This document shows, piece after piece, positions 1-64,000 of a DNA stretch of 64,000 nucleotides. The notes beneath the pieces were generated by a model, which made no database searches, was not told where the DNA came from, and saw nothing but the letters and a program-made list of their open reading frames with translations. The translations under genes were made by a program, and so were the position numbers. Positions within the stretch are counted from its first letter, which is position 1. Each line of letters begins with the position of its first letter. Source of the DNA: a virus; IMG/VR virus record IMGVR_UViG_3300012920_000025, positions 1-64,000 of that record; one strand, 5' to 3'.

Positions 1-417
1 GCTCAGATCCACAGAAAGACACTTCGTGGTGGTGCAAACTTTGTTGTTTGTTCTCCAGAAGTTGCTAACATCCTTGAGTTCACAAGCGGTTTCCGCGCTT
101 CTGTTACTGCAGACGCTGACCGTGGTGACATCGGTGCTGTAAAGGCAGGTTCACTTAGCAAGAAGTTTGACGTCATGGTTGACCCATACTTCCCACGCAA
201 CGTGCTCCTTATTGGTCGTAGAGGTAACTCTTTCCTTGAAAGCGGTTATGTATACGCTCCTTACGTACCATTGCAGGTAACGCCTACCATCTTCGGTACG
301 GAAGACTTCGTACCACGTAAGGGTGTTATGACCCGTTACGCAAAGCAGATGGTTAGACCAGATATGTATGGTCTTGTTATCGTGCGTGGTCTCCTTGGTG
401 AGCAAGGCGCTAGTTAA
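1..417 (+). CDS. 23: Major capsid protein, C-terminal part (gp23-like), 5' truncated
   Basis: Only the last 138 residues are in the window, because the reading frame is already open at base 1. The visible part has the C-terminal pattern of T4 gp23-type capsid proteins: NFVVCSPEVANILE, then KKFDVMVDPYFPRN, YAPYVPL, PRKGVMTRYAKQMVRPDMYG and a short hydrophobic end. In the family this protein forms the hexameric shell of the prolate or icosahedral head. A terminator-like hairpin follows the TAA stop. The family assignment is firm; whether the N-terminal prohead cleavage site is present cannot be seen here. Confidence 0.93.
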   Translation, partial: AQIHRKTLRGGANFVVCSPEVANILEFTSGFRASVTADADRGDIGAVKAGSLSKKFDVMVDPYFPRNVLLIGRRGNSFLESGYVYAPYVPLQVTPTIFGTEDFVPRKGVMTRYAKQMVRPDMYGLVIVRGLLGEQGAS

Positions 418-450
418 GATCTGACTTAGGTCAATCATAACAAAGATTTA

Positions 451-486
451 ACCCTCGTCATTCATTTGGCGGGGGTTTTGTCTTTT
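451..486 (+). terminator. Rho-independent terminator after capsid gene
   Basis: A 7-bp stem (ACCCTCG at 451-457 pairing with CGGGGGT at 470-476, one G-T pair) is followed by a T-rich run. It lies 33 nt after the capsid stop codon. Confidence 0.75.
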
Positions 487-630
487 CTGAAATCTATTTA
501 ATATAACTTTGAATAACCTCCTGGGTCGTAATGCCACTGGCCCTTGAAGAGATTTAACCGAGGTGGCTGGTTATATTTCGTGGAAGTTCAGGTTACGTAA
601 CCATATAACAAAATATAGGAGGAATATATT
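487..630 (+). other. Structured leader with nested inverted repeats
   Basis: This is the longest gene-free stretch together with the terminator before it. It holds a late-motif-like element (TCTATTTAATA, 493-503), a GCCAC/GTGGC inverted repeat (533-537 with 563-567) and a GTTATAT/ATATAAC inverted repeat (569-575 with 604-610). The second repeat encloses a perfect 12-bp palindrome, GGTTACGTAACC (590-601). An AGGAGG ribosome site sits at 617-622, just 3' of the stems. It is probably the untranslated leader of the next virion gene. No RNA gene is recognised. Confidence 0.4.
493..503 (+). promoter_or_regulatory. Candidate late-promoter motif (variant TCTATTTAATA)
   Basis: This is a variant of the ACTAYTTA element seen ahead of several virion genes in the window. 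It lies just downstream of the capsid terminator and about 128 nt before the next start codon. It is farther from its gene than the other copies, so the assignment is weak. Confidence 0.3.
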
Positions 631-1200
631 ATGGGTAGTAGAAGATTAGGTAGAAAGAGACTATTCTCTTTGGAAAAGCAGGGTGAGAGTCTTACAAAGA
701 CACAGTTGTCAACCGGCGCAGGAATTGAAGCAGCGCTCGTTAGAGCAACCCAGATTAGAGATGGCGCTTTGATTATAACCGAATTAATGGTGGATCTGGG
801 TGCAACTGGTATTGAATCGCACGGAGCGAACAAGGCGATTGGTATTGACGACGGAACCGCAGATGCAACACTTTTTAAGTGGACAGAAAGTTTGTTTGGT
901 CAACTTTTGGATGTTGACATGATGTGTGCAGAGGATCTTGCAGGTGGTGGTGTTAATGCTATTCTTTCTGCAAAGGCAACAGCAGTTCTCGCCAAGGGTG
1001 CAAGTAACGGTAATACAGATCACTGCACGATTGCGGCAGCAGTTAAGGGTGACAATGTATCAGCGACCAACATCACCTCGAAGTCCGCAGCAAATGTTCA
1101 CTTTTACCTTCACACCGATTCAGCAACAGACGCTGCATATACTGGCGGAAAACTCATTATTAGAGTAACCGGATACGACGTTAGTGTACCAGATGCTTAA
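631..1200 (+). CDS. Probable virion protein, possible head decoration
   Basis: 189 residues, started at ATG 631 by a clear AGGAGG 8 nt upstream. The first 11 residues are very basic (MGSRRLGRKRL). The rest is mixed alpha/beta with many Ala, Gly, Thr and Ser residues and reads like a small beta-rich structural protein, for example KLIIRVTGYDVSVPDA at the end. Its place directly after the capsid gene, behind its own leader, fits a head decoration or accessory capsid protein. I do not recognise a named family, so the role is inferred from position. Confidence 0.55.
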   Translation: MGSRRLGRKRLFSLEKQGESLTKTQLSTGAGIEAALVRATQIRDGALIITELMVDLGATGIESHGANKAIGIDDGTADATLFKWTESLFGQLLDVDMMCAEDLAGGGVNAILSAKATAVLAKGASNGNTDHCTIAAAVKGDNVSATNITSKSAANVHFYLHTDSATDAAYTGGKLIIRVTGYDVSVPDA

Positions 1201-1216
1201 AAGGAGGATTTGAAAG

Positions 1217-1333
1217 ATGACTAGAAGAAGAAGAAAGGTGCAACCTGCCCCTAAAAAGGCAGCACCAAAAAAAGTTGAAAAACCAAAGGTTGAAGAACCA
1301 AAGGTTGAAAAGACTGAAAAAGAGAAAGAGTAA
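1217..1333 (+). CDS. Small Lys/Arg/Glu-rich protein
   Basis: 38 residues beginning MTRRRRKVQP, followed by Lys-Pro-Val-Glu repeats (KVEKPKVEEPKVEK). An AAGGAGG ribosome site lies 9 nt before ATG 1217, and a strong terminator follows, so it is probably translated. It looks like a shortened relative of the next gene, which shares a basic start and KVE-type repeats. It could be a small DNA- or capsid-associated peptide. No family is recognised. Confidence 0.55.
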   Translation: MTRRRRKVQPAPKKAAPKKVEKPKVEEPKVEKTEKEKE

Positions 1334-1342
1334 ATCTTTCAT

Positions 1343-1371
1343 AACCCCCCGAAAGGGGGGTTTATTTTTTT
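1343..1371 (+). terminator. Strong Rho-independent terminator
   Basis: AACCCCCC (1343-1350), GAAA loop, GGGGGGTT (1355-1362), then a T tract. An 8-bp perfect stem with a GNRA tetraloop, directly after the small basic gene. Confidence 0.92.
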
Positions 1372-1411
1372 GTAAAAGATGTTATACTAGTTTAAGTTAA
1401 AGGAGTTAAAG

Positions 1412-1777
1412 ATGGGTAAACGTAGAAAAAGAATGATGATGAAGAAGTATGCAAAAAAGTATGCACTTCAAAGAAAAACCTTGGGATTTGATAAGGAAGA
1501 GGAAATGATTGAAATCGATATGACTACAGGTGAAGAGATCAAGGAAGAAGAAACTGTGAAAGTTGTTTCAAATAAAGAAGAAAAAGTTGAAAGTGAATCT
1601 CCTCCTTGGAATCCAGAACCAGAACTTCAAATAGTTCAAATTGAAGAACCAAAGGTCGAACAAGCACCCCCACCAGTCGAAGCGAAGAAACCAACTCGCA
1701 AAAGAGCGCCAAGAAAAAAGGCAACAACAACAAGAAAAACTTCAACAAGGAGATCTGCAAAGAAGGCAGAAGAGTAG
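1412..1777 (+). CDS. Histone-like basic-tail protein
   Basis: 121 residues with three zones. The N-terminus is very basic (GKRRKRMMMKKYAKKYALQR). The middle is acidic and Glu-rich (about residues 25-75). The C-terminus, from about residue 90, is rich in Lys, Arg, Ala, Pro and Thr and resembles histone H1 or AlgP-type tails (RKRAPRKKATTTRKTSTRR). AAAGGAG precedes ATG 1412. Such tails bind DNA non-specifically; a role in packaging or as an internal head protein is inference from the tail and from its place among head and neck genes. Confidence 0.55.
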   Translation: MGKRRKRMMMKKYAKKYALQRKTLGFDKEEEMIEIDMTTGEEIKEEETVKVVSNKEEKVESESPPWNPEPELQIVQIEEPKVEQAPPPVEAKKPTRKRAPRKKATTTRKTSTRRSAKKAEE

Positions 1778-1814
1778 TCAAGACGAAGTCCCCAAGTGTT
1801 TTGTTAAGTTTGAG

Positions 1815-1825
1815 ACTATTTACTA
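1815..1825 (+). promoter_or_regulatory. Candidate late-promoter motif ACTATTTACTA
   Basis: A copy of the ACTAYTTA element 20 nt before the start of the gp13-like neck gene and just upstream of its CGGAGG ribosome site. Confidence 0.45.
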
Positions 1826-1844
1826 AAGCACGGAGGACTTATGA

Positions 1845-3449
1845 ATGGCACTACCTACTTTGTTACCTGCCAGTAACTCAAGTAAGAGCATCTTACCTGA
1901 AACTGGAAGTCACGGTAACGTAAATAGACTACTACCATATAAGATATATTCAGAAAATAGCAGTACTCTGTTTTCTGGAAACTTTGTATCTGGCGCAGTT
2001 GATCAAGTAGCATACACCTACAAAAAGTTGGGTGGCGATGTTTTGGACATCGAACTATCAGAGGGTAACATATACGCTGCATACGAAGAGTCTGTATTAG
2101 AATATTCTTATCTTATTAATGTACATCAAGCAAACAATGCTCTACCGAGTTTTTTAGGGCATGCTACAGGCACTTTTGACCACAAGGGGGAGTTAACATC
2201 AGGACCCGTATCTGCGAGTCTTAAATACCCCAAATTTGACTATGGTTTTGCAAGAAACGTCTCAGAGCGTATGGGCGCAGAAGTTGGATTGAAAGACTCG
2301 GTTCAGTATTCTGCTTCTTTTGCAGTTAATACTGGACAGCAAGATTATGACCTGCAGGATATCATATCTTCAAGAACTAATGCATTTGCAACAGGGTCGG
2401 TGACTATATCTGATAATTCAGAACTTAATGCGGAAGATACAATTGTTATTGTGACAACAGACGGTACAACTGTCACTGCCACAGCACATGCAGCAACAAC
2501 AACAAACTCAGACACAAACTCTCCAACATTTCAGATTGGCGCAGGCGCTGCAGCAACAGCAACAAACTTGGCAACTTGTTTGGATGCTAATAGCAAACTA
2601 ACTGCGACAGCAGATGGAACCGAGGTTACGATAATCCAGTCTGTGGCAGGAAGAAAGGGCAACACCTCTATCACTCTTACGGACTCTGGCACCGCCGGAA
2701 TGACAAAGTCTGACTTTACAGGCGGCACAACAATAGATTACGTAGGCAAGATAGATGGTAAAAGAATACTAATCAAAAAAGTCTACTACAAAACACCACA
2801 AGCAATGTGGAGATTTTATGGATACTACGGGGGGTTGAATGTTGTAGGGAACTTCTCAAACTACGGACAGTTCTCAGATGACTCAACGTTCCAGTTGGTA
2901 CCGACTTGGCAGAACAAATCGCAAGCGCTTGCGTTTGAGGATGCGATTTACACTAGGATGTCACACTGGTCATACGAACTAAGAAACAATAAGATAAGAT
3001 TGTTTCCAACGCCATTCAGTGGCGGACCGAAGAGGATGTGGGTTGAGTTTTCAGTTCCTGCATCCAACATTACAGATGACACAAATGGAAGATCCGGAAT
3101 AGAAGGGGTTAACAACATGAACACACTTCCTTTTTCTAATCTTCCATATGATACGATTAACTCAATCGGCAAGCAATGGATCAGAAGATTTGCTCTCGCT
3201 CTTTCCAAAGAGATGTTAGGGTTAGTTAGATCAAAATTTGCAACATTACCGATACCAGGCGAAAGCGTCACGCTTAACGGATCTGACCTTGTTAGTCAAG
3301 GCAAAGAAGAGCAGAACGCCTTAAGAGAGGAACTGAAAGCAACATTGGCAGAATTGACTTACACTAAGATGTCTGAACAAGAGGCAACAATAGTTGATAA
3401 TTCTGAAAAGGTTTTACAAAGGATACCATATTCGGTATATGTGGGGTGA
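1845..3449 (+). CDS. 13: Neck protein, gp13-like, with inserted domain
   Basis: 534 residues. ATG 1845 is chosen because CGGAGG lies about 8 nt upstream; the ATG four bases earlier is in another frame and soon stops. The outer parts resemble T4/cyanophage gp13 neck proteins, which join the portal to the tail (YTKKMS-like C-terminal helix, aromatic MWRFYGYYGG segment). Residues about 185-297 look like an insertion: a Thr/Ala-rich beta domain ending in FTGGTT, of a type found in many phage virion proteins. This makes the protein much longer than T4 gp13. The gp14- and gp15-like genes follow directly. Confidence 0.65.
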   Translation: MALPTLLPASNSSKSILPETGSHGNVNRLLPYKIYSENSSTLFSGNFVSGAVDQVAYTYKKLGGDVLDIELSEGNIYAAYEESVLEYSYLINVHQANNALPSFLGHATGTFDHKGELTSGPVSASLKYPKFDYGFARNVSERMGAEVGLKDSVQYSASFAVNTGQQDYDLQDIISSRTNAFATGSVTISDNSELNAEDTIVIVTTDGTTVTATAHAATTTNSDTNSPTFQIGAGAAATATNLATCLDANSKLTATADGTEVTIIQSVAGRKGNTSITLTDSGTAGMTKSDFTGGTTIDYVGKIDGKRILIKKVYYKTPQAMWRFYGYYGGLNVVGNFSNYGQFSDDSTFQLVPTWQNKSQALAFEDAIYTRMSHWSYELRNNKIRLFPTPFSGGPKRMWVEFSVPASNITDDTNGRSGIEGVNNMNTLPFSNLPYDTINSIGKQWIRRFALALSKEMLGLVRSKFATLPIPGESVTLNGSDLVSQGKEEQNALREELKATLAELTYTKMSEQEATIVDNSEKVLQRIPYSVYVG

Positions 3450-3455
3450 TAACGG

Positions 3456-3947
3456 ATGAGCGACAACAAATGGAATCAACCTGATGCTCCTCCACCACCA
3501 TTATTTACTGGAAAAAAGGAGAGAGACCTTGTAAAGCAGGTCAGCGACGAACTTGTAGAAAGAGTCGTCGGGCAACAGATTGTATATTATCCTATTTCAA
3601 TTGAGGAAACAAACTTTCATCCAATATATGGAGAAGCGTTGAATAAAACTTTTCTCAATCCAATCAGAGTCTACGCTATGGTTGAGTGGAAGGGGTATGA
3701 AACCGAGACTACCAACTTAGGTGTCGATAGATTGTCAAAAATCACAGTTCACTTTCACAAGCGGAGATTGACAGAGGACCAAAATCTCTTTGTTAGGGAA
3801 GGTGATTTCATATTGTACGGGGAGACTTATTATGAGATTGCAACATTGAATGAACCAACAAGAATCTTTGGTCAGAGAGAGCATATGATGGAAATATCAG
3901 CAGAATGCATCAAGGCAAGAGAGGGTTTGTTCAATGGAACGCAATAA
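3456..3947 (+). CDS. 14: Neck protein, gp14-like
   Basis: 163 residues. Position between the gp13-like and gp15-like genes and a C-terminal beta segment (VREGDFILYGETYYEIATLN) resemble gp14 neck proteins, which complete the head-to-tail connector. It is shorter than T4 gp14. It starts 6 nt after the previous stop with only a weak ribosome site, suggesting translational coupling, and its 3' end overlaps the next gene by 14 nt. The Pro-rich start (PDAPPPP) is probably flexible. The assignment rests on synteny and a short motif. Confidence 0.55.
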   Translation: MSDNKWNQPDAPPPPLFTGKKERDLVKQVSDELVERVVGQQIVYYPISIEETNFHPIYGEALNKTFLNPIRVYAMVEWKGYETETTNLGVDRLSKITVHFHKRRLTEDQNLFVREGDFILYGETYYEIATLNEPTRIFGQREHMMEISAECIKAREGLFNGTQ

Positions 3948-4779
3948 ACCTTTTAGCGAAGGGTTGAATGAGTACGAAGGAAAGCGTATTTTCGATTCTC
4001 GCATAGAAAACATCGACACAGCAATGTATAAGTTTGTTGACGAGCAAATGAACTTGCATGCTCACGATGGAACCTCATTTAGAAAGGTTCCAGTTGTCAT
4101 GGCATCCGCAGAAAGGTCCGCTTTGACGAAAGGAGACCTGAGAGTTCGCGACGATGAGGGCGCGCTTATCATGCCCATCATTACAATCGAAAGAACTTCA
4201 ATGGTCAAAAGTCCAACAGATAAAGGCACAGTCTGGGCAAACGTTCCCGCACTGGACAAAGTCAAGGGCGGCAACATTCCTACAATGCAGAGAGTACTGC
4301 AGGGCAAAACATCTAATTTTAAAAATGCACATGCAAAGAAAAAGCACGGTCAACTAAACTTCCCAAGCAAAGTTGACAAGACTGTGTATCAAACAATATC
4401 AATACCTTTGCCGGTGTATGTGACAATAATGTACGAGATAACTATCAGAACAGAATATCAACAACAAATGAATGAGTTGGTGGTACCGTTCATGACGGTT
4501 CCGGGTGGTATCAATTATATTATTATTAGAGATGAAAATCACAGATATGAAGGATTCATTGAACAAGACTATTCGCATGAGAATAACATAAGTAACTTTT
4601 CGAATGAAGAGAGGAAGTTTGAAACAAAGTTTAACATAAAGGTGTTGGGGCACCTAATCGGAGACGGAGTAAATCAAGAGACACCTCAAAAGGTTGTCAA
4701 TGAAACTATTGTTGAAGTAAAAATCCCAAGAGAAAGGGAGTCTTTGTCTCCCGAAGAGTTAGCAAAGTACGGTTTATGA
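3934..4779 (+). CDS. 15: Tail completion / sheath stabiliser, gp15-like
   Basis: 281 residues. It carries the layout of T4 gp15: an N-terminal FRKVPVV segment, then PLPVYVTIMYEITIRTEYQQ followed by a Met-rich PFMTVPGG segment, then an FETKFNIKVLG strand. In T4 gp15 caps the top of the tail and joins it to the neck. The start overlaps the gp14-like gene by 14 nt. A full-length close paralogue forms the N-terminus of the next gene, with shared segments such as FSNEERKFETK and EVKIPRER. Confidence 0.7.
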   Translation: MERNKPFSEGLNEYEGKRIFDSRIENIDTAMYKFVDEQMNLHAHDGTSFRKVPVVMASAERSALTKGDLRVRDDEGALIMPIITIERTSMVKSPTDKGTVWANVPALDKVKGGNIPTMQRVLQGKTSNFKNAHAKKKHGQLNFPSKVDKTVYQTISIPLPVYVTIMYEITIRTEYQQQMNELVVPFMTVPGGINYIIIRDENHRYEGFIEQDYSHENNISNFSNEERKFETKFNIKVLGHLIGDGVNQETPQKVVNETIVEVKIPRERESLSPEELAKYGL

Positions 4780-4788
4780 GGTTAAGAA

Positions 4789-7700
4789 ATGGTTAAGAAA
4801 CCAACAAAACCAAGAAGAATAGAGGATAGACCATTTCCTCGTTCTACGATGGAGACGATTGATACAGCGCTCAATAGATTTATTGACGAGACGCTGGATA
4901 TTAATTGTGTTACAACAACTGGTTTTAGAAAAGTTCCAGTTATTTGGTCTTCTGCAGAAAGGATGTATCAAAGCAAGAGCGATCAGAGAATCCGAGATAA
5001 AGAAGGTGCACTGGTTATGCCTCTTATCACCATTGAAAGAACTGGTGTTGTTAAGGATCCTTCTAGGAAGGGCACAGTCTATGCTAACATACCACCTATT
5101 GATAAAGTTAAGGGCGGGTCAATTCAGGTATCCAGAAAGATAAACCAAGGCAAAACTTCAAACTTCGAAAACGCGCACTCAAAGAGAAAGCGCGGTCAAC
5201 TAAACTTTCCAGGACAACCATCAGGAAAGACAGTATATCAAACACTTACTATACCTTTACCGGTTTACGTAACTGTGCAGTATGAAATAACTCTTCGCTC
5301 TGAATATCAAGAGCAGATGAACCAAATGCTAACGCCGTTCATCACTAGACCTGGTGGCATTAACTATGTCATTATTGAAGAGGGTAGATTAAGATACGAG
5401 GCGTTTGTTCAAGAAGACTTCGCGCAGAACAATAACATTAGAAACTTTTCGAATGAAGAAAGAAAGTTTGAAACCAAGATAAGAATAGAGGTTTTAGGAT
5501 GGTTAACATCTCAAGATAAGAATAGTTTACAACCAGACTATGCAGTGAGAGAGGGCGTTGTAGAGGTCAAGATTCCAAGAGAGCGAATCGCACTTGCAGA
5601 TGAACTCGCCACCGCTAACGGCAGACTTTATGGACTAGAGGGTATTAAACCAAATGCTAGGTTTAGAAAGGCGCAAGATCAAGATGATCCTATCTCTACA
5701 TTTGGTCCGGTCTCGGTACCTGGATTACCAGTTGCTGCTTCCTCTGCAGGGACAGAATCGGGGACAAGGGGACCAGAGGGACCACCAGGACCCGCAGGCG
5801 CAACAGGTGCGCAAGGTGTCAGCGTATCGACAGTAACAATAAATGTATCAAATGAACTGATAATAACATTATCAGATGGAACTGTCTTTAATCTTGGTAA
5901 CGTGAAGGGTGATACTGGTGCACAAGGACCTGCAGGTGCAGACGGCGCAGACGGCACTACTCCTAGTCTTGATGCTATATCGGGATCTACTTTAACTTAT
6001 CACAATCTTTCTGGATCTAGTCTAACCCTCAATCTCTTGAACTCTGATAGGGCAGCGATCAATGATTTCGATTTTACTTCTTTGTCTGGGTCCACAGGTA
6101 CGATACATAACCTAAGTTCTTCCGCAATAACATCAAACCTGTTGGACACAGACAGGGTACTCGCAGGGGACCTTGATGTAACCAGCATTGGTGCTACTGG
6201 AGATTTGAGTTTTACAGGATTGTCTTCCGGTACTCCTGTCGAAGGCAAGTACTTAGCGTTAGATGCGAGCAATAATGTTATACTCGCTGCAGCAACGGCA
6301 GAATCAGCGAACTTTACCACTATATCAGGATCTAGTTTAACGTATCACAACATGTCAGGTTCAACTTTAGATTTAAATCTGTTAGACTCAGATAGAATAG
6401 AGGTTAATGACCTTTCTGGTTCAACAGGCACTATACACAATTTAAGTTCATCGATTGTCACCTCAAATCTTCTAGACGCAGATAGGTTAGAGGCAAGAGA
6501 CATCACAGGCACAGGTGAAGTTACCCTAACCGGACTCTCATCGGGTACTCCTGTTTCCGGGAAGTTCCTCGCTCTTGATTCAAGCGACAATGTTATCTTA
6601 ACTGCTGGCGGCGGTGGCGGCGGAGGCGATGGCACCATTGGAGCAGCAGAGGATGGAACATATACTGACGGTCTATTTACGGATTTTGTTTCTTCAACCC
6701 CAATTGGCACACCTATTGATAGGTTTAACGAAGTGTTGAAAATTCTTGCACCCAGTCCAGCGCCAGATTTAAGTTCAATATTGCACAATATATCTAATGG
6801 TACCACCGCAAAACTGTCTTTTGGATCTAGTCAGACTGTTCCTCACTATTCTTCCTCCGCTACTGCTGCAGGTTTTTCAGCAATAGACATAAATGGGTCA
6901 TATGCTCCTGGTAATAGTGATAGAAATTTAAGGTTAGGTATTTACGATGGAACACAGGACATTACTGGAATTTTAAACGACAACGTCGCTGCTAGTATAA
7001 CAAACGGATATGTGGCATATGCTTCTGGCGCGTATGGAAACGCAGAAGTAGGCACATTGAAGTTGGAAGTAAACGGCAATATTATACACTCCATTGATTT
7101 ATCGGGATTTAACGGCATCGGCGCACCTGGATCTGGAACAGATTCTGATTTAAATGCTGAAACTTCTGGTTTTACAAACACATCCCTAACGGCATCAAGT
7201 TTTGATGGAAATAATGCCGAATGGTTTATTTTCAAACACAGAACAGGAAGGTTTAAGGTAGACGTAAACTCGATGGTGCCAGGGTGGAACTACGCCAGAG
7301 TCATACACACTGTGGGATCAACCAACAAACAAACTAATTTTATTGAATGGATAAATGACCCATCTGGATCTCAAAACAACTTGGCAGCAAACAATGGAAG
7401 AATAGAAGACATAACGCTGATAGGTTCAAAATACCTTTCCGGCGTACAATATAACACGGACGCAACAGCAAACTATAAAGTTGATATCTCCAACTTATAT
7501 CAGAACGTTTATCAAGCATCTGGCACTCCTATCAGTTTCACTGTTAGCAACTCAACAACACCATCGGCACAGTCTGTCCCATCTATTAATCACGCTGGCG
7601 GTGAAGACAGCACAAAGACGTTGAGTGTGACTGCTGGACTGGACGTGAACACCGATTCCCTACTAAATGGTGCTATAACTGCTAACGTAACAGCGACTCA

Positions 7701-10173
7701 TCCTTTAAAGTCGACTTTGTCAAACGCTGGATCTGCGACAACTGGTAATGGATTTTTGATAGACAATAGAACTCTTGCAAGTAGTAACTTGAGTGAGAAG
7801 TTTCACGACGAAACGTTTAGAAAAGTATCGTCTTCCTATGACGCTCAGGCAGATGTAACCAATGGATCTAATACTTGGAACTCGCAAACTCATATGCTCG
7901 CACCAAACACTGCATTTGCAGACGGACTCCTCTTTTTCAACCAAAGACTTTACAGTCCAATCGATGGCGATGTTCCTAATGGTGGTAATTTTAGCGGCAT
8001 TTCAAATGTTGCTGCAGGGCAACCAGATTATTCTTCTGTGACTGGCACAAGAACATTTTTTAGAGCAGTTCAAAACAAGACTGGTGCTACAAAGAGAGAC
8101 ATGAAGATCGAGACAACTAAAAATAGCACTACCTTTGATGCAAATGCACTTGCTGCAGCAAACGCTCACTTATATGTAAAAATCCCAGGAAGCACAGGTT
8201 GGATGGATGCTTCTCAAAACTTTGTATATGGAGAAGTCACTACCGATGACGGTGCCCTGATATCAGGCGCTACAAATGATGTAGACAGTGGTAACAACAC
8301 ACACCACTTAACATTCGGATTGGCATCTGTTGCAAACAACGAATATGTCATGGTGAAGATTGAGGCAGATGAGAGTTGGGCAGGATATATATCCCAGATG
8401 GATTTTACCATCGGCGCAACAAGCAACACTGCAAACAGCGCCCCTGAACTAGATGATATAGACGCAAATGATACAGGATTAAACGACGCTCGATTATCTT
8501 TTGGAACTTCGCACACAATTCCAAACTACTCTGATGTTACTGGTTCTGGCATTGGTCTATCAGATTTTAACACCAATGGTTACTATAGTGTTAGTGGCGA
8601 CAGACGCGGCGTATTTAGTGCTTTCGCCGTCATTGATGGAGAACTAAATGAGGATGTAGCGTCAAGTGGAAACAATTATCCAACCAATGCTTTCAATGAT
8701 GCACTTGATGGGTCTCTTGTTTTGGAGGTTAACGGAAATGAAGTACATACTACGGATATATCAGACACAATAAATGCAAAGTCTAATAACTTTAATGGAA
8801 ATAGTTCAGGGTTCAGTGTCTCTTCTGTGAACTGGAGCACAACAGTGGATAACATCCCTGATTATACTAAACCATATAGAACTGGCACGTATCAGATTGG
8901 CACTGCAGATCAAAGACTCGGTTGGAACTATGCAAGAGTTATACACAGGAAAGCGGGAGGTGATGTAAATACAAATTATGTAGAGTGGGTTGTGGATACT
9001 GATTCGAATGCTTTATCCTCTGCTGACGTAGTATTCAATAATTTCTATCACACCGACGTATTCAAACAGTCAGGAGTTGGGTACTTTTCATCTAGACCAA
9101 CTGCATCTTTTGAGTACAGAGCGTCAAACGTGTATAGAAATGTCCATCAGAATGGTAATGCAATATCATTCCCGACTACGACTAACTGTTCTATCTCAAA
9201 CATCAGAGTGTCAGGGTCCGGTGTTACTACAAAGTCCGTTGCTGCAGCGACCACTAGTTTGGCAGACCTCAATAATGTAGGAAATTGTCACATTAAGGAT
9301 ATAGAAGTTTCAGGAACTGCATTGTTTGACAATCTAACTTCAATAGTGGAAGAGTTCGATGTTCACAACTCTCACAATGTAACTGTATCTTCTAGGATTA
9401 TACACCCGCACAAAGCAACCCTTAACGTATCATCCGTAACAAAGTCAAACTTAATGGTGTACAATGGAACACTAGGGAGTACAAATGCGAATACGAATGA
9501 ATACTTTAATAGAGAAGATTACAGAATTATCTCAGGCACATATAATAACCAAGCAGATCCTCCAGCAGGCGGCAATGCGTGGAACGCTAACCTATCTGTT
9601 AATGACAACGGAAATCACCCATCACATGCTGATGGTTTGGTGTTTGTTAATGGATATTTAATGTCACCAAAAAAGGTTGGCGTTGCAGGAGATACAAGAA
9701 ATATAGACGACGGTGGGACTTTGCAGGCACCAGCAGGCAATCCCAACTACAGCACCCTAACGATAAGCACAAGAACGTTCGTAAGACACTTCCAGAACAA
9801 TACTAGTAACGACAGAAGCAGCATTACTATAACTCTTTATGGTAGTGGTGCACTAGTTAAAAGAGCGACGTCTTTAGGGGCGAATGGAAATTTTTATTTA
9901 GATGCGAAGATACCCGGAAAAACAGCATGGTTGGATGTGGGCACTGCCTATTCCAGCAATAACCCAAGTACAGATGGAGCAGGTGCACTAGACGGTGCAG
10001 ATCCTGGAAATCCATCTATCACTATAGCACCAGGTGGGACTGGCGTAGTTTGCAATTTTAACGGGGAGTCTTTGCTTGGAACTGGCGGCGGTTCTGAGTA
10101 CATAGTTCTTAGAATCACTGCTGATGAAAACTGGTCAGGTTATTTAACCAGGATTCAGGTTGCATATAGTTAA
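4789..10173 (+). CDS. Giant fibre: gp15-like domain fused to collagen-like and fibre repeats
   Basis: 1794 residues. Residues 1-280 are a paralogue of the gp15-like tail-completion protein just upstream (METIDTALNRFIDE, PLPVYVTVQYEITLRSEY, NFSNEERKFETK). Two Gly-X-Y collagen-like stretches follow near residues 325-343 and 374-390. Next come fibre modules of the SGS-x-x-TYH...NLLDSDR type up to about residue 610, and a Gly8 linker. The rest is a tandem duplication of about 550 residues (units near 675-1222 and 1234-1794) sharing GWNYARVIH, ADGL-F-N, RTF-R--QN and an E/TADE-W-GY-end. The N-terminus should anchor it at the neck or tail top, making it a candidate whisker or collar fibre; that role is inference. 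Confidence 0.75.
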   Translation: MVKKPTKPRRIEDRPFPRSTMETIDTALNRFIDETLDINCVTTTGFRKVPVIWSSAERMYQSKSDQRIRDKEGALVMPLITIERTGVVKDPSRKGTVYANIPPIDKVKGGSIQVSRKINQGKTSNFENAHSKRKRGQLNFPGQPSGKTVYQTLTIPLPVYVTVQYEITLRSEYQEQMNQMLTPFITRPGGINYVIIEEGRLRYEAFVQEDFAQNNNIRNFSNEERKFETKIRIEVLGWLTSQDKNSLQPDYAVREGVVEVKIPRERIALADELATANGRLYGLEGIKPNARFRKAQDQDDPISTFGPVSVPGLPVAASSAGTESGTRGPEGPPGPAGATGAQGVSVSTVTINVSNELIITLSDGTVFNLGNVKGDTGAQGPAGADGADGTTPSLDAISGSTLTYHNLSGSSLTLNLLNSDRAAINDFDFTSLSGSTGTIHNLSSSAITSNLLDTDRVLAGDLDVTSIGATGDLSFTGLSSGTPVEGKYLALDASNNVILAAATAESANFTTISGSSLTYHNMSGSTLDLNLLDSDRIEVNDLSGSTGTIHNLSSSIVTSNLLDADRLEARDITGTGEVTLTGLSSGTPVSGKFLALDSSDNVILTAGGGGGGGDGTIGAAEDGTYTDGLFTDFVSSTPIGTPIDRFNEVLKILAPSPAPDLSSILHNISNGTTAKLSFGSSQTVPHYSSSATAAGFSAIDINGSYAPGNSDRNLRLGIYDGTQDITGILNDNVAASITNGYVAYASGAYGNAEVGTLKLEVNGNIIHSIDLSGFNGIGAPGSGTDSDLNAETSGFTNTSLTASSFDGNNAEWFIFKHRTGRFKVDVNSMVPGWNYARVIHTVGSTNKQTNFIEWINDPSGSQNNLAANNGRIEDITLIGSKYLSGVQYNTDATANYKVDISNLYQNVYQASGTPISFTVSNSTTPSAQSVPSINHAGGEDSTKTLSVTAGLDVNTDSLLNGAITANVTATHPLKSTLSNAGSATTGNGFLIDNRTLASSNLSEKFHDETFRKVSSSYDAQADVTNGSNTWNSQTHMLAPNTAFADGLLFFNQRLYSPIDGDVPNGGNFSGISNVAAGQPDYSSVTGTRTFFRAVQNKTGATKRDMKIETTKNSTTFDANALAAANAHLYVKIPGSTGWMDASQNFVYGEVTTDDGALISGATNDVDSGNNTHHLTFGLASVANNEYVMVKIEADESWAGYISQMDFTIGATSNTANSAPELDDIDANDTGLNDARLSFGTSHTIPNYSDVTGSGIGLSDFNTNGYYSVSGDRRGVFSAFAVIDGELNEDVASSGNNYPTNAFNDALDGSLVLEVNGNEVHTTDISDTINAKSNNFNGNSSGFSVSSVNWSTTVDNIPDYTKPYRTGTYQIGTADQRLGWNYARVIHRKAGGDVNTNYVEWVVDTDSNALSSADVVFNNFYHTDVFKQSGVGYFSSRPTASFEYRASNVYRNVHQNGNAISFPTTTNCSISNIRVSGSGVTTKSVAAATTSLADLNNVGNCHIKDIEVSGTALFDNLTSIVEEFDVHNSHNVTVSSRIIHPHKATLNVSSVTKSNLMVYNGTLGSTNANTNEYFNREDYRIISGTYNNQADPPAGGNAWNANLSVNDNGNHPSHADGLVFVNGYLMSPKKVGVAGDTRNIDDGGTLQAPAGNPNYSTLTISTRTFVRHFQNNTSNDRSSITITLYGSGALVKRATSLGANGNFYLDAKIPGKTAWLDVGTAYSSNNPSTDGAGALDGADPGNPSITIAPGGTGVVCNFNGESLLGTGGGSEYIVLRITADENWSGYLTRIQVAYS

Positions 10174-10183
10174 GGACTAGATT

Positions 10184-11605
10184 ATGGCGTTACCAGGTAC
10201 AGGATCTACAAATCAGAGTTTAACTTTTGCTGCTTCTAAAAAGGTTGCGGGTAAGGCACATACGTCAAATCTTAAAGAGATTTACAATGAAACCATTCCA
10301 TCTAACATCCAGATCAATACAAGCACTATTTTTGCAGAAGATATTCCACAGACGGTAACAAACGATACTGGGAGTCTGTACACAAGATTCAGTGCATCTT
10401 TGGGCGGCAACGTTGTGGTTGAGTATGTAGATTTTTGTGTCGAATCAATATCTGGTACAACATACGATGCGAATGATGGAACTTTCGGGGATGTTGGGTT
10501 TGGTGGCGGAGATGAAGCACAGTCTCCAGGTCCTCACGGATATCAACTTAAGTTAACTAGTAGTTATCAGGCACAATCAACAAACCCGAGCAAAGGTTCT
10601 GGGTTTTTAGTAAACAATCAAATAGTACACCAGAGCAACGGCGCACTACAACTTGTCAATCCTTTGTTTGGTCCACAAACGGGAAACAACTACGGATTAC
10701 AGTTGTTCACTGATCACCCTGATGATGGCGGACTTCAAATTCCAACAACAAGTCCAATAGAATTTTTAGTTGATTATTTTAATGGTGTTGTTTTTGTCCA
10801 AGACTTTAAAGCGTCCGCTGTTCCAAAATATGCTAGAGGTTTTATTTATATAGGTAAGTTTGCAAACACTGCAATATCGGAAGCAGGCGGTGGCGGCGAC
10901 ACTATATCGGGATCTCTGGCAACCTACCACAGGATGACCGGATCAACGGCAACATTTAACTTGGTTGATGCAGACAGAATGGATGCGGGTCAAGTAAAAG
11001 CAACAACTTTTTCAGGTTCTTTGCTGAAACTTTCAGATGGTTCAGATTATCTTATCGCTGGGAGCAATATAACCCTCTCAACGGGGTCAAACGGTTCCAT
11101 AACGATAAGTTCCACCGGCGGCGGCGGAATAGCAGATGTAGACAATATATCCGGGTCCTTCGCTACCTACAATGCTATTTCTGGCGCTGCCGGTGACTTT
11201 TATACCATAGATGCAGATAAGATAACAACGGGACATATCACTGCAAATAAGTTATCGGGGTCGCTCACCACACTATCAGATGGTTCAGACTACCTTATTG
11301 CAGGAGGTGGAATAACCCTGGCGACAGGATCAACGGGCGCTGTGACAATATCTACATCTGGAAGTATTTTAGATATAGAAAGGTATTTGGCAAACACATC
11401 ATTTCAGGAATCTCCAAACGGATCAAGGACAACCTTTACAGTTGCACAATCGTTTGTATTGGGAACTCAAATGGTTTTTAGGAGCGGTCTTTATATGACT
11501 CCAGGAGTGGGCAACGACTATACGATTACAAACAATACTACAATAGAATTCAGCGATCCACCAACTACAGGTGAAAATCTAAGAATAACTTATATAAGAA
11601 CATGA
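10184..11605 (+). CDS. Fibre/adhesin with shared SGS-DADR modules
   Basis: 473 residues. The N-terminal half is beta-rich with no family I recognise. Residues about 243-390 contain two copies of a module, each with ISGS-x-ATY, then DADR or DADK, then TLSDGSDYLIAG-x-x-ITL. These match the modules in the neighbouring fibre genes. The last ~80 residues (from SPNGSRTTFTV to LRITYIRT) resemble a small beta-sandwich common at the ends of phage tail and structural proteins. Its start is 10 nt after the giant fibre, so the two are probably co-expressed. Confidence 0.6.
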   Translation: MALPGTGSTNQSLTFAASKKVAGKAHTSNLKEIYNETIPSNIQINTSTIFAEDIPQTVTNDTGSLYTRFSASLGGNVVVEYVDFCVESISGTTYDANDGTFGDVGFGGGDEAQSPGPHGYQLKLTSSYQAQSTNPSKGSGFLVNNQIVHQSNGALQLVNPLFGPQTGNNYGLQLFTDHPDDGGLQIPTTSPIEFLVDYFNGVVFVQDFKASAVPKYARGFIYIGKFANTAISEAGGGGDTISGSLATYHRMTGSTATFNLVDADRMDAGQVKATTFSGSLLKLSDGSDYLIAGSNITLSTGSNGSITISSTGGGGIADVDNISGSFATYNAISGAAGDFYTIDADKITTGHITANKLSGSLTTLSDGSDYLIAGGGITLATGSTGAVTISTSGSILDIERYLANTSFQESPNGSRTTFTVAQSFVLGTQMVFRSGLYMTPGVGNDYTITNNTTIEFSDPPTTGENLRITYIRT

Positions 11606-11613
11606 AAAAGGGG

Positions 11614-11623
11614 ACTATTTATA
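11614..11623 (+). promoter_or_regulatory. Candidate late-promoter motif ACTATTTATA
   Basis: A copy of the ACTAYTTA element just after the adhesin gene stop and 43 nt before the next start. Its complement contains a T4-type TATAAATA, but no minus-strand gene exists to use it. Confidence 0.5.
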
Positions 11624-11665
11624 CAAGTGATTGTTTACACATTTTGTTACAGGAGGTTAAGATAA

Positions 11666-12091
11666 ATGTCAGTTTTAAATAAATTGCTAAACATGCTGGA
11701 TGAACTAAAGGAAGAAAATCCAGAACTTGCAAACAAAGCGCTTCTTGCTGCGGAGACACTCAAAGCAGGTGTTGATCCGGAGGAATTAGAAGACGAAGAA
11801 TGGGAAGAGGAAGAGTTTGATGATTCATACGTCGAGATTTCAGAAGACGATACACAACACTTTTTGAGATTAAGGGAAAGGATGAAAGAATCTACAGCAG
11901 AATATGGCATCTATATGAGAGATCATGAAGTAAAGAAAAATCTTATGCTGGAAGAGATTGAGAATGTTAGGCAGAAAAATGAAGATATCGTGGGTATTCT
12001 TAGAGAAAAATATGGACTAGACCCAGATTCTGTTTACTCTATGGAAATAAACAGTGATGGTTCTGGAAATATTGTTTTTGTTAAACAGTAG
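11666..12091 (+). CDS. Acidic coiled-coil protein, unknown
   Basis: 141 residues with AGGAGG before ATG 11666. Residues 38-60 are almost entirely Glu/Asp (EELEDEEWEEEEFDD). The following 60 residues form a long charged helix (LRLRERMKESTAEYGIYMRDHEVKKN...) likely to be a coiled coil, and the end is a short beta-like tail (GSGNIVFVKQ). It lies between fibre genes with its own motif upstream, so it could be a fibre-assembly chaperone or scaffold. That is position-based inference only. Confidence 0.55.
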   Translation: MSVLNKLLNMLDELKEENPELANKALLAAETLKAGVDPEELEDEEWEEEEFDDSYVEISEDDTQHFLRLRERMKESTAEYGIYMRDHEVKKNLMLEEIENVRQKNEDIVGILREKYGLDPDSVYSMEINSDGSGNIVFVKQ

Positions 12092-12093
12092 GC

Positions 12094-12104
12094 ACTATTT
12101 ATAG
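12094..12104 (+). promoter_or_regulatory. Candidate late-promoter motif ACTATTTATAG
   Basis: A copy of the ACTAYTTA element, 3 nt after the preceding stop codon and 20 nt before the next ATG. Confidence 0.5.
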
Positions 12105-12124
12105 GGAGAGAGGTATAATATAAT

Positions 12125-12340
12125 ATGAATTTTACAACATCTGATATAGGAATCGCCGCTTACTTACAGTTAAAGGGTATTAACCTGATTAGATGTAGGC
12201 GACTAGATTCAGGAAAGTTTCATTTTGAGTTTGATGATAGGTTAAGTGAGTGCCAAGCTCTTTCGTTAGAGTTTTTGAATAGTGAGTTCTGCAAGTTTGA
12301 TAACAATGTTAGAAATCTAAAGAAGGTTCTCTTCTCTTAA
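12125..12340 (+). CDS. Small DUF5659-like protein
   Basis: 71 residues. The order TTSDIGIAAYLQLKGINL, then KFHFEF-D, then an EFLNSEFCKFDNNVRNLKKVLF helix resembles the small DUF5659 family of phage and bacterial proteins of unknown function. It starts at ATG 12125 behind GAGAGG and a candidate late motif. It lies between a putative assembly factor and a fibre gene. Confidence 0.5.
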   Translation: MNFTTSDIGIAAYLQLKGINLIRCRRLDSGKFHFEFDDRLSECQALSLEFLNSEFCKFDNNVRNLKKVLFS

Positions 12341-12372
12341 ACCAGTCTGTTTTGAGTACTGTTTGGTTTTCG
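12339..12372 (+). terminator. Weak terminator-like hairpin
   Basis: AAACCA (12339-12344) can pair with TGGTTT (12364-12369), followed by T residues, with a long loop of about 19 nt. It overlaps the stop codon of the small gene before it. It is a weak candidate. Confidence 0.3.
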
Positions 12373-12409
12373 TTAATAAAAAAATAAAACATTTAAAGGA
12401 GCAAACATA

Positions 12410-14683
12410 ATGGCTAAAACAAAAATTGGCACAAAACTATTAGCGGATAGTGCGATTACTACAGCAAAACTCGCAACATCCAACGTAACCAGAGATAAGA
12501 TTCAGTCTGGTTCAGTTCAGGTAGGTCACTTGGACCTATTTCAAGCAAGAAACGACATTGCACATCTTGAGGATGCGGACGTATTAATCGTATCTGCATC
12601 TAAGGGCAACGGTGGTGGCATGAGAACTGTCACATTCGCACACCTCAAGGCAGCAGTCTCAGCATCAAATGCTGCAGTTGGTGACCCAGGACATATTCAG
12701 TTCCACGGCGCTGGCGGCACAAATGCAATGGATGCGATTTCAAAGATTCGTTCAGACGGTGTTCACTTGACAGCATCTGACGGCGGTAAGGTAGTATTTG
12801 CTTTTACGGACATCTCAGGATCAACAGGTGAACTTTTTGCAGACTCCAAAACAGGCGTTACTCTTAATGCAAAAACTACCCTATCATTCAACATTAACGG
12901 TTCGGATGAATTAGAACTCAACGCTACAACACTTCAACCAGCAGCAGATGAGGGTCTTTCTCTCGGCGCAGCAGGTAGAAGATTTAGTACTGCATATGCA
13001 ACCGCTTTCTCCGGTTCCGGCACCTCAACTTTACACAAGTTGGATGCAGATGAGGTTGATTCTAGAAAGTTGATCGCAACAACAATCACTGGTTCTGGCA
13101 CGACAACTGTTCACAAGTTAGACGCAGACGATGCTACATTTAACGTTGTTAAGACCACAAATCTTTCTGCTTCTGCAACAGCGCAGATTCATAAGTTAGA
13201 TTCTGATCTAGGTACAATCGACAGAGTCCAGGCGCTTGTTGTAACTGGTTCTGGCACATCTCAGATTCACAAGTTGGATTCTGACCTTGGTACTATCGAT
13301 AGGGTTCAGGCACTTGTTGTGACTGGTTCCGGAACGTCTCTTTTCCACAAACTAGACGTCGACGAAGGTACGTTTGGCAAAGTTGTTACAACAAACCTCA
13401 CATCTTCTGGACTTTCACAGTTCCACAACATTGTGGCGAGCGATATTTCAGGTACAATCGGTGAGTTTACAGATTTGACTGTTGATGTACTTAATGCAAG
13501 AACATATAAGTCAACTATTACAACTTCTGAGCACTTTGAGATTGTTTCAAAGCAAATTATTGCAGCGGTATCTCAATCTGCTGGAGCACCAGTCGAGGGC
13601 GCAGGTCTTCAGATTGGTGGTACTGCCGGTTCAGGTTCTGCTGGCATTGCAAGCGTTATCGTTGGCGATGCTGGAGGTGGCGCAGGTGCAGATCTTATCT
13701 TTAAGATTGGTTCAACCCAGGGTCTTTCACTGTCTGCTACTGGCGGCAGAAAAGATGATGCAGTTCTTTTCGGTGTATCCGGTACACTTTCAGCATCCGT
13801 GGGTATCTTTCAAGAAATCGATGTTGCTAGAGGTTTGAATGCAAATTCTTTCTCGGGTTCAGCAGGAACGTTCCACACAGTTTCGGGTTCTAACCTAACT
13901 GTGCACTTGTTGGATGCTGATGAGGCACAACTTGCAAGCGTCTCTGGATCAAGTGCAACCTACAATGTGGTGTCTGGTTCGAACATTACGGTTCACTCTC
14001 TAGATGCAGATAAGGGTCGCATTTCAGACTTGTCTGGTTCTTCGGCAACATACCACACAGTTTCTGGATCTACAGTAACTGTGAATCTTCTTGATGCTGA
14101 TAGAGCGGCAATCAATGATCTAGATGTGGTTACGATTTCTGGTTCTAAGACCTCGACAATACACAAGGTGACCACAGATCACTTGTCAAGTTCTACAATC
14201 CAGGCACACAAAGTAACTGCGGATAAGGTGTTAGTATCATCATTCACTGGTGATGATGTTATCCACGCAGCAAACCTAAACAGGGACATTGTTTATGATG
14301 TAGACAATGGTCACGGCGGTCTTAGTTTTGCAAATGGTGTTTTGAGTATCGGACATAGACGACAGGTGTTCTCAAGAGACGCAACAGTTGCAAATAGAGC
14401 AGCAGCGCCTACGCAAGGTTCTGGTTCACTATTTACCACAGCGTCACTTGCAGCAGATGCAGCATCGAACCCGACAATTATTATGTCTGGTTCTGAGATG
14501 GTATACCTAAATGGTGTACTTCTTATCCCTGCACCAGCAACGCAGCGTCCACCAGTTGATGGTGACTACACTATCGATTATAACCCTTCAAATGGTCCTG
14601 TGACCATTGAGTTGCACGAGACACTCAGTATGGACTCTGACGATATTCTTGTTGTTCAGTATCTTTCTGGTACGATCTCATAA
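12410..14683 (+). CDS. Tail fibre / adhesin, paralogue 1
   Basis: 757 residues. The N-terminus (AKTKIGTKLLADSAITTAKL...) is the start seen in many phage fibre proteins. A conserved core, SKIRSDGVHLTASDGGK--FAFTDISGSTGE, is almost identical to one in the next gene. The middle is tandem repeats of about 26 residues (TGSG-x-S-QIHKLDSDLGTIDRV), two of which are near-identical in DNA at 13184-13339. Then SGS-ATYH-VSGS...LLDAD modules follow. The end (SGSEMVYLNGVLL, DYTIDYNPSNG, DDILVVQYLSG) is a compact beta domain. It is likely a trimeric fibre. A strong terminator follows. Confidence 0.7.
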   Translation: MAKTKIGTKLLADSAITTAKLATSNVTRDKIQSGSVQVGHLDLFQARNDIAHLEDADVLIVSASKGNGGGMRTVTFAHLKAAVSASNAAVGDPGHIQFHGAGGTNAMDAISKIRSDGVHLTASDGGKVVFAFTDISGSTGELFADSKTGVTLNAKTTLSFNINGSDELELNATTLQPAADEGLSLGAAGRRFSTAYATAFSGSGTSTLHKLDADEVDSRKLIATTITGSGTTTVHKLDADDATFNVVKTTNLSASATAQIHKLDSDLGTIDRVQALVVTGSGTSQIHKLDSDLGTIDRVQALVVTGSGTSLFHKLDVDEGTFGKVVTTNLTSSGLSQFHNIVASDISGTIGEFTDLTVDVLNARTYKSTITTSEHFEIVSKQIIAAVSQSAGAPVEGAGLQIGGTAGSGSAGIASVIVGDAGGGAGADLIFKIGSTQGLSLSATGGRKDDAVLFGVSGTLSASVGIFQEIDVARGLNANSFSGSAGTFHTVSGSNLTVHLLDADEAQLASVSGSSATYNVVSGSNITVHSLDADKGRISDLSGSSATYHTVSGSTVTVNLLDADRAAINDLDVVTISGSKTSTIHKVTTDHLSSSTIQAHKVTADKVLVSSFTGDDVIHAANLNRDIVYDVDNGHGGLSFANGVLSIGHRRQVFSRDATVANRAAAPTQGSGSLFTTASLAADAASNPTIIMSGSEMVYLNGVLLIPAPATQRPPVDGDYTIDYNPSNGPVTIELHETLSMDSDDILVVQYLSGTIS
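13184..13339 (+). repeat. Tandem 78-bp coding repeat (two units)
   Basis: Two adjacent 78-bp units (13184-13261 and 13262-13339) encode the same 26-residue fibre repeat with a few synonymous changes. A similar repeat occurs in the paralogous fibre gene near 16290-16440. It is a likely site of unequal recombination. Confidence 0.75.
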
Positions 14684-14696
14684 GACAGTTTGTTTT

Positions 14697-14727
14697 GAGG
14701 GGGGGAAACCCCCCTCGTTTTTGTTCT
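14697..14727 (+). terminator. Strong Rho-independent terminator between fibre genes
   Basis: GAGGGGGG pairs with CCCCCCTC (709-716 part of 14709-14716) around a small GAAA loop and is followed by GTTTTTGTTCTTTTG. It directly follows the paralogue 1 fibre gene. Confidence 0.9.
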
Positions 14728-14765
14728 TTTGTTTATCTAAAACAAAATCAATAGGAGGTTGCTAA

Positions 14766-17700
14766 ATGGCAATAACAAAAATAGGTACCAAACTAATAGG
14801 AGATGGTACGATAACAACAGTTAAGTTAGGCACGAGCGCAGTTACGAGAACAGATATTCAGTCAGGGTCCGTACAGGTAACTCACTTGGATGTTACTCAA
14901 GGTGCTGGAGGTCACGTTGACTTTCTCGACGATGACTTTTTAATTGCAGGTGATGCAACAGACTCAAGCGCTAAAAGTTTTAGTTTCAGTCAGTTGAAGA
15001 CAGCGCTTTCTTTATCCAACGCCGCGAGAGGCGATGAAGGCACTGTTCAATTTAACAATGGTTCTGGTTTCGATGGTATTTCCAAGATCAGGTCAGATGG
15101 CGTGCATCTCACTGCTTCAGACGGCGGCAAGATTGTACTTGCTTTTACTGACATCTCAGGATCTACAGGTGAAATCTTTGCAGATTCAAAAACAGGACTT
15201 ACATTGTCGGCAAAGACCAGACTTTCACTTCACTCAAGTGGGACAGTGCAGGGTAATCAATCCGGTTCTGTTGAACTTCGTGCTGATGGTCTTTTCCCGT
15301 CACCAAAACCACAAGTTGCTGCACAACCAGGAACTTTTAGGATTCAGTTCACTTCAGGTTCTATCGGACCACAATCAAGTGGCAATCCAAAGACTTATGG
15401 ACCTTTGAAGGAGTACAGTGCACAGATGGTTTCTGTGTTAAGCACAGGTTCAGGCGCAAGTCTTGGTAAAGAGTGGTACTTATTTTACCTTAATCAGGCA
15501 TCAAGTCCTTCACCGATTCCAATCAGTGCGAGTTTGAATCTTGAATACAATGACGTCGCACCTGGAAAGAGGAGGCACGACATATCGGTTGAAGCAGTTA
15601 GTGGTATCACCGACTGGCGCGATGTTGTTGCAAATCTTTACACTGCAATGAATACAGAATTAGACACAAACGCTGATGTTGCAACAGTTGCACTTAGTAC
15701 TGCTGCAAACATTAATGCCACTGCTTCAATCACGGTGACTTACAAGGCAGGCACAATGCAGGGTGCAGTCGCTGTAGGTACAGGCGGTCAAGGAATTTCA
15801 CCTAATGGTTCTGGGTTTGGTCGTGGTACTTCTGCCGGCGGACTATCACCCTCATCACCGTTTGATGAAACGCCACCATCGAATAACCCAGCACCTATTG
15901 AAGGGCAGTTCCAGCAAGATAATCATGACTACAAGCAATCTGGTGAACCAGATACGTCAGGCGGCGAGATGATTGTTGTGGCATCTGGTTCTACAGCACA
16001 GGATCGTGATGAGGTTTGGTTAAACCTTGGTGCATCTTCAACAAAGTATAACGAAGTTTATGCTAGTGTTATCTCTGGGTCTGGTACTGCACAACTTCAC
16101 AAAGTTGATGCTGACGAAGTAACAGCAAATAGGATTGTACAATCTACGAAAGAAACCGAGTTATCTGGTTCTGGTACTGCATCCCTTCATAACCTTTCGG
16201 TTGAAGAAGGTACGTTCGGCGGAGTTAAGTTCTCTTCTGTAAGAGATTCAGCAGCGTATGCAGCAACTGGGTCCGGCACTGCAAACCTTCACAAGATCGA
16301 CGCAGATTTGGGTACGATTGATAGAGTAAGTGCTCTTGTTGTAACTGGGTCTGGTGTTTCGCAGATTCACAAGATTGATGCCGATTTGGGTACAATCGAC
16401 AGAGTAAGTTCTCTTGTTGTAACTGGTTCTGGAACCTCGCTTTTTCACAAGTTGGATGTAGATGAGGGTGATTTTAGAAAAGTTATCTCAACTAATGTAA
16501 CTTCTTCTGGACTTGCACAACTCCACAATATGGTTGCTTCTGATGTTTCCGGCGCAGTTGGTGAATTTAATCAACTCAACGTAGATCACTTGAATGCGAG
16601 AGTTATCAACTCTACAACAGATACTGTTGAGCATTTTGAAGTAAACGTGAAACAACTTATTCCAGCAGTAAGTCAGTCTGCAGGAGCATCGCAAGAAGGT
16701 GCTGGTCTTCAGATCGGCGGGACAGCAGGAAGTGGTTCAGCGGGTATTGCGAGCGTTATTCTCGGCGATGCAGGTTCTGGTGCAGGTGCTGACCTTCTAT
16801 TTAAGGTTGGTTCGGTACAGGGTGCATCTTTAAGTGGATCGGCAAACGAACCACTGCAGAGATTTGGCGTAAGTGGGTCTATTTCAGGATCTATTGGGGT
16901 TTTCCACGAGATCACGATCAATAAGAGCATGGGTGCTCAAGACTCAATATTCAGTGGTTCAAGTCTTAATGCACATTTGCTTTCAGGATCTACCGGAAAT
17001 GCACACTTTGTCGATGTAAATCGTGCAGAAGTAGCAGATATCTCAGGTTCTACCATGACTTATCATACAATAACTGGTTCTGAGGTGAATGCACATAGAG
17101 TCACTGGCGACGTTGTTTTGATCGCAGATGTATCTGGTTCAAATGCAGTATACCAGACATTGTCTGGTTCGACTTTGACCGCAAACTTGCTAGACGCGGA
17201 TAGATTAACGGCAGATGTTGACGTTGCTGGTGCAATATCGGGTTCTGCGTTATCTACACTTCATAAGTTGACTTCAGACAACTTATCAGGTTCTCACATT
17301 CAAGTTCACGGACTAGGACAGTATGATCGTATTGACAATCTTGTTGTTAAGGACCTGCAGGGTGATGACGTTATCAAGAAAGCAAGTTTAAATAATGACA
17401 TTGTCAAAAACAACAGCGGCATTCATGGCGGTATTGTCTTCAACAATGGTCAGTTGAGCGTGGGTTGGAAGAGAAGAATCTTCTCAAGATCTACAAGGAA
17501 ACTTGTTAACAGAGCACAACCAACACAAGGTTCAGGATCTCTCTATACGACTTGTTCTTTGAGTGAGATAAGAGTGTTGTCTGGTTCTGAGATGGTTTAC
17601 TTTAATGGTCTACTTCTCGCAAAGAGTAACGCTAATCAGGCAACCTACAAGAAGGATGGTGATTATCGTATTGACTATAACAGTGGTGGTGGTTTGCAAC

Positions 17701-18446
17701 CAGGATCTTACGTACTTAGATTTACTTCTGGTTCAACGAACTCTACTGTTACGGGTAAAGCATCTGGTGGTAGCAATCCGCAGAACAATACGTATGCACC
17801 TATTACAAATGGCCGGGCCCAACTTGTAATTGTTGAGAGCACCGGTAGTCAAAGTTATATCTTCCACTTGGCGGATGGCGGTTCATCACCTCTACCAGTA
17901 AGTGCTAGTATTAACTTAGACTTCAGTGACCTCAATCCTGGCAAAAAGCGTTTTGATATTCCTGTTGAAGCAAGAGCGAATATCAATGACTGGAGAGATG
18001 TTGTGACTAACCTGAAGAACAAGATGATTGGAGAATTGCAGCACAGTGCGTCGCTGGCAACTATATCATATAGTCCTGCAGCAAGCATCAATGCAACTGC
18101 TTCAATCACTGTAACTTATGGTGCGGGCACTACAGAGGGTAATGTTCAGATTGGTACTGGTTTCACCAGGTCCAATAACTCTGGTAAATTTACTTCTACT
18201 TTTAGCGGTGAATTATTCCCAGCATCGAACTTCCCAGCGCCACTTGAGTCTAGGTTGCAAGCAGGGCAGAACCATGACTACAAGGCATCTGGTATACCAG
18301 ACGTCTCAGGTGGTGAGGTAACAATCGCAACCTCTGGTTCAACCTTAATCGCTGGAACTGAGATATTCTTGTCTGAAAATCTTGCAATGGATTCGGACGA
18401 TGTTCTTGTAGTTCAATACCTATCTGGTTCACACAGATTTGGTTAA
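14766..18446 (+). CDS. Tail fibre / adhesin, paralogue 2 with two inserted domains
   Basis: 1226 residues, a paralogue of the 757-residue fibre before it. Both share N-terminus, SKIRSDGVHLTASDGGK core, 26-residue GTIDRV repeats, SGS modules and C-terminus. It is longer because of two related insertions, at about residues 187-409 and 978-1193. Each contains FTSGS, ISASLNL/VSASINL, NINATASITVTY and a later HDYK-SG-PD-SGGE segment. AGGAGG precedes ATG 14766, and a strong terminator follows. It is probably a receptor-binding or distal fibre; the inserted domains may be alternative carbohydrate-binding or decoration units (inference). Confidence 0.7.
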   Translation: MAITKIGTKLIGDGTITTVKLGTSAVTRTDIQSGSVQVTHLDVTQGAGGHVDFLDDDFLIAGDATDSSAKSFSFSQLKTALSLSNAARGDEGTVQFNNGSGFDGISKIRSDGVHLTASDGGKIVLAFTDISGSTGEIFADSKTGLTLSAKTRLSLHSSGTVQGNQSGSVELRADGLFPSPKPQVAAQPGTFRIQFTSGSIGPQSSGNPKTYGPLKEYSAQMVSVLSTGSGASLGKEWYLFYLNQASSPSPIPISASLNLEYNDVAPGKRRHDISVEAVSGITDWRDVVANLYTAMNTELDTNADVATVALSTAANINATASITVTYKAGTMQGAVAVGTGGQGISPNGSGFGRGTSAGGLSPSSPFDETPPSNNPAPIEGQFQQDNHDYKQSGEPDTSGGEMIVVASGSTAQDRDEVWLNLGASSTKYNEVYASVISGSGTAQLHKVDADEVTANRIVQSTKETELSGSGTASLHNLSVEEGTFGGVKFSSVRDSAAYAATGSGTANLHKIDADLGTIDRVSALVVTGSGVSQIHKIDADLGTIDRVSSLVVTGSGTSLFHKLDVDEGDFRKVISTNVTSSGLAQLHNMVASDVSGAVGEFNQLNVDHLNARVINSTTDTVEHFEVNVKQLIPAVSQSAGASQEGAGLQIGGTAGSGSAGIASVILGDAGSGAGADLLFKVGSVQGASLSGSANEPLQRFGVSGSISGSIGVFHEITINKSMGAQDSIFSGSSLNAHLLSGSTGNAHFVDVNRAEVADISGSTMTYHTITGSEVNAHRVTGDVVLIADVSGSNAVYQTLSGSTLTANLLDADRLTADVDVAGAISGSALSTLHKLTSDNLSGSHIQVHGLGQYDRIDNLVVKDLQGDDVIKKASLNNDIVKNNSGIHGGIVFNNGQLSVGWKRRIFSRSTRKLVNRAQPTQGSGSLYTTCSLSEIRVLSGSEMVYFNGLLLAKSNANQATYKKDGDYRIDYNSGGGLQPGSYVLRFTSGSTNSTVTGKASGGSNPQNNTYAPITNGRAQLVIVESTGSQSYIFHLADGGSSPLPVSASINLDFSDLNPGKKRFDIPVEARANINDWRDVVTNLKNKMIGELQHSASLATISYSPAASINATASITVTYGAGTTEGNVQIGTGFTRSNNSGKFTSTFSGELFPASNFPAPLESRLQAGQNHDYKASGIPDVSGGEVTIATSGSTLIAGTEIFLSENLAMDSDDVLVVQYLSGSHRFG

Positions 18447-18457
18447 TCCCACCTAAA

Positions 18458-18490
18458 AAGGGGGGCGCTCTGCCCCCCTTTCCTTTTCTT
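18458..18490 (+). terminator. Strong Rho-independent terminator
   Basis: AAGGGGGGC (18458-18466), loop GCTCT, GCCCCCCTT (18472-18480), then a T-rich tract. It closes the fibre transcription unit. Confidence 0.92.
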
Positions 18491-18522
18491 ATTTCTTTTC
18501 TAAACTTTTGGAGATTGAAAAT

Positions 18523-18534
18523 ACTATTTAATAG
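18523..18534 (+). promoter_or_regulatory. Candidate late-promoter motif ACTATTTAATAG
   Basis: A copy of the ACTAYTTA element between the fibre terminator and the sheath gene, 51 nt before the start codon. Because it follows a strong terminator directly, a promoter is expected in this gap. Confidence 0.55.
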
Positions 18535-18584
18535 AGAGTAAAATAGTATTATTCTTAACTTTAGTTAATAAGGAGATTTCCAGT

Positions 18585-21500
18585 ATGTCTGTAAAGAAGT
18601 TTAAATTTGTATCGCCAGGTGTATTCCTAAATGAGATTGACAATTCTCAGTTGCCAAAAGCACCGAACGCAGTAGGGCCAACGATTGTAGGTCGTTTAGA
18701 GAAAGGTCCAGGTATGATTCCACTAACAGTAGAATCTATGGCACAATTTATAGAGGTTTTCGGTAACCCAATCCCAGGTGGGAAGGGAGGCGATGTTTGG
18801 AGAGACGGTAACTACACCGCTCCAACTTACGCAGCGTATGCAGCGCAAGCATTTTTAAGAAACAGCGGACCAGTCAATGTTGTTCGTCTTTTGGGTATTG
18901 AGGACCCACAAGCAGCATCAGGCGGCGAAGCAGGATTCACCCTCGACGGTGGATCTGTTGGTGATGGATCAAATCCAGCAGACAATACAAAGTCATCTGC
19001 ATATGGTTTGTACCTCTTTTCAACTGGTGGTGTCGATCAGCGTAATGGTTGGTATAAAGCGGGCGCACACAACACAGCGTCTCCGGCCGGACTGACCAGT
19101 TTGACAGGAACCCTGGCAGCAATCTGGTATTTTCAGCAAGGTGCGATAAATCTCTCTGGTGCTCTTGGTCACCTCGGCGGTCCCGAACGCGCCGACTGTG
19201 ATAAAACTGAAGCAGGGGATAACAAAGTAAGTCAAGTTACTGGTTCTCATGCTTTGATTAAATCAACAGACGTAAACACGATGGAATTTGTTGCTAACAT
19301 TTTTGACAAGGGTTCGACAACTCCAACTAGAGTGGTATTCAACTTCAACAGAGATTCAGACAAATATATCAGAAAGGTATTTAACACCAACCCAACACTA
19401 ACAAACGGTGAAGTCACACAGGCGGCCGGATTGAAAAAATATTGGTTAGGGGAGACATTTGACAGGTTTATCAAAGACCACCATGGTCTTGGTACACAGA
19501 ATGGATCACAAAACTCCCTTCACAAGGGTGCAGACGGAGGAGACGGTTCACTTTGCGCCGCTGTTGTGCCGCTATCAAAGCAGACGGTACCACAATACGA
19601 CCGCAGAGAACCAGCAAGAGACTCAGTCACCGGTTGGGTAATATCTCAGGACATTAACACAAGTCATGACGGTTTTCAACCTGAAAACATGCAAAAACTA
19701 TTTAAATTTATCGGTATTGCAGACGGTGGTTCACATTCAACAAATCTAAAGGTTTCCATTACAGATTTAAAGGTTGGAACTGATAGGGATCCATATGGAA
19801 CTTTCTCAGTCTTGATTAGAGATGTAAAAGACAACGATGGTCGACCAGTAGTATTGGAAAGATTCTCACAATGTAGTTTAAATCCAAATTCTAAGAACTA
19901 TATTGGCGCAAAGATTGGTGACCAGTATAGAGAGTGGGATGAAGCAGATAAGAGATATAGAATTTATGGCAATCACCCAAATCAGTCTAAGTTTTTTAGA
20001 GTAAAAGTGGATCAAGACGTTGATGCAGGCGTAACAGATCCTCAGTATTTGCCATTCGGTTTTGAAGGACCGATTAGGTACAAGACAGCAGGATTTAGTA
20101 CCAAGACTCATACCGGCGGAAATGATGGTTATGCATCTGCAGCAATGCAAGATCTTACAGATGTGGTTGCAGATTTTCAAAACCCTGCAAAGTCCTACTT
20201 GCCATTGGGTACAGCAGCAACAGTTGGAAAGCATGGACTTTTCGGATTACCCATAGCTGCAACGGCGTCGCTACTATATCCGACTTTACCTTTGAGACTA
20301 ACTGCATCTGCAGAAGGACTTTCCAACGCAAAAGATTCATTCTTCGGTGTTTCCACATATAGAACACCAACTGACGCTAGGTTTGATCCATCCTACGTCG
20401 ACGTCGTCCGTCGATTAGGCAATACATACGTATCAGACACGGAGTCTAACCCAGTAGCAGATCTTTCAGAGGTTTCTTTTAGATTTACCCTTGATGACTT
20501 GATTGCAATACATAAGACAGGATCTATAAGAAGTGCCAAGGGTTACCGTAGTCAGGGCGACTTTTCAGCGAATCTTATAGGTTCAGCAGTATATGCTTCA
20601 GGATCAAGAAGGGCGGGTGTTTCACACACTGCAGGACAGGGCGGATACTCAGAACTTGTTAAGTCTGGTTTTGCTAAGTTTACAATACCAGTATTCGGTG
20701 GATTTGACGGTCTTGATGTAACGGAGAAAGAACCGTTCAGAAATGCAGGTATGAGTGGCGACGAAACAACTAGTTACCAGATTGCTTCTCTCAAGAGAGC
20801 AGTCGACTCAGTTTCGGATCCAGAAGAGATTGAGATGAACGCGCTTGTATTGCCAGGCATTACAAACACGCGAGTTACCAACCAGGCAATAAGAGTTTGT
20901 GAAGAGCGGGCAGATGCACTTGCGATTATTGACATCGAGAATGGTGGATATATCCCAAGCACAGAAAATAAAGATGATTTTAAGACAAGAATTCAAAACT
21001 CAAAGGTAACAACTGCGGTTACCTCTCTAGAAAACAGAGGGTTAGACTCAAGTTATGCTTGCTGTTTTTATCCTTGGGTTAAGATTGTAGACCAGATCAG
21101 CGATTCGCAGGTTTGGGTGCCGCCTTCAGTTGCAGCACTTGGAACTTTTGGTAGCACCGAAAGAGAATCTGAGTTGTGGTTTGCTCCAGCGGGATTCACC
21201 AGAGGTGGATTGTCGGATGGCGCTGCTGGCGTACCAGTTCTTGCAGTTTCGCAGAGACTCTCTTCAAAAGAAAGAGATACACTCTACGAGGCAAACATTA
21301 ACCCAATCGCTCAGTTCCCAGCAGAAGGTATCGTAGTGTTTGGACAGAAGACTCTTCAGGTTACGCCATCGGCACTTGACAGAATCAATGTTCGTCGCTT
21401 AATGATTTTTGTAAAGAAAGAGATTTCTAGAATTGCTGCTAGACTTCTTTTCGACCAGAACGTTCAGGCAACATGGGACCGATTCCGTGGACAGGTCGAA

Positions 21501-21695
21501 CCGTTCTTGGACTCAGTCAAGTCTAGATTTGGTTTGTCAGACTTTAGAGTTATCCTTGATGATACTACAACGACGCCAGATTTGATTGACAGAAATATTA
21601 TGTATGCTAAGATCTTCTTGAAACCAGCAAGAGCAATCGAATTCATCGCAATCGATTTTGTAATCACAAATACTGGAGCATCATTCGAAGATTAA
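18585..21695 (+). CDS. 18: Tail sheath protein, gp18-like
   Basis: 1036 residues, larger than T4 gp18 (659). The N-terminus has the sheath signature (FVSPGVFLNEIDNSQLP, PTIVGRLEKGPG, then an FG-P segment). The C-terminus has the conserved domain (FGQKTLQVTPSALDRINVRRLMIFVKKEISRIA, then NVQATWDRFRGQVEPFL and the IEFIAIDFVIT end) that exchanges strands between neighbouring subunits in contractile sheaths. The middle ~600 residues are variable and probably form exposed domains. AAGGAG lies upstream of ATG 18585. Confidence 0.92.
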   Translation: MSVKKFKFVSPGVFLNEIDNSQLPKAPNAVGPTIVGRLEKGPGMIPLTVESMAQFIEVFGNPIPGGKGGDVWRDGNYTAPTYAAYAAQAFLRNSGPVNVVRLLGIEDPQAASGGEAGFTLDGGSVGDGSNPADNTKSSAYGLYLFSTGGVDQRNGWYKAGAHNTASPAGLTSLTGTLAAIWYFQQGAINLSGALGHLGGPERADCDKTEAGDNKVSQVTGSHALIKSTDVNTMEFVANIFDKGSTTPTRVVFNFNRDSDKYIRKVFNTNPTLTNGEVTQAAGLKKYWLGETFDRFIKDHHGLGTQNGSQNSLHKGADGGDGSLCAAVVPLSKQTVPQYDRREPARDSVTGWVISQDINTSHDGFQPENMQKLFKFIGIADGGSHSTNLKVSITDLKVGTDRDPYGTFSVLIRDVKDNDGRPVVLERFSQCSLNPNSKNYIGAKIGDQYREWDEADKRYRIYGNHPNQSKFFRVKVDQDVDAGVTDPQYLPFGFEGPIRYKTAGFSTKTHTGGNDGYASAAMQDLTDVVADFQNPAKSYLPLGTAATVGKHGLFGLPIAATASLLYPTLPLRLTASAEGLSNAKDSFFGVSTYRTPTDARFDPSYVDVVRRLGNTYVSDTESNPVADLSEVSFRFTLDDLIAIHKTGSIRSAKGYRSQGDFSANLIGSAVYASGSRRAGVSHTAGQGGYSELVKSGFAKFTIPVFGGFDGLDVTEKEPFRNAGMSGDETTSYQIASLKRAVDSVSDPEEIEMNALVLPGITNTRVTNQAIRVCEERADALAIIDIENGGYIPSTENKDDFKTRIQNSKVTTAVTSLENRGLDSSYACCFYPWVKIVDQISDSQVWVPPSVAALGTFGSTERESELWFAPAGFTRGGLSDGAAGVPVLAVSQRLSSKERDTLYEANINPIAQFPAEGIVVFGQKTLQVTPSALDRINVRRLMIFVKKEISRIAARLLFDQNVQATWDRFRGQVEPFLDSVKSRFGLSDFRVILDDTTTTPDLIDRNIMYAKIFLKPARAIEFIAIDFVITNTGASFED

Positions 21696-21707
21696 AACAA
21701 GTTAGAC

Positions 21708-21719
21708 ACTACTTAATAG
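21708..21719 (+). promoter_or_regulatory. Candidate late-promoter motif ACTACTTAATAG
   Basis: A copy of the ACTAYTTA element between sheath and tube genes, 19 nt before the tube start codon. Confidence 0.5.
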
Positions 21720-21738
21720 TGTTAGGAGGATTTTTTAT

Positions 21739-22362
21739 ATGACAACTCAAAAGTTTTGGTCAGATGCAGCAATCGAGCCAAAAAGAAAATATAGATTTTT
21801 GTTATCGTTCAATGGTATCCCACAGTGGATTGTAAAGACAACAGGGAAACCAAACTTTTCGGTAACAGAGTCAGAACACAGTTTTATTAACTACAAGTTT
21901 TACTACCCAGGAAGATTGGAGTGGGACGAGGTGAGCATCACTTTGGTCGACCCAGTAGATCCGGATGCATCACACACGATGCTTCAGTTGATCGAAAACT
22001 CTGGGTATGTTGCACCACACAACTTTTTGAATGATCCGCAGGGTCGTGGTAAAGCAAGTAACGTAGTCACCTTCTCTAAGAAGAGAGCGGTTGATGCAGT
22101 GGGTGGACGTATGTACATTCACATGATTGATGAAGACGGTGCTCCAATTGAGACATGGTCTTTGTACAATCCTTGGATTAAATCTGTCAACTTTGGTGAC
22201 TTGGATTATGAGTCAGATGAGTTGGTAAACGTTGAACTTTCTATTAGATATGACTGGGCAGACCTTGAAACAAAGGTTACCCCAAGTAGAGATCTACAGA
22301 GAGCAGCAGGATTTTCAAGCACTCAGGTGACAAATAGAAGCAACAGAGCGCCCGGTGTTTAA
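21739..22362 (+). CDS. 19: Tail tube protein, gp19-like
   Basis: 207 residues. The pattern KRKYRFLLSFNGIPQWIVKT, then FINYKFYYPGRLEWDEVSITLVDPV, then YNPWIKSVNFGDLDYESDELVNVELSIRYDWA is that of T4-type tail tube proteins. These stack as hexameric rings inside the sheath. It directly follows the sheath gene, as in other T4-like phages, with AGGAGG before ATG 21739. Confidence 0.92.
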   Translation: MTTQKFWSDAAIEPKRKYRFLLSFNGIPQWIVKTTGKPNFSVTESEHSFINYKFYYPGRLEWDEVSITLVDPVDPDASHTMLQLIENSGYVAPHNFLNDPQGRGKASNVVTFSKKRAVDAVGGRMYIHMIDEDGAPIETWSLYNPWIKSVNFGDLDYESDELVNVELSIRYDWADLETKVTPSRDLQRAAGFSSTQVTNRSNRAPGV

Positions 22363-22369
22363 TAAAAAA

Positions 22370-22383
22370 AATATTTATTTTAG
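22370..22383 (+). promoter_or_regulatory. Candidate late-promoter motif (variant ATATTTATTTTAG)
   Basis: An AT-rich variant of the late-type element, 28 nt before the gp26-like gene. It fits the consensus less well than the neighbouring copies. Confidence 0.3.
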
Positions 22384-22410
22384 TTTATAATTTAGTTAAA
22401 GAGAGGTTAT

Positions 22411-23250
22411 ATGAGCAGAAATTCTTCAAGGGTTCAGTCGGTAGATGAACCACAAGCGCCCCAGGCGCAACAAACACAAGAAACAGTCCGCCGCACAGCA
22501 AACACAGAGTTTGTTGACCTACCGTCAGGCGGACGATTTTATCCACAAGGACATCCCCTTCACAACCAGGAGGTTGTGGAGATTCGCTTCATGACGGCGA
22601 GAGACGAAGATATTTTAACTTCGCAAACGTTGTTGAAAAAGGGTGTTGCTATCGACAAGTTGATTCAAAGCGTTATAGTGGATCAGTCCATTGATGCTGA
22701 TGATTTATTGATTGGTGACAAGACTGCGATCATGATTGCTGCTCGTATCACAGGATATGGACCAGATTATCAAGTGAATGTAACTTGTCCGAACTGTGAT
22801 TCGAAATCTGATCATCAGTTTGACCTTTCGGATTACAGCAAATACTTCATCAATTCACAAGAAGATGAAAATTTTGAGTTAACTCCTCAAGGCACTTTCT
22901 CTACGATACTACCAGTATCAAAGAGAAAGGTTGTTGTTAAGTTATTGACTTCAAATGATGAAAAAAGAGTAAGAAAGATAACAGAAGCAAAAGCAAAGAA
23001 TAGGTTGGCAGAATCAAACGCAACAGATCTGCTTAAATCGTTTATCGTTTCGATAGATGGTGTTACGAACAAAGACGAGATCGCAGTAATGGTATTAGAT
23101 CTACCTGCTCGTGACTCTTTGTTTTTAAGAAAGAACTACAGCAAACTTGTTCCTAAAGTTGAGATGATAGAGAACTATGAGTGTGTGTATTGCGGCGCAG
23201 AGACCGAAATGGAGGTCCCTCTGGGTGCCACGTTTTTTTGGCCTGGGTGA
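22411..23250 (+). CDS. 26: Baseplate hub assembly protein, gp26-like
   Basis: 279 residues. After a Gln/Pro-rich leader, the sequence LPSGGRFYPQGHPL, then TARDEDILTSQTLLKKG, then VTCPNCDSKSDHQFDL matches the T4 gp26-type baseplate protein family. Two CxxC pairs (CPNC near residue 130, CVYC near residue 262) suggest a zinc-ribbon. It is located between the tube and tape-measure genes, as for hub assembly genes. The stop lies 7 nt before the next small gene. Confidence 0.7.
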   Translation: MSRNSSRVQSVDEPQAPQAQQTQETVRRTANTEFVDLPSGGRFYPQGHPLHNQEVVEIRFMTARDEDILTSQTLLKKGVAIDKLIQSVIVDQSIDADDLLIGDKTAIMIAARITGYGPDYQVNVTCPNCDSKSDHQFDLSDYSKYFINSQEDENFELTPQGTFSTILPVSKRKVVVKLLTSNDEKRVRKITEAKAKNRLAESNATDLLKSFIVSIDGVTNKDEIAVMVLDLPARDSLFLRKNYSKLVPKVEMIENYECVYCGAETEMEVPLGATFFWPG

Positions 23251-23257
23251 CGATCAC

Positions 23258-23434
23258 ATGAAATATGTTCATGAGCAGATATTTTATCTTATTCATCATG
23301 GCAACTGGAACTATTATGACGTGTATGACCTTCCTATCAAGATTAGGTCATGGTTTGTGCAAAGATTGAGCAAACACTTCGAAGACAAAAACAAAGAAAT
23401 GGAAAAGATGCACGCCAAGAACAAGCAACGCTAA
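23258..23434 (+). CDS. Small hub-assembly-type protein (possible gp51 analogue)
   Basis: 58 residues from ATG 23258. The frame is open further upstream, but there it overlaps the gp26-like gene. Sequence: HEQIFYLIHHGNWNYYDVYDLPIKIRSWFVQRL then a charged tail. A short protein with HEQIF-L---G and VY-LPI--R motifs follows gp26 in other marine T4-like phages. There is no good ribosome site, so translation is probably coupled. A gp51-like catalyst role is inferred from position. Confidence 0.5.
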   Translation: MKYVHEQIFYLIHHGNWNYYDVYDLPIKIRSWFVQRLSKHFEDKNKEMEKMHAKNKQR

Positions 23435-23445
23435 CTACTTATTAG
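23433..23445 (+). promoter_or_regulatory. Candidate late-promoter motif AACTACTTATTAG
   Basis: A copy of the ACTAYTTA element overlapping the stop codon of the small hub-assembly gene and 13 nt before the next start codon. Confidence 0.4.
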
Positions 23446-23458
23446 TGGAGAATCAGAA

Positions 23459-23767
23459 ATGAAAGATGAACAACCAATCATAATCGACTTTAATAAAATA
23501 GACGAAAGTTTCCTTATAGCAATGGGCGCAAGATTGAGGTTAGTCTTAAATGCACTATTTACTGGAGAGTTTTTCCCTGTAAAAGTCAGAGGTTCCCAAT
23601 CACAAATAGACTCCTTTGTTCGAACACTTGCAGGAGAGAAAAGATATCTCTCCTCGATGTCACAGTATGGGTTAGACAATCCAAAAACATTGCGTGATAA
23701 ATACAAACTGAAAAAATCAGTTAAATCTTTTGAACGAGATACGGGTTTAGTGTGGCCTTTTAAGTAG
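23459..23767 (+). CDS. Conserved small virion-region protein, unknown
   Basis: 102 residues. The order LNALFTGEFFPVKVRG, then FVRTLAGEKRYL, then YGLDNPKTL, then FERDTGLVWPFK is a pattern I associate with conserved unknown proteins of marine T4-like phages, located between the gp26 and tape-measure genes. The WPFK end is distinctive. It may be a tape-measure chaperone or hub component, but nothing in the sequence proves this. GGAG lies upstream of ATG 23459. Confidence 0.55.
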   Translation: MKDEQPIIIDFNKIDESFLIAMGARLRLVLNALFTGEFFPVKVRGSQSQIDSFVRTLAGEKRYLSSMSQYGLDNPKTLRDKYKLKKSVKSFERDTGLVWPFK

Positions 23768-23778
23768 GGGGACCCTAG

Positions 23779-25935
23779 ATGGCGTGGAACGTACAAAAAT
23801 TTCAACAACTCGCAGACCTTCTCATAACTCTTTCTGGGCAAGGCAGCAACATAGATGTAGAGTCTCAAAATTATAAAAAAGCGGAAAGATTAATAACACA
23901 ACTTTTTAATACCAGTGAAAGATCTAGGATTGCGAACATCAGTTTGTCTGAAATCTTGGATGATATGGAGAGAAGAAAGGATCTAATAGAAAAAAGAAAA
24001 TCTGTTTATCTTGAAGAAGATGAAGCCCGACGAGCAATCGTTAACGCTAATAGACGCGCCGAAGAAATGATAAGGCAAAAAATCAAGATTCTACTAACAT
24101 CAGAAGAATATTCTGAGCAAGAACTGGCAGATCTGAGAGAAGAATTTGAGTTATTAAGAAAGACAAATAAAAAAGCACAAGAGTACGACGAAGGTTTAAA
24201 AAAAGGTGCAGCTATTGCTGAATCTATATTACAATCTACCTTGGGTATTAGCAAAAATACCGTTAACGTTATGGGCGGCATAAAAGGGTTTGGTAAGGGA
24301 CTCAAAAAGTCTGTAAATGCTGCAAACATTATGGCGACGTTAGTGACGAGAGCACTTGAGATATTCTCATCTGTCGATGGCGCTGCTGCTAACCTTTTTA
24401 AAAACCAGGGGACAGACAGGTTTAAAAAAGATGTTCTTTCTGTAGGCACTGACTTATCGCTTGCGTTTACAACATCAGATTCCGCAGCGGCCGAGATGAT
24501 TGGTGAACTAAGAAATACACAAAAAACTTTTGACACTCAATCCCGTGAAGAAGTTAGAAATGCCGCACGAACCGCTGGCAAACTAAGTGCAATGGGAGTA
24601 TCTGTAAGTGCATATGCTGACTTGGGCAAATTCATGAGAGCAAACCTTGGTCAGCATATCTTGGAGCAGAATAGAACTTTGGGCAAATTCTATGATTTGG
24701 CAAAAAGCACAGAAATGTCTCCTGAGCAGGTTTTTCGAGAGGTGGCGGAATCAATACCTGTCTACTCAAGGTATGGCCGACAGTTTTCTGATGTTGTTAT
24801 TGGAATGCAACATGCAGCAAAAAGGACAAATATGAAAATGGCAGACCTAGTGACACTAACGGAGTCTTTTGACCAGTCAGAGAATGCTTATAGGCAGGCA
24901 CAAAAGTTCAATGCACTTCTTGGAGGTAACTTCCTCAATCCAGCAGCGCTATTAAGCGCAACACCACACGAAAAAGTCAGATTGATCGCAGAGGCGTATC
25001 AGTCAGCGCAGAGGAAGATAGGAGACATACATCCAGATATAGTTAGATCTCTTTACAGCAATTTCAACATGGATGCCCAGCAATTTAATAATATTGTTAA
25101 TGCTAATTTCGAAGACTTTGATGGGGAAATAAGCAAAACAGTATCCGGAACACCAAATTTAATGAAAAAACTTAATGATGATATTAAAAAATCTTTGAGT
25201 GTGGGCGATGCACTGGAGAGGTCCCTGGCAACGATGTTTAGGGCAGTTTTAAAAGATTTAATACCACACATAATGAAAATCGCAAACTTCGCCATAGAAC
25301 TTTTTAAGATTATTTTAAGATTTAGTCCTGCTGGAATGTTGTTATCAATATTAGATGGATCAGCGTTACAGTTATTTAAAGATGTTACGGGAATAACCGC
25401 AAAAGAGGAAAAACAGAAGGAAAAAGAAGAAGAAAAACGACAAGAAAACTTTTCACACGATATGTTGGCAGGACAAATGCTTGAAGATGAGGATGGTGTT
25501 TCAAGATTCCTTAACTCGCTACAGGATGTCTCTGCTGTGGGACCAACCATGGTTAGCGCCGGAGCAGCAGACCCCATGGAAATCGCCGCTGCTCATGTTT
25601 TAGATTTACATGATCAGGCGGAGTATGCCAAGCAAGAAGAGCAACAAAGATACGTTGAATCGAGAAGAACGGGAATAGCACAGAGTATGGCCGCATCAAA
25701 GATGGGTGCTTTTAATGACTCTCCGGTGGCAATGAGTACCACCAATGCTTCTATGATGGATCTTCTTCCGGCCGGAGTACCAGTCGTTGATGCCAAGATG
25801 GAAACGTCCGATAAAGACGATGTTTTGATAGGCAGACTACTTAAGTTAAGAGACAAACTACAGGAATATGGAAGTAAACAGATAAAAACTTCTATTAATG
25901 TTTCCGGTAGGAGTATAGGAGAGGTTGTAACGTAA
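23779..25935 (+). CDS. 29: Tape measure protein A (gp29-like)
   Basis: 718 residues, mostly helical. Long charged coiled coils cover residues 1-150. Then comes a Gly-rich segment (GIKGFGKGLKKS) and a conserved core (FYDLAKSTEMSPEQVFREVAE, YSRYGRQFSDVVIGMQHAAKR, AQKFNALLGG-FLNP). A hydrophobic stretch near residue 490-530 and a Glu/Lys-rich coil follow. The next gene has the same order of segments, so these are paralogues. In this position the family acts as the tail ruler and is ejected ahead of DNA. Confidence 0.7.
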   Translation: MAWNVQKFQQLADLLITLSGQGSNIDVESQNYKKAERLITQLFNTSERSRIANISLSEILDDMERRKDLIEKRKSVYLEEDEARRAIVNANRRAEEMIRQKIKILLTSEEYSEQELADLREEFELLRKTNKKAQEYDEGLKKGAAIAESILQSTLGISKNTVNVMGGIKGFGKGLKKSVNAANIMATLVTRALEIFSSVDGAAANLFKNQGTDRFKKDVLSVGTDLSLAFTTSDSAAAEMIGELRNTQKTFDTQSREEVRNAARTAGKLSAMGVSVSAYADLGKFMRANLGQHILEQNRTLGKFYDLAKSTEMSPEQVFREVAESIPVYSRYGRQFSDVVIGMQHAAKRTNMKMADLVTLTESFDQSENAYRQAQKFNALLGGNFLNPAALLSATPHEKVRLIAEAYQSAQRKIGDIHPDIVRSLYSNFNMDAQQFNNIVNANFEDFDGEISKTVSGTPNLMKKLNDDIKKSLSVGDALERSLATMFRAVLKDLIPHIMKIANFAIELFKIILRFSPAGMLLSILDGSALQLFKDVTGITAKEEKQKEKEEEKRQENFSHDMLAGQMLEDEDGVSRFLNSLQDVSAVGPTMVSAGAADPMEIAAAHVLDLHDQAEYAKQEEQQRYVESRRTGIAQSMAASKMGAFNDSPVAMSTTNASMMDLLPAGVPVVDAKMETSDKDDVLIGRLLKLRDKLQEYGSKQIKTSINVSGRSIGEVVT

Positions 25936-25936
25936 C

Positions 25937-28132
25937 ATGGCACTATCACTCAATCAAATACTAGAAACGTTGCGAGAAAAAGGTGTCTCTACAGAAATCT
26001 TAGAGTCTATAACACAGATGTCTGTGTCCGCCGCAGCAGATTCATTTGACGCCACCGCCGATCCTGCACAAGTAAGGACTTACTACGCCAATATAAATAG
26101 ACTTTTAGAAGAAAACAGGTCTTCTCTTGAGGGGGTGATTGATATAGATGAGGAGTCGCTTCGTACACTTGAAGAGGAGATGGATGTTTTAAGAGAGATT
26201 ATTGACAATGAAATTGAATCCGGCAACCTCCAATCTGAAAGACTTCAGTCCGCAAAAGAAAGATTTAAAGAAGTTTCAAAACTTGCCAAAGAAAAGAAGA
26301 ATTTTCTTGAAGGCGCAGCAAAGGGCGAAGCGGCCGCCGAACAACTACTCCAGGCAACTTTTGGATTAAGCACCGAATGGTCCGCGCTTGGATCTAAGGA
26401 TGGCATGAAGGGACTTGGCAAGGGTTTTGCTGGCGGCATAAAAAAAATGTTAAATCCAATGAGCATACTCATCGCTATTGCACAAAAGGTTTTAGAAAGA
26501 GCGATGGCATACGATAAAGCATCAGCCGATCTCTTCAAAAAAACTGCAATTGATCGCGACAAGATTCGTTTATCCACAATGGCTACTGATCTTAAAGGTA
26601 TGACGATTGATTTAGAGAAAAAAGTTGCAAGTGCTGTAGGGTCACTGCAGGAAGGTTTCAGGCAGATAGGAGACTTAAGTCAAACTCAATTAGAAACAAC
26701 CGCAAAAACAATAACTATTTTAGATGGTGTTGGGGTGTCAAGCAATGATACGGTTGATACTTTTGGTATTCTAACGCAAACATTGGGACAAACCCCAGAA
26801 CAGGCAAATGAATTTTTAAATAACACAGTTGCAATATCTCGTGAACTAGGCCGCCCGCCGAGAGAACTAGTAAGCGATTTCGCAAAAAACGCACCTATCT
26901 TTGCAAGGTTCGGCAGCAGAAGTGTAAAAATATTCAAAGATATGGCACTCCAGGCAACACTTCTTGAGATGGACACAGCAAAACTTTTTGGACTTTCTGA
27001 AGGTATGGACACTTTCGAAGGCGCAGCAAAGGCTGCGCAGGCATTTAATGTTGCTGTTGGCGGACCATTCTTGAGCGCACAGGCATTACTGGCAGCAGAA
27101 GGTTCAGAAAAATTTGAATTGATTGCCGAAGCATATAAAAGAGCAAGTGGTGGAAAAGATATTTTATCTGAAAGAGACAAGCGCGGATTGGCCAAAGATC
27201 TGCAAATGGCACCTGACGAATTGATGAGGATGCTTAAAGGCGAAGGCGCGAACTTTAAAACAAAAAGAGAAAAGATGGACGAGGCACAATCAACGATGGC
27301 AGAAAATATAGAACTACAATCCAAAAACCAAACGGTAATGGATCAGTTGACTGCCCAAATGCAGCGAATAATCGATGGACTCATCAAAGCAACCGGCGCA
27401 GACAAGGGTCTTGCATATGTGGCAGAAATTTTAACAGGTGTGGCCCAAACGCTTGCTCCGGATGAAATGCAAAGAACAATGGAAAACCAAAAGAAGATCA
27501 AGGAAGAAGGTGGTCTCATAAGAATAAATGATGAGATGTTTACTGATCACCTGGGCGATTCAAGTTTTTTTGGAACAACCCATGAGGTTTACTACTCCAA
27601 GAAACAAATCACAGATGCAAGAAAGAAGATCAAAGCAGGTCAGGGAGATGATGTTAAAGATGAGTTGTTGGAGTTCTTAACAACAACATCTGCGGTGATT
27701 CAAGATGAAAAGGGCAGAGATCAGTTAATGACACCGCAGGAGATGACAGATAGGCAATTCGAGCAATATCTTAAAACATTTGGTGGGGTCGACTACACAA
27801 AAGAGGGATATAATGTTATTAGTGCAGATCAAACAATGGGCACGTTTGTACCCGGTGAATTGGGAACAGGTTATCTTGTGCAGAAAAACAACGATGCAAT
27901 AGTTGGACCCGCGTCATCAGCACAAGGATACATTCAACCTGTTTTTAATAAACAAGATAAGTTCTACGCAGCAAAAGACGGCGGAGCGATCGCCAATGCT
28001 CTGGATCAGGTCTTGCATGCTGTAGATAAACTGATAGAAGAAAAACAAGACGTAAACCTAGATATTAATGATAGGAAGTTAGCGCAAGCAGTAGATGGCG
28101 CTTTTGCTACTTTGAACGCAAGGAGGGTATAG
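25937..28132 (+). CDS. 29: Tape measure protein B (gp29-like paralogue)
   Basis: 731 residues, starting 1 nt after the first tape-measure gene. Shared order: coiled-coil start, GMKGLGKGFAGGIKKM, then a SRELGRPPRELVSDFAKNAP-type segment, RFGSRSVKIFKDMALQA, then AAQAFNVAVGGPFLSAQALL and EKFELIAEAYKRA. All correspond to parts of protein A. The C-terminus differs (DHLGDSSFFGTTHEVYYS, GTGYLVQKNND) and may be a hub-contacting domain. Two adjacent rulers could assemble together, or one may be a hub component; the sequence cannot decide. Confidence 0.65.
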   Translation: MALSLNQILETLREKGVSTEILESITQMSVSAAADSFDATADPAQVRTYYANINRLLEENRSSLEGVIDIDEESLRTLEEEMDVLREIIDNEIESGNLQSERLQSAKERFKEVSKLAKEKKNFLEGAAKGEAAAEQLLQATFGLSTEWSALGSKDGMKGLGKGFAGGIKKMLNPMSILIAIAQKVLERAMAYDKASADLFKKTAIDRDKIRLSTMATDLKGMTIDLEKKVASAVGSLQEGFRQIGDLSQTQLETTAKTITILDGVGVSSNDTVDTFGILTQTLGQTPEQANEFLNNTVAISRELGRPPRELVSDFAKNAPIFARFGSRSVKIFKDMALQATLLEMDTAKLFGLSEGMDTFEGAAKAAQAFNVAVGGPFLSAQALLAAEGSEKFELIAEAYKRASGGKDILSERDKRGLAKDLQMAPDELMRMLKGEGANFKTKREKMDEAQSTMAENIELQSKNQTVMDQLTAQMQRIIDGLIKATGADKGLAYVAEILTGVAQTLAPDEMQRTMENQKKIKEEGGLIRINDEMFTDHLGDSSFFGTTHEVYYSKKQITDARKKIKAGQGDDVKDELLEFLTTTSAVIQDEKGRDQLMTPQEMTDRQFEQYLKTFGGVDYTKEGYNVISADQTMGTFVPGELGTGYLVQKNNDAIVGPASSAQGYIQPVFNKQDKFYAAKDGGAIANALDQVLHAVDKLIEEKQDVNLDINDRKLAQAVDGAFATLNARRV

Positions 28133-28133
28133 T

Positions 28134-28979
28134 ATGGGTTTTTATCAAAACTTTGGTCGTGATGCAAAAGGGCAAGATGGTATTCCAAGTATCGATCCAG
28201 TGTTGGCAGGGTTCGAAGAAGCGGGGTACTTAATAGAGGTGCTGCACATCTCTTCAGGCAAGATGGCAGTTTTTCCATCTTGGATTACAGACTTCTCTGA
28301 TTCTTATGCGAGCAGTTGGAATTCAGAAACCATTTACGGAAGAAGCGACCCTATTGGTATATACCAAGGAACAACGAGAACTATTTCAGTCGCATTGAGC
28401 ATTCCTTCTTACAGTGTTGTTGAGGCCAGGGAAAACATGCACCAACTAGAGCACCTTATCGCGAACTTGTATCCATCATACAAAAAAGATACCAAAGGCA
28501 CTCTGACAATGGTCGGATCTCCAATGGTAAAAGTTAAATTTGCGAATCTTATTAAAAATGCAGAAAAAAGAAACAATGCAATCTCGGCAGCAGAAGGCGG
28601 ACTATCTGGATGGATTAACAATGTTACTTTCACGCCCAATCTAGAGTCGGGGTTTCATCACATGAGTCCGAACATGTCAGTTTCGGACCAGAATGATTAT
28701 AATGGAGCACACTCAGTTACTAAGTTTCGAAACAAAAGTCACACATTACTTCCGAAGGTTATAGATTTTTCTTTTACTCTCACTGTAGTGCACGAACACC
28801 CGCTGGGGTGGCAAGGAAAGTCGTGGTTAAATGAAACAGGACTTTTTCCTTATGGTACAGAGACTATTTCAGGCGGCCAGCATGCAGCGGGAAACCAGGT
28901 TGGTGCAACAACAAGAACAGGTGGCAAGGTAGCAAAAGCACTTGTTGCTAACGCATTTAAGGGGAGACCAAAAGTTTGA
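28134..28979 (+). CDS. Baseplate tube-cap protein (gp48/gp54-like)
   Basis: 281 residues. Key segments: ETIYGRSDPIGIYQGTTRTISVALSIPSYSVVEA, then HLIANLYPSY, then a GSPMVKVKFANLI strand and GLSGWINNVTFTPNLESGF, ending in FTLTVVHEHPLGWQ. The layout is that of gp48/gp54-type proteins that cap the baseplate and start tube growth. The gene follows the tape measure, as in T4. Its stop overlaps the TTG start of the next gene. Confidence 0.6.
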   Translation: MGFYQNFGRDAKGQDGIPSIDPVLAGFEEAGYLIEVLHISSGKMAVFPSWITDFSDSYASSWNSETIYGRSDPIGIYQGTTRTISVALSIPSYSVVEARENMHQLEHLIANLYPSYKKDTKGTLTMVGSPMVKVKFANLIKNAEKRNNAISAAEGGLSGWINNVTFTPNLESGFHHMSPNMSVSDQNDYNGAHSVTKFRNKSHTLLPKVIDFSFTLTVVHEHPLGWQGKSWLNETGLFPYGTETISGGQHAAGNQVGATTRTGGKVAKALVANAFKGRPKV

Positions 28980-29332
28980 GTTCTAGATACGGATTACGAT
29001 CTACAAGAGAAAATAAGCATCCACTTTACAAAAGGATGATAAAAGATCGTGGTGAAAAAAAGATTACCCACTTTCGAGCGCCAAAGTTTGCAGTTTTGAG
29101 TGATGAACTTATTGCAAGCATTGACGTAGAGATGGTCTACTGGGGTATTCAAACTAGGTATTGGAAGTTGGCGTCTGAACATTATGGAGATCCATCATTG
29201 TGGTGGGTGATTGCATACTTTAACAGAAAACCAACAGAATCTCATGTTAAAATAGGAGAGATGATTTTTATCCCTGATCAGTGGGAAGTCATATATAACG
29301 CTATCATAGAGGGCGACGAGAGGTTTAGTTAA
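28976..29332 (+). CDS. 53: Baseplate wedge protein, gp53-like
   Basis: 118 residues. The start is TTG 28976, which overlaps the previous TGA (TTTGAG); GGGGAG lies upstream. The core RYWKLASEHYGDPSLWWVIAYFNRKPTESHVKIGEMIFIP is the characteristic pattern of gp53-type baseplate proteins, including the LysM-like IGEMIFIP end. In T4, gp53 binds the wedge and the hub-tube junction. No in-frame ATG occurs before this core. Confidence 0.8.
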   Translation: MSSRYGLRSTRENKHPLYKRMIKDRGEKKITHFRAPKFAVLSDELIASIDVEMVYWGIQTRYWKLASEHYGDPSLWWVIAYFNRKPTESHVKIGEMIFIPDQWEVIYNAIIEGDERFS

Positions 29333-29333
29333 C

Positions 29334-31697
29334 ATGTCAGGAAATAAAGGTCTCTCAAACCTAAACAAACAAGCATTCGAACTCGCCCGAGGCGACTATC
29401 TAAAAATCCAGTCGACAATGACAGACCAATACATCTTAACTCAGTTTTTGGGGGACTTGGTAAAGCAGTCTGAAGAGGGAAAAATACCTTCTGCACCTCA
29501 CTCTGGAGTGACGGTACCTCTTAGGCGTGTTGACCCATATGAGTTGTGTACTTTACTCACAAGATCCGGCGATTCTTTGGCACACAGGAATGTCTTTAAT
29601 ACTTTTAACAATGCGCAACTTTCTTTTTTGACTCCGGAAATAAAAATGGTGATAAGAAAGAGATCAGGATCAGGTACGACGCTACATTCGATTCCCTTAC
29701 AAAACATACAACCGAAAATGAAAATCTTTGAGAGTGTTGAGAAGAGCACTGCGCTCATCGGATTAAAAAATATAAACCTAGAATTTGCTGGTCAGCATTA
29801 CGCTACCGCAAGAAATGACATTAATGCTACTGCGACTTTTTATGGTAATACTTTGGCGGCATTTGAAAAGCATCCAATCTATCAAAATCTCATCTTGCCA
29901 CCTATAGCAACCGAGGGCACAGATAACTCTGCACCTTCTGAGGTCGAAGTCTTGTTGCATGTAGGGTGGGCCCTGCCCTCCAAGGAAGCAGAAAAATCAC
30001 TTAATTTTACAGAAATTCAGATGCAGGCACTCACGGCGCAGTTTCAGTCGTTTGTTATGATGTATACTGGACATTCCTTTTCTTTTAACCAAGACGGCAG
30101 CTTTATATTGAATGTAAATTATGTTTCAATGATTGACGAAATCCTGACCACTGCCAACTACATAACGAATGAGTCTTTTGCAAAAAGAGTGTTTGGAAAG
30201 TCGGGAGATAAATCTCCAGACAAACCGCTAACTCCAAAAGTCAGTAAGTTTGTAAGTAAATTTATAGAAGCGAACTACTCAGCAGCAAAACCAGAGACAA
30301 AAACAATGGTAAGAAATGCTCTTCTAGTCCGAGGACCTGACAAGGTTTCTGAGCAAATAGAAATTTTTAAAAGAAGACAAGCATCGCTGGCACCATCAGA
30401 GTTTGCTAAAATGTTTGAAGATCTTAGGTACAAATACCTAAAGATAAAACGACCAAAGTTAAACTTACTTTTTCTTAAAAAAGCACTTAAGAGGTACGTT
30501 CCGAATATATCTAATTCAAATATCAGCACACTTGTTGCAGAAATAGCAACAGATTCTGAATTCAATGCAAGAGAATTTTATACAAACGCCGAAGCGATCA
30601 GGATAAGTGGTCTAAAAATCGCTGGCAAGATAGACGAGTTTGCAGAGTTCCTCGGTGCTGGCAAAAACATTACAGGAAAAAGACCCCCTAACGCAATTCG
30701 AGAAGCAATGTCACCGGCACTACAACAACCAACATACTTAACGAGAGAACAGTTTTTGAAAGAAACGGTCATCGATCCAAAAGATGACGAAATAGCAGAA
30801 ACCAAATACATACCGTTTACAACTGTCGGATACTTTATACAGACTTTTTTATCAAAGGTTAAACATCAAATTTCTGGTAGAGATATAAAGGTCGTTCTTG
30901 GAACACTCAAGGTAAGCATCCCAGGTGACATAGCAAATAAAAAAGTCTATTCAATATTTGATATTCCCATAGCGGAACAATCTATAAAGGAAGTAATCAG
31001 AAAACTTTTTACAGGAAGGGTAACTGAAAGAGTTACATTTCTGGCATTTATGAGAGTTCTTATGGAAGAGGTGGTTGAAAAATATTACATACAAGGTGAT
31101 TTTGTTTTTGATGCGGGACTTAAACGGTCTTCAAACATTGTCAGAACAGCCCAGTTTACAATCCCAGAAGCAACAGCATCCAAGATAAATTCTTCAACAA
31201 TAAAGAAGGGATTTAGGCAAGATATAAGATCACTTGCAACTGTAGAGAACCCTCCAGAATCAGTAAATCTTTACTTTGTTACTGCTGGTCCTGCTGCAGA
31301 TCCATCTGAGTTACTGTTAGACAACTATGTTGTATCTTCTCCAAACAGCGTTATAAAAAAGATTAATTATACAGAGTCCAATATTGCAATCATTGCTGAA
31401 AAGCGCAACGATCTTATTGCCAAAGCATACAGGGATGGAAATTTAGAGATTCTACCGCAAGTCTATAACGTAAAGATGGATATAGTTGGGAACATGATGT
31501 TCATACCCGGATATGTATTTAATCTTTGGCCAAACACAATGGGACTCAGTGCAGAGTCCAAAGATTCCGTGCTAAAAAAACTTGGATTGTTGGGTAGTTA
31601 TTGGACAATAGGCGTAGAGCATTCTTTCGGTGAAGGCGGATTCACTACAACGATAGATGCATACAATGTAACTGTTGGCGAATCACCAACGAGATAG
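29334..31697 (+). CDS. Large baseplate hub-type structural protein
   Basis: 787 residues. The first third is beta-rich (NINLEFAGQHYATARNDI, then EVLLHVGWALP, then AQFQSFVMMYTGHSFSFNQ). A helical middle follows. The final ~170 residues contain SSPNSVIKKINYTESN and GNMMFIPGYVFNLWPNT, then SYWTIGVEHSFGEGGFTTTID. The end pattern is common in hub proteins (gp27/gp44 type) of marine myoviruses. Its place after the gp53-like gene supports a baseplate hub role. The name is inferred from position and end motif. Confidence 0.5.
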   Translation: MSGNKGLSNLNKQAFELARGDYLKIQSTMTDQYILTQFLGDLVKQSEEGKIPSAPHSGVTVPLRRVDPYELCTLLTRSGDSLAHRNVFNTFNNAQLSFLTPEIKMVIRKRSGSGTTLHSIPLQNIQPKMKIFESVEKSTALIGLKNINLEFAGQHYATARNDINATATFYGNTLAAFEKHPIYQNLILPPIATEGTDNSAPSEVEVLLHVGWALPSKEAEKSLNFTEIQMQALTAQFQSFVMMYTGHSFSFNQDGSFILNVNYVSMIDEILTTANYITNESFAKRVFGKSGDKSPDKPLTPKVSKFVSKFIEANYSAAKPETKTMVRNALLVRGPDKVSEQIEIFKRRQASLAPSEFAKMFEDLRYKYLKIKRPKLNLLFLKKALKRYVPNISNSNISTLVAEIATDSEFNAREFYTNAEAIRISGLKIAGKIDEFAEFLGAGKNITGKRPPNAIREAMSPALQQPTYLTREQFLKETVIDPKDDEIAETKYIPFTTVGYFIQTFLSKVKHQISGRDIKVVLGTLKVSIPGDIANKKVYSIFDIPIAEQSIKEVIRKLFTGRVTERVTFLAFMRVLMEEVVEKYYIQGDFVFDAGLKRSSNIVRTAQFTIPEATASKINSSTIKKGFRQDIRSLATVENPPESVNLYFVTAGPAADPSELLLDNYVVSSPNSVIKKINYTESNIAIIAEKRNDLIAKAYRDGNLEILPQVYNVKMDIVGNMMFIPGYVFNLWPNTMGLSAESKDSVLKKLGLLGSYWTIGVEHSFGEGGFTTTIDAYNVTVGESPTR

Positions 31698-31706
31698 GAG
31701 ATTGTT

Positions 31707-32816
31707 ATGGGGAAAATTATTAGCAGCATAACAAATAAGTCTTCCTACAACAGGGAGTCAAGTATTATAGACAATCTCAATCTTATTGACAACTGGGATC
31801 AAAAACAGTTCTTTTATCTTCGACGAAATAACAAAAATAGAACTATTGCTGTATGGGACAGGGGAAACATGTCTCAACTTAGCGATACAGAAGTTTGTAT
31901 AAATTTTGTAGCAGATGCTTTCGCAGATTTTCAAACTCATTACCGCAAAAAAGTGGTGAATGGGTTGAAACCTTTTATGGACATGAAGACTCTAAAGGTA
32001 GAGAAGGCGTATGTTAGACCAATTGCTGCTTACTTGGAGCACCAAAAGAGACTAGAAGCGCTTCTGTTAGAAAATGTACTAGTTCCAGATGCCAATAGAA
32101 TAAAAACATTTGAAGATTACGCGGGATGCTTTGATAAGTTTGTTAGAGAGTATGGACACAGATACCCAATATTGTATTCGACTTTTGTCAATTCTCATTA
32201 CTGCTCTCTTTACTCTACTGGTCTCATGATTGAATTGGGATCACATGGTCACAACAGTGATGAGAAGAGGAGGGAAGCGCTCAATGACGACTCCTTAACG
32301 TTCTTTGTTGACTTAGCTAAAGAGTATGGATTTACGGTTCCAAAGCAGGCACCGTGGTGCATCATTGCAAATTTAGATTCTCAAGCGATGCAGAACTATG
32401 CTATAGAATATAACGCATTGACCAAGAAAGAGATAATGAAAGAATATTTTTATGAATGCAAGAACCACGACATCGATCTCCTTAAGGGACTAATGTTTAA
32501 TGGATTGGAAGCATTACAAGAAAAGAATCCTTTGATTGAAATCAATAAAGTGTGTAAGAGTGGAAAACTAAGAAAAGTTACATCCTCAAGAAATCTGCCT
32601 GAAACTAAAACATTATTTGATTCTATGTCTTCAAGGCATATGCTTAGAGCGTATATCGAAACTTTGTTGATAGAGAGGCGTGTTAAAATAGAGAAACTAA
32701 AACTTGACATACTTTTTGAAGAATGTTATTATATGCTTGAAAAATATAGTTTCGATATCGCCTATACTTTTATCGAGATGAAGATATTAGAAACAAGACC
32801 AGACAGGATTAGGTAG
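31707..32816 (+). CDS. Unknown protein heading a three-gene coupled unit
   Basis: 369 residues. Recurrent phage-type motifs are SHYCSLYSTGLMIELG and KQAPWCIIANLDSQAMQNYA. I have no functional family for these. It is preceded by TAGGAG and ATG 31707. Its TAG stop overlaps the GTG start of the polymerase-like gene by one base (TAGTG), so translation is coupled. It lies between virion and replication genes and may belong to either. No signal peptide or membrane segment is seen. Confidence 0.6.
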   Translation: MGKIISSITNKSSYNRESSIIDNLNLIDNWDQKQFFYLRRNNKNRTIAVWDRGNMSQLSDTEVCINFVADAFADFQTHYRKKVVNGLKPFMDMKTLKVEKAYVRPIAAYLEHQKRLEALLLENVLVPDANRIKTFEDYAGCFDKFVREYGHRYPILYSTFVNSHYCSLYSTGLMIELGSHGHNSDEKRREALNDDSLTFFVDLAKEYGFTVPKQAPWCIIANLDSQAMQNYAIEYNALTKKEIMKEYFYECKNHDIDLLKGLMFNGLEALQEKNPLIEINKVCKSGKLRKVTSSRNLPETKTLFDSMSSRHMLRAYIETLLIERRVKIEKLKLDILFEECYYMLEKYSFDIAYTFIEMKILETRPDRIR

Positions 32817-33928
32817 TGTACTTTCAGATTATTGATAACAACAAGAAGTGCCTGAAGGTGTTTGCTTCGGGAAACTTTGTTGATTATTCAGGACAAAAAG
32901 AATTCTCCAAGACATGGAGACATTCCGCACATCTTTCAAATAGAGATGATATAGACTATGCTATTCTGTATACAGAACAAGGAGATATATTTGCTTCTTG
33001 TCCGGGTTTTGTGCAAGAAGCGTGGCAGTCAAGTTCAGGTAGAGTTGCCGCGCTAATAAAATCTGCAAAAACCACTCAGTGTGATATCGAAAACAACTGT
33101 ATTTACGATTTCATTCCCGATAATTTTTTGCGGGATTTTTTGTCAGACAAGCAAGCGATCATCAGGCATATATTCGAAAGTAAATCAAAACCCTGGCACT
33201 ACGATGTATTAAGGAAAGCACACATACTCACCGAGGAGATGAATGCGAACTACAATATATTCGATGGCAAACTAAGACGAACGAACTATAGCGTGTTCGG
33301 TACAAAAACAGGAAGACTATCAAATGCAAAGGCAGGCATACCGATACTAACACTGAAGAGGGAAGACAGGCACCTACTTCAACCTACAAATGACTTTTTC
33401 TTGGAATTAGACTTCAATGCGGCTGAGTTGCGGACCCTGCTATCGCTATCGGGACAAGAGCAACCCGAAGAGGACATCCACGAATGGACATCTGCAAAGG
33501 CAGGTGTGGACAGAGAAGATATGAAGAAGCGAACGTTCGCGTGGTTGTACAACCCTGAAGCGTCAGATTCGCTCTTAGAGCGACTTTATGATAGAAATGG
33601 TATAAAGGATAGGTTTTATGATAAAAATGCCGTAAAAACGCCTTTCTTGCGTCAAATTATGACAGACGACCGCAGAGCACTAAACTACATCATACAAAGC
33701 ACAAGCAGTGATATATGCATAACACAGGCGTATAGGTTGCGAGAACTTTTTAAAGAATGTAAAACAAAAATCTGTTATTTAATGCACGATTCTGTTATAC
33801 TAGATTGTGCAAAAGAAGATAAGGAAAAGTTTCTCGAAGCAAGAAAAATATTTGCTGATACAAGTTTTGGCCAATATAGAGTCAACATGTCTATGGGTAA
33901 AAACTTCGGGGAAATGAAAAGAATATAA
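32816..33928 (+). CDS. Minimal family-A DNA polymerase domain
   Basis: 370 residues, GTG start overlapping the previous stop. Motifs in Pol I order: GTKTGRLSN (162-170), motif A LELDFNAAELR with D199, fingers R233-x3-K237-x3-F241-x3-Y245 (same spacing as E. coli Pol I R754/K758/F762/Y766), NYIIQS (290-295), and motif C HDS (324-326), where Pol I has HDE. Both catalytic Asp positions (D199, D325) are kept. It lacks a 3'-5' exonuclease and 5' nuclease domain and is much shorter than a Klenow fragment. It may serve primer removal, repair or initiation beside DnaE; role inferred. Confidence 0.75.
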   Translation: MYFQIIDNNKKCLKVFASGNFVDYSGQKEFSKTWRHSAHLSNRDDIDYAILYTEQGDIFASCPGFVQEAWQSSSGRVAALIKSAKTTQCDIENNCIYDFIPDNFLRDFLSDKQAIIRHIFESKSKPWHYDVLRKAHILTEEMNANYNIFDGKLRRTNYSVFGTKTGRLSNAKAGIPILTLKREDRHLLQPTNDFFLELDFNAAELRTLLSLSGQEQPEEDIHEWTSAKAGVDREDMKKRTFAWLYNPEASDSLLERLYDRNGIKDRFYDKNAVKTPFLRQIMTDDRRALNYIIQSTSSDICITQAYRLRELFKECKTKICYLMHDSVILDCAKEDKEKFLEARKIFADTSFGQYRVNMSMGKNFGEMKRI

Positions 33929-34764
33929 TGTATACTGTTATTGGTTTAGGTGGAGTGGGGTGTAGAGTGGCAAAGTGCTTCTCTGAGTACTCCCAATACA
34001 ACGTTCTGTGCATAGATGATCAAAAGACTGGGTGGAAAGATCAGGTGCTGATTCCAAAGCAAAGTAAACCTGAAGATTATGAGCAATCGTTTAAAAATTT
34101 AACGAAAACTAAGTTAGACAAAATAAAAGAAAATGTTATTTTTGTATTGAGTGGTGCAAGCATGGTTTCTAGCATCGCGTTGCGATTACTGCACCAAATC
34201 AAGAAAAAAAATATTACGATACTTTGTATAAGACCGGAGTCGGAACTGATGGATGCAACAGAGTCCGCTCAAGAGAGGGTAATATTTTCTGTATTGCAAG
34301 AATACACAAGGTCTGGACTTTTTGAAAGAATGTACTTGACAAGCAATGAGAAAATGGATACTCTTGTAGAAGATGCGAGTATTAAAGAATATTATCCTAC
34401 GATGAACAGAATGATTGCGTCTGTATTTCACATGATGATGGTCTTTGATCATCAGGATGCAGTTGTTTCCAATTTCTCTGAGACTAATGAAGCAAGGAGA
34501 GTGTGCACGCTTGGTATTTTAAATATGGAAAGCGGATCTGAGACAAGGTTTTTTCCTTTTGAAGATACAATGGAAACAAAACTGTACTATGGTATATCTA
34601 AGGATACTCTGAATAATGATAAGAACTTACAAAGAAACATTATAAAATTAATCAAAGATAAAAATGAAGAACTGTGCAAATACAGTTATGGCGTTTACGA
34701 AACGCAGTACGATTGGGACTTTTGTTATATAAAATATTTTTCTTCGAAAGTCCAAGAATTTTAG
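33928..34764 (+). CDS. Possible FtsZ/tubulin-superfamily protein
   Basis: 278 residues, ATG overlapping the previous TAA (TAATG). The order of motifs follows FtsZ: TVIGLGGVGCRVA (T1-like, residues 3-15), CIDD (T2-like), IFVLSGASMVSSIALRLLHQI (T4 position, but without the GGGTGTG signature), ITILCIRPE, then LFERMYLTSNEKMD (compare FtsZ VDSLITIPNDKLL), then a TMNRMIASVFHM helix (compare AFGAANDVL). The Gly-rich signature loop is missing, so GTPase activity is doubtful. A plain Rossmann NAD-binding protein is the alternative. Confidence 0.45.
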   Translation: MYTVIGLGGVGCRVAKCFSEYSQYNVLCIDDQKTGWKDQVLIPKQSKPEDYEQSFKNLTKTKLDKIKENVIFVLSGASMVSSIALRLLHQIKKKNITILCIRPESELMDATESAQERVIFSVLQEYTRSGLFERMYLTSNEKMDTLVEDASIKEYYPTMNRMIASVFHMMMVFDHQDAVVSNFSETNEARRVCTLGILNMESGSETRFFPFEDTMETKLYYGISKDTLNNDKNLQRNIIKLIKDKNEELCKYSYGVYETQYDWDFCYIKYFSSKVQEF

Positions 34765-34793
34765 TTGACAAACAAAAAAACATTTAGTATATT
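34765..34793 (+). promoter_or_regulatory. Sigma70-type promoter for the SSB gene
   Basis: TTGACA (34765-34770), 17-nt spacer, TATATT (34788-34793). This is one mismatch from the bacterial consensus and precedes the gp32-like gene, so host RNA polymerase should read it. Confidence 0.8.
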
Positions 34794-34803
34794 GTAGAAA
34801 GTT

Positions 34804-34823
34804 GGTCGGGAGATTTGCCGACC
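34804..34823 (+). promoter_or_regulatory. Leader hairpin ahead of the SSB gene
   Basis: GGTCGG (34804-34809) pairs with CCGACC (34818-34823) around an 8-nt loop in the untranslated leader, 51 nt before the start. T4 gp32 represses its own mRNA by binding a folded leader; the same control is possible here but is inferred. Confidence 0.5.
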
Positions 34824-34874
34824 TGCTTTAGCCGAAGGTGCAAAAAAATAACATACCATAAGGAGGTAGTAAAT

Positions 34875-35633
34875 ATGGCACTTAATATTGAACTAATGAA
34901 GCAAAAGATGTCTTCATTAACAGGAAAGGGGGACAAAAAGAATAACTTCTGGCGTCCTCAAGAAGGAGAAAATAATATTCGTATTATTCCCACTCCAGAT
35001 GGTGACCCATTTAAGGAAAAGTTTTTCCACTATGGCATCGGTGAACAATCGTTTTTGTGCCCAAAGCGCAACTTTGGAGATGATTGTCCAGTATGTAATC
35101 TGGGTAACGAGTTGTGGAACGAGGGTACCGAAGATAGCAAGTCTATGGCAAAGACCATGTTTGCAAAGCAGCGATTCTTTTCACCTGTCTTGGTCAGAGG
35201 CGAAGAATCAGAAGGTGTAAAGGTGTGGGGGTATGGCAAGTTGGCATACCAGAAGTTACTTGGTATTGTTCTTGACCCTGATTATGGAGACATTACAGAT
35301 CCAGAAGATGGTAATGACTTAAAATTGATGTATGGAAAGCAACCTGGAGCGTCTTACCCAACCACGGACATTCGCCCACGTCCTCGAAAGTCTGTACTTT
35401 GCGATGATGCTGTCGGAGGCGATGAAGCATGCGCAGAGTTGTTGGAAAAGGTTCCAAACCTTGACAATGTTTTTGAGAGAAAAACAACTGCTGAAGTCGC
35501 CGCAATCCTTGAGTCCCACTTGAGCACTGGCGAAACATCTGGCGAGGTTACCCGAGGAGGCAATAACACTTCTACAGTTAAGGACTCTATTGAGCAAAGT
35601 TTCGATGCTGCGTTCAATGAGATTTCTGGTTAG
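34875..35633 (+). CDS. 32: Single-stranded DNA-binding protein, gp32-like
   Basis: 252 residues from ATG 34875, chosen for the AAGGAGG 8 nt upstream; an earlier in-frame ATG has no ribosome site and lies in the leader hairpin. The N-terminal helix (MALNIELMKQKMSSLTG) and NFWRPQEGENNIRIIP lead into the zinc subdomain, with ligands H52, C62, C71 and C74 in the same spacing type as T4 gp32 (H, then C-x9-C-x2-C). The C-terminus is Asp/Glu-containing and should recruit replication partners. It coats single-stranded DNA in replication and recombination. UvsX follows directly. Confidence 0.9.
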   Translation: MALNIELMKQKMSSLTGKGDKKNNFWRPQEGENNIRIIPTPDGDPFKEKFFHYGIGEQSFLCPKRNFGDDCPVCNLGNELWNEGTEDSKSMAKTMFAKQRFFSPVLVRGEESEGVKVWGYGKLAYQKLLGIVLDPDYGDITDPEDGNDLKLMYGKQPGASYPTTDIRPRPRKSVLCDDAVGGDEACAELLEKVPNLDNVFERKTTAEVAAILESHLSTGETSGEVTRGGNNTSTVKDSIEQSFDAAFNEISG

Positions 35634-35646
35634 TGGAGTTTAGTTG

Positions 35647-36795
35647 ATGGGGAAGGTAACAAAAATTAAACCTGGTGGTTTATCCACCAAGGATATAATC
35701 GCATCTCTTAACAAATCGTCAGGAGGTGTGGTTGCCTACAATCTTGGAGAAGAGAACCCAACGGAAGTCAAGGAGTGGATTCCGACTGGTTCCCGATGGT
35801 TGGATTCTATTACTTGCAAGGGCAGGTACGCGGGAATCCCAGTGGGTAAGATCTCTGAGATTGCAGGACTTGAAGCAACGGGTAAATCATTCATGGCTGC
35901 TCAAGTTGCCGCTAATGCCCAGAAGATGGGTTGCCGTGTTGCTTACTTTGATTCAGAGTCTGCTATTGACCCTGACTTTCTCCGGAGAGCAGGATGTGAT
36001 GTAGACGATGAAGATAGTGGTTTGATTTATATTCAAGCACACTCTGTTGAAATGGTGATGGAGACAATTGAGAATCTTTTAAAGATGCCTGAGAAATGGG
36101 TTTTTATCTGGGACTCACTTGCGCTCACTCCTTCAGAGCATGACTTGGAGTCAGACTTCGATCCTCAATCATCTATGGCGATGAAAGCAAGAGTGTTATC
36201 AAAGGGCATGCCAAAGTTGGTGCAACCTATTGCTAATGCTGGCGCAACTTTGTTGGTGTTGAATCAGTTGAAGACCAATATTACTAGGTCTCCTTCCGAG
36301 GCAATGACAACGCCATACATGACTCCTGGTGGCAAGACACTACCTTATTCTTATTCCTTAAGAATCTGGTTAACAGGAAGAAAAGCGAAAGCATCTTTCG
36401 TTACAGATGAAAACGGATTCAGGATTGGATCAGAGGTAAAGTGTAAAATTGAAAAGTCTAGATTCGGGTCGACCGGACGTACTTGTAACTTTAAGATCCT
36501 TTGGGGCGACTCTGATACTGTTGGTGTTCAGGACAGGGAAAGTTGGTTTGATGCCATTCAGATTTCAGATAACCTTGAGCAATCTGGCGCTTGGTATGCA
36601 CTTGTCTATGAAGATGGCACAAGAGAAAAGTTTCAGAGGGCCCATTGGTTAAAGAAGTTGGAAGATGAGAAATTTCAAAAAAGAGTCTTGCAAATCATGG
36701 ATGAAGATGTTATTATGAAGTTCAGCGAAAAGACAGGCAAAGCATCTGATTTCTATGATCAGGAAGAGGATGTCCCACCAAAGACCGACAGCTAG
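35647..36795 (+). CDS. uvsX: Recombinase UvsX / RecA-type
   Basis: 382 residues from ATG 35647 (a TTG stands just before it). Walker A GLEATGKS is at residues 74-81 and Walker B VFIWDS ends at D156; LLVLNQLKTN and a TPGGKTLPY loop follow, as in RecA/UvsX. The protein forms filaments on SSB-coated DNA and drives strand exchange and recombination-dependent replication. Gene order SSB then UvsX, with a terminator after UvsX, suggests a recombination unit driven from the promoter at 34765. Confidence 0.9.
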   Translation: MGKVTKIKPGGLSTKDIIASLNKSSGGVVAYNLGEENPTEVKEWIPTGSRWLDSITCKGRYAGIPVGKISEIAGLEATGKSFMAAQVAANAQKMGCRVAYFDSESAIDPDFLRRAGCDVDDEDSGLIYIQAHSVEMVMETIENLLKMPEKWVFIWDSLALTPSEHDLESDFDPQSSMAMKARVLSKGMPKLVQPIANAGATLLVLNQLKTNITRSPSEAMTTPYMTPGGKTLPYSYSLRIWLTGRKAKASFVTDENGFRIGSEVKCKIEKSRFGSTGRTCNFKILWGDSDTVGVQDRESWFDAIQISDNLEQSGAWYALVYEDGTREKFQRAHWLKKLEDEKFQKRVLQIMDEDVIMKFSEKTGKASDFYDQEEDVPPKTDS

Positions 36796-36802
36796 GTTGG
36801 TC

Positions 36803-36831
36803 CACCCCTGGGAAACCAGGGGTGTTTTTTT
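36803..36831 (+). terminator. Strong Rho-independent terminator
   Basis: CACCCCTGG (36803-36811), GAAA loop, CCAGGGGTG (36816-36824), then seven T. Perfect 9-bp stem after the UvsX gene. Confidence 0.95.
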
Positions 36832-36848
36832 ATTTAAAGGAGAGTAGG

Positions 36849-36944
36849 ATGCTTGAAAACATACTCAACGACAAAGAATTTATTTATACTGCTATTGGTA
36901 TGGTTATTATAGGACTTGCCTTGCATAAATGGAAAAAGGACTAG
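36849..36944 (+). CDS. Small single-pass membrane protein
   Basis: 31 residues: a charged start, then YTAIGMVIIGLALHKW, one likely membrane segment, and a KKD end. GGAGAG lies upstream of ATG 36849, and the next gene starts 1 nt after its stop. Small membrane peptides like this are common in phages; the function is unknown. Confidence 0.5.
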   Translation: MLENILNDKEFIYTAIGMVIIGLALHKWKKD

Positions 36945-36945
36945 A

Positions 36946-37914
36946 ATGAAAAAACTGCTTATAGTTGATGCACAAAATCAATTTATGCGCTCGTACATTG
37001 TTAATCCTACGCTGTCCCCTAATGGAGACCCTCTCGGCGGCGTAGTTGGATTCTTGCAAACAATGAATAAACTGTGCAGACAGGTCCGCCCAGACGCTTT
37101 TGTTGTTGTTTGGGATGGCGATGGTGGATCTTCTAAAAGAAGGTCAAAAAACAAAAACTATAAGGCAGGCAGAAAACCGCCCAAACTTAACAGGTGGGCG
37201 CAGAATATGAACCCTGCTGAGATCCACACCAATCGAGTGTGGCAGCAGGTTCGTTGTATTGAGTACGTTAATGAGACACCGATCATTCAATTCCGAGAAC
37301 CGGGTGTTGAAGCGGATGATGTTATATCATATGTTAGCAGTATGCCCATCTTTAAAGAGTGGAATAAAGCTATAGTTTCGAGTGATAAGGATTTTATTCA
37401 ATTGCTTGATGACAAAACTTTGTTGATTCGACCTACTCAACAGGAGATATTAAACTACAAGAGGGTTTTGGATCAGTACTCTATTCACCCAAGAAACTTT
37501 GCTATTGCCAGATCTATGGTTGGAGACAAGAGCGATAACATCGATGGAATATCGGGCGTCGGACTCAAGACTGTAGCAAAAGCATTTCCCTTTCTTGCTG
37601 AAGACAGGGACGTTTACCTTAGCGACATTAAGGAGCATGCAGAGACCGTAGATTCTAAATTGTCGGTTTATTCTAAACTTGTTGCAGAATATAAAAAAGT
37701 ATGCGATAATTATTCAATAATGCAATTGAGCACACCCCTGATATCAGTTCAGTGTGCACAACATATAAATGATACTTTTGGAGAATACAAACCTTTGTTT
37801 AATAAAACAGAAATCAACAAAATGTTATCTGTGGACGGACTGATTTCAATCAATATCGACTGCTTAACAACAAGTTTCAACTCTATGGTATCCAACAAAA
37901 TCGGTTTTAATTAA
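36946..37914 (+). CDS. rnh: 5'-3' exonuclease / RNase H (FEN family)
   Basis: 322 residues from ATG 36946. Family motifs in order: LLIVDAQNQFMRSY, FVVVWDGDGGSSKRR with a basic arch, GVEADDVISY, IVSSDKDFIQLL, and GDKSDNIDGISGVGLKTV, the helix-hairpin-helix type segment. The acidic residues are the metal ligands of FEN/T4 RNase H nucleases. It should remove RNA primers during lagging-strand synthesis. Its stop overlaps the helicase start (TAATG). Confidence 0.85.
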   Translation: MKKLLIVDAQNQFMRSYIVNPTLSPNGDPLGGVVGFLQTMNKLCRQVRPDAFVVVWDGDGGSSKRRSKNKNYKAGRKPPKLNRWAQNMNPAEIHTNRVWQQVRCIEYVNETPIIQFREPGVEADDVISYVSSMPIFKEWNKAIVSSDKDFIQLLDDKTLLIRPTQQEILNYKRVLDQYSIHPRNFAIARSMVGDKSDNIDGISGVGLKTVAKAFPFLAEDRDVYLSDIKEHAETVDSKLSVYSKLVAEYKKVCDNYSIMQLSTPLISVQCAQHINDTFGEYKPLFNKTEINKMLSVDGLISINIDCLTTSFNSMVSNKIGFN

Positions 37915-39293
37915 TGCAAGCAGTCAAAAGAGATTTTTCCAAGTTTGGGAAAAGTTTTCAAGAAAACTTATGTCACATCATTCTGGACGATAGACCGTTC
38001 GCAGAGCAGATATTTGAAGTGCTAGAGGACAACTTTCTTGAACTCTCCTATCTTCGAGTTTTTGTAAAAAAGATTCGACAGTACAAGGAAAAATATGGAG
38101 TCCACCCAACCAGAGATATAATGAAAAGCATAATGCGCACTGGCATTGCAGAAGAGCAAGACTCTGTGCAGAAGTTGTTGAGAGATTATTATGCCAGAGT
38201 ATTATCTAGACAGATACAAACTGAAGAAGTTGGGTACATTAAGGATACCGCTTTGGATTTTTGCAGAAAGCAGAAACTCCAAGAAGCAATGATGAGGTGT
38301 GTGCCTCTTCTTGAAAAATCTTCTTTTGATGAGATAGCGAAAAATATAAATGATGCAATAAAACTGGGTATGTCCAATGATGTTGGTTACGACTACATGA
38401 AAGACTTCGAACTCAGGTTTATGGAAAAGTCTCGCGATCCCGTATCTACAGGGTGGGATACTGTTGATAAGATTACTAAGGGCGGACTTGGTAAAGGAGA
38501 ACTGGGAGTTGTGATTGCACCAACTGGTGCAGGAAAGTCAATGGTACTCGTTCATCTTGGTGCACAAGCACTTCAACGTGGCAAAAATGTTGTGCATTAC
38601 ACTCTTGAACTTGGAGATACCGTTGTTGGAACTAGATATGATAGTTGTATAACAGGTTATCACCTAACTGGCATTAATGTTTTCAAGGAACAAATCTATG
38701 ACGACCTCAGAGATTTAGAGGGTAAACTTATTATAAAAGAATACCCAACTAGATCCGCTACAATAAGCACTATACGAAATCACGTAGAAAAAATGAAAGT
38801 TACAGGTTTTGTACCGGACATGATTATTGTTGACTATGCTGATCTTATAAAACCAACAGGATCATCACGAGAGGAGAAGAGACATCAACTTGAGACGATT
38901 TATGAAGAGTTGAGAGGAATATCTCAAGAGGTTGGGTGTCCTGTGTGGACAGCATCCCAGACTAATAGGTCAGCATTAAATGCAGAAGTTATAACAATGG
39001 AATCTATTTCAGAAGCATACAATAAGTGTTTTGTTGCTGATTTTATCTTCTCTGTCTCTCGTACAATTGACGACAAAGAGATAAATGGTGGAAGAATTTT
39101 TATTGCAAAGAACAGAAATGGGCCCGATGGAATGATTTACCCTATATTTATGGATACCTCTAATGTCAAGATCAAGATCTTGCCAAAGGTACTCACCACA
39201 GAAGAAATGGATGACGTGACTAAAAATGCAGCGAAAAAACAAAAAGAATTTATTAGAGAGAGATATCAAAAAATGAAGGGAGGAAGCAAATGA
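37914..39293 (+). CDS. 41: Replicative DNA helicase, DnaB/gp41-type
   Basis: 459 residues. An N-terminal helical part (1-165) leads into the RecA-like core: STGWDTVDKITKGGLGKGELGVV, Walker A APTGAGKS (202-209), VHYTLELG, Walker B MIIVDYADLI (about 305-314), and TASQTNRSAL. An IFIAKNRNGPDG segment corresponds to the arginine-finger region of DnaB. It should form a hexamer on the lagging-strand template and unwind DNA ahead of the polymerase. Translation is coupled to the 5'-nuclease by a 1-nt overlap. Confidence 0.88.
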   Translation: MQAVKRDFSKFGKSFQENLCHIILDDRPFAEQIFEVLEDNFLELSYLRVFVKKIRQYKEKYGVHPTRDIMKSIMRTGIAEEQDSVQKLLRDYYARVLSRQIQTEEVGYIKDTALDFCRKQKLQEAMMRCVPLLEKSSFDEIAKNINDAIKLGMSNDVGYDYMKDFELRFMEKSRDPVSTGWDTVDKITKGGLGKGELGVVIAPTGAGKSMVLVHLGAQALQRGKNVVHYTLELGDTVVGTRYDSCITGYHLTGINVFKEQIYDDLRDLEGKLIIKEYPTRSATISTIRNHVEKMKVTGFVPDMIIVDYADLIKPTGSSREEKRHQLETIYEELRGISQEVGCPVWTASQTNRSALNAEVITMESISEAYNKCFVADFIFSVSRTIDDKEINGGRIFIAKNRNGPDGMIYPIFMDTSNVKIKILPKVLTTEEMDDVTKNAAKKQKEFIRERYQKMKGGSK

Positions 39294-41152
39294 GTTTATC
39301 AAATGATATTTTGTCAGAGATCACAGTGCACATGAAGTACGCAAAGTACATTCCAGAAAAAAACAGAAGAGAGACATGGGAAGAACTAGTAACAAGGAAT
39401 ATGCAAATGCACCTTAAGAAGTTCCCAGAACTTGAATTGCAAATAAGAAAAAACTATAAGATGGTTTTCGATAAGAAGGTATTACCCTCTATGAGGTCCC
39501 TGCAGTTTGGAGGCAAACCAATTGAAGTTGCCCCTAACCGTATTTTCAACTGTGCATTCATGCCGATCGATGACTGGCGCTCATTTGGTGAGGCAATGTT
39601 CCTTTTGCTAGGCGGTACTGGTGTTGGTTACAGTGTGCAGAAGCATCATGTAGAAAAGTTACCAGAGATTCAGAAACCAAACACTAAAAGAACTAGAAGG
39701 TTCTTGGTTAATGACTCGATAGAGGGTTGGGCAGATGCTGTAAAGGCGCTGGTCAGATCCTACTTTAACGGTGGATCTAGACTTAGATTTGATTATACGG
39801 ACATACGACCCAAGGGTGCAGCACTCGTGACGTCAGGTGGTAAAGCACCAGGACCCCAACCCCTGCGTGAATGTCTTGTCAAACTAGAAGGTATGTTATC
39901 AGAGAAAGAGAACGGAGATAAGTTATCATCTATTGAAGTTCATGATATGGTGTGCCACATTGCCGACGCTGTGCTTGCAGGTGGTATCAGAAGAGCGGCA
40001 CTTATTTCACTATTCTCTGCAGATGATGATGATATGATTGCGGCCAAGTCCGGTAACTGGTGGGAGACTAACCCACAGCGTGGACGTGCAAATAACTCTG
40101 TCGTTTTACTTCGCCACAAGATTGACAAAGAATATTTTATGAATCTTTGGGACAGAGTCAAAGCATCAGGGGCGGGAGAACCAGGGTTTTATTTCTCTAA
40201 CGACAAAGATTGGGGTACGAACCCCTGTTGTGAGATCGGACTTAGACCTTACCAGTTCTGCAATCTAACAGAAGTGAATGTTTCAGACCTAGAATCACAA
40301 GAAGACTTTGAAGAGAGGGTAAAGGCAGCGACTTTCATTGGCACGCTGCAAGCAAGTTACACAGACTTTCACTATCTTCGTGATGTTTGGCGCAGAACAA
40401 CAGAAAGAGATGCACTTATCGGCGTATCAATGACTGGTATTGCATCCGGTGCTGTTCTTGATCTTGATATGAAAGCAGCAGCAATCGCAGTTAAGAAAGA
40501 GAACTCAAGGGTTGCGGAACTTATTGGTGTTAAACCAGCAGCAAGAACAACTTGCGTGAAACCAGCAGGTACTACAAGTTTAACTGTTGGGACATCCTCT
40601 GGTATCCACGCTTGGCATAACGACTACTATATTCGTCGCATTCGAGTTGGTAAGAATGAACCAATCTATTCTTACTTGGTAGAGAATCACCCAGAGTTAA
40701 TCGAGGATGAATACTTCAGTCCCCATAGCACTGCTGTTATTTCTATTCCACAAAAGGCACCAGAAAACGCTATTATGAGAACGGAGTCAGCGCTTCAGTT
40801 ACTTAGAAGAGTTAAGAAAGTAACTGACGAGTGGGTGAAACCAGGGTTTAGAAAAGGTCAGAATACTCACAATATCTCTGCAACAGTATCAATCAAGGAT
40901 GCGGAATGGGTCGACGTTGGTGAGTGGATGTGGGAAAACAGAGAGAGTTACAACGGACTGTCTGTGCTTCCTTACGACGGTGGTACGTACACCCAAGCAC
41001 CTTTTGAGGATTGCTCAAAAGAAACCTATGAAGCAATGATGGCATCTCTCAGCAATGTTGACCTGACTAGAGTCGTTGAAGAAGAGGACAACACAGATCT
41101 TAAGGGTGAAGTTGCTTGTGCAGGCGGTGCTTGTGAGGTTAAATTTGTATGA
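39290..41152 (+). CDS. nrdJ: Ribonucleotide reductase, B12-dependent class II (NrdJ-type)
   Basis: 620 residues. The single-chain RTPR type is indicated by FNCAFMP (C88), the catalytic NPCCEIG (C313, E315) and QFCNLTE (C324). The 11-residue spacing from C313 to C324 equals that between C408 and C419 of the Lactobacillus enzyme. AGTTSLTVGTSSGIH forms a phosphate-binding turn, and the C-terminal CAGGAC pair is the redox shuttle. It makes deoxyribonucleotides using adenosylcobalamin. The start overlaps the helicase stop by 4 nt, and its stop overlaps the IscU start. Confidence 0.9.
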   Translation: MSLSNDILSEITVHMKYAKYIPEKNRRETWEELVTRNMQMHLKKFPELELQIRKNYKMVFDKKVLPSMRSLQFGGKPIEVAPNRIFNCAFMPIDDWRSFGEAMFLLLGGTGVGYSVQKHHVEKLPEIQKPNTKRTRRFLVNDSIEGWADAVKALVRSYFNGGSRLRFDYTDIRPKGAALVTSGGKAPGPQPLRECLVKLEGMLSEKENGDKLSSIEVHDMVCHIADAVLAGGIRRAALISLFSADDDDMIAAKSGNWWETNPQRGRANNSVVLLRHKIDKEYFMNLWDRVKASGAGEPGFYFSNDKDWGTNPCCEIGLRPYQFCNLTEVNVSDLESQEDFEERVKAATFIGTLQASYTDFHYLRDVWRRTTERDALIGVSMTGIASGAVLDLDMKAAAIAVKKENSRVAELIGVKPAARTTCVKPAGTTSLTVGTSSGIHAWHNDYYIRRIRVGKNEPIYSYLVENHPELIEDEYFSPHSTAVISIPQKAPENAIMRTESALQLLRRVKKVTDEWVKPGFRKGQNTHNISATVSIKDAEWVDVGEWMWENRESYNGLSVLPYDGGTYTQAPFEDCSKETYEAMMASLSNVDLTRVVEEEDNTDLKGEVACAGGACEVKFV

Positions 41153-41538
41153 GTTACTCGAAGCAAGTGATAGACCATTTTGAGAACCCAAGAAATACGG
41201 GATCATTAGATAAGAATGACAACTCTGTAGGAACTGGTATTGTCGGCGCACCCGCTTGTGGAGATGTTATGAAATTACAAATCAAAGTAAATGATAACGG
41301 AGAAATTGAAGATGCAAAGTTTAAAACATATGGTTGCGGTTCAGCAATTGCATCTTCATCTCTGGTTACAGAATGGATAAAAGGTAAAACTCTTGACGAA
41401 GCGCAAGAGATCAAAAACAAAGACATTGCGGAATACCTTTCTCTTCCGCCTGTAAAAATTCACTGTTCTGTCTTAGCTGAAGATGCAATCAAATCTGCCA
41501 TAGAGGATTATAAAAAGAAAAATGATAACTCTAACTGA
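41149..41538 (+). CDS. iscU: Fe-S cluster scaffold IscU-like
   Basis: 129 residues. All four cluster-site residues are present: C37 (GAPACGDVMKLQI), C63 (YGCGSAIASS), H105 and C106 (KIHCSVLAEDAI), with D39. These numbers equal those of E. coli IscU. The LPPVK motif for the HscA chaperone is present (LSLPPVKI). It should assemble [2Fe-2S] clusters. It overlaps the reductase stop (4 nt) and the IscA gene (17 nt), so the three are co-translated. Confidence 0.93.
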   Translation: MSYSKQVIDHFENPRNTGSLDKNDNSVGTGIVGAPACGDVMKLQIKVNDNGEIEDAKFKTYGCGSAIASSSLVTEWIKGKTLDEAQEIKNKDIAEYLSLPPVKIHCSVLAEDAIKSAIEDYKKKNDNSN

Positions 41539-41836
41539 ATCTGCTGCAAAAAAGATGAAAGCAATGCTAGACAATAAAGATGAGACGGGAGTGCGCGCCG
41601 CTGTACAGGGCGGCGGGTGTTCCGGTTTTACTTATAAGTTATTGTTCGATTCGGAGAACAAAGGTGATAAAGTAATAACAGACCAGGGCGTTAAGATCTA
41701 TGTAGACCCTAAGAGTTTTTTGTATTTGATGGGAACGACGATAGACTTTGTTGATGAATTGAATCAATCTGGATTTAGATTCGTCAACCCCAACGCAAAA
41801 AGAACTTGTGGGTGCGGCGAGAGTTTTTCAATTTAG
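41522..41836 (+). CDS. iscA: A-type Fe-S carrier IscA-like
   Basis: 104 residues. The family signature is complete: a GGGCSGFTY segment with C33 and a C-terminal CGCGESF with C96 and C98, the three Cys ligands. A-type carriers pass clusters from the scaffold to client enzymes. It overlaps the IscU gene by 17 nt. No cysteine desulfurase is visible in the window, so sulfur must come from the host or from elsewhere in the genome. Confidence 0.93.
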   Translation: MITLTESAAKKMKAMLDNKDETGVRAAVQGGGCSGFTYKLLFDSENKGDKVITDQGVKIYVDPKSFLYLMGTTIDFVDELNQSGFRFVNPNAKRTCGCGESFSI

Positions 41837-41849
41837 GCACAAAAAATAC

Positions 41850-41878
41850 TTGCATTATTTGATATAATCTAGTATTAT
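41850..41878 (+). promoter_or_regulatory. Probable sigma70-type promoter
   Basis: TTGCAT (41850-41855), 17-nt spacer, TATTAT (41873-41878). A TGATATAAT extended -10 lies inside the spacer as an alternative. The element lies in the 72-nt gap after IscA and before the GapR-like gene. Confidence 0.6.
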
Positions 41879-41908
41879 TATTCTACCAACAACAAAGAAG
41901 GAGATATT

Positions 41909-42181
41909 ATGTTTGGTGACAAAGAAGAAGATTTGTTGACGAAAGACGAACACATCGTCAATTTTATTAAAGCATTTGTTGCTATCGAGCAAGAGATGGA
42001 ACCCCTGAAGGAACACCTTCGTGATTTGAGATCCAGTTATTCTGAGAACGATTGGTTATCCAAAGAGGATATGCGAATGGCAGTTAAGGTATATAGGATG
42101 CTGAAATCTGGCGACGACCTTGAAATGATTACAGATTACTTTAATCATCTCAAGCAAAACTTTGGGGGTGCAGATGTCTGA
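41909..42181 (+). CDS. Small GapR-like protein
   Basis: 90 residues. The order IKAFVAIEQEMEPLKEHLRDLRSSYSE, W-LSKEDMRMAVKVYRMLKSGDD and a final helix matches the layout of GapR/DUF2312 coiled-coil DNA-binding proteins (IERIE--E---L--DIKD-Y-EAK, then K-LRK-I). GapR binds overtwisted DNA at replication forks. AAGGAG precedes ATG 41909, and the 3' end overlaps the next gene. Resemblance is by layout, so the call is moderate. Confidence 0.45.
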   Translation: MFGDKEEDLLTKDEHIVNFIKAFVAIEQEMEPLKEHLRDLRSSYSENDWLSKEDMRMAVKVYRMLKSGDDLEMITDYFNHLKQNFGGADV

Positions 42182-42497
42182 TAGAATCCTAACACTAAAA
42201 CCTCTCAATAGGTATGTTACAATCGTTCCGCATTTTGTTACAAAGAAGACTGATAACGGGGTTTTATTGCCTGAAGACTTTAAGCAAGAGGAGTCTAGGT
42301 TTGTGAAAGCAACGATTGTAGAGATCGCGTCAGACTGTAAAGAAGATCTCAAAAGAGTTCAAAGAACTTCCAAGAGTGAAGTCACTGCTATAGTTGATAG
42401 GTCTATGATCGAGGTTGTAGAGTTGGCAGATAGAAAGCATCATGTTATATTAGAGAACTACATCCTTGGCGTCTACAGGAGACCAGATGAAAATTGA
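42174..42497 (+). CDS. Co-chaperonin, GroES-like
   Basis: 107 residues from ATG 42174; an in-frame TTG 12 nt upstream is possible but less likely. LKPLNRYVTIVPH, then KKTDNGVLLPEDF, then FVKATIVEIASD, and VDRSMIEVVELADRKHHVILENYILGVY follow the Cpn10 order of strands. TDNGVLLP takes the place of the GroES mobile loop that docks into GroEL (hydrophobic triplet VLL). It overlaps its neighbours on both sides. T4 also carries a GroES substitute (gp31). A phage GroEL sits 14 kb downstream. Confidence 0.7.
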   Translation: MSDRILTLKPLNRYVTIVPHFVTKKTDNGVLLPEDFKQEESRFVKATIVEIASDCKEDLKRVQRTSKSEVTAIVDRSMIEVVELADRKHHVILENYILGVYRRPDEN

Positions 42498-43185
42498 TTT
42501 ATTTGGGGACGATATAGGTGCGGTTGAGTACGTTTCACATATGGGTACGGATCTGTCAGTTGTTAATGCGGCACGAGTGTCCTTTGGAGCAGGAAAAGAA
42601 GAAGTAGACGAAAAGGATATTAAACTCATCAACTATCTTATGCGCCACAATCATAGTTCTCCTTTTGAACATTGTGTGCTTACTTATAAATTTACTGTGC
42701 CTTTGTTTATACGCTCCCAACACCACAGACATCGTACTTGGGCTTATAACGAGATCAGTAGAAGGTACACTTCTGTGGACATGAAGTTTTATGAACCTAG
42801 TGAGTTTAGAACTCAGCACAAGTCCAACAGGCAAGCGAGCAACGTGGAGGGCATGATTGATCCCGACATGTCAAAGGGTATGGCCCCAGGCGTCACAGCA
42901 TCAAGAATGGTAAAAGACCATCACGCTCAATCCCTGTTTCTCTATACTAGGTTGGTAGAGGAGGGTGTTTGCCGCGAGCAAGCAAGAGGCGTCTTACCGC
43001 AAAACTTATATACACAGTATTATGGGACAGCAAACTTGCACAACTTACTGAAGTTTGTATCATTGCGCGTGCATGATGGCGCACAGTGGGAAATACAAGA
43101 AGTTGCTAAAGCGTGTTTGAGTATTGCGAAGCAGCACTTTCCTCACTCTGTGGAATCTTTTATGAAGCACAAAATGGAGCACTGA
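42487..43185 (+). CDS. thyX: Flavin-dependent thymidylate synthase ThyX
   Basis: 232 residues from ATG 42487, overlapping the co-chaperonin by 11 nt. The ThyX signature RHR-x7-S is exact (R81-H-R83 to S91 in RHRTWAYNEIS), preceded by FIRSQHH. The enzyme makes dTMP from dUMP with FAD and NADPH. A dUTPase at 50529 provides dUMP. The stop overlaps the start of the lipoprotein gene (TGATG). Confidence 0.93.
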   Translation: MKIDLFGDDIGAVEYVSHMGTDLSVVNAARVSFGAGKEEVDEKDIKLINYLMRHNHSSPFEHCVLTYKFTVPLFIRSQHHRHRTWAYNEISRRYTSVDMKFYEPSEFRTQHKSNRQASNVEGMIDPDMSKGMAPGVTASRMVKDHHAQSLFLYTRLVEEGVCREQARGVLPQNLYTQYYGTANLHNLLKFVSLRVHDGAQWEIQEVAKACLSIAKQHFPHSVESFMKHKMEH

Positions 43186-45206
43186 TGAAGAAACTAACAC
43201 TTTTACTTTTTCTATTTGCATGTTCAGACAGTAGCGTCACCACTGGAGGTCTAGACGCCGAGAGTATCAGAACTCTAATCTCAGATTCAGCATCGGTCGA
43301 TGTGCAGGTGGTTCAAATACCGGATATTACGGTTGATGTTTGGGTCGACCCTTGTGCCGATTTGCAAAATACCCACCCAAGGTTTTGCGATTGCAATCCA
43401 AATTGTTGCCAACAACAAACTTGGTATTGTCCTCCGCGAGGTGTAGAAGTGCAGGCAAAGTATGCAGTGTTGGATATTTGTGACGAAAACTTGGTGCCTT
43501 GTGATAGAAATCGAGATCCAAATTGCCCCCCGGCACAAATAATTGAAGAGACTGGTTGCCAGCATGCCTTTGATTGTCCTCCGGGTATCAATGAAGACTT
43601 CACTATGTATTATAATTGCGATATCAATGGTATATCCGGAACACAACAGGTGCGCTGCGATAAGGGTCGCTTGTATTACGGAGAGTGTGTAACCTGTTAT
43701 GAAGAAGAAGAGGTTTGTGACAGTGTCGACAATGATTGTGATGGTAATGTAGATGAAAATCAACTAAATGCTTGTGGTGGTTGCGGACAGGTGCCCGAAG
43801 ACATTTGTGATGGTTTGGACAATGATTGCGATGGTAACATCGATGAACAACTTATCAGAGAGTGTACAACTATATGCAACACCGGACTTGAGATGTGTGG
43901 TAACGGAGACTGGATTGGGTGTACAGCAGATCGGCCGACTGATGAAGAGTGTGATGGCGAAGATAACGATTGCGACAATCTTGTGGACGAGGGATTAAAC
44001 TGTCAATGTCCACCAGAAATGGTTGGTGCTTTAGTTCCATGTATGGAGTCTCCTCTTACCTGCGGTATGGGGTTTAAAACTTGCGAGTGTGTGAATGAAG
44101 ATTGCGAAGTTACTGAGATGACTGAATGTTTTGCTCTTTGTCACTGGGTTCCAGAGTTATCTGAAGGGGTGCCATGTGATCAGTTTGCGGGTATTGCAAC
44201 AGATCCGGAAGTATGCAATAACTTCGATGAAGATTGTGATTCTTTAATAGATGAGCAACTTACACGACAATGTTATACTGGACCAGAAGGCACCTTGAAT
44301 GTTGGTGTCTGTAACGAGGGTCAGCAAACCTGCAACATGGGGCAGTGGTACGGACAAGATCAGTCCAGAAGGCAGATTGTAGATTTCTGTGGCGGTGAGG
44401 TGCTTCCTAGTGATGAGATTTGTGATGGTGCCGACAACGACTGCGACGGCATAATAGATTATGGTGAAGAGATACCTGAAACAGATATATTATTTATCGT
44501 AGACTGGTCCGGATCTATGGAAAACTATATTAATGCGGTGAGAATGGCAATGAACAGGTTCGCTCAAGATTTTTCCGCAGAAGATAAGTTGAAGTGGGGT
44601 TTAATTGTGGGACCCAAACTTAGGGTGACCCCTACGGATAACGAAGAGATGCTGATCCTACAATCAGATATATCAAACTTTGAGGATTTTTTGACAGCGT
44701 TTTCGAATGTAGGTCAGTTTGACAATCAGACAGGAAATGAGATGCTTAAAGATGCAATATTATTATCGCTCGCTAACATATCCGGAAATGTTGCATATGA
44801 CTTCGCCCGAGCACGCTGGGCAAACAGAGTAAACTCACACCCAGAACTTAAATTTTTCAAAATCAATTGGCGTACTAACGCCGACAGAATCATTGTAGTG
44901 TTCTCTGATGAGCATGCGCAGTCGTTTTTGGTTCCTCGTGTCAATACGGATGTTGTATGGGATGCATTAGATGCGACACCAAACTTAAAGTTTTATGTTT
45001 TTGCGCAGAGGAACGCTAGAGTCTGGGACAACTATGCTCAACATGGCAATGGTTCAGTCTTTGAATTGTCGCGCAATCAGCAGCAGATGTATGATGATTT
45101 GATGTCGATTCTAGATGAGATATGCTTGTCTGCTGATTCGAGAGATGATTTTGAACCAGTGTCATACAGGCATCGATATGATTATGTTCAGAAAATATGC
45201 TACTAG
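43185..45206 (+). CDS. Predicted lipoprotein with five MopE repeats and a VWA domain
   Basis: 673 residues. The start ATG 43185 gives a short signal peptide with a lipobox-like LFAC (MKKLTLLLFLFAC). A Cys-rich region follows. Five repeats of the CD--DNDCDG-x-DE type (MopE metal-binding family) lie near residues 178, 208, 256, 344 and 413. A VWA domain starts near residue 434 with MIDAS-like DWSGS. The repeats bind Ca/Cu in related proteins. This architecture is typical of secreted proteins of Myxococcota/Bradymonadota-type bacteria. It may be an acquired host gene acting at the cell surface, for example in exclusion or adhesion. Its 3' end overlaps the next gene by 10 nt. Confidence 0.85.
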   Translation: MKKLTLLLFLFACSDSSVTTGGLDAESIRTLISDSASVDVQVVQIPDITVDVWVDPCADLQNTHPRFCDCNPNCCQQQTWYCPPRGVEVQAKYAVLDICDENLVPCDRNRDPNCPPAQIIEETGCQHAFDCPPGINEDFTMYYNCDINGISGTQQVRCDKGRLYYGECVTCYEEEEVCDSVDNDCDGNVDENQLNACGGCGQVPEDICDGLDNDCDGNIDEQLIRECTTICNTGLEMCGNGDWIGCTADRPTDEECDGEDNDCDNLVDEGLNCQCPPEMVGALVPCMESPLTCGMGFKTCECVNEDCEVTEMTECFALCHWVPELSEGVPCDQFAGIATDPEVCNNFDEDCDSLIDEQLTRQCYTGPEGTLNVGVCNEGQQTCNMGQWYGQDQSRRQIVDFCGGEVLPSDEICDGADNDCDGIIDYGEEIPETDILFIVDWSGSMENYINAVRMAMNRFAQDFSAEDKLKWGLIVGPKLRVTPTDNEEMLILQSDISNFEDFLTAFSNVGQFDNQTGNEMLKDAILLSLANISGNVAYDFARARWANRVNSHPELKFFKINWRTNADRIIVVFSDEHAQSFLVPRVNTDVVWDALDATPNLKFYVFAQRNARVWDNYAQHGNGSVFELSRNQQQMYDDLMSILDEICLSADSRDDFEPVSYRHRYDYVQKICY

Positions 45207-45958
45207 ATAGTGTGGTGGTGGGTCGTGGTTTTCACTCACTGCTGAAATCATATACAGAAAAGATTCCTATGGTTTTGGTTAATCACGATTCCCCAACTAT
45301 CGATTTAAAACTCTCCGATACATTTCACATAGAAAACCTATCAACAGTAAGAGAACTGGAAGCGTGGCAAATGTTAAAGTTCCTTTGTTCAATGGAGGGT
45401 TTGATTGTAAATCCTAACCCACTCTCTTATCTTAGGATGGAAGAGGATACTTTGCGCTTTAATGGAGGGCATATTCAATTCAAAAAGTGCCACCTCTTTT
45501 CATGTCCAGACTTAAAAACCGACCTTCCGATAGTCAGAATAGATAACGATGATTTATACAGGGTTCTGGATTTTATGAGGTTAAAAATATGTAATGCGTC
45601 TAATATAGATACAATATTTCCAAAAGACACATTTATAGACAAGATAGAGTGTTTTGGAAAGAAAGAAGTCGTGGCAGTTTCTACACTTTCAAAAGAACAG
45701 TTGACAACTTTTGACTATTCTGATACTATTGTTAGATTCATAACTCAAAAAGTTCTTTTATCTAGCAATGGTCTACACAGACCGCTGATATCAAAAGACT
45801 CGGAGAGGAGAAGAAACCCTATACTGACAGTGCTCGAAAGATCGGTCGTACCTATTTCAGAGACAGTATACAGGAGTTCTAGAAAGGTAAAATATTATGA
45901 CAGAAAAAAGCGAGATGACATCTTCAAAGCATATTGCAGGGATAATACCTGTATCTAA
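45197..45958 (+). CDS. Unknown protein, coupled to nucleotidyltransferase-like gene
   Basis: 253 residues. It opens with a beta strand and turn (MLLDSVVVGRGFHSLLKSY) and has no family I recognise. Distinct segments are LEAWQMLKFLCSMEGLIVNPNP and SDTIVRFITQKVLLSSNGLHRPL. It overlaps the lipoprotein gene by 10 nt at its start and the next gene by 62 nt at its end. Translation coupling suggests a shared role with the following protein. Confidence 0.55.
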   Translation: MLLDSVVVGRGFHSLLKSYTEKIPMVLVNHDSPTIDLKLSDTFHIENLSTVRELEAWQMLKFLCSMEGLIVNPNPLSYLRMEEDTLRFNGGHIQFKKCHLFSCPDLKTDLPIVRIDNDDLYRVLDFMRLKICNASNIDTIFPKDTFIDKIECFGKKEVVAVSTLSKEQLTTFDYSDTIVRFITQKVLLSSNGLHRPLISKDSERRRNPILTVLERSVVPISETVYRSSRKVKYYDRKKRDDIFKAYCRDNTCI

Positions 45959-46718
45959 AGTGCAAACTGATATTGATCTTGTCTTACATCCCAGTATGTT
46001 ACCTATTGCAAACAACTACTATGCTGTGCAGAGAAGTATCGTGGAGTGCTCCTACATGGGGTGCAAAACTATATGGATTGTTTGTGACGACTCAATCGCA
46101 CCTTTACTCAAAGAGGCATGCGGCGATTTTGTTCTGAGTTTAACACAGCACGAGCGAGCAAAGTTTGCTAATTTTTCTAATGAGATGAAGAGGTATGTAC
46201 CAATATTTTATGTTCCAATATCATATAAACATATGAACAAGAAAGGGTTGGGCGTATCTGTCATGGAGGGTGTCTATGCGAGTTACACAGTTAGTGACAA
46301 GTTAAGTAAGTGGATTTCACCATACAGGTATTATGTCTCTATGCCATATGGAGTATACAACCCAAGAAATGTAGAACTTAGATCGCTTGTTAAAAGCAAT
46401 GACTCGGTGTTCTTAACACACAATGGAGAAAGTGCTAGAACCGGCGCACATCTTGGGTTTAGTTTTAACATTCGTCAGTTTAAGCACTGCTCCTATCTAT
46501 TTAAAAGAATGAACGTAAAGAGTCATTATAGTGTTGACAAAGTTTTCGGTGATGATATAATGATAAACAACAGTGAGACATATGAAATAGATTACTACCA
46601 CGATATTTCTACTTGGCAAGGATATCAGGACATGATGTCGGATCCAATAGCAGTCAATAGTGACTGGAGATATTGTTTTAGTAATGCTTTTAAGAAAGAT
46701 GAAAGGAAGATAGTTTGA
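45897..46718 (+). CDS. Nucleotidyltransferase-like (GT-A fold type) protein
   Basis: 273 residues. The start HIAGIIPVSKVQTDIDLVLHPSMLPIANNYYAVQRSI followed by GCKTIWIVCDDSIAPLLKE resembles the N-terminus of sugar-nucleotide or NTP transferase-like proteins of cyanophages, in which a Pro-rich loop and IWIVC strand bind the nucleotide. Later parts (YRYYVSMPYGVYNPRN, a Tyr-rich end) are not recognised. Start ATG 45897 has AAAGGT upstream but gives a 62-nt overlap; ATG 45915 is an alternative. Confidence 0.45.
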   Translation: MTEKSEMTSSKHIAGIIPVSKVQTDIDLVLHPSMLPIANNYYAVQRSIVECSYMGCKTIWIVCDDSIAPLLKEACGDFVLSLTQHERAKFANFSNEMKRYVPIFYVPISYKHMNKKGLGVSVMEGVYASYTVSDKLSKWISPYRYYVSMPYGVYNPRNVELRSLVKSNDSVFLTHNGESARTGAHLGFSFNIRQFKHCSYLFKRMNVKSHYSVDKVFGDDIMINNSETYEIDYYHDISTWQGYQDMMSDPIAVNSDWRYCFSNAFKKDERKIV

Positions 46719-49700
46719 GAGAACAACCGACAATACCATTCGTGGGACTACACGCCCACTCGGTAGCAGGATCAATATTCGATGCATTGGGTTATCCCCA
46801 GCAGCATATGGATTTCGCTTTTGATAACGGCATGGATGCTTTGGCTTTGACGGACCATGGAAATGCCAATGGACTTGCATATCAAGTACTGCATGCCAAA
46901 AAGATGAAGTCAGAAGGAAAGGAGTTCAAACCAATCTTTGGTTGTGAGGCATACTTTGTGCCAAGTATCGCCAATTGGAAGATTGACTACGAAAAAGCAA
47001 GAGAGGAAGCAAAGAACAAAAAAGCACTTGAGTCTATGCAGTCAGGGGCAACAGTTGAGGCAGAGGGGGTCTCTAAAAAGAAAATGAAGTCCATCCTCAA
47101 CAGAAGAAGTCACATGATTCTTCTTGCAATGAACCAAACAGGACTGCAAAATATCTACAAGATGATTTCTAAGTCTTATACTGGAGATCATTTTTATCGC
47201 TATCCACGCATCGACTATGCACTTTTGAAAAAGCACGGTGAAGGCGTCATCGCTGCCTCTGCTTGTCTTGGCGGAGTTTATGCTGGCGACTTCTGGCAAA
47301 ACAGAGATTTTGGAGAGGATGCAGTACTGGATGCCATGAGGACAACAACTCAGAAGATGCAATCAATCTTTGGAGACCGCTGGTATGGAGAACTTCAGTG
47401 GAACAACGTACCAGAACAACACAAGTTAAACCAATTTATTATACAAATGCATTATGAGTTTGGCATTGAACTTATCTCAACAGCGGATTCGCACTACTAC
47501 TCTCCCGATGCCTGGAAAGATAGAGAACTATATAAGCGACTTGGGTTCCTTGGTCGTAAAGTGGAGTGGTTATCTGACGAGTTACCCATAGATGTTGATG
47601 ATATTGGTTATGAACTTTACCCAAAGAATGGCGACCAGATGTGGGAGAGTTACAAGAAGTATTCCAAAGAGTGCAATGTGGAGTATGATGACGATGTTGT
47701 TCTTAACTCTATTAAGCGCACGTATGATATCGCGCACAATAGGATTGAATCTTTCTTGCCAGACAATGAAGTGCGACTACCAGACTTCGTGGTACCCGAT
47801 GGATCAACTGCCGGAGAAACTTTGATTGCCCTGTCTGTCGCGGGTGCAAGAAATCTTGGTTTTGCAGATAATCCTGAATATGTTGATAGACTAAAGTACG
47901 AAGTAAAGATTATTGAAGACAGAGGTTTCAGTAAGTACTTCTTAACAATGAAAAAGATTGCAGACGAGGCGACGAAGATGCAACTTGCAGGCGCAGGACG
48001 CGGTTCTGCTGCGGGTTCTCTAGTTGCCTATGCCTTGGGTATCACCCAAATAGATCCCATCCGTTACGGACTTCAATTTGAGCGTTTTTTGACAAAAGGT
48101 GGTTCTGGTTATCCTGATATTGATTACGATGTTTCTGACCCGATGGTTTTGAAAGAGCACTTAATAAATGAGTGGGGTGATAATGTGGTGGTCCCTATCA
48201 CAAACTGGAATACATTACAGTTAAGGTCTTTGGTCAAAGATATATCAAAGTTTTATGGTATTGAGTTCTCTGAGGTCAATGCTGTAACGAACAAAATGGT
48301 GTACGAGGCAACTCCACTTGCGAAGAAGGAACACGGCATCACAGCGGGTGTCTACAACCCTACTTTCGAAGAGTTGATGAAGTATTCGGACTCGTTGCAA
48401 AAGTTCTTGCAGAAATATCCAGAAGTTAAGACTCACGTTGACGCACTTTACGGACAGACTCGTTCAGCATCCCGCCACGCTGGTGGAGTGGTGGTGGGCG
48501 AGAATCTAAACCAGTGGATGCCCTTGATTAACTCGGGTGGAGTTAGGCAAACCCCATGGTCGGAGGGTCAGAACGTTCGCCACCTTGAACCAATGGGTTT
48601 TATTAAGTTTGATATTTTAGGATTGGCATCACTGCGCATGATAGAAGATGCCATCAGGCATGTACTAGTTAGGTATGAGGGTGTCGAAGATCCTACGTTT
48701 GATGATATTAAGAATTTTTATGAAGAGAGGTTGCACCCCGAAAAGATTGATCTTGATGATAGGGAGGTGTGGGAAAGTGTATTCCATGAAGGGAAGTGGG
48801 CAGGGATATTCCAGTTCACAGAGGGCGGCGCACAGTCATTCTGCAAGAATGCTAAACCAAATAATATTACAGACCTTGCTGCAATTACTTCTATATATCG
48901 CCCTGGTCCATTGTCTGCAGGCGTTGACAAGATGTATGTTGGGGCAAAAGAAAACCCAGAAGAGGTAGACTACCTCAACAGTCACGTGCGGGAAGTAACA
49001 GAGGAGACATATGGGTTCCTGATCTTTCAAGAACAGATTGCTATGCTTGCTCACAAACTCGGCAAAGATCTATCTCTTGATGAGGGTAATAAGTTGCGCA
49101 AACTCCTAACAAAGAAGGGCACTGGTTCTGCCTCGGCAGAGAAGGACAAGATTTACGATAAGTTCAGGCGTGGTTGCCTTGAGAAAGGAATGAAAGAGTA
49201 TGAAGCTAAGGAGTTATGGGGTAAGTTCGAGTACTTTTCTGGTTACGGTTTTAATAAATCTCATGCCGTTTCCTACTGTGTATTGTCTTTTCAATGCGCT
49301 TATCTTCTACATTATTATCCTGAATGCTGGTTAGCAGCGTTCTTAGATAAAGAACCGGACAAGAGGAAAGAGAGGGCGATCAACATTGCAAAGTCGTATG
49401 GATATAAGATCGAACCTTTAAATGTTAATACTTCTGGTGTGCGCTGGGAGATCAGCGAGGATGGCAAGACTTTAATCCAACCACTGTCTTCTATCAAGGG
49501 ACTGGGCGCAACCGCTATTCATCAGATAATGAGCAATAGACCTTTTAACAATATAGAGGAGTTTCTTTTCAGTGAGGACATTGTTTATTCTAAACTAAAC
49601 AAGAAGGCAATAAACGCACTTTGTTTAAGTCAGGCGCTTAACTGTCTGATGGATGATCGGTTTACAGGACTAAAGCACTTCTGGACCTCAATCGCTATCA

Positions 49701-50140
49701 AGAGACCAAGAAAGGAAAAGAATCTAATTGAAAACATAGAGTTGTATGCACCAGAGGGCGACCTTACAGAGGAAGAAAAACTTCAGCACCTCGTAAACTT
49801 AACAGGTATTTTCCCCGTGAGTATGGTTGTTAATGAGAGGTTGCAGCAGTTGTTTGATGAGCGTATGGTGCCACCTATATCTGAGTACGATGCTGAACTT
49901 GGTTACTGTTGGTTCATTCCAAGACAAGTCATCGAAAAGAAAACAAGAAACGGAAAGGATTTTTATCTTGTCAAAGTTATTGACTCGAACTCAGAAGAGA
50001 ACACTATCAAATGCTGGGGCGTCGACCCCAAGAAAGATAAAGTATATGTCAACAGACCTTATATGGCAAGACTCAACTGGGACCCACAGTGGGGATTTAG
50101 CACTAGGTCAGTTAGGAAGATGTTCAAGATGTTAGCATAG
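46715..50140 (+). CDS. dnaE: DNA polymerase III alpha subunit, DnaE-type replicase
   Basis: 1141 residues, TTG start (46715) overlapping the previous TGA. No ATG occurs before the PHP motif. The PHP domain has H13 and H15 (LHAHS) and TDHGN (D47, H48). The palm has GRGSAAGS, then PDIDYD with D468 and D470, and IKFDILGL with D633, the three catalytic carboxylates of the C family. A helix-hairpin-helix region (PLSSIKGLGATAI) follows. Length is close to E. coli DnaE (1160). It is the only full-length polymerase in the window and the likely replicase. Confidence 0.93.
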   Translation: MREQPTIPFVGLHAHSVAGSIFDALGYPQQHMDFAFDNGMDALALTDHGNANGLAYQVLHAKKMKSEGKEFKPIFGCEAYFVPSIANWKIDYEKAREEAKNKKALESMQSGATVEAEGVSKKKMKSILNRRSHMILLAMNQTGLQNIYKMISKSYTGDHFYRYPRIDYALLKKHGEGVIAASACLGGVYAGDFWQNRDFGEDAVLDAMRTTTQKMQSIFGDRWYGELQWNNVPEQHKLNQFIIQMHYEFGIELISTADSHYYSPDAWKDRELYKRLGFLGRKVEWLSDELPIDVDDIGYELYPKNGDQMWESYKKYSKECNVEYDDDVVLNSIKRTYDIAHNRIESFLPDNEVRLPDFVVPDGSTAGETLIALSVAGARNLGFADNPEYVDRLKYEVKIIEDRGFSKYFLTMKKIADEATKMQLAGAGRGSAAGSLVAYALGITQIDPIRYGLQFERFLTKGGSGYPDIDYDVSDPMVLKEHLINEWGDNVVVPITNWNTLQLRSLVKDISKFYGIEFSEVNAVTNKMVYEATPLAKKEHGITAGVYNPTFEELMKYSDSLQKFLQKYPEVKTHVDALYGQTRSASRHAGGVVVGENLNQWMPLINSGGVRQTPWSEGQNVRHLEPMGFIKFDILGLASLRMIEDAIRHVLVRYEGVEDPTFDDIKNFYEERLHPEKIDLDDREVWESVFHEGKWAGIFQFTEGGAQSFCKNAKPNNITDLAAITSIYRPGPLSAGVDKMYVGAKENPEEVDYLNSHVREVTEETYGFLIFQEQIAMLAHKLGKDLSLDEGNKLRKLLTKKGTGSASAEKDKIYDKFRRGCLEKGMKEYEAKELWGKFEYFSGYGFNKSHAVSYCVLSFQCAYLLHYYPECWLAAFLDKEPDKRKERAINIAKSYGYKIEPLNVNTSGVRWEISEDGKTLIQPLSSIKGLGATAIHQIMSNRPFNNIEEFLFSEDIVYSKLNKKAINALCLSQALNCLMDDRFTGLKHFWTSIAIKRPRKEKNLIENIELYAPEGDLTEEEKLQHLVNLTGIFPVSMVVNERLQQLFDERMVPPISEYDAELGYCWFIPRQVIEKKTRNGKDFYLVKVIDSNSEENTIKCWGVDPKKDKVYVNRPYMARLNWDPQWGFSTRSVRKMFKMLA

Positions 50141-50148
50141 GAGGAATA

Positions 50149-50532
50149 ATGGTAGAAAAAAATAGAACTATATTTTGTGACATAGACGGTACGATATTTA
50201 AGTATCGCAAGTTTGAGACACTAAAAACGACAAAACCTGAGTTTACCCCAGGTGCGCTAGGTAAGTTAAAAAAGTGGAAAAGAGAGAAGTGTATGATTGT
50301 CTTTACTACTGCACGACCAGAAGAATTGAGAGACCACACTGTAAAGGAACTCTTGACTATGGGCGTGCCTTGGGATAAACTGGTCATGGGTATTGAGCGA
50401 GGACCAAGGTACTTGATTAATGACATGGACCCAGAGAAACCAGGTATAAGAGCAATAGCATATAGCATCGAGAGAGATAAGGGATTAAAACGAGTTGTTG
50501 TAGGAGCAACGGAGGAGATTACAAAGAGATGA
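50149..50532 (+). CDS. HAD-superfamily phosphatase
   Basis: 127 residues. HAD motifs: DIDGTI (motif I, nucleophile D10-x-D12), TTARPE (motif II Thr) and INDMDP near the end (motif III/IV acids). Phage proteins of this type are often polynucleotide kinase-phosphatase relatives or nucleotidases. AGGAGG precedes ATG 50149 and the 3' end overlaps the dUTPase gene by 4 nt, consistent with nucleotide metabolism. Substrate not determinable. Confidence 0.7.
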   Translation: MVEKNRTIFCDIDGTIFKYRKFETLKTTKPEFTPGALGKLKKWKREKCMIVFTTARPEELRDHTVKELLTMGVPWDKLVMGIERGPRYLINDMDPEKPGIRAIAYSIERDKGLKRVVVGATEEITKR

Positions 50533-50978
50533 CAGTAAATATTTATAGAGTAAGACCGGACGTGAAGTTGCCGGTCAGAGCGCACAATACAGATGCTGGG
50601 TTAGACTTGTTCTTCTGCCCAGTGGAGGGTGCAGCGGTTAGGATTAATCCAGGACAAAGCGTCTTGCTGGATACTGGTATTAAGATGGAAGTGCCATCAA
50701 ACTGCATGCTTCAGATTATGAATAAGTCAGGGATCGCAAGCAAGAACCATTTGATTACCGGTGCTTGTGTTGTGGATGAGGGATACACGGGTGAAATATT
50801 CGTGAATCTCCATAACATAGGTAAAGACGTTGAATTTATCGAACCTGGTCAAAAAATCGCCCAGGCAATTTTTGTGAGAATTGAAAAACCTGCTTTGCTT
50901 GAGATTTGGGAAGATAACATCTATGGCAGCGAGACCTCTCGTGGCGGCGGTGGACTTGGATCTACAGGTTTGGAATGA
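50529..50978 (+). CDS. dut: dUTPase
   Basis: 149 residues. All five trimeric dUTPase motifs are present: I DAGLDL, II NKSGIA, III GACVVDEGYTGEI, IV PGQKIAQ and V RGGGGLGSTG. It hydrolyses dUTP to dUMP, feeding ThyX and keeping uracil out of DNA. It overlaps the HAD gene by 4 nt and the next gene by 4 nt. Confidence 0.95.
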   Translation: MTVNIYRVRPDVKLPVRAHNTDAGLDLFFCPVEGAAVRINPGQSVLLDTGIKMEVPSNCMLQIMNKSGIASKNHLITGACVVDEGYTGEIFVNLHNIGKDVEFIEPGQKIAQAIFVRIEKPALLEIWEDNIYGSETSRGGGGLGSTGLE

Positions 50979-51247
50979 ACGCCAAGAGAAAACTAAAAAG
51001 GACAAAGCAAAAGCAAGCAAAGAAAGATGTTGAAGTTACGTTAGGTCTTTTTGATAAATTGCCAGACCATTGCTTGACTTGCTTTGCGCCTTATGATAGA
51101 CTAAATAAAGAACAAGTGAAAACATGGAATGTTGTGGTCAGAGAGAAAGAAGGTAAAGTAAACCTTTATTGTCCAGATTGCTGGAATAAGGCAACAAATC
51201 TCATAAAGGAAATACAAAAGGAAACAAATGAAAAGGCAAACACATAG
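50975..51247 (+). CDS. Small zinc-ribbon protein, unknown
   Basis: 90 residues. Two Cys pairs (CLTC near residue 33 and CPDC near residue 66) should bind one zinc; the start is very basic (NAKRKLKRTKQKQAKK). The pattern FDKLPDHCLTC---YDRL and LYCPDCWNKA is seen in small conserved marine phage proteins of unknown role. Its place between dUTPase and GuaB genes, overlapping both, suggests nucleotide metabolism or DNA binding. Confidence 0.55.
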   Translation: MNAKRKLKRTKQKQAKKDVEVTLGLFDKLPDHCLTCFAPYDRLNKEQVKTWNVVVREKEGKVNLYCPDCWNKATNLIKEIQKETNEKANT

Positions 51248-52226
51248 TTTTGATGATGTGTTACTGATACCCCAATACAGTGACATAGAATCTAGATCGG
51301 AGATAGACTTATCGAGACAATTGGGAAGGAGGATACTTAGTATACCCATTATTACCAGTCCGATGGATACGGTCACTGAATCCGCAATGGCTGCTGCCTT
51401 CGGTGAGATGGGAGGATTAGCTATAACACACAGGTATTGTGACATGGTAGAGCAATCTAAGATGACTCCTTTTAGTGCGGCCGCTGCTATTGGCGTCACA
51501 GGTGACTTTATGAAAAGGATTGAATTCCTTATGGCAGATTCTAGGATTGATACGTTTTGCCTGGATGTAGCACACGGACACCACATATTGGTTGAAAGAG
51601 CATTGAAATCTATAAGAGATAAGTGGGGTAATGATGTCAACATTATTGCTGGTAATGTTGCAACACCAAAGGCATACGTAGATCTGTCTGATTGGGGCGC
51701 TGATGCTGTTCGTGTAGGTATAGGTGGTGGATCTATTTGCTCTACGAGGATCCAGACGGGTCATGGCGTCCCGACTTTTGAGTCCGTTTTAACCTGTAGT
51801 TACGAGGACGGTGCTACCATCATCGCCGACGGTGGCATTAAAACAGCGGGAGATATTGTTAAAGCGCTTGCCGCTGGCGCAGATTTTGTCATGCTCGGTT
51901 CGATGCTTGCAGGCACAGATGAAAGTCCGGGTGATGTATTCGTCAGCAATAATGGCAAGTCTTTTAAGGTCTATCGAGGTATGGCATCTAAAGAAGCGCA
52001 AAGAGACTGGAGGGGTGAGGCGCGCTCACTGGAGGGCATTTCGACCACCATATCAGCAAAGGGTTCGGTTGTTGATGTGGTGGCGGACTTACTTCAAAAC
52101 ATAAGATCAGGACTGTCTTACTCTGGTGCTAGAAACATAACCCAGTTGCAGGCAAAGGCAGAGTTTATTGTTCAGTCTGCTGCTTCTCAGGTAGAAAGCA
52201 GTACTCATATTTTGAGGACTAAATGA
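51228..52226 (+). CDS. guaB: IMP dehydrogenase / GMP reductase family enzyme
   Basis: 332 residues. [12 protein letters not shown] opens the TIM barrel; [22 protein letters not shown], the catalytic loop [11 protein letters not shown] (Cys) and [20 protein letters not shown], then [11 protein letters not shown] follow. No CBS domains are present, so it is shorter than cellular GuaB (about 490). The loop favours IMPDH, but GMP reductase cannot be excluded. It would balance the guanine nucleotide pool in infection. It overlaps neighbours on both sides. Confidence 0.82.
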
Positions 52227-52558
52227 GTTACTATAGATATGGAAAAGAAGAGAAAAAGATAACGTTCGCTGATACAGATAAGCGCCATGCAGAATTAAGA
52301 TTAAAACTTCGAAGAGATGGAATAAGTCAGGTTGACTTTTTTAAGTCAATGGTGACTGGATATATTGATAACGATCCAAATATATTGATGTATATTACAA
52401 AAGTAAAACAGGAGAAACAGAAAGTTGGAAAAAAGAAAATTGCTAGACAAAATGAAGACATCAAACAAGGAAATCAGACCCTTCAAGATCTTGGGATCAC
52501 CGAGAGGGATATTGACTTTGTCTTTGATCTGATTGAGAATGGAGATGAAGATATTTAA
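52223..52558 (+). CDS. Small unknown protein, possible ribbon-helix-helix
   Basis: 111 residues. ITFADTDKRHAELRLKLRRDGISQVDFFKSMVTGYIDND could be a ribbon-helix-helix-type DNA-binding unit; this is suggestive only. A basic linker (KQEKQKVGKKKIARQ) and a final acidic helix (ITERDIDFVFDLIENGDEDI) follow. It overlaps the GuaB gene and abuts the sigma-region-4-like gene, so the two may form a small regulatory pair. Confidence 0.45.
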   Translation: MSYYRYGKEEKKITFADTDKRHAELRLKLRRDGISQVDFFKSMVTGYIDNDPNILMYITKVKQEKQKVGKKKIARQNEDIKQGNQTLQDLGITERDIDFVFDLIENGDEDI

Positions 52559-52842
52559 TGAGTACATTACCAGAGTGTGCTGAGAAGTGCAAACAGGAAA
52601 CAAAGTCGTGTTCGAACAAGGAGTGCAGAATGTGGATCGACTACGAAAAAGAAAAGAACTGCTGTCTTATTTCGATACAGGAAAAGCAAATAAAGTCTGC
52701 AGGCAAATCCCTAACTTTACATGAGGTAGGGGAAAGACTTGGCATCAATTATTTGAAAGTCAGGCAGATTGAGATGGCAGCGTTGAAAAAACTGTCAAAT
52801 AAAATGGAGGTAAAAGAACTTTTTGCCGAAATTGAAGACTAA
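52558..52842 (+). CDS. Sigma factor region 4-like HTH protein
   Basis: 94 residues. The N-terminal half is Cys-rich (CAEKCKQETKSCSNKECR, then NCC). Residues 52-80 (LTLHEVGERLGINYLKVRQIEMAALKKLS) are a good match to sigma70 region 4.2 (-TLEE-G---G-T--RVRQIE--AL-KL). No region 2 is present. Such proteins can bind the RNA polymerase beta flap or DNA and redirect transcription, as T4 gp33 does functionally. This makes it the best candidate here for a late transcription regulator, but that is inference. Confidence 0.7.
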   Translation: MSTLPECAEKCKQETKSCSNKECRMWIDYEKEKNCCLISIQEKQIKSAGKSLTLHEVGERLGINYLKVRQIEMAALKKLSNKMEVKELFAEIED

Positions 52843-52870
52843 ATTAATATACTTTTAGGAAAAAATAATT

Positions 52871-52880
52871 CTATTTATTA
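52871..52880 (+). promoter_or_regulatory. Candidate late-promoter motif (variant TCTATTTATTA)
   Basis: CTATTTATTA, a variant of the ACTAYTTA element, lies 40 nt before the acidic repeat gene. Confidence 0.35.
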
Positions 52881-52919
52881 TTGTTAACACAAAACTACAT
52901 TTGTTATAAGGAGAATGAC

Positions 52920-53753
52920 ATGTCAAATAACAAGAAGAAAGCGCTTTTAAACGAAGCAGCAACCAGAAGATTTTGGAAGTTGGCGGGACTCAAGCCAATC
53001 CATGAAAAAGCATTTGTCTTCGAAGAGGAAGAAGAACTCGAAGAGATGCGTGCCAAGAAGGAAGACGAGAAAGATGAAGTCGACGAAGGCATGCGCGGTA
53101 AGAAAGAAGACGAAGACCTTGATGAAGGTATGCGCGGAAAGAAAGAAGACGAAGACCTCGATGAAGGTATGCGCGGAAAGAAAGAAGACAAACAAGAAGT
53201 CGACGAGGAATTTGGCGGGTTGAAGTCGAGCGGAATCAAAGGCGTTTACGATATGACTGCCAGGATGAAAGAATTAGACGACGAACCAGAGGTAGAAGTA
53301 ACTCCCTCGGGAACAAAAATAACCACTGCCAAACTACGCTCAATGGATGGCAAACCTGTGAAGAAGAAGACAAACGAGCAAGATCTTGAAGAAGAGATGG
53401 AAATCGATGAGATGGGTATGGATGCAGCAGCAGAAGACGAACCAGAGATGGACATGGGTGCTGAAGAAGGTCCAGAAGACGGTCAGGATGTAGAGGTAGA
53501 TGTACCAGAGGGCGATGTTGCTTCTCTTAGAACTGCTCGTGATATCCTTGATCAGATTCTTTCCGCAGTTGATGGTGGCGATGCAGAACCAGAGATGGAT
53601 GCAGAAGAACCAGCAATGGATGACGAACCAGAGATGGACATGGGTGATGATGACGAACTTAACGAGGTCGATCAGGAAGAACTTGAAGAAGTCGCTGAGA
53701 GAATCGCTCAACGTGTTGCAAAGCGCATTGCAGAGTCACTCAAAAGAAAGTAA
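52920..53753 (+). CDS. Acidic repeat protein, possible scaffold
   Basis: 277 residues from ATG 52920, with AAGGAG 6 nt upstream (a TTG 39 nt earlier is less likely). The N-terminus, LNEAATRRFWKLAGLKPI, is followed by three 13-residue DEGMRGKKEDEDL units. The rest is strongly acidic with PEMD repeats. The end is a helix (QEELEEVAERIAQRVAKRIAE). The N-terminal motif resembles starts of phage head-core proteins that I have seen, and late-type control fits a scaffold or internal head protein; this is inference. Confidence 0.55.
   Translation: MSNNKKKALLNEAATRRFWKLAGLKPIHEKAFVFEEEEELEEMRAKKEDEKDEVDEGMRGKKEDEDLDEGMRGKKEDEDLDEGMRGKKEDKQEVDEEFGGLKSSGIKGVYDMTARMKELDDEPEVEVTPSGTKITTAKLRSMDGKPVKKKTNEQDLEEEMEIDEMGMDAAAEDEPEMDMGAEEGPEDGQDVEVDVPEGDVASLRTARDILDQILSAVDGGDAEPEMDAEEPAMDDEPEMDMGDDDELNEVDQEELEEVAERIAQRVAKRIAESLKRK
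53082..53198 (+). repeat. Three 39-bp tandem coding repeats
   Basis: Units 53082-53120, 53121-53159 and 53160-53198 encode DEGMRGKKEDxxL. Units 2 and 3 are nearly identical in DNA, suggesting recent expansion; a degenerate copy lies just upstream. Confidence 0.8.
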
Positions 53754-53763
53754 TCATTTTACT

Positions 53764-53792
53764 TGACTCATCAGAAAGGAACTGTTAGTCTA
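53764..53792 (+). promoter_or_regulatory. Possible weak sigma70-type promoter
   Basis: TTGACT near 53764 with a TAGTCT 17 nt further. The -10 is poor. It lies in the 44-nt gap after the acidic repeat gene and may drive the membrane protein and ClpP genes. Confidence 0.3.
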
Positions 53793-53797
53793 ATAGC

Positions 53798-54142
53798 ATG
53801 AAGACCGAATTTATATACGCACTCTTTTGGTTCTCAATGGGTGCGTTCCTACACCATGCAATATTTATTTTTCGCTCAATAAAAGAGAAGCAGGAGTTCT
53901 ACGCTGAATTCGCGAAGAACATGTCTGCTCTCTCTTCTATATTTTTAGGTCAACTTAAAAATGTCATAGATATCAAAAAATCTGTTATGAAAGAGATGGG
54001 GTTAGATGATGAAAAGATAGAAGAAGAGTGTCAAGTGGAGGAAGCATTTGTAAAAAATTGGAAAGTATTGTATGCTACCACCATATTAACAAACATACCG
54101 AGAGACATCGCATCAAAAATAGTAAAAAAGGAGTTACCATGA
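53798..54142 (+). CDS. Small membrane-anchored protein, unknown
   Basis: 114 residues. The N-terminal 28 residues contain a hydrophobic segment (FIYALFWFSMGAFLHHAIFIF), probably one membrane helix. The remainder is a charged coil (IKEKQEFYAEFAKNMSAL; MGLDDEKIEEE). No ribosome site is strong. The stop overlaps the next ATG (ATGA). No family recognised. Confidence 0.5.
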   Translation: MKTEFIYALFWFSMGAFLHHAIFIFRSIKEKQEFYAEFAKNMSALSSIFLGQLKNVIDIKKSVMKEMGLDDEKIEEECQVEEAFVKNWKVLYATTILTNIPRDIASKIVKKELP

Positions 54143-54438
54143 TCGACGTTGTTTGCTGGAAAGAACTAAAGAGAGAAGACAACACTATTGCCTGTAGATT
54201 ACAGGTGCACTACACCGACCAACGCAGAGTTAAAACTGTATTAAAAGAACTGCAAGAGTGGGATGAATCGGGCAGTGGTTTCAATCCCAAGAAAAAGGAG
54301 TCGCTACTTATTTTTACAAGGAACTTTCCAGATGATGGTAAGTGGAGAAGTTTTCTTAAGAGTTTCCCGTATAGAATCACAGAAAAGACAATGACAGGAA
54401 AGGAGAAAGTATACAATGCCAAAAAAGTTATCGGATAA
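54139..54438 (+). CDS. Small unknown protein
   Basis: 99 residues from ATG 54139, which follows AAGGAG; the frame is open upstream but overlaps the membrane protein gene. Mixed alpha/beta sequence with MIDVVCWKELKRED and WRSFLKSFPYRI. It overlaps the ClpP-like gene by 23 nt at its end. No family recognised. Confidence 0.5.
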   Translation: MIDVVCWKELKREDNTIACRLQVHYTDQRRVKTVLKELQEWDESGSGFNPKKKESLLIFTRNFPDDGKWRSFLKSFPYRITEKTMTGKEKVYNAKKVIG

Positions 54439-55162
54439 GGATTTAAAGAACTTTGAAGACTTCGTGATTGTAAATGAAACCACCAAGAAGAAAAAGAAAG
54501 AAAAGAAAAAAGAAGAGCAAATATTAGAAGAGTTTGTTGATGAATCTACCGGGAAGGAAGGCAAGCAACCAATCTATATCATCAACAATATCGCTGGTAA
54601 GGACGATAAGGATGACATCAGGGCAATCAATTGTTATGGCGACATAACAGAAAGAATGGGTTCCGAGGTTGTTCAGGCAATGCTGTACTTCAATCACTCA
54701 AGACTTGATATTATTGAAGATGCAGAAGGCAATACACACGAGGTGGTAAGACCATTTAGGATGTACATCTCCACTCATGGTGGCATAGTCTCTGATATGT
54801 TCTCCATTCTTGATGTTATGGACATGATTAAAGAAGACTGTGTTATTGAGACAGTCGGTCTTGGCAAGGTAATGTCAGCGGGTGTTCTAATGCTTGCGAA
54901 CGGGACTAAGGGCAGAAGAAAGATTGGAAAGAACTGCAGGGTGATGCTTCACAGTGTCATCAGTGGACACCATGGTTCTTTCCCTAACGTAGAGAATCAA
55001 ATGCGTGAAACAAAGGCATTGCAAGATATGTATTTTGACTACCTCTGCTCATGCACCAAGTTGACTAGGAAGAAGATTAAAAAGTTACTTTTAAACAACG
55101 TTGATGTCTATTTATCTGCAGAGGAAGCAATCGAATATGGCATTGCTGATGAGTTTCTATGA
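54416..55162 (+). CDS. ClpP-like serine protease
   Basis: 248 residues. After a Lys-rich leader, the ClpP fold is visible: INCYGDITERM, then ISTHGGIVSDMFSILDVM, then VGLGKVMSAGVLMLANGTKGRR with nucleophile S154, CRVMLHSVISG with H179, and NVDVYLSAEEAIEYGIAD with D230. The catalytic triad is complete. In phages such proteins may be prohead proteases or, with host Clp ATPases, act on cellular proteins. The next gene starts 4 nt before its stop. Confidence 0.82.
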   Translation: MPKKLSDKDLKNFEDFVIVNETTKKKKKEKKKEEQILEEFVDESTGKEGKQPIYIINNIAGKDDKDDIRAINCYGDITERMGSEVVQAMLYFNHSRLDIIEDAEGNTHEVVRPFRMYISTHGGIVSDMFSILDVMDMIKEDCVIETVGLGKVMSAGVLMLANGTKGRRKIGKNCRVMLHSVISGHHGSFPNVENQMRETKALQDMYFDYLCSCTKLTRKKIKKLLLNNVDVYLSAEEAIEYGIADEFL

Positions 55163-56130
55163 GTGATTTAGACCTTTTAGTTGAAATGTTTGCCAAGGTG
55201 GGTCGACCCGTTGTTGAGAAGAAGTCTGCTGGTAAAAAACCAACCATAACTTATGAACCAATTGTTTTGGACCTCAGTTGGATGAACGACTACGACGCGG
55301 CAACTGCTCCAGAATCTCAAAGAAGGTTTGAGACGGCCGTAGCAAACATTGCCCCTGGTGACATATCACAACTTGGTGAATTGGTATCCAACCTTAACAA
55401 CTTCCTAAATACACCCGCCAAGCAGTTGATCAATGATCACGTCACTGCTATCGCAATGGTGGATGTTATGAGGACGTTGTATCACCTATTAACGTCACCC
55501 AACCCGTCTGTAAAGGGGTATACTTTTGAGCAGTTCATCGCAAAACTCTTCGGCGGCAAAGTTATAAAAGGAATCGCAGACAACATTGCTGACGTTGAGT
55601 TTCCGCAGGGTAATGTGTCGCTAAAGTTTGTAAAACCGAAGTCATCAGTAAAAGGTTCCTATGCGAATCTAAGTGCAGAGGTTCAGAAGAATGAAGAGAT
55701 AAGGTATTATGTCGGAGAGAAGATCTTAGACAAGAAGAATCCGAAGATTCGATTCTATACCTTCGTAATCACTCGCGAACAAGCCATATACATGCTCCGA
55801 ACAATTAAGAAAAACAAGATGAGTCCACTATTGGATAAGAAAGGTAACGCGTTCTCTCTTTCACCAACTGAGTTGAATAAAGGTGTCTATCAGATGAAAG
55901 AACTTGGGGTCCTTAACATGGGAGACATGGTCGGTAAGACTGACGCGATCTTTCGGTTGCTGGATCAGAAGTTTCAAGGATTGTTTTCCACCCTACAGGA
56001 ACTCGCAGAGGCAGCGGATAGATTTAAGACAGACTCCGCTACAACATCAGACCCTGGTAAAAGACAGCAGTCCAAGCAAGACACGATAAAGAAGACTGAC
56101 GCTACAAAGGCAGCAGCACAAAAAATCTAA
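55159..56130 (+). CDS. Possible PD-(D/E)XK-type nuclease-like protein
   Basis: 323 residues. The core GYTFEQFIAKLFGGKVIKG (E124), then DNIADVEFPQ (D145, E147), then GNVSLKFVKPKSSVKGS (K156) has the spacing of PD-(D/E)XK nuclease-like domains. Here Ser replaces the second acid (SLK). Similar cores occur in unknown T4-like phage proteins. The start and end are helical and charged. Co-translation with the ClpP-like protein suggests a head-processing or defence-related role; activity is inferred, not shown. Confidence 0.45.
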   Translation: MSDLDLLVEMFAKVGRPVVEKKSAGKKPTITYEPIVLDLSWMNDYDAATAPESQRRFETAVANIAPGDISQLGELVSNLNNFLNTPAKQLINDHVTAIAMVDVMRTLYHLLTSPNPSVKGYTFEQFIAKLFGGKVIKGIADNIADVEFPQGNVSLKFVKPKSSVKGSYANLSAEVQKNEEIRYYVGEKILDKKNPKIRFYTFVITREQAIYMLRTIKKNKMSPLLDKKGNAFSLSPTELNKGVYQMKELGVLNMGDMVGKTDAIFRLLDQKFQGLFSTLQELAEAADRFKTDSATTSDPGKRQQSKQDTIKKTDATKAAAQKI

Positions 56131-56138
56131 CAAACCAC

Positions 56139-56167
56139 TTGACATCTAGTATATACTTGTTTATAAT
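56139..56167 (+). promoter_or_regulatory. Consensus sigma70 promoter for phage GroEL
   Basis: TTGACA (56139-56144), exact 17-nt spacer, TATAAT (56162-56167). This is a perfect bacterial consensus 24 nt before the GroEL start codon. Confidence 0.9.
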
Positions 56168-56190
56168 ATAATCATACAAAGTGAGGTTAA

Positions 56191-57780
56191 ATGAAACACT
56201 ATTCAGACGGTAAGGATTTACATCAACTGATGCTTGATGGGGTCAATCAACTTGCCGACAATGTAGCATCAACATATGGACCCAAGGGTCGTAACGTAAT
56301 ATTAAGGAAGAAAGATGGCAAACCGATCATCACCAAAGATGGAGTCACTGTTGCGAGATTTGTATCTCTCGAAGATCCGTTCCAGGATGCAGCAGTTGAA
56401 ATTGTCAAGCAAGCATCAGAGAAAACGAACTCCGATGCGGGAGACGGCACCACTACATCAACAATCCTAGCAAGAGCAATCTTTGCAAAGTCTCTTGAAC
56501 TTATTGAAAGAGGATTAAGTCCTGTGGAGGTCAAGCGTGGTTTAGATAAGGTATGTAAACTTGTCTGTGAGAAGATAGAGGAAAAGTCTAAACCAATCTC
56601 TAGCGCAGAAGATGTGGCATTTGTTGCAAAGATCTCTGCCAACAATGATCAGGTCATTGGTGATCTTATCTCCACTGCTGTAGACAAAGTGGGCAAGGGA
56701 GGTTCAGTAACTATTGAAGATGGTAGGTCAACTGAAACAACTCTTGATTTAGTCGAGGGTTTTAGGTTTCAGTCAGGATACTTATCGAACTACTTTGTAA
56801 CGGATGAAAGAAGAAATGTTTGTAGATATGAGAATGCTTTACTTTTCCTGTGCGACGCCCAAGTCGACCAGGTCCAAGTTATTTTACCAGTACTGGAAAT
56901 TGCTGCAAGAGAACAGAAACCAATCGTATTAATTTGCGATGATGTCGAGGGACAAGCACTATCTGCGCTTGTTATGAACTCTGCGCGAGGATCAATGAAG
57001 GTTGCCGCTGTAAAATCTCCCAAGTACGGTGAAGAGCGCAGAGCAGTCATGCAGGATCTTGCTATTGCTACCGGTGCCAGGTACTTTAGAACAATGATGG
57101 GCGATCAAGTTAGGGATGTAACTATTAATGATTTGGGAACCTGTCACAACATAGAGATCTCTAAGTACGGTACGATCATTGTCGGCGGCGGAGGAGATAC
57201 CGAAGAGATGTCTCAGCGGATTGAGGATCTGAAGCAACAAGTTAAGGATGCAGAGTCTCTTGTTGATGCAGAACAGATTCAGGAGCGAGTAACCAGATTG
57301 TCTAGTGGTGTTGCTATTGTTCGTGTTGGCGCAGCAACAGAGATAGAAATGATTGAAAAGAAGCATCGCATAGAAGATGCGCTAGAAGCGGTCAGGTCTG
57401 CACAACAAGAAGGCATCGTTCCAGGTGGAGGACTGACGCTATATAGAATCTCTCAAACGATTTTGGATGACATCAGGAATGTTGAGTTGACGGAAGATCA
57501 GAAGTTTGCTGCGGAAATCTTTTATGATGTTCTTAGGTCTCCGATCAAAGAGATGGCAGAGAATGCAGGGTTTACATTTGATGAGGTTGACGGAGTTTTG
57601 TCTAATGAATCAGACAATACCGGATTTAATTTCTTGACAGGACAACCCGTAGATATGTATAATAGTGGTGTTGTTGACCCAGCAAAGGTTACTAAAAACG
57701 CACTGAGAAATGCAGTCTCGGCTGCGGGTACATTGCTGACAACTAATTTTGCAATTATTGAAGAACGAGGAACTCCATAG
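56191..57780 (+). CDS. groEL: Phage-encoded chaperonin GroEL
   Basis: 529 residues. Cpn60 signature: TYGPKGRNVILRK, ITKDGVTVARFV, GDGTTTS at 84-90 (ATP site), a PGGG-type turn near the C-terminus (IVPGGGLTLYR), and the intermediate-domain repeats. It is 20 residues shorter than E. coli GroEL and lacks the GGM-rich tail, ending EERGTP. It should fold viral proteins, perhaps the capsid protein. A co-chaperonin gene is at 42174. It is driven by its own consensus promoter. Confidence 0.95.
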   Translation: MKHYSDGKDLHQLMLDGVNQLADNVASTYGPKGRNVILRKKDGKPIITKDGVTVARFVSLEDPFQDAAVEIVKQASEKTNSDAGDGTTTSTILARAIFAKSLELIERGLSPVEVKRGLDKVCKLVCEKIEEKSKPISSAEDVAFVAKISANNDQVIGDLISTAVDKVGKGGSVTIEDGRSTETTLDLVEGFRFQSGYLSNYFVTDERRNVCRYENALLFLCDAQVDQVQVILPVLEIAAREQKPIVLICDDVEGQALSALVMNSARGSMKVAAVKSPKYGEERRAVMQDLAIATGARYFRTMMGDQVRDVTINDLGTCHNIEISKYGTIIVGGGGDTEEMSQRIEDLKQQVKDAESLVDAEQIQERVTRLSSGVAIVRVGAATEIEMIEKKHRIEDALEAVRSAQQEGIVPGGGLTLYRISQTILDDIRNVELTEDQKFAAEIFYDVLRSPIKEMAENAGFTFDEVDGVLSNESDNTGFNFLTGQPVDMYNSGVVDPAKVTKNALRNAVSAAGTLLTTNFAIIEERGTP

Positions 57781-57781
57781 T

Positions 57782-57795
57782 ACTACTTATAATAG
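57782..57795 (+). promoter_or_regulatory. Candidate late-promoter motif ACTACTTATAATAG
   Basis: A full copy of the ACTAYTTA element starts 2 nt after the GroEL stop and 21 nt before the holin-like gene start. Confidence 0.5.
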
Positions 57796-57816
57796 GCACG
57801 TTGTGGAGGGTTTATA

Positions 57817-58089
57817 ATGTCTGATAGTGATCTTTCCCGAGATTTGATGGTTGAGTTAACTAGAAAGTTAGATAAGTTATGTCTTACTATGGAAGCGGTT
57901 AGAGAAAAGCAAGACGAAATGATAGAGAACGTTTCTAAGATAAAAGAAGCAGTCTATAACCCCGACGAAGGTCTCTACGCCAGAATCAGAGCACTAGAAG
58001 CATGGAAGAACACCTCCTCTAAAATTTTATGGATACTATTCACTGGAATTGTCGGTTTGGCAAGTGCAGTAGTTATTAAGTTGCTTTAA
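57817..58089 (+). CDS. Holin-like coiled-coil membrane protein
   Basis: 90 residues. A helical coiled-coil (LVELTRKLDKLCLTMEAVREKQDEM, then NVSKIKEAVYNPDEGLYARIRALE) leads to one C-terminal membrane helix (ILWILFTGIVGLASAVVIKL). This is the layout of XhlA-type and similar single-pass lysis/holin-associated proteins. A late-type motif upstream fits lysis timing. The endolysin is 4 kb downstream. Specific role is inferred. Confidence 0.5.
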   Translation: MSDSDLSRDLMVELTRKLDKLCLTMEAVREKQDEMIENVSKIKEAVYNPDEGLYARIRALEAWKNTSSKILWILFTGIVGLASAVVIKLL

Positions 58090-58103
58090 AACAAAGGAGA
58101 GAA

Positions 58104-58391
58104 ATGAAAGTTAAAGTTTCGTATACGGTTGATTTCAATGACATCCCCGATGTTGTGAGGGATATCGTTAGCAAGGCGCAGACTTTGCAGCAGGAGATGT
58201 GTGAACTATCTGAGGGATTACACAGTGGTGATCTTGGAGTTAGATCTCTGAAAGATCTTGGTAGGTTGAGAGAAATCTCTTCTGAACTAACAGAAAGTTA
58301 CTCTGACTGTGAGTCTATTCTATCTGGATTCTTCGGTGCAGTATTTAATCCGCAAGAGACCAGAGAGGAGGAGTCGGATGATAACACTTAA
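58104..58391 (+). CDS. Small unknown helical protein
   Basis: 95 residues. An N-terminal beta strand (KVKVSYTVDFNDIPDVVRDIV) is followed by helices (AQTLQQEMCELSEGL, LGRLREISSELTES). AAAGGAG precedes ATG 58104. Its 3' end overlaps the next gene by 14 nt. No family recognised. Confidence 0.5.
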   Translation: MKVKVSYTVDFNDIPDVVRDIVSKAQTLQQEMCELSEGLHSGDLGVRSLKDLGRLREISSELTESYSDCESILSGFFGAVFNPQETREEESDDNT

Positions 58392-58653
58392 TGTAATCCG
58401 GAGAGGCGGACCTCCACTTTTTAATCACAGAACAGAGACTCTGTGCCTTAATCCAACCAGCATTGTTTCAATTGCACCCGCAAATCATAACAGATCTATC
58501 ATTAAAGAAGTTAATGGTTCACCCTCAGATTCAATTGACATCTCAGAGGTGGAATATACCATCGGGTCTAGGGCAGAAAAGATATTAGTTGTTGGTAGTT
58601 ATGAAGAGATATTGAGGGAGACCAGAGGTAGCAGGAGACTTTTGAATGGATAG
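58378..58653 (+). CDS. Small unknown protein
   Basis: 91 residues from ATG 58378 (GAGGAG just upstream; the open frame extends 23 codons earlier but overlaps the previous gene). Beta-rich (MITLNVIRRGG, TSIVSIAPANHN, ILVVGSYEEIL). The 3' end overlaps glutaredoxin by 8 nt. No family recognised. Confidence 0.5.
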   Translation: MITLNVIRRGGPPLFNHRTETLCLNPTSIVSIAPANHNRSIIKEVNGSPSDSIDISEVEYTIGSRAEKILVVGSYEEILRETRGSRRLLNG

Positions 58654-58900
58654 GGGTGATCAGTACATTGTTTTTGGATTATCTACATGCCCCTTTTGTG
58701 AGGAAGCAGTTGCGCTTTTGTCGTTTTTGGGTTATAATCACGAATACTACACTCTTGATGACAACCCTGAGTATTTAAAAGAACTGAAAGAGTTTTATCA
58801 ACAAAGGACGGTGCCAATGATTCTTCGGGTCGGTGGAGAGGATTCGATAGTTAGGTTTATTGGTGGATGTGACGACCTAAAGAGAGAGTTAAATGATTAA
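58646..58900 (+). CDS. Glutaredoxin-like protein
   Basis: 84 residues. YIVFGLSTCPFCEEAVALLSFLG carries the CPFC active site near residues 15-18; RTVPMIL supplies the cis-Pro (TVP) and FIGGCDDL the GG motif. This is the glutaredoxin/thioredoxin fold. It may supply electrons to the ribonucleotide reductase or other thiol proteins. It overlaps neighbours on both sides by 8 nt. Confidence 0.85.
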   Translation: MDRGDQYIVFGLSTCPFCEEAVALLSFLGYNHEYYTLDDNPEYLKELKEFYQQRTVPMILRVGGEDSIVRFIGGCDDLKRELND

Positions 58901-59288
58901 GTGTGATCTACAAGAAATAAAAGAACATGAGATTCTAGCAGAGAAAAAGAAAAAGCGATTCGGAAGATATCACGGGTCTATGTTTTGGAACTTGCCAGGA
59001 TTTGGCAAAAAGAAGTGGATAGTCGCGACCAGAATAGAATTCAAAGAAGATGTCCCTGATGGATTAACAGATAAAGAGGTGATTGATAGGTGTGTGGATT
59101 ACTTGAATACTCCGCCCCCAAGAAGAAAGTTCCAAAGAAGGATTACCAAACCAAAGTACGGTATGTTAGAACTGTACAGTGGAAAGATAATCACAAAAGA
59201 TGGAGAGAAATATATTAGTGCACTTTTGATTACTGATCAGAGAACTAATAAGCACTTCTGGGGTCGCGGCATTGTCACAGCAAAATGA
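58893..59288 (+). CDS. Small unknown basic protein
   Basis: 131 residues, rich in Lys and Arg (EKKKKRFGRYHG, PRRKFQRRITKPKYG). A GMLELYSGKIITKDGEKYISALLITDQ segment looks like a beta sheet. It overlaps the glutaredoxin gene by 8 nt. No family recognised. Confidence 0.45.
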   Translation: MIKCDLQEIKEHEILAEKKKKRFGRYHGSMFWNLPGFGKKKWIVATRIEFKEDVPDGLTDKEVIDRCVDYLNTPPPRRKFQRRITKPKYGMLELYSGKIITKDGEKYISALLITDQRTNKHFWGRGIVTAK

Positions 59289-59610
59289 TTTTAAGTACAA
59301 GTTCAGAAGAAAATCTTATGAAGAGTGGAGGCAGATGGCATCCCAACACTCTCTCGTATCCGGAGAGGTGCTTAAGTTAGAGGAACTGAAACTGTCAGAG
59401 CATGTTCAGATAGAACTAAGTAAGTTAAACATCAACTCATATTTGTTCAAAGAATATATGAGTAGTCTTGATCCGTTCCTAGAGGAGGATGCTGATGGGT
59501 ACTTAGATCTTACAGAGGTTGAGGTTGCTAATATATGGAAGTGTCTTACTGCTCTCTCTGAATCTAAAAAAGAATTAATAAAGTCTTCTATAAGTTTGGA
59601 AGTGCACTGA
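59272..59610 (+). CDS. Small unknown helical protein, start uncertain
   Basis: 112 residues if it starts at TTG 59272; an in-frame ATG at 59335 (21 codons later) has GGAGG immediately before it but at too short a spacing. Helical, for example VLKLEELKLSEHVQIELSKLN and EVANIWKCLTALSESKKELI. The next gene's ATG overlaps the stop by 1 nt. No family recognised. Confidence 0.45.
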   Translation: MSQQNDFKYKFRRKSYEEWRQMASQHSLVSGEVLKLEELKLSEHVQIELSKLNINSYLFKEYMSSLDPFLEEDADGYLDLTEVEVANIWKCLTALSESKKELIKSSISLEVH

Positions 59611-59948
59611 TGAATTTATATATTGGAATAGTTCTCGTGTTTCTTGGGCAAGCAATCGGGTGGTTTCAGTTAAATGCTCAATATATTTCAGAGTGGTGGA
59701 AAGATAAACCCATCGCTGCAGCATTTTTCCTGGGTGTTCCATGTTCTATTGCTTTTTGGTATTCCTGGAAACTTATAGTGGACGAGACAGGTTCAGTGTG
59801 GACCGCTAGATTTATAGGATCATCCGCTGGTTTAATATTGTTCCCCGTTTTAACTTGGTTTCTTCTAGGGGAGTCTATGTTTAATCCGAAAACTTTGATA
59901 TGTTTTGGATTGGCAATTATAATAATTTTAATTCAACTTTTCTATTGA
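59610..59948 (+). CDS. Small polytopic membrane protein
   Basis: 112 residues with about four hydrophobic segments: LYIGIVLVFLGQAIGWFQL, IAAAFFLGVPCSIAFWYSW, FIGSSAGLILFPVLTWFLLG and LICFGLAIIIILIQLFY. It has the size and spacing of half of a DMT-type transporter. Similar small four-helix proteins occur in marine phages; the function is unknown. Confidence 0.6.
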   Translation: MNLYIGIVLVFLGQAIGWFQLNAQYISEWWKDKPIAAAFFLGVPCSIAFWYSWKLIVDETGSVWTARFIGSSAGLILFPVLTWFLLGESMFNPKTLICFGLAIIIILIQLFY

Positions 59949-59972
59949 CACGACAAATCTAGTGTTTATAAT
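59945..59972 (+). promoter_or_regulatory. Sigma70-type promoter for Hsp20
   Basis: TTGACA (59945-59950), 16-nt spacer, TATAAT (59967-59972). Consensus hexamers, overlapping the stop codon of the membrane protein gene. Confidence 0.85.
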
Positions 59973-59977
59973 ATTAG

Positions 59978-60008
59978 TATGGTTGTGTTGCTTCGGGACT
60001 CAACCATA
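59978..60008 (+). promoter_or_regulatory. Leader hairpin with UUCG loop
   Basis: TATGGTTG (59978-59985) pairs with CAACCATA (60001-60008); the apex contains CTTCGG, a stable UUCG tetraloop. It precedes the ribosome site rather than covering it, so it may stabilise the mRNA rather than act as a thermometer. Confidence 0.55.
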
Positions 60009-60040
60009 AATTGCAACTTGCTTAATAAGGAGGATATAAT

Positions 60041-60469
60041 ATGACACACGCAATTGCTACATATCGACCAGGACTACTTGGTCACAAAGTTATCAATGAG
60101 GTCTTTGATAATTTCTTCAATGACTTCCCAACACACTTGAAGGCATCTACACAGGGATACCCCGTTGCCGACATTTATCGAGACGATGATGGTTCCACTG
60201 TGCTAGAGTTTGCATTGGCAGGGTTCAAGAAGAAAGAACTCTCTATTGACATTCAGCCGGATAAGAGAAGTATTACTATTGCTGGACAAGTTGATGAAAA
60301 TAATCAAAAGAGGCAGAGGATTGCTCGTAGGAACTTTACAAGAACGTACGTTAACTATGATGACAACCTAGACTTGTCACAAGCTAAAGCATCGTTCGAG
60401 AATGGTTTGTTATCAGTTAGAGTCCCACAGCGACCAGAAGTCCAACCACTGTCAATTAAGATTGACTAA
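60041..60469 (+). CDS. hsp20: Small heat-shock protein Hsp20
   Basis: 142 residues. The alpha-crystallin domain spans about residues 40-140 (PVADIYRDDDGSTVLEFALAGFKKKELSIDI, FTRTY, ASFENGLLSVRVP) with the A-x-x-x-n-G-L motif (ASFENGLL). It holds unfolded proteins. Hsp20 genes are a hallmark of marine T4-like phages, where they may help scaffold or baseplate assembly. Own sigma70 promoter and AAGGAGG are present. Confidence 0.93.
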   Translation: MTHAIATYRPGLLGHKVINEVFDNFFNDFPTHLKASTQGYPVADIYRDDDGSTVLEFALAGFKKKELSIDIQPDKRSITIAGQVDENNQKRQRIARRNFTRTYVNYDDNLDLSQAKASFENGLLSVRVPQRPEVQPLSIKID

Positions 60470-60475
60470 ATGAAG

Positions 60476-60500
60476 CGGAGGGGCATTTGCCCCTCCGTTA
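60476..60500 (+). terminator. Probable terminator after Hsp20
   Basis: CGGAGGGGC (60476-60484), ATTT loop, GCCCCTCCG (60489-60497), followed by a weak T-rich stretch. Perfect 9-bp stem; the poor T run makes its strength uncertain. Confidence 0.7.
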
Positions 60501-60547
60501 CTTCTATCACCTACTAATTACTACAACGCAAAAAAGACGGTTTAATC

Positions 60548-60931
60548 ATGAATGAAATAGAAGATTACTTTGATTCCTTAGTCAGTGAGAAAGAAGAGCG
60601 CTCAAGACAGACGGGCGTATTTCAGTTTTATTTGATGTTAGGGTATAAGGCAGAGACAGCAGGAGAAAAAGGATATAGAGGTCTTGAGGACATCGTTGCA
60701 GACATTCGTGCTATCCCTAGCGTAACTGTTGTCACAATAATGGTAAAAAATCAAAAGATTTCCGATACAGATTATATTGCAGGTTTGAGAATCAAGTTCA
60801 TACCAAGTTTGCCCGGAATGCTTCGTTCGCCAGAGGATGCAAAACTAAAGATTCTCAGAACGATAAAGCAAACTAAAGGTGTCCGTAAAATATTTAAAAT
60901 TTCACAAGGATTTGAAAAGACTACGGTATGA
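60548..60931 (+). CDS. Small conserved unknown protein
   Basis: 127 residues. ADIRAIPSVTVVTIMVKNQKI and LRIKFIPSLPGMLR, then a helix (PEDAKLKILRTIKQTKG) and KIFKI look like a ferredoxin-like alpha/beta fold. It is reminiscent of small conserved proteins of T4-like phages, but I do not know the function. Its stop overlaps the next ATG by 4 nt. Confidence 0.5.
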   Translation: MNEIEDYFDSLVSEKEERSRQTGVFQFYLMLGYKAETAGEKGYRGLEDIVADIRAIPSVTVVTIMVKNQKISDTDYIAGLRIKFIPSLPGMLRSPEDAKLKILRTIKQTKGVRKIFKISQGFEKTTV

Positions 60932-61485
60932 ATACTGATCTTATTTTGGAATACTTTTTAGAATATCTGACAGAAAGAAAAACACTGCAACTAAAATCCT
61001 ATCACTTGACAGAAGAACCTGACTCATCTATCATTAGACTTGATCTGAAAGATGACGGTGACGACAGGTCTGTTGAGGCATCGGGCGTAGGCATGATAGA
61101 TGCCGGTTTTAACTCGTTGATTAGTTATTTCTCAACAAAGTACCCATCACTCAACACAGTAAAACTAGAAGATGTTTATTTTCAGGTCGACCATCGTTCT
61201 GGTAGAGACGTTTCATTTAAATCAAAGATGGAAATCAAACTAGAGTTTAGTAATCACTGCAAAGATAAATCATTGTTTTCAGGCAAGACTAGATCAATGG
61301 GTTACACAGGAGTTAGTGTTCTTGTTTCCGCTATTGAGTTCTACATAAACTGTGAACTTTTGTTTAAGAGAATGAAATTTCTTTTAGAGGATGCTGAACA
61401 ACGCGGCCGCTTTGACGTTGCTTCTAGATACAAATACATTCTCTCCAGGGTTGTGGAGGTGACAAACTATCAAACTATCGCATAA
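60928..61485 (+). CDS. LeuA allosteric-domain-like protein
   Basis: 185 residues. VEASGVGMIDAGFNSLISYFSTKY followed by a strand pair (VYFQVDHRSGRDVSFKSKMEIKLEF) and GYTGVSVLVSAIEFYINCELLFKRM resembles the regulatory dimer domain of 2-isopropylmalate synthase (G-G-VDA-F-AL, beta strands, V-AS--AY-NAL). No catalytic TIM barrel is present. It may bind a small ligand. The resemblance is in motif order and needs a profile search. Confidence 0.4.
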   Translation: MNTDLILEYFLEYLTERKTLQLKSYHLTEEPDSSIIRLDLKDDGDDRSVEASGVGMIDAGFNSLISYFSTKYPSLNTVKLEDVYFQVDHRSGRDVSFKSKMEIKLEFSNHCKDKSLFSGKTRSMGYTGVSVLVSAIEFYINCELLFKRMKFLLEDAEQRGRFDVASRYKYILSRVVEVTNYQTIA

Positions 61486-61486
61486 A

Positions 61487-61600
61487 TTGTTAGAAACCAT
61501 ATCGCTTTTGTTATGGTCAGCAATACTAACTGGCGGCATCATTCTTCTCAAACATCACTTTGAAGGTAAGACCGAACAAACTAAATGTATCTGCCCCTAG
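61487..61600 (+). CDS. Possible tiny membrane protein
   Basis: 37 residues if it begins at TTG 61487: LLETISLLLWSAILTGGIILL is one hydrophobic helix, ending in CICP. The preceding ribosome site is weak and the start non-standard. The gap between the two flanking genes is otherwise empty. Confidence 0.3.
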   Translation: MLETISLLLWSAILTGGIILLKHHFEGKTEQTKCICP

Positions 61601-61607
61601 TTAGTGT

Positions 61608-61850
61608 ATGAGGTCAAGGAAGCCGCAAATCGGAGACATCGTTCATCATTGCCTGTTTTTGCGCTATGAATGGTCTGCTCTTCTGTTAAAAATAGAAAAA
61701 CAACAAGGAGACACAGAAAAAGGGTTCGTAAAGATGATTCCAGGAACTAAATATGAAGACTACTTCTTAAGAATAAAAGAGTCATCCAATGGTTACGGAT
61801 GGGTCTACAAGAAGTGGTTGTGGGTCTATATTCAGGAGGAATCAACATGA
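61608..61850 (+). CDS. Small unknown beta-rich protein
   Basis: 80 residues. RSRKPQIGDIVHHCLFLRYEWSALLLKIEK resembles the start of a small SH3-like fold (GDIV start, hydrophobic strands). Ends in a Trp-rich GYGWVYKKWLWVYI. Its stop overlaps the start of the next gene (4 nt). No family recognised. Confidence 0.45.
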   Translation: MRSRKPQIGDIVHHCLFLRYEWSALLLKIEKQQGDTEKGFVKMIPGTKYEDYFLRIKESSNGYGWVYKKWLWVYIQEEST

Positions 61851-62221
61851 ATTTAAAGAAATTAAAACCTATATTTTATGAAAACTCAAGAGTTCCCATC
61901 TGGTTGTCGAAGATCGCACCTATCAATGTGTGGGCAAATTCATTTGCAATCTGGGTTTGGTGCAGAGGAGAGATGTCAGAAAAAACTAAGAGGCACGAGA
62001 CGATCCATTTTCAGCAGCAACTGGAACTTGGATTCGCCTTACATTGGATATTGTACGCCTTATCGTGGACAGCGGGTTACATCAGGTATGGAAATGGTCG
62101 AGATGCATACTACAATTGTATGTTCGAAAGAGAGGCATATGACAATGACCAGGATGAAGATTACCTTGAAAACAGACCACGCTTTGCATGGATTAAATAT
62201 ATCGGGAGACCAGTGTTATGA
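61847..62221 (+). CDS. HExxH metalloprotease-like protein
   Basis: 124 residues from ATG 61847, chosen for AGGAGG 7 nt upstream. RHETIHFQQQLE contains HExxH (H50, E51, H54), and FEREAY (E94 or E96) could give the third zinc ligand of a gluzincin-type site. Small phage/bacterial proteins of this HETIH-QQ-E kind are uncharacterised. A Trp-rich N-terminus (NSFAIWVWC) and a hydrophobic segment (ALHWILYALSWTAGYI) suggest membrane contact. It lies just before the endolysin and overlaps it. Confidence 0.55.
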   Translation: MNLKKLKPIFYENSRVPIWLSKIAPINVWANSFAIWVWCRGEMSEKTKRHETIHFQQQLELGFALHWILYALSWTAGYIRYGNGRDAYYNCMFEREAYDNDQDEDYLENRPRFAWIKYIGRPVL

Positions 62222-63132
62222 TTATCAAGAATGGATCAAGAGGTGAAGACGTCAAAGAACTTCAGCGAGCACTTAAAGTCCTTGGATACAACGTTGGTGT
62301 GTCGGACGGTATCTTCGGCACCGCTACAGAGATACAAGTAGAGAAGTTCCAAGAATCGGTAGAACTACATCCAGATGGAATTGTTGGGAAGGGCACACTC
62401 AAAGAAATAAATGAGGCACTCGACAAATCTGGAAACTCTAACTTGAAGTTCGAACTAGGGGACTATCCAGACCCAGAAGAACCATCAAATAGAATGTCTT
62501 GGACAAAAGTAGAGGCGGACCAAGTGGAAGGTAGTAAGGGTTATTCATACTTCAGGTTGCGAGAGGACGCAGCAAAAGCGTACAATGCGCTCAGGTATGA
62601 AGTCTTGTCTTTGGGTGGCGTCATCACTAGTGCTGGCGCTAAGAGACCACTATCTGATAGCAAGAGGATGAAAAGTAGGTCAATTAAGTCGCTACACTAC
62701 ACCGGACTTGCGTTTGATATGGCACTTGACTCCGGTATGAATAACCCAAAAAGGGAAAGGTTTGTTATCGAGGAACTAGATGATAGAGAGTGGAACGTTT
62801 GGTGTAGAACCAGCAAAGAAAGTGTCGACATCAGGAAGATACAGGGTTATACTTACAACAACACTAAAGTAACGGTTGAAGATAGGTTCTTTTCTTTTAC
62901 TGATATTGCGAAGAAGCATGGGTTTCACCCTATCAAGTCCAGAAGATCTTTTAAGAAGGGTGGTAGTTATCTCGGAGCAGAATGGTGGCACTTCCAGTAT
63001 GAGAAGGCACTAGAACCAGGTACATCAACCTTTGGCGGAGAACTGTTGAAGATTTACACTCTTGCAGAATGCAGGAACTTTGGTCCATGGGAAACTGTAA
63101 AGCACTGTACGTGGCAAGAAAGTTGGTGGTAA
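62218..63132 (+). CDS. Endolysin: PG-binding domain plus M15 peptidase
   Basis: 304 residues. Residues 1-70 are a peptidoglycan-binding domain (SRGEDVKELQRALKVLGY, DGIFGTAT). The rest is an M15-type D,D-/L,D-peptidase: SLHYTGLAFD (zinc ligands H160 and D167), AEWWHF (catalytic E255, ligand H258). It should cut cell-wall peptides at the end of infection. No signal peptide is seen, so a holin is needed. Overlaps the HExxH gene by 4 nt. Confidence 0.85.
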   Translation: MIIKNGSRGEDVKELQRALKVLGYNVGVSDGIFGTATEIQVEKFQESVELHPDGIVGKGTLKEINEALDKSGNSNLKFELGDYPDPEEPSNRMSWTKVEADQVEGSKGYSYFRLREDAAKAYNALRYEVLSLGGVITSAGAKRPLSDSKRMKSRSIKSLHYTGLAFDMALDSGMNNPKRERFVIEELDDREWNVWCRTSKESVDIRKIQGYTYNNTKVTVEDRFFSFTDIAKKHGFHPIKSRRSFKKGGSYLGAEWWHFQYEKALEPGTSTFGGELLKIYTLAECRNFGPWETVKHCTWQESWW

Positions 63133-63142
63133 AGAAAATAGC

Positions 63143-63171
63143 TTGACATTCAATCAAAGATTCCCTATATT
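63143..63171 (+). promoter_or_regulatory. Sigma70-type promoter for UvdE gene
   Basis: TTGACA (63143-63148), 17-nt spacer, TATATT (63166-63171). Same pattern as the SSB promoter; 30 nt before the start codon. Confidence 0.82.
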
Positions 63172-63201
63172 ATATAAACAGCAACAAGAAAGGAATAGAG
63201 T

Positions 63202-64000
63202 ATGAATCTCGGATATGCATGCATTAACATGAACCTATCTACACTTCCCAAATCAAAGCGAGTCACGACGAATCGCTCCATGATCAAGAAGACCTTCCAG
63301 CAGAAGGGTATTGCCTACGCATCAGAGTTGGGATTGCAGAACTGCAGAGACCTTCTGACTATTCTGCAGTGGAACGAAGCAAACGGTATCAAGTTTTTCC
63401 GAATGACTTCGGATCTCCTACCTTGGTCTTCAGAGTACAACCTCAAAGACTTGCCTGACTATGAAGACATATGCTATTGGCTTTGCGAAGCAGGGATGTT
63501 CGCAGAAGAACATGGACATCGTATCACTACACACCCTGGTCCGTTCAACGTGCTTGGTTCACCAAATGAGAACACGGTTCGTAAAACTATCAAAGACCTT
63601 GAAACACACTCAGAAGTGTTCGACCTGATGGGTCTACCTGATACCCCTTATGCTAAGATTAATATTCACATCGGTGGTACATATGGTGGCGACTTCTCAA
63701 ATACAGCAGACCGTTGGTGTCGCAACTTCCTAAAGTTATCGCCCAACTGTCAAAACCGCATCACGGTGGAGAACGACGATAAGGCATCAATGTGGTCTAC
63801 TCGCCATCTGTATGATTACATTCATAAAGTAATTCACATTCCTATTGTGTTTGACTATCATCATCATCGATTTTGCACAGGTGGACAGACTGAAGGCGAG
63901 GCACTACAACTTGCAGCATCAACTTGGCACGGCGTGACACCGGTCGTACACCTATCTGAGTCTCGCCGCGAGGAACAGGGCGATGTGAAGATCAAAGAAC
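63202..64000 (+). CDS. uvdE: UV damage endonuclease UvdE-like, 3' truncated
   Basis: Frame open from ATG 63202 to the window end (266 codons visible). MNLGYACINMNLS, then ASELGLQNCRDLLTILQWNEANGIKFFRMTSDLLPW, then RITTHPGPFNVLGSP, INIHIGGTYG, ITVENDD and VFDYHHH is the UvdE TIM-barrel order, with metal ligands H, E, D and H visible. The enzyme nicks beside UV photoproducts and other lesions. The C-terminus is outside the window. Confidence 0.9.
   Translation, partial: MNLGYACINMNLSTLPKSKRVTTNRSMIKKTFQQKGIAYASELGLQNCRDLLTILQWNEANGIKFFRMTSDLLPWSSEYNLKDLPDYEDICYWLCEAGMFAEEHGHRITTHPGPFNVLGSPNENTVRKTIKDLETHSEVFDLMGLPDTPYAKINIHIGGTYGGDFSNTADRWCRNFLKLSPNCQNRITVENDDKASMWSTRHLYDYIHKVIHIPIVFDYHHHRFCTGGQTEGEALQLAASTWHGVTPVVHLSESRREEQGDVKIKE

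What the first reader, a model, noticed from the sequence alone, without database searches (positions are those of the whole stretch)
3934..10173. Duplicated gp15-like domain fused to a giant collagen/fibre
The N-terminal 280 residues of the 1794-residue protein are a paralogue of the adjacent gp15-like tail-completion protein (shared PLPVYVT, NFSNEERKFETK, EVKIPRER). After it come two collagen-like stretches and over 1300 residues of fibre. The arrangement implies fibres anchored at the neck or tail top, a whisker-like structure built by a mechanism unlike T4 fibritin.
Basis: partly seen in the sequence, partly recalled or inferred. Interest (0 to 1): 0.75.

Follow-up and report, generated by a model that had tools for sequence, protein, structure and literature searches.

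The report
Phage neck ring protein grown fibres
This ocean phage carries two copies of the ring protein that caps its tail, and the second copy has grown a huge fibre; relatives have done the same, separately, with the neighbouring ring protein, which suggests that these viruses grow neck fibres directly out of their head-tail connector.

Summary
Gene A (3934-4779) and residues 1-283 of the 1794-residue protein B (4789-10173) are paralogues: 58% identity, E 1e-112. An AlphaFold2 model of A has T4 gp15, the tail terminator, as its best solved match (Foldseek E 1.3e-9; Z 12.6). It sits in the order gp13-gp14-gp15-fibres-sheath.

After the gp15 domain B has two short collagen-like runs, SGS repeats and two tandem copies of a 580-residue module. 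That module is shared: 154 viral stretches encode it, and it is followed by a homologue of the next gene in 81 of 82 readable cases. It is usually carried on ordinary fibre N-termini.

The strongest new evidence is convergence. Related marine phages carry C-terminal fibres on gp15 alone, on a gp15 duplicate, on gp14 alone, on a gp14 duplicate, or on one chain with two tandem gp14 domains (7 contigs, no other gp14 found). No locus had both gp14 and gp15 fused.

Best reading: B replaces some subunits of the hexameric tail-terminator ring and projects a fibre from the neck, probably for host adhesion. Neck location is inferred; there are no virion data. New variant of a known kind (neck fibres).

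The parts
1845..3449 (+). gp13-like head-tail adaptor (Ad2), 534 aa
   Evidence: phrog_211 'head-tail adaptor Ad2' E 3.6e-10
3456..3947 (+). gp14-like neck/head-closure protein (Hc2), 163 aa, unfused in this phage
   Evidence: AF2 model: best Foldseek hit is the T4 portal-neck-tail complex 9mkb_0, E 2.0e-6, then neck stoppers of other phages (Z 8-10.6); head closure Hc2 PHROGs match 6 and 3 of 42 members, best E 0.005 and 0.012
3934..4779 (+). A: unfused gp15-like tail terminator/sheath stabilizer, 281 aa
   Evidence: AF2 model: 9mkb_AB E 1.3e-9, T4 gp15 4huh_C Z 12.6, rmsd 4.5, 156 aligned; BFVD neighbours named tail sheath stabilizer; phrog_227 in 6 of 65 members, best E 3.4e-4
4789..5637 (+). 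B residues 1-283: second gp15-like domain
   Evidence: 58% identity to A, E 1e-112; HMM match 6-282
5761..5817 (+). collagen-like run 1 (B 325-343)
   Evidence: GXY triplets
5908..5955 (+). collagen-like run 2 (B 374-389)
   Evidence: GXY triplets
5971..6612 (+). SGS/TxHNLSSS/LLDxDR shaft repeats (B 395-608), shared with the fibre genes at 12410 and 14766
   Evidence: BLASTP against locus ORFs
6679..8415 (+). fibre module copy 1 (B 631-1209)
   Evidence: HMM; 79% identical to L003
8434..10170 (+). fibre module copy 2 (B 1216-1794)
   Evidence: HMM; 31% identical to copy 1, E 4e-57
10184..11605 (+). C: partner gene of the fibre module, 473 aa; N-terminal domain (CN) conserved next to the module, C-terminal terminal domain (res. 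400-471)
   Evidence: CN follows the module in 81 of 82 readable cases; the terminal domain is 68% identical to the one that ends B in L004
18585..21695 (+). tail sheath protein (context)
   Evidence: phrog_23 tail sheath E 1.9e-69
21739..22362 (+). tail tube protein (context)
   Evidence: phrog_4542 tail tube protein E 2.1e-26

Best explanation
B is a fibre-bearing paralogue of the gp15 tail terminator. Its N-terminal domain takes places in the gp15 ring at the top of the tail, alternating with or partly replacing A, or forms a closely attached ring. The chain leaves the ring after the conserved C-terminal VEVKIPRER strand, probably the arm that engages the top sheath ring, and continues through collagen-like and SGS-repeat stalk segments to two copies of a 580-residue fibre module. 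The result is a neck-anchored fibre, most likely an accessory host-adhesion device. The partner gene C probably forms or completes part of the fibre. Shown here: paralogy, gp15 and gp14 folds, gene order, modular origin of the fibre, and repeated fusion of fibres to the two adjacent ring proteins. Inferred: ring occupancy, neck position in virions, trimerisation, adhesion.
For: (1) gp15 identity by fold and order. (2) Some relatives have only one gp15 and it carries a ~120-residue C-terminal extension ending in the terminal domain (L020, L021, L023, L024, L052, L067, L078), so in them the working terminator itself carries the extension. (3) One clade (100/97) holds the extended singles and all A and B copies, nested in short singles. 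(4) Convergence: gp14, the next ring up, bears C-terminal fibres as a sole copy, as the second of two genes, or as two tandem domains in one chain with no other gp14 found; the tandem clade arose separately from the other fused clade. The tandem form gives a 1:1 ratio of the two domains by covalent linkage. (5) In the whole records searched and in 216 loci with both genes, no case has both gp14 and gp15 fused. (6) L126 order is major capsid-gp13-[gp14-gp14-fibre]-CN-gp15-sheath. (7) Tail terminators insert a C-terminal arm into the top sheath ring (PMC10491603), so a C-terminal extension would start at the ring's outer side.
Against: No virion data. The same fibre module occurs on unfused, ordinary fibre N-termini in many phages, and in L096 it lies near portal and protease genes, so the module does not imply the neck. 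Six-fold rings and trimeric fibres do not fit each other trivially. Ring occupancy by B was not modelled. The absence of double fusions is confounded by shared ancestry.
Confidence: 0.72

Rival explanations
1. B's gp15-like domain forms its own homo-oligomeric collar or second ring around or next to the A ring, rather than mixing with A.
For: A and B form separate conserved lineages within each phage group; collars separate from the terminator exist in Milano and 7-7-1 (PMC10491603, PMC12796354).
Against: Extended single-copy gp15 shows that the ring itself tolerates extensions; tandem gp14-gp14-fibre chains tie a second copy to the ring-forming copy at 1:1.
Confidence: 0.17
2. The fibre is made but removed or used only in assembly (chaperone-like, or cleaved), so mature particles carry little or no neck fibre.
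For: No virion data exist; T4 neck fibres act partly in assembly (Wood and Conley, cited in PMC10491603).
Against: No intramolecular-chaperone or protease family was reported among the Pfam matches of B; close relatives keep the module at 70-79% identity.
Confidence: 0.06
3. B is a baseplate or tail fibre whose gp15-like N-terminus was recruited to bind another tail ring.
For: Terminator-like folds recur in many tail and injection-system caps; the fibre module occurs on other N-termini.
Against: The B domain remains 58% identical to A and shares its invariant residues; it lies with gp13-gp14-gp15; gp14 fusions repeat the pattern with another neck protein.
Confidence: 0.05

Closest known systems
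T4 gp15 tail terminator / sheath stabilizer (PDB 4HUD, 4HUH, 9MKB)
   Same: Fold (Foldseek E 1.3e-9, Z 12.6), size, place between gp14 and the sheath
   Different: A second gene copy is fused to a fibre of about 1500 residues; T4 has one unfused gp15
T4 fibritin (Wac) collar and whiskers
   Same: Would also put fibres on the neck
   Different: Fibritin is a separate trimer that docks on gp13 domain III (PMC12270204); here the fibre is part of a connector-ring polypeptide
Anabaena phage A-1(L) neck fibres
   Same: Long multi-part fibres at the neck, built from several genes
   Different: A separate gp82 trimer docks on a gp5 pentadecamer (PMC10966104); no fusion to the terminator or stopper
Lactococcal neck passage structure (TP901-1, Tuc2009, phiLC3)
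   Same: Elongated neck-anchored proteins with adhesion modules, thought to be accessory adsorption devices
   Different: The anchor is a BppU-type domain, not a tail terminator copy (PMC9692632, PMC10747895)
Extended gp15 of Flavobacterium phage immuto (KNV73_gp057, 463 aa)
   Same: Distant gp15 relative with a C-terminal extension, in a cultured phage
   Different: Single copy, short extension, no fibre module

Membership tests
T4 gp15 (Tc2 tail terminator) family | gp15/tail-terminator fold | tested here: met
   T4 gp15 best, and the other leading rows are terminators or caps of contractile and siphophage tails; model pLDDT 72.6. Modelled for A; B domain by 58% identity
T4 gp15 (Tc2 tail terminator) family | Gene position: after gp13 and gp14, before sheath and tube | tested here: met
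T4 gp15 (Tc2 tail terminator) family | Detectable sequence relationship | tested here: met
   phrog_227 matches 6 of 65 members, best E 3.4e-4; the window copy itself does not match
T4 gp15 (Tc2 tail terminator) family | Hexameric ring capping tube and sheath | not testable with these tools
   No complex prediction and no virion data
T4 fibritin (Wac) | Separate fibre protein that docks on gp13 | tested here: not met
   The fibre is covalently part of a gp15-like chain
T4 fibritin (Wac) | Fibritin C-terminal (foldon) sequence | tested here: inconclusive
   No fibritin family among Pfam matches of B at E 0.1; absence of a match is weak evidence
T4 gp14 (Hc2) family, for the relatives' fusions | Stopper/gp14 fold and position between gp13 and gp15 | tested here: met
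   9mkb_0 E 2.0e-6; T4 gp14 complexes 9lu4-9lu7 also listed; L126 order
Trimeric collagen-containing phage fibres | Consecutive Gly-X-Y triplets | tested here: met
   7 and 6 triplets; 7 or more in 1 of 1000 shuffles; Pfam Collagen only 15.7 bits against a 27.2 cut-off
Trimeric collagen-containing phage fibres | Trimerisation | not testable with these tools
   No oligomer prediction available

The most novel reading that the evidence does not exclude
Marine T4-like phages have repeatedly turned a homohexameric connector ring into a mixed ring in which every second subunit carries a fibre: A3B3 for gp15, and three gp14-gp14-fibre chains where the two copies are fused in tandem. This lowers ring symmetry from six to three, so that each ring offers three fibre-bearing chains, the number that a trimeric fibre needs.
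Probability: 0.35. Interest if true: 0.78.

Novelty: new variant of a known kind. Interest (0 to 1): 0.64.

Why it matters
Neck fibres are known from few phages and are anchored there by separate docking proteins. If this reading is right, a large group of uncultured marine phages grows fibres straight out of the two hexameric rings that close the head and cap the tail. It would explain why these phages duplicate connector genes, would let neck fibres be recognised from sequence alone, and would show how a six-fold ring can be diversified by gene duplication. The tandem gp14 chains make ring stoichiometry directly testable with two small proteins.

Tried and rejected
PHROGs (E 0.01) and Pfam found nothing for A itself, and the PDB sequence search with the family profile gave no match, so identity rests on fold, gene order and weak PHROG hits of relatives. 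No solved structure resembles the fibre module by sequence (best E 0.043) and it was not folded, because the second structure job went to gp14. I considered that the cassette itself marks the neck and rejected that: it sits on many unrelated N-termini. I considered a single gp15 duplication for all A/B pairs; the tree puts the window group's A and B as sisters apart from the older B lineage, so either two duplications or gene conversion is needed, and this is left open. Paper searches found no report of a terminator or stopper fused to a fibre; only open-access papers were searched.

Full report
Setting. The window is bases 1-64000 of an 86.5 kb IMG/VR virus record. Genes are, in order, gp13-like adaptor (phrog_211, E 3.6e-10), a 163-aa gene, A, B, C, more fibre genes, tail sheath (phrog_23, E 1.9e-69) and tail tube (phrog_4542, E 2.1e-26). 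It is a contractile-tailed, T4-like phage.

Observation. A (3934-4779) and the first 283 residues of B (4789-10173) align at 58% identity over 266 residues, E 1e-112. A 65-sequence alignment keeps 20 columns invariant. dN/dS among close relatives is about 0.02-0.04 for both copies where dS can be estimated, so B's domain is not a relic. The collagen-like runs are seven and six Gly triplets long; seven is reached in 1 of 1000 shuffles.

Is it gp15? The sequence libraries are silent on A itself, but the AF2 model (pLDDT 72.6) finds T4 gp15 first: 9mkb_AB E 1.3e-9, 4huh_C Z 12.6, rmsd 4.5 over 156 residues. BFVD neighbours include proteins annotated tail sheath stabilizer and completion protein, and phrog_227 (tail sheath stabilizer) matches six relatives. 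The upstream 163-aa gene is gp14-like: 9mkb_0 E 2.0e-6, then neck stoppers of many phages; Hc2 PHROGs match relatives marginally.

Series of architectures for gp15. In the loci collected here the gp15 gene occurs short and single; single with a C-terminal extension of about 120 residues ending in an ~75-residue terminal domain; or as a short A followed by an extended B. B ranges from 407 to 1892 residues. In a maximum-likelihood tree the extended singles and all A and B copies form one clade (100/97). Within it an older B lineage (L019, L022, L025-L028, L038) and the window's B lineage are separate, and the window-type A and B are sisters (99/93). In L030 the terminal domain is a free-standing 126-aa gene behind a short gp15. 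Singles with the extension matter most: in them there is no other copy at the locus, so the terminator tolerates a C-terminal outgrowth.

How the giant B arose. L004's B (624 aa) matches window B 1-605 and then continues into a terminal domain that in the window is found at the end of the next gene, C (L004 B 370-624 against C 239-473, E 1e-50). So a block consisting of the fibre modules, a stop, and the N-terminal part of C lies between the stalk and the old terminus, as if inserted there. The block is a unit: the module is followed immediately by a CN-type gene in 81 of 82 readable cases. It is found in 154 viral contig stretches and in megaphage records, mostly on unrelated fibre-type N-termini. 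It is thus a traded fibre end, not a neck marker. The terminal domain resembles a small domain of a phage capsule depolymerase (9k4a, E 1.6e-7).

Convergence on gp14. Scanning loci with the module exposed proteins that begin with gp14 domains. Two further scans and re-annotation gave: (i) two tandem gp14 domains in one chain, then fibre, with no other gp14 found: 10 loci from 7 contigs; (ii) a short gp14 followed by a gp14-fibre gene: 16 loci; (iii) a fused gp14 with no second copy in the locus: 25 loci, a few of them cut at the contig end. Some of these loci are overlapping copies of one contig. Whole-record searches agree: gp14-fused records hold one short gp15 or, in two cases, none detected; gp15-duplicate records hold one short gp14. 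Of 216 loci with both genes, 54 have extended gp15, 13 fused gp14 and none both (Fisher p 0.04, not corrected for relatedness). The gp14 tree puts the tandem clade inside the short gp14 group and the other fused clade apart, so gp14 fusion arose at least twice, and the first and second tandem domains form separate lineages (FastTree).

Mechanism. Tail terminators cap the tube and thread a C-terminal arm into the top sheath ring (PMC10491603). In A and B the last conserved strand is VEVKIPRER, and B's stalk follows it. I therefore infer that B sits in or on the gp15 ring and that the stalk leaves at the ring's outer side. The tandem gp14 chain fixes a 1:1 ratio of its two gp14 domains in a hexameric protein (T4 gp14 is a hexamer, PMC12270204). 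By analogy A and B may alternate. That last step is conjecture.

Comparison. T4 fibritin docks on gp13 as a separate trimer; A-1(L) neck fibres dock on a pentadecameric ring; lactococcal NPS proteins use a BppU-type anchor. Paper searches found no terminator or stopper fused to a fibre, within the limits of an open-access library. The nearest named relatives in the phage collection are Microcystis phage Mel-JY01 (333 aa) and Flavobacterium phage immuto (463 aa with a C-terminal extension), both about 25% identical.

Limits. No virion data, no oligomer modelling, module fold unknown, hosts unknown.

Noticed in passing
window 1845-3449: The gp13-like adaptor is 534 aa here but about 417 aa in close relatives (L011, L017); residues 180-292 match phrog_28344 (E 0.0023), so a domain seems inserted there.
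   Followed up: no
L133 3878-10126; L156 5913-11513: Single ORFs of 2082 and 1866 aa carry the CN domain at the N-terminus and two fibre modules further on, with another CN gene next to them.
   Followed up: no
L096 670-12667: In another phage group the fibre module plus CN pair lies behind portal and head-maturation protease genes, with no gp14 or gp15 of this family detected in the locus.
   Followed up: partly
window 12410-14683 and 14766-18446: Two long fibre-like genes share a similar start (MA.TKIGTKL), the SGS repeats and weak copies of the terminal domain with B and C.
   Followed up: partly
L030 8412-8792: The terminal domain that usually ends extended gp15 is a free-standing 126-aa gene behind a short gp15: apparent gene fission or a fusion precursor.
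   Followed up: partly
L139 6122-9743: In a further lineage an extended gp15 (415 aa) is followed, after a short gap, by an unfused module protein (707 aa) and a CN gene.
   Followed up: partly

Follow-up and report, generated by a model that had tools for sequence, protein, structure and literature searches.

The known exclusion lipoproteins of phages, T5 Llp and Cor, are small; Llp is encoded by the phage, exported and active at the outer membrane. To our knowledge, little work has been devoted to large proteins of the outer envelope that phages make in infection. Exclusion mediated by a lipoprotein has its precedent in the coliphages, where Cor likewise is phage-encoded and exported and acts at the outer membrane (PMC11893012). 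MopE of Methylococcus capsulatus, a protein of the outer membrane or cell surface with a short Cys/Asp motif, has a copper site of two His and a kynurenine, which the available text of PMC3423442 places in the secreted MopE* domain; the descriptions of MopE in that text mention no VWA head. A literature search returned no paper joining MopE, phage and von Willebrand factor. The gene under study, g37, encodes a MopE/VWA lipoprotein that resembles Cor and Llp in being phage-encoded, apparently exported and probably active at the outer membrane, but differs from both in its length of 673 aa, with a putative stalk and a MIDAS head. With MopE it has in common the probable outer-membrane or surface setting and, in sequence, the motif alone; the copper-binding MopE* domain was not found in it, and unlike MopE as described it possesses a VWA head.

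The window is a stretch of 64,000 nucleotides (positions 1 to 64,000) from the IMG/VR virus record IMGVR_UViG_3300012920_000025, which comprises 86,538 bases and encodes a contractile tail sheath, UvsX, DnaE, a class II RNR, ThyX, GroEL and a head protease. Individual loci and contigs compared with it are designated by L-numbers. The ATG of g37 overlaps the stop of thyX (TGATG), and the gene is followed by a conserved gene, g38, for which a Pfam search gave no match (Table 1). The preliminary description set g37 amid nucleotide genes, correctly so: RNR, IscU, A-type carrier, GroES and ThyX are encoded 5' of it, and DnaE 3'. At the inspected loci with altered gene order, g37 is still found among accessory genes, outside the virion module. 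Pairwise dN, set against a saturated dS, gives a purifying pattern.

Table 1. Positions within the window of g37, its parts and the genes that adjoin it.
Feature	Positions	Strand	Remarks
thyX	42466..43185	+	Adjoins g37 on its 5' side, one-base overlap; PF02511, E = 2.8e-48
GGAG, Shine-Dalgarno-like	43176..43179	+	Within the end of thyX, 5 bases 5' of the g37 start; read from the sequence
g37, MopE/VWA lipoprotein gene, 673 aa	43185..45206	+	Exact ORF
Short signal peptide MKKLTLLLFLFA and predicted lipid-attachment Cys13	43185..43223	+	Cys13 invariant, 49/49
Variable linker, aa 14-56	43224..43352	+	Low model confidence
Cys-rich domain, aa 57-175	43353..43709	+	CxCxPxCCxxQxWYCPP
MopE motif 1, aa 178-191	43716..43757	+	
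MopE motif 2, aa 208-221	43806..43847	+	
MopE motif 3, aa 256-269	43950..43991	+	
MopE-like motif 4 (CNNFDEDCDSLIDE), aa 344-357	44214..44255	+	Near-invariant in the family
MopE motif 5, aa 413-427	44421..44465	+	
VWA domain, aa 430-648	44472..45128	+	Model pLDDT 91, pTM 0.90
MIDAS DWSGS, aa 440-444	44502..44516	+	D440, S442 and S444 invariant, 49/49
Glu519, place of the canonical MIDAS Thr	44739..44741	+	Placed by spacing and the ExxxDA pattern; invariant, 49/49
Asp575, third MIDAS loop (FSDExxQ)	44907..44909	+	Invariant, 49/49
C-terminal tail, with the conserved strand RYDYVQKICY after a hypervariable linker	45129..45203	+	
g38, conserved gene 3' of g37	45197..45958	+	Overlaps the end of g37

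The same phage possesses adjacent genes for an IscU-like protein (PF01592, 1.3e-54) and an A-type iron-sulphur carrier (41149-41836), a GroES-like gene (42162-42497) as well as a GroEL gene (56191-57780), and an IMP dehydrogenase/GMP reductase-type gene (51228-52226; PF00478, 1.5e-96). Two D12-class adenine methyltransferase genes, with one ORF between them, are located at L079:5563-7989.

The signal peptide of g37 is unusually short (MKKLTLLLFLFAC), but its lipid Cys is nonetheless aligned in all 49 homologues, and the lipobox Cys kept throughout the family upholds the lipoprotein signal that had been proposed. Most cysteines of g37 are invariant in the alignment of these homologues, and, leaving aside the Cys of the lipobox and that at the C-terminal end, the cysteine count is even (46, 52 or 54) in 45 of the 49, which would fit complete disulfide pairing outside the cytosol, in an oxidising compartment. 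These sequence features give good support to export of the product as a lipoprotein, and its location is probably the outer membrane of the infected cell. A virion-associated or assembly protein, for which VWA-domain proteins carried by other phages would offer a parallel, is very improbable in view of the lipobox, the disulfide-rich composition and the position outside the virion gene block. Two small Cys-rich ORFs, lipoprotein-like and without Pfam matches, are found at L079:3622-3858 and L079:19669-19947, and a relative of the latter sits near g37 in L020.

The Pfam family PF11617 (Cu-binding_MopE) matches g37 with E=1.2e-12 and a score of 48.3 bits (cut-off 27). The five repeats reported earlier are all present, compared with a mean of 0.0005 in shuffled sequence; those at aa 178, 208, 256 and 413 have the form CDxxDNDCD, and that at aa 344 reads CNNFDEDCD. 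The PF11617 match could be taken to indicate a MopE-like metal scavenger that supplies copper or another ion, but such a function is extremely improbable: the copper site of MopE sits in MopE*, according to the available text of PMC3423442, and the family profile matched no solved MopE structure when compared with PDB sequences for this copper-binding domain.

The MIDAS-bearing VWA domain of the preliminary description is likewise sustained, by AlphaFold and Foldseek, which support the fold, and by the invariant DxSxS. The full-length g37 model has a mean pLDDT of 75. The VWA score of the window protein is under the Pfam cut-offs, and that of the homologue L041 is over (25.5 versus 23.8); none of the five MIDAS ligands varies among the 49 homologues. 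In Foldseek the modelled VWA domain is closest to integrin-beta I-like domains (the first 31 PDB matches are integrin-beta chains, best E 7e-8), with Glu apparently replacing the usual MIDAS Thr, and integrin beta also has Glu at this place. By spacing and alignment, and without superposition, the integrin beta I-like (VWA) domain and g37 share the DxSxS, Glu and Asp MIDAS ligands and a WRxxA...D pattern, and Asp575 aligns to the corresponding loop in integrin beta-8. Unlike integrins, g37 contains no further integrin domains, and identity is 12-15%; integrin-type sequence-profile support for the head is weak (E 0.006), and PF00362 gives E 0.06-0.12 with the g37 family, under its cut-off. Two Myxococcota VWA lipoproteins (L247 and L250) share with g37 a lipobox-like N-terminus, and their VDVLxxxDNSGSM, DExxKDAAY and ISDExD patterns resemble those of the phage domain, but they contain no MopE motifs and score weakly against the profile (E 1.9e-6 and 3.6e-6). 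Because such lipoproteins have a similar DExxKDA pattern, a bacterial source of the head is likelier than an animal link.

A VWA/MIDAS head on a membrane-anchored stalk would suit a surface adhesin by which an infected cell attaches to neighbours, to prey or to particles, aiding phage spread; the conserved MIDAS implies a conserved ligand, and VWA domains are mentioned in literature on pili of Myxococcus and on the Kil predation pilus. Such an adhesin is nevertheless unlikely, since pilus or secretion genes were not seen beside g37 and, for a gene expressed during lytic infection, the time in which adhesion could be of benefit is short. Receptor masking and contact with predators or biofilms, both raised in the preliminary description, are hypotheses. 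Another VWA gene pair, apparently cytosolic, is found at L079:15389-17747 (record 79389-81747), where an AAA ATPase gene is followed by a DUF2201 metallopeptidase/VWA-like gene.

The conserved amphipathic strand at the C-terminus of g37 is new here, as is its exported SLT transglycosylase neighbour. A Cys at -2, together with alternating hydrophobic residues at -1, -3, -5, -7 and -9, is found in 45 of 49 proteins; the hydrophobic share at these five positions is 91, 98, 64, 73 and 82%, respectively, and at -4, -6, -8 and -10 it is 24, 29, 18 and 16%. A strict tail rule is passed by 27 of the 49 family members and by 1 of 100 cellular MopE ORFs; among 1,687 ORFs of relatives 7 others pass it, and in the window's phage no other gene does. 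Set against the consensus for the C-terminal beta-signal of outer-membrane protein (OMP) assembly (PMC10945584), the terminal aromatic/hydrophobic pair (-1, -3) is present in 41 of 49 tails and the internal-signal form is fitted by 33, and the canonical Gly (at -6; the polar-x-Gly part) occurs in none of the 49. The g37 tail thus resembles the OMP assembly signal, which is a resemblance and not membership.

The gene for the exported SLT-type transglycosylase (PF01464, 7.6e-17) lies directly 5' of g37 in 24 of 76 loci by hand count, with no SLT gene elsewhere within the examined flanks of these 24, and the pair is kept under other gene orders in L019 and L034. Exported SLT enzymes share the g37 slot or adjoin g37. 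The SLT gene is absent from the window and present in L003, which is 97-100% identical to the window across most of the compared stretch. The pairing, its persistence in L019 and L034, and the alternating hydrophobic residues of the tail might indicate an envelope-remodelling cassette, in which SLT would open the peptidoglycan and the tail strand of the lipoprotein would engage BAM or an OMP, so that the envelope is weakened or lysis is aided; this is rather improbable, as most loci, the window included, have no SLT gene, all 49 tails are without the canonical Gly, and a separate endolysin-like gene is encoded at 62218.

Variants of g37 are exchanged among these phages. L030 and L060 are 97% identical in DnaE and 49% in g37, and L016 and L017 are 76% identical in DnaE and 86% in g37; the 5' part of g37 is mosaic between the window and L003. 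Rank correlation with DnaE is 0.37 for g37, compared to 0.69 for g38 and 0.72 for g39, but it is also lower for thyX (0.44) and RNR (0.46), so that the whole stretch recombines, g37 most. The swapping of variants between phages suggests a surface role on the host. In 8 large genomes, identity in g37 and identity in DnaE track the putative receptor-binding genes, taken as those adjoining the tail sheath, equally closely (rho 0.42 for each). A bolder proposal would make g37 a phage-specific, integrin-beta-like adhesin shown on the surface of the infected host, lipid-anchored at one end and attached by a BAM-type strand at the other, partly spread in a cassette with SLT and traded among lineages as a surface-specificity module; this is doubtful.

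Homologues of g37 are present on 76 viral contigs or loci, many of them full-length and 41-93% identical in their best segments, and their usual slot is the thyX-dnaE interval; to judge from the contig names, several presumably come from ocean metagenomes. A protein search of 50,697 cultured phage records gave no match. The closest cultured RNR (65.5%) belongs to Microcystis phage Mel-JY01, the annotated RNR neighbourhood of which names no g37-like gene. An independent DnaE search, in which contigs with at least 5 kb upstream were counted, found g37 at the locus in 29/29 contigs with DnaE identity of at least 73.6% and in 0/29 sister contigs (DnaE identity of at most 68%); the contigs may overlap in origin, so the 29 + 29 are not 58 independent cases. 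In two of the sister records, L223 and L231, whole-record searches located g37 at another position. The characterization of the gene as unusual for a phage is apt in comparison with cultured phages, among whose records none was found, but it does not apply inside the present uncultured group, in which the gene is a shared one. The g37 slot of L185 and L189-L192 is occupied by a divergent allele, which differs in its VWA sequence but has MopE motifs and a tail of similar type. A second, divergent MopE/VWA lipoprotein gene (L041:12282-14588) is found in tandem directly 3' of the first.

Cellular MopE matches have mostly Myxococcota or Deltaproteobacteria titles. Weak matches to the g37 VWA type were found in 16/284 Myxococcota genomes versus 0/298 genomes of the Halieaceae phylum (a count that leaves out one chimeric contig), which is partly a matter of abundance, since Myxococcota have more VWA candidates per genome. 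The search for a cellular full-length orthologue of g37 found none. Thus, it is broadly right that MopE/VWA proteins are frequent in Myxococcota, as had been stated, but the host is not identified thereby: the Myxococcota lean may hint at the origin of the domains. No reliable host link through spacers or prophages was obtained; a 20-kb DNA search of 379 Myxococcota genomes yielded no clear spacer among the matches listed, which consist mainly of conserved-gene and MopE-motif similarity. IscU was rejected as a host marker, being equally close to the Myxococcota and to the Halieaceae phylum (79-81%). The Halieaceae contig L081 (46% match, from a MAG), which carries a fragment of the g37 gene family (L081:5619-7109), was rejected as a host clue because it appears chimeric: at the start of its phage-like part the GC fraction drops from ~0.65 to 0.41, and the ORF has no signal.

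The lipid Cys in 49/49, cysteine parity, non-virion position, invariant MIDAS, integrin-like fold, allele swaps and SLT neighbours argue for a product at the cell surface. Our preferred reading, held tentatively and at somewhat less than an even chance, is that g37 encodes an outer-membrane lipoprotein made in infection that alters the surface of the infected cell, most likely for exclusion. The gene would be expressed during infection from the nucleotide/replication block, apart from the structural genes, and its product would be exported by Sec, lipidated at Cys13 and probably delivered to the outer membrane. A stiff stalk bearing the integrin-beta-type VWA head would result from disulfides together with metal bound by the DxDxDG-like loops of the MopE motifs, and the amphipathic strand at the C-terminus may dock on an OMP or on the machinery that assembles OMPs. 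An envelope receptor would thereby be occupied or blocked, which would keep sibling and competing phages from adsorbing. As to purpose, superinfection exclusion ranks first among the hypotheses, with adhesion and envelope remodelling as genuine rivals, but the size of g37 counts against it, known exclusion lipoproteins being small, as does the equal covariation with putative receptor-binding genes, which a receptor-matched protein might be expected to follow, and the conservation of the MIDAS, a site at which variation would be expected on an arms-race surface.

The g37 gene is clade-wide in uncultured phages, combines an adhesin-type head with an OMP-signal-like tail, and recombines independently of the replication genes. 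Should its product act at the surface, it would open a testable way to learn how such phages protect or rewire the cells they infect, and would also serve as a marker for finding their hosts.
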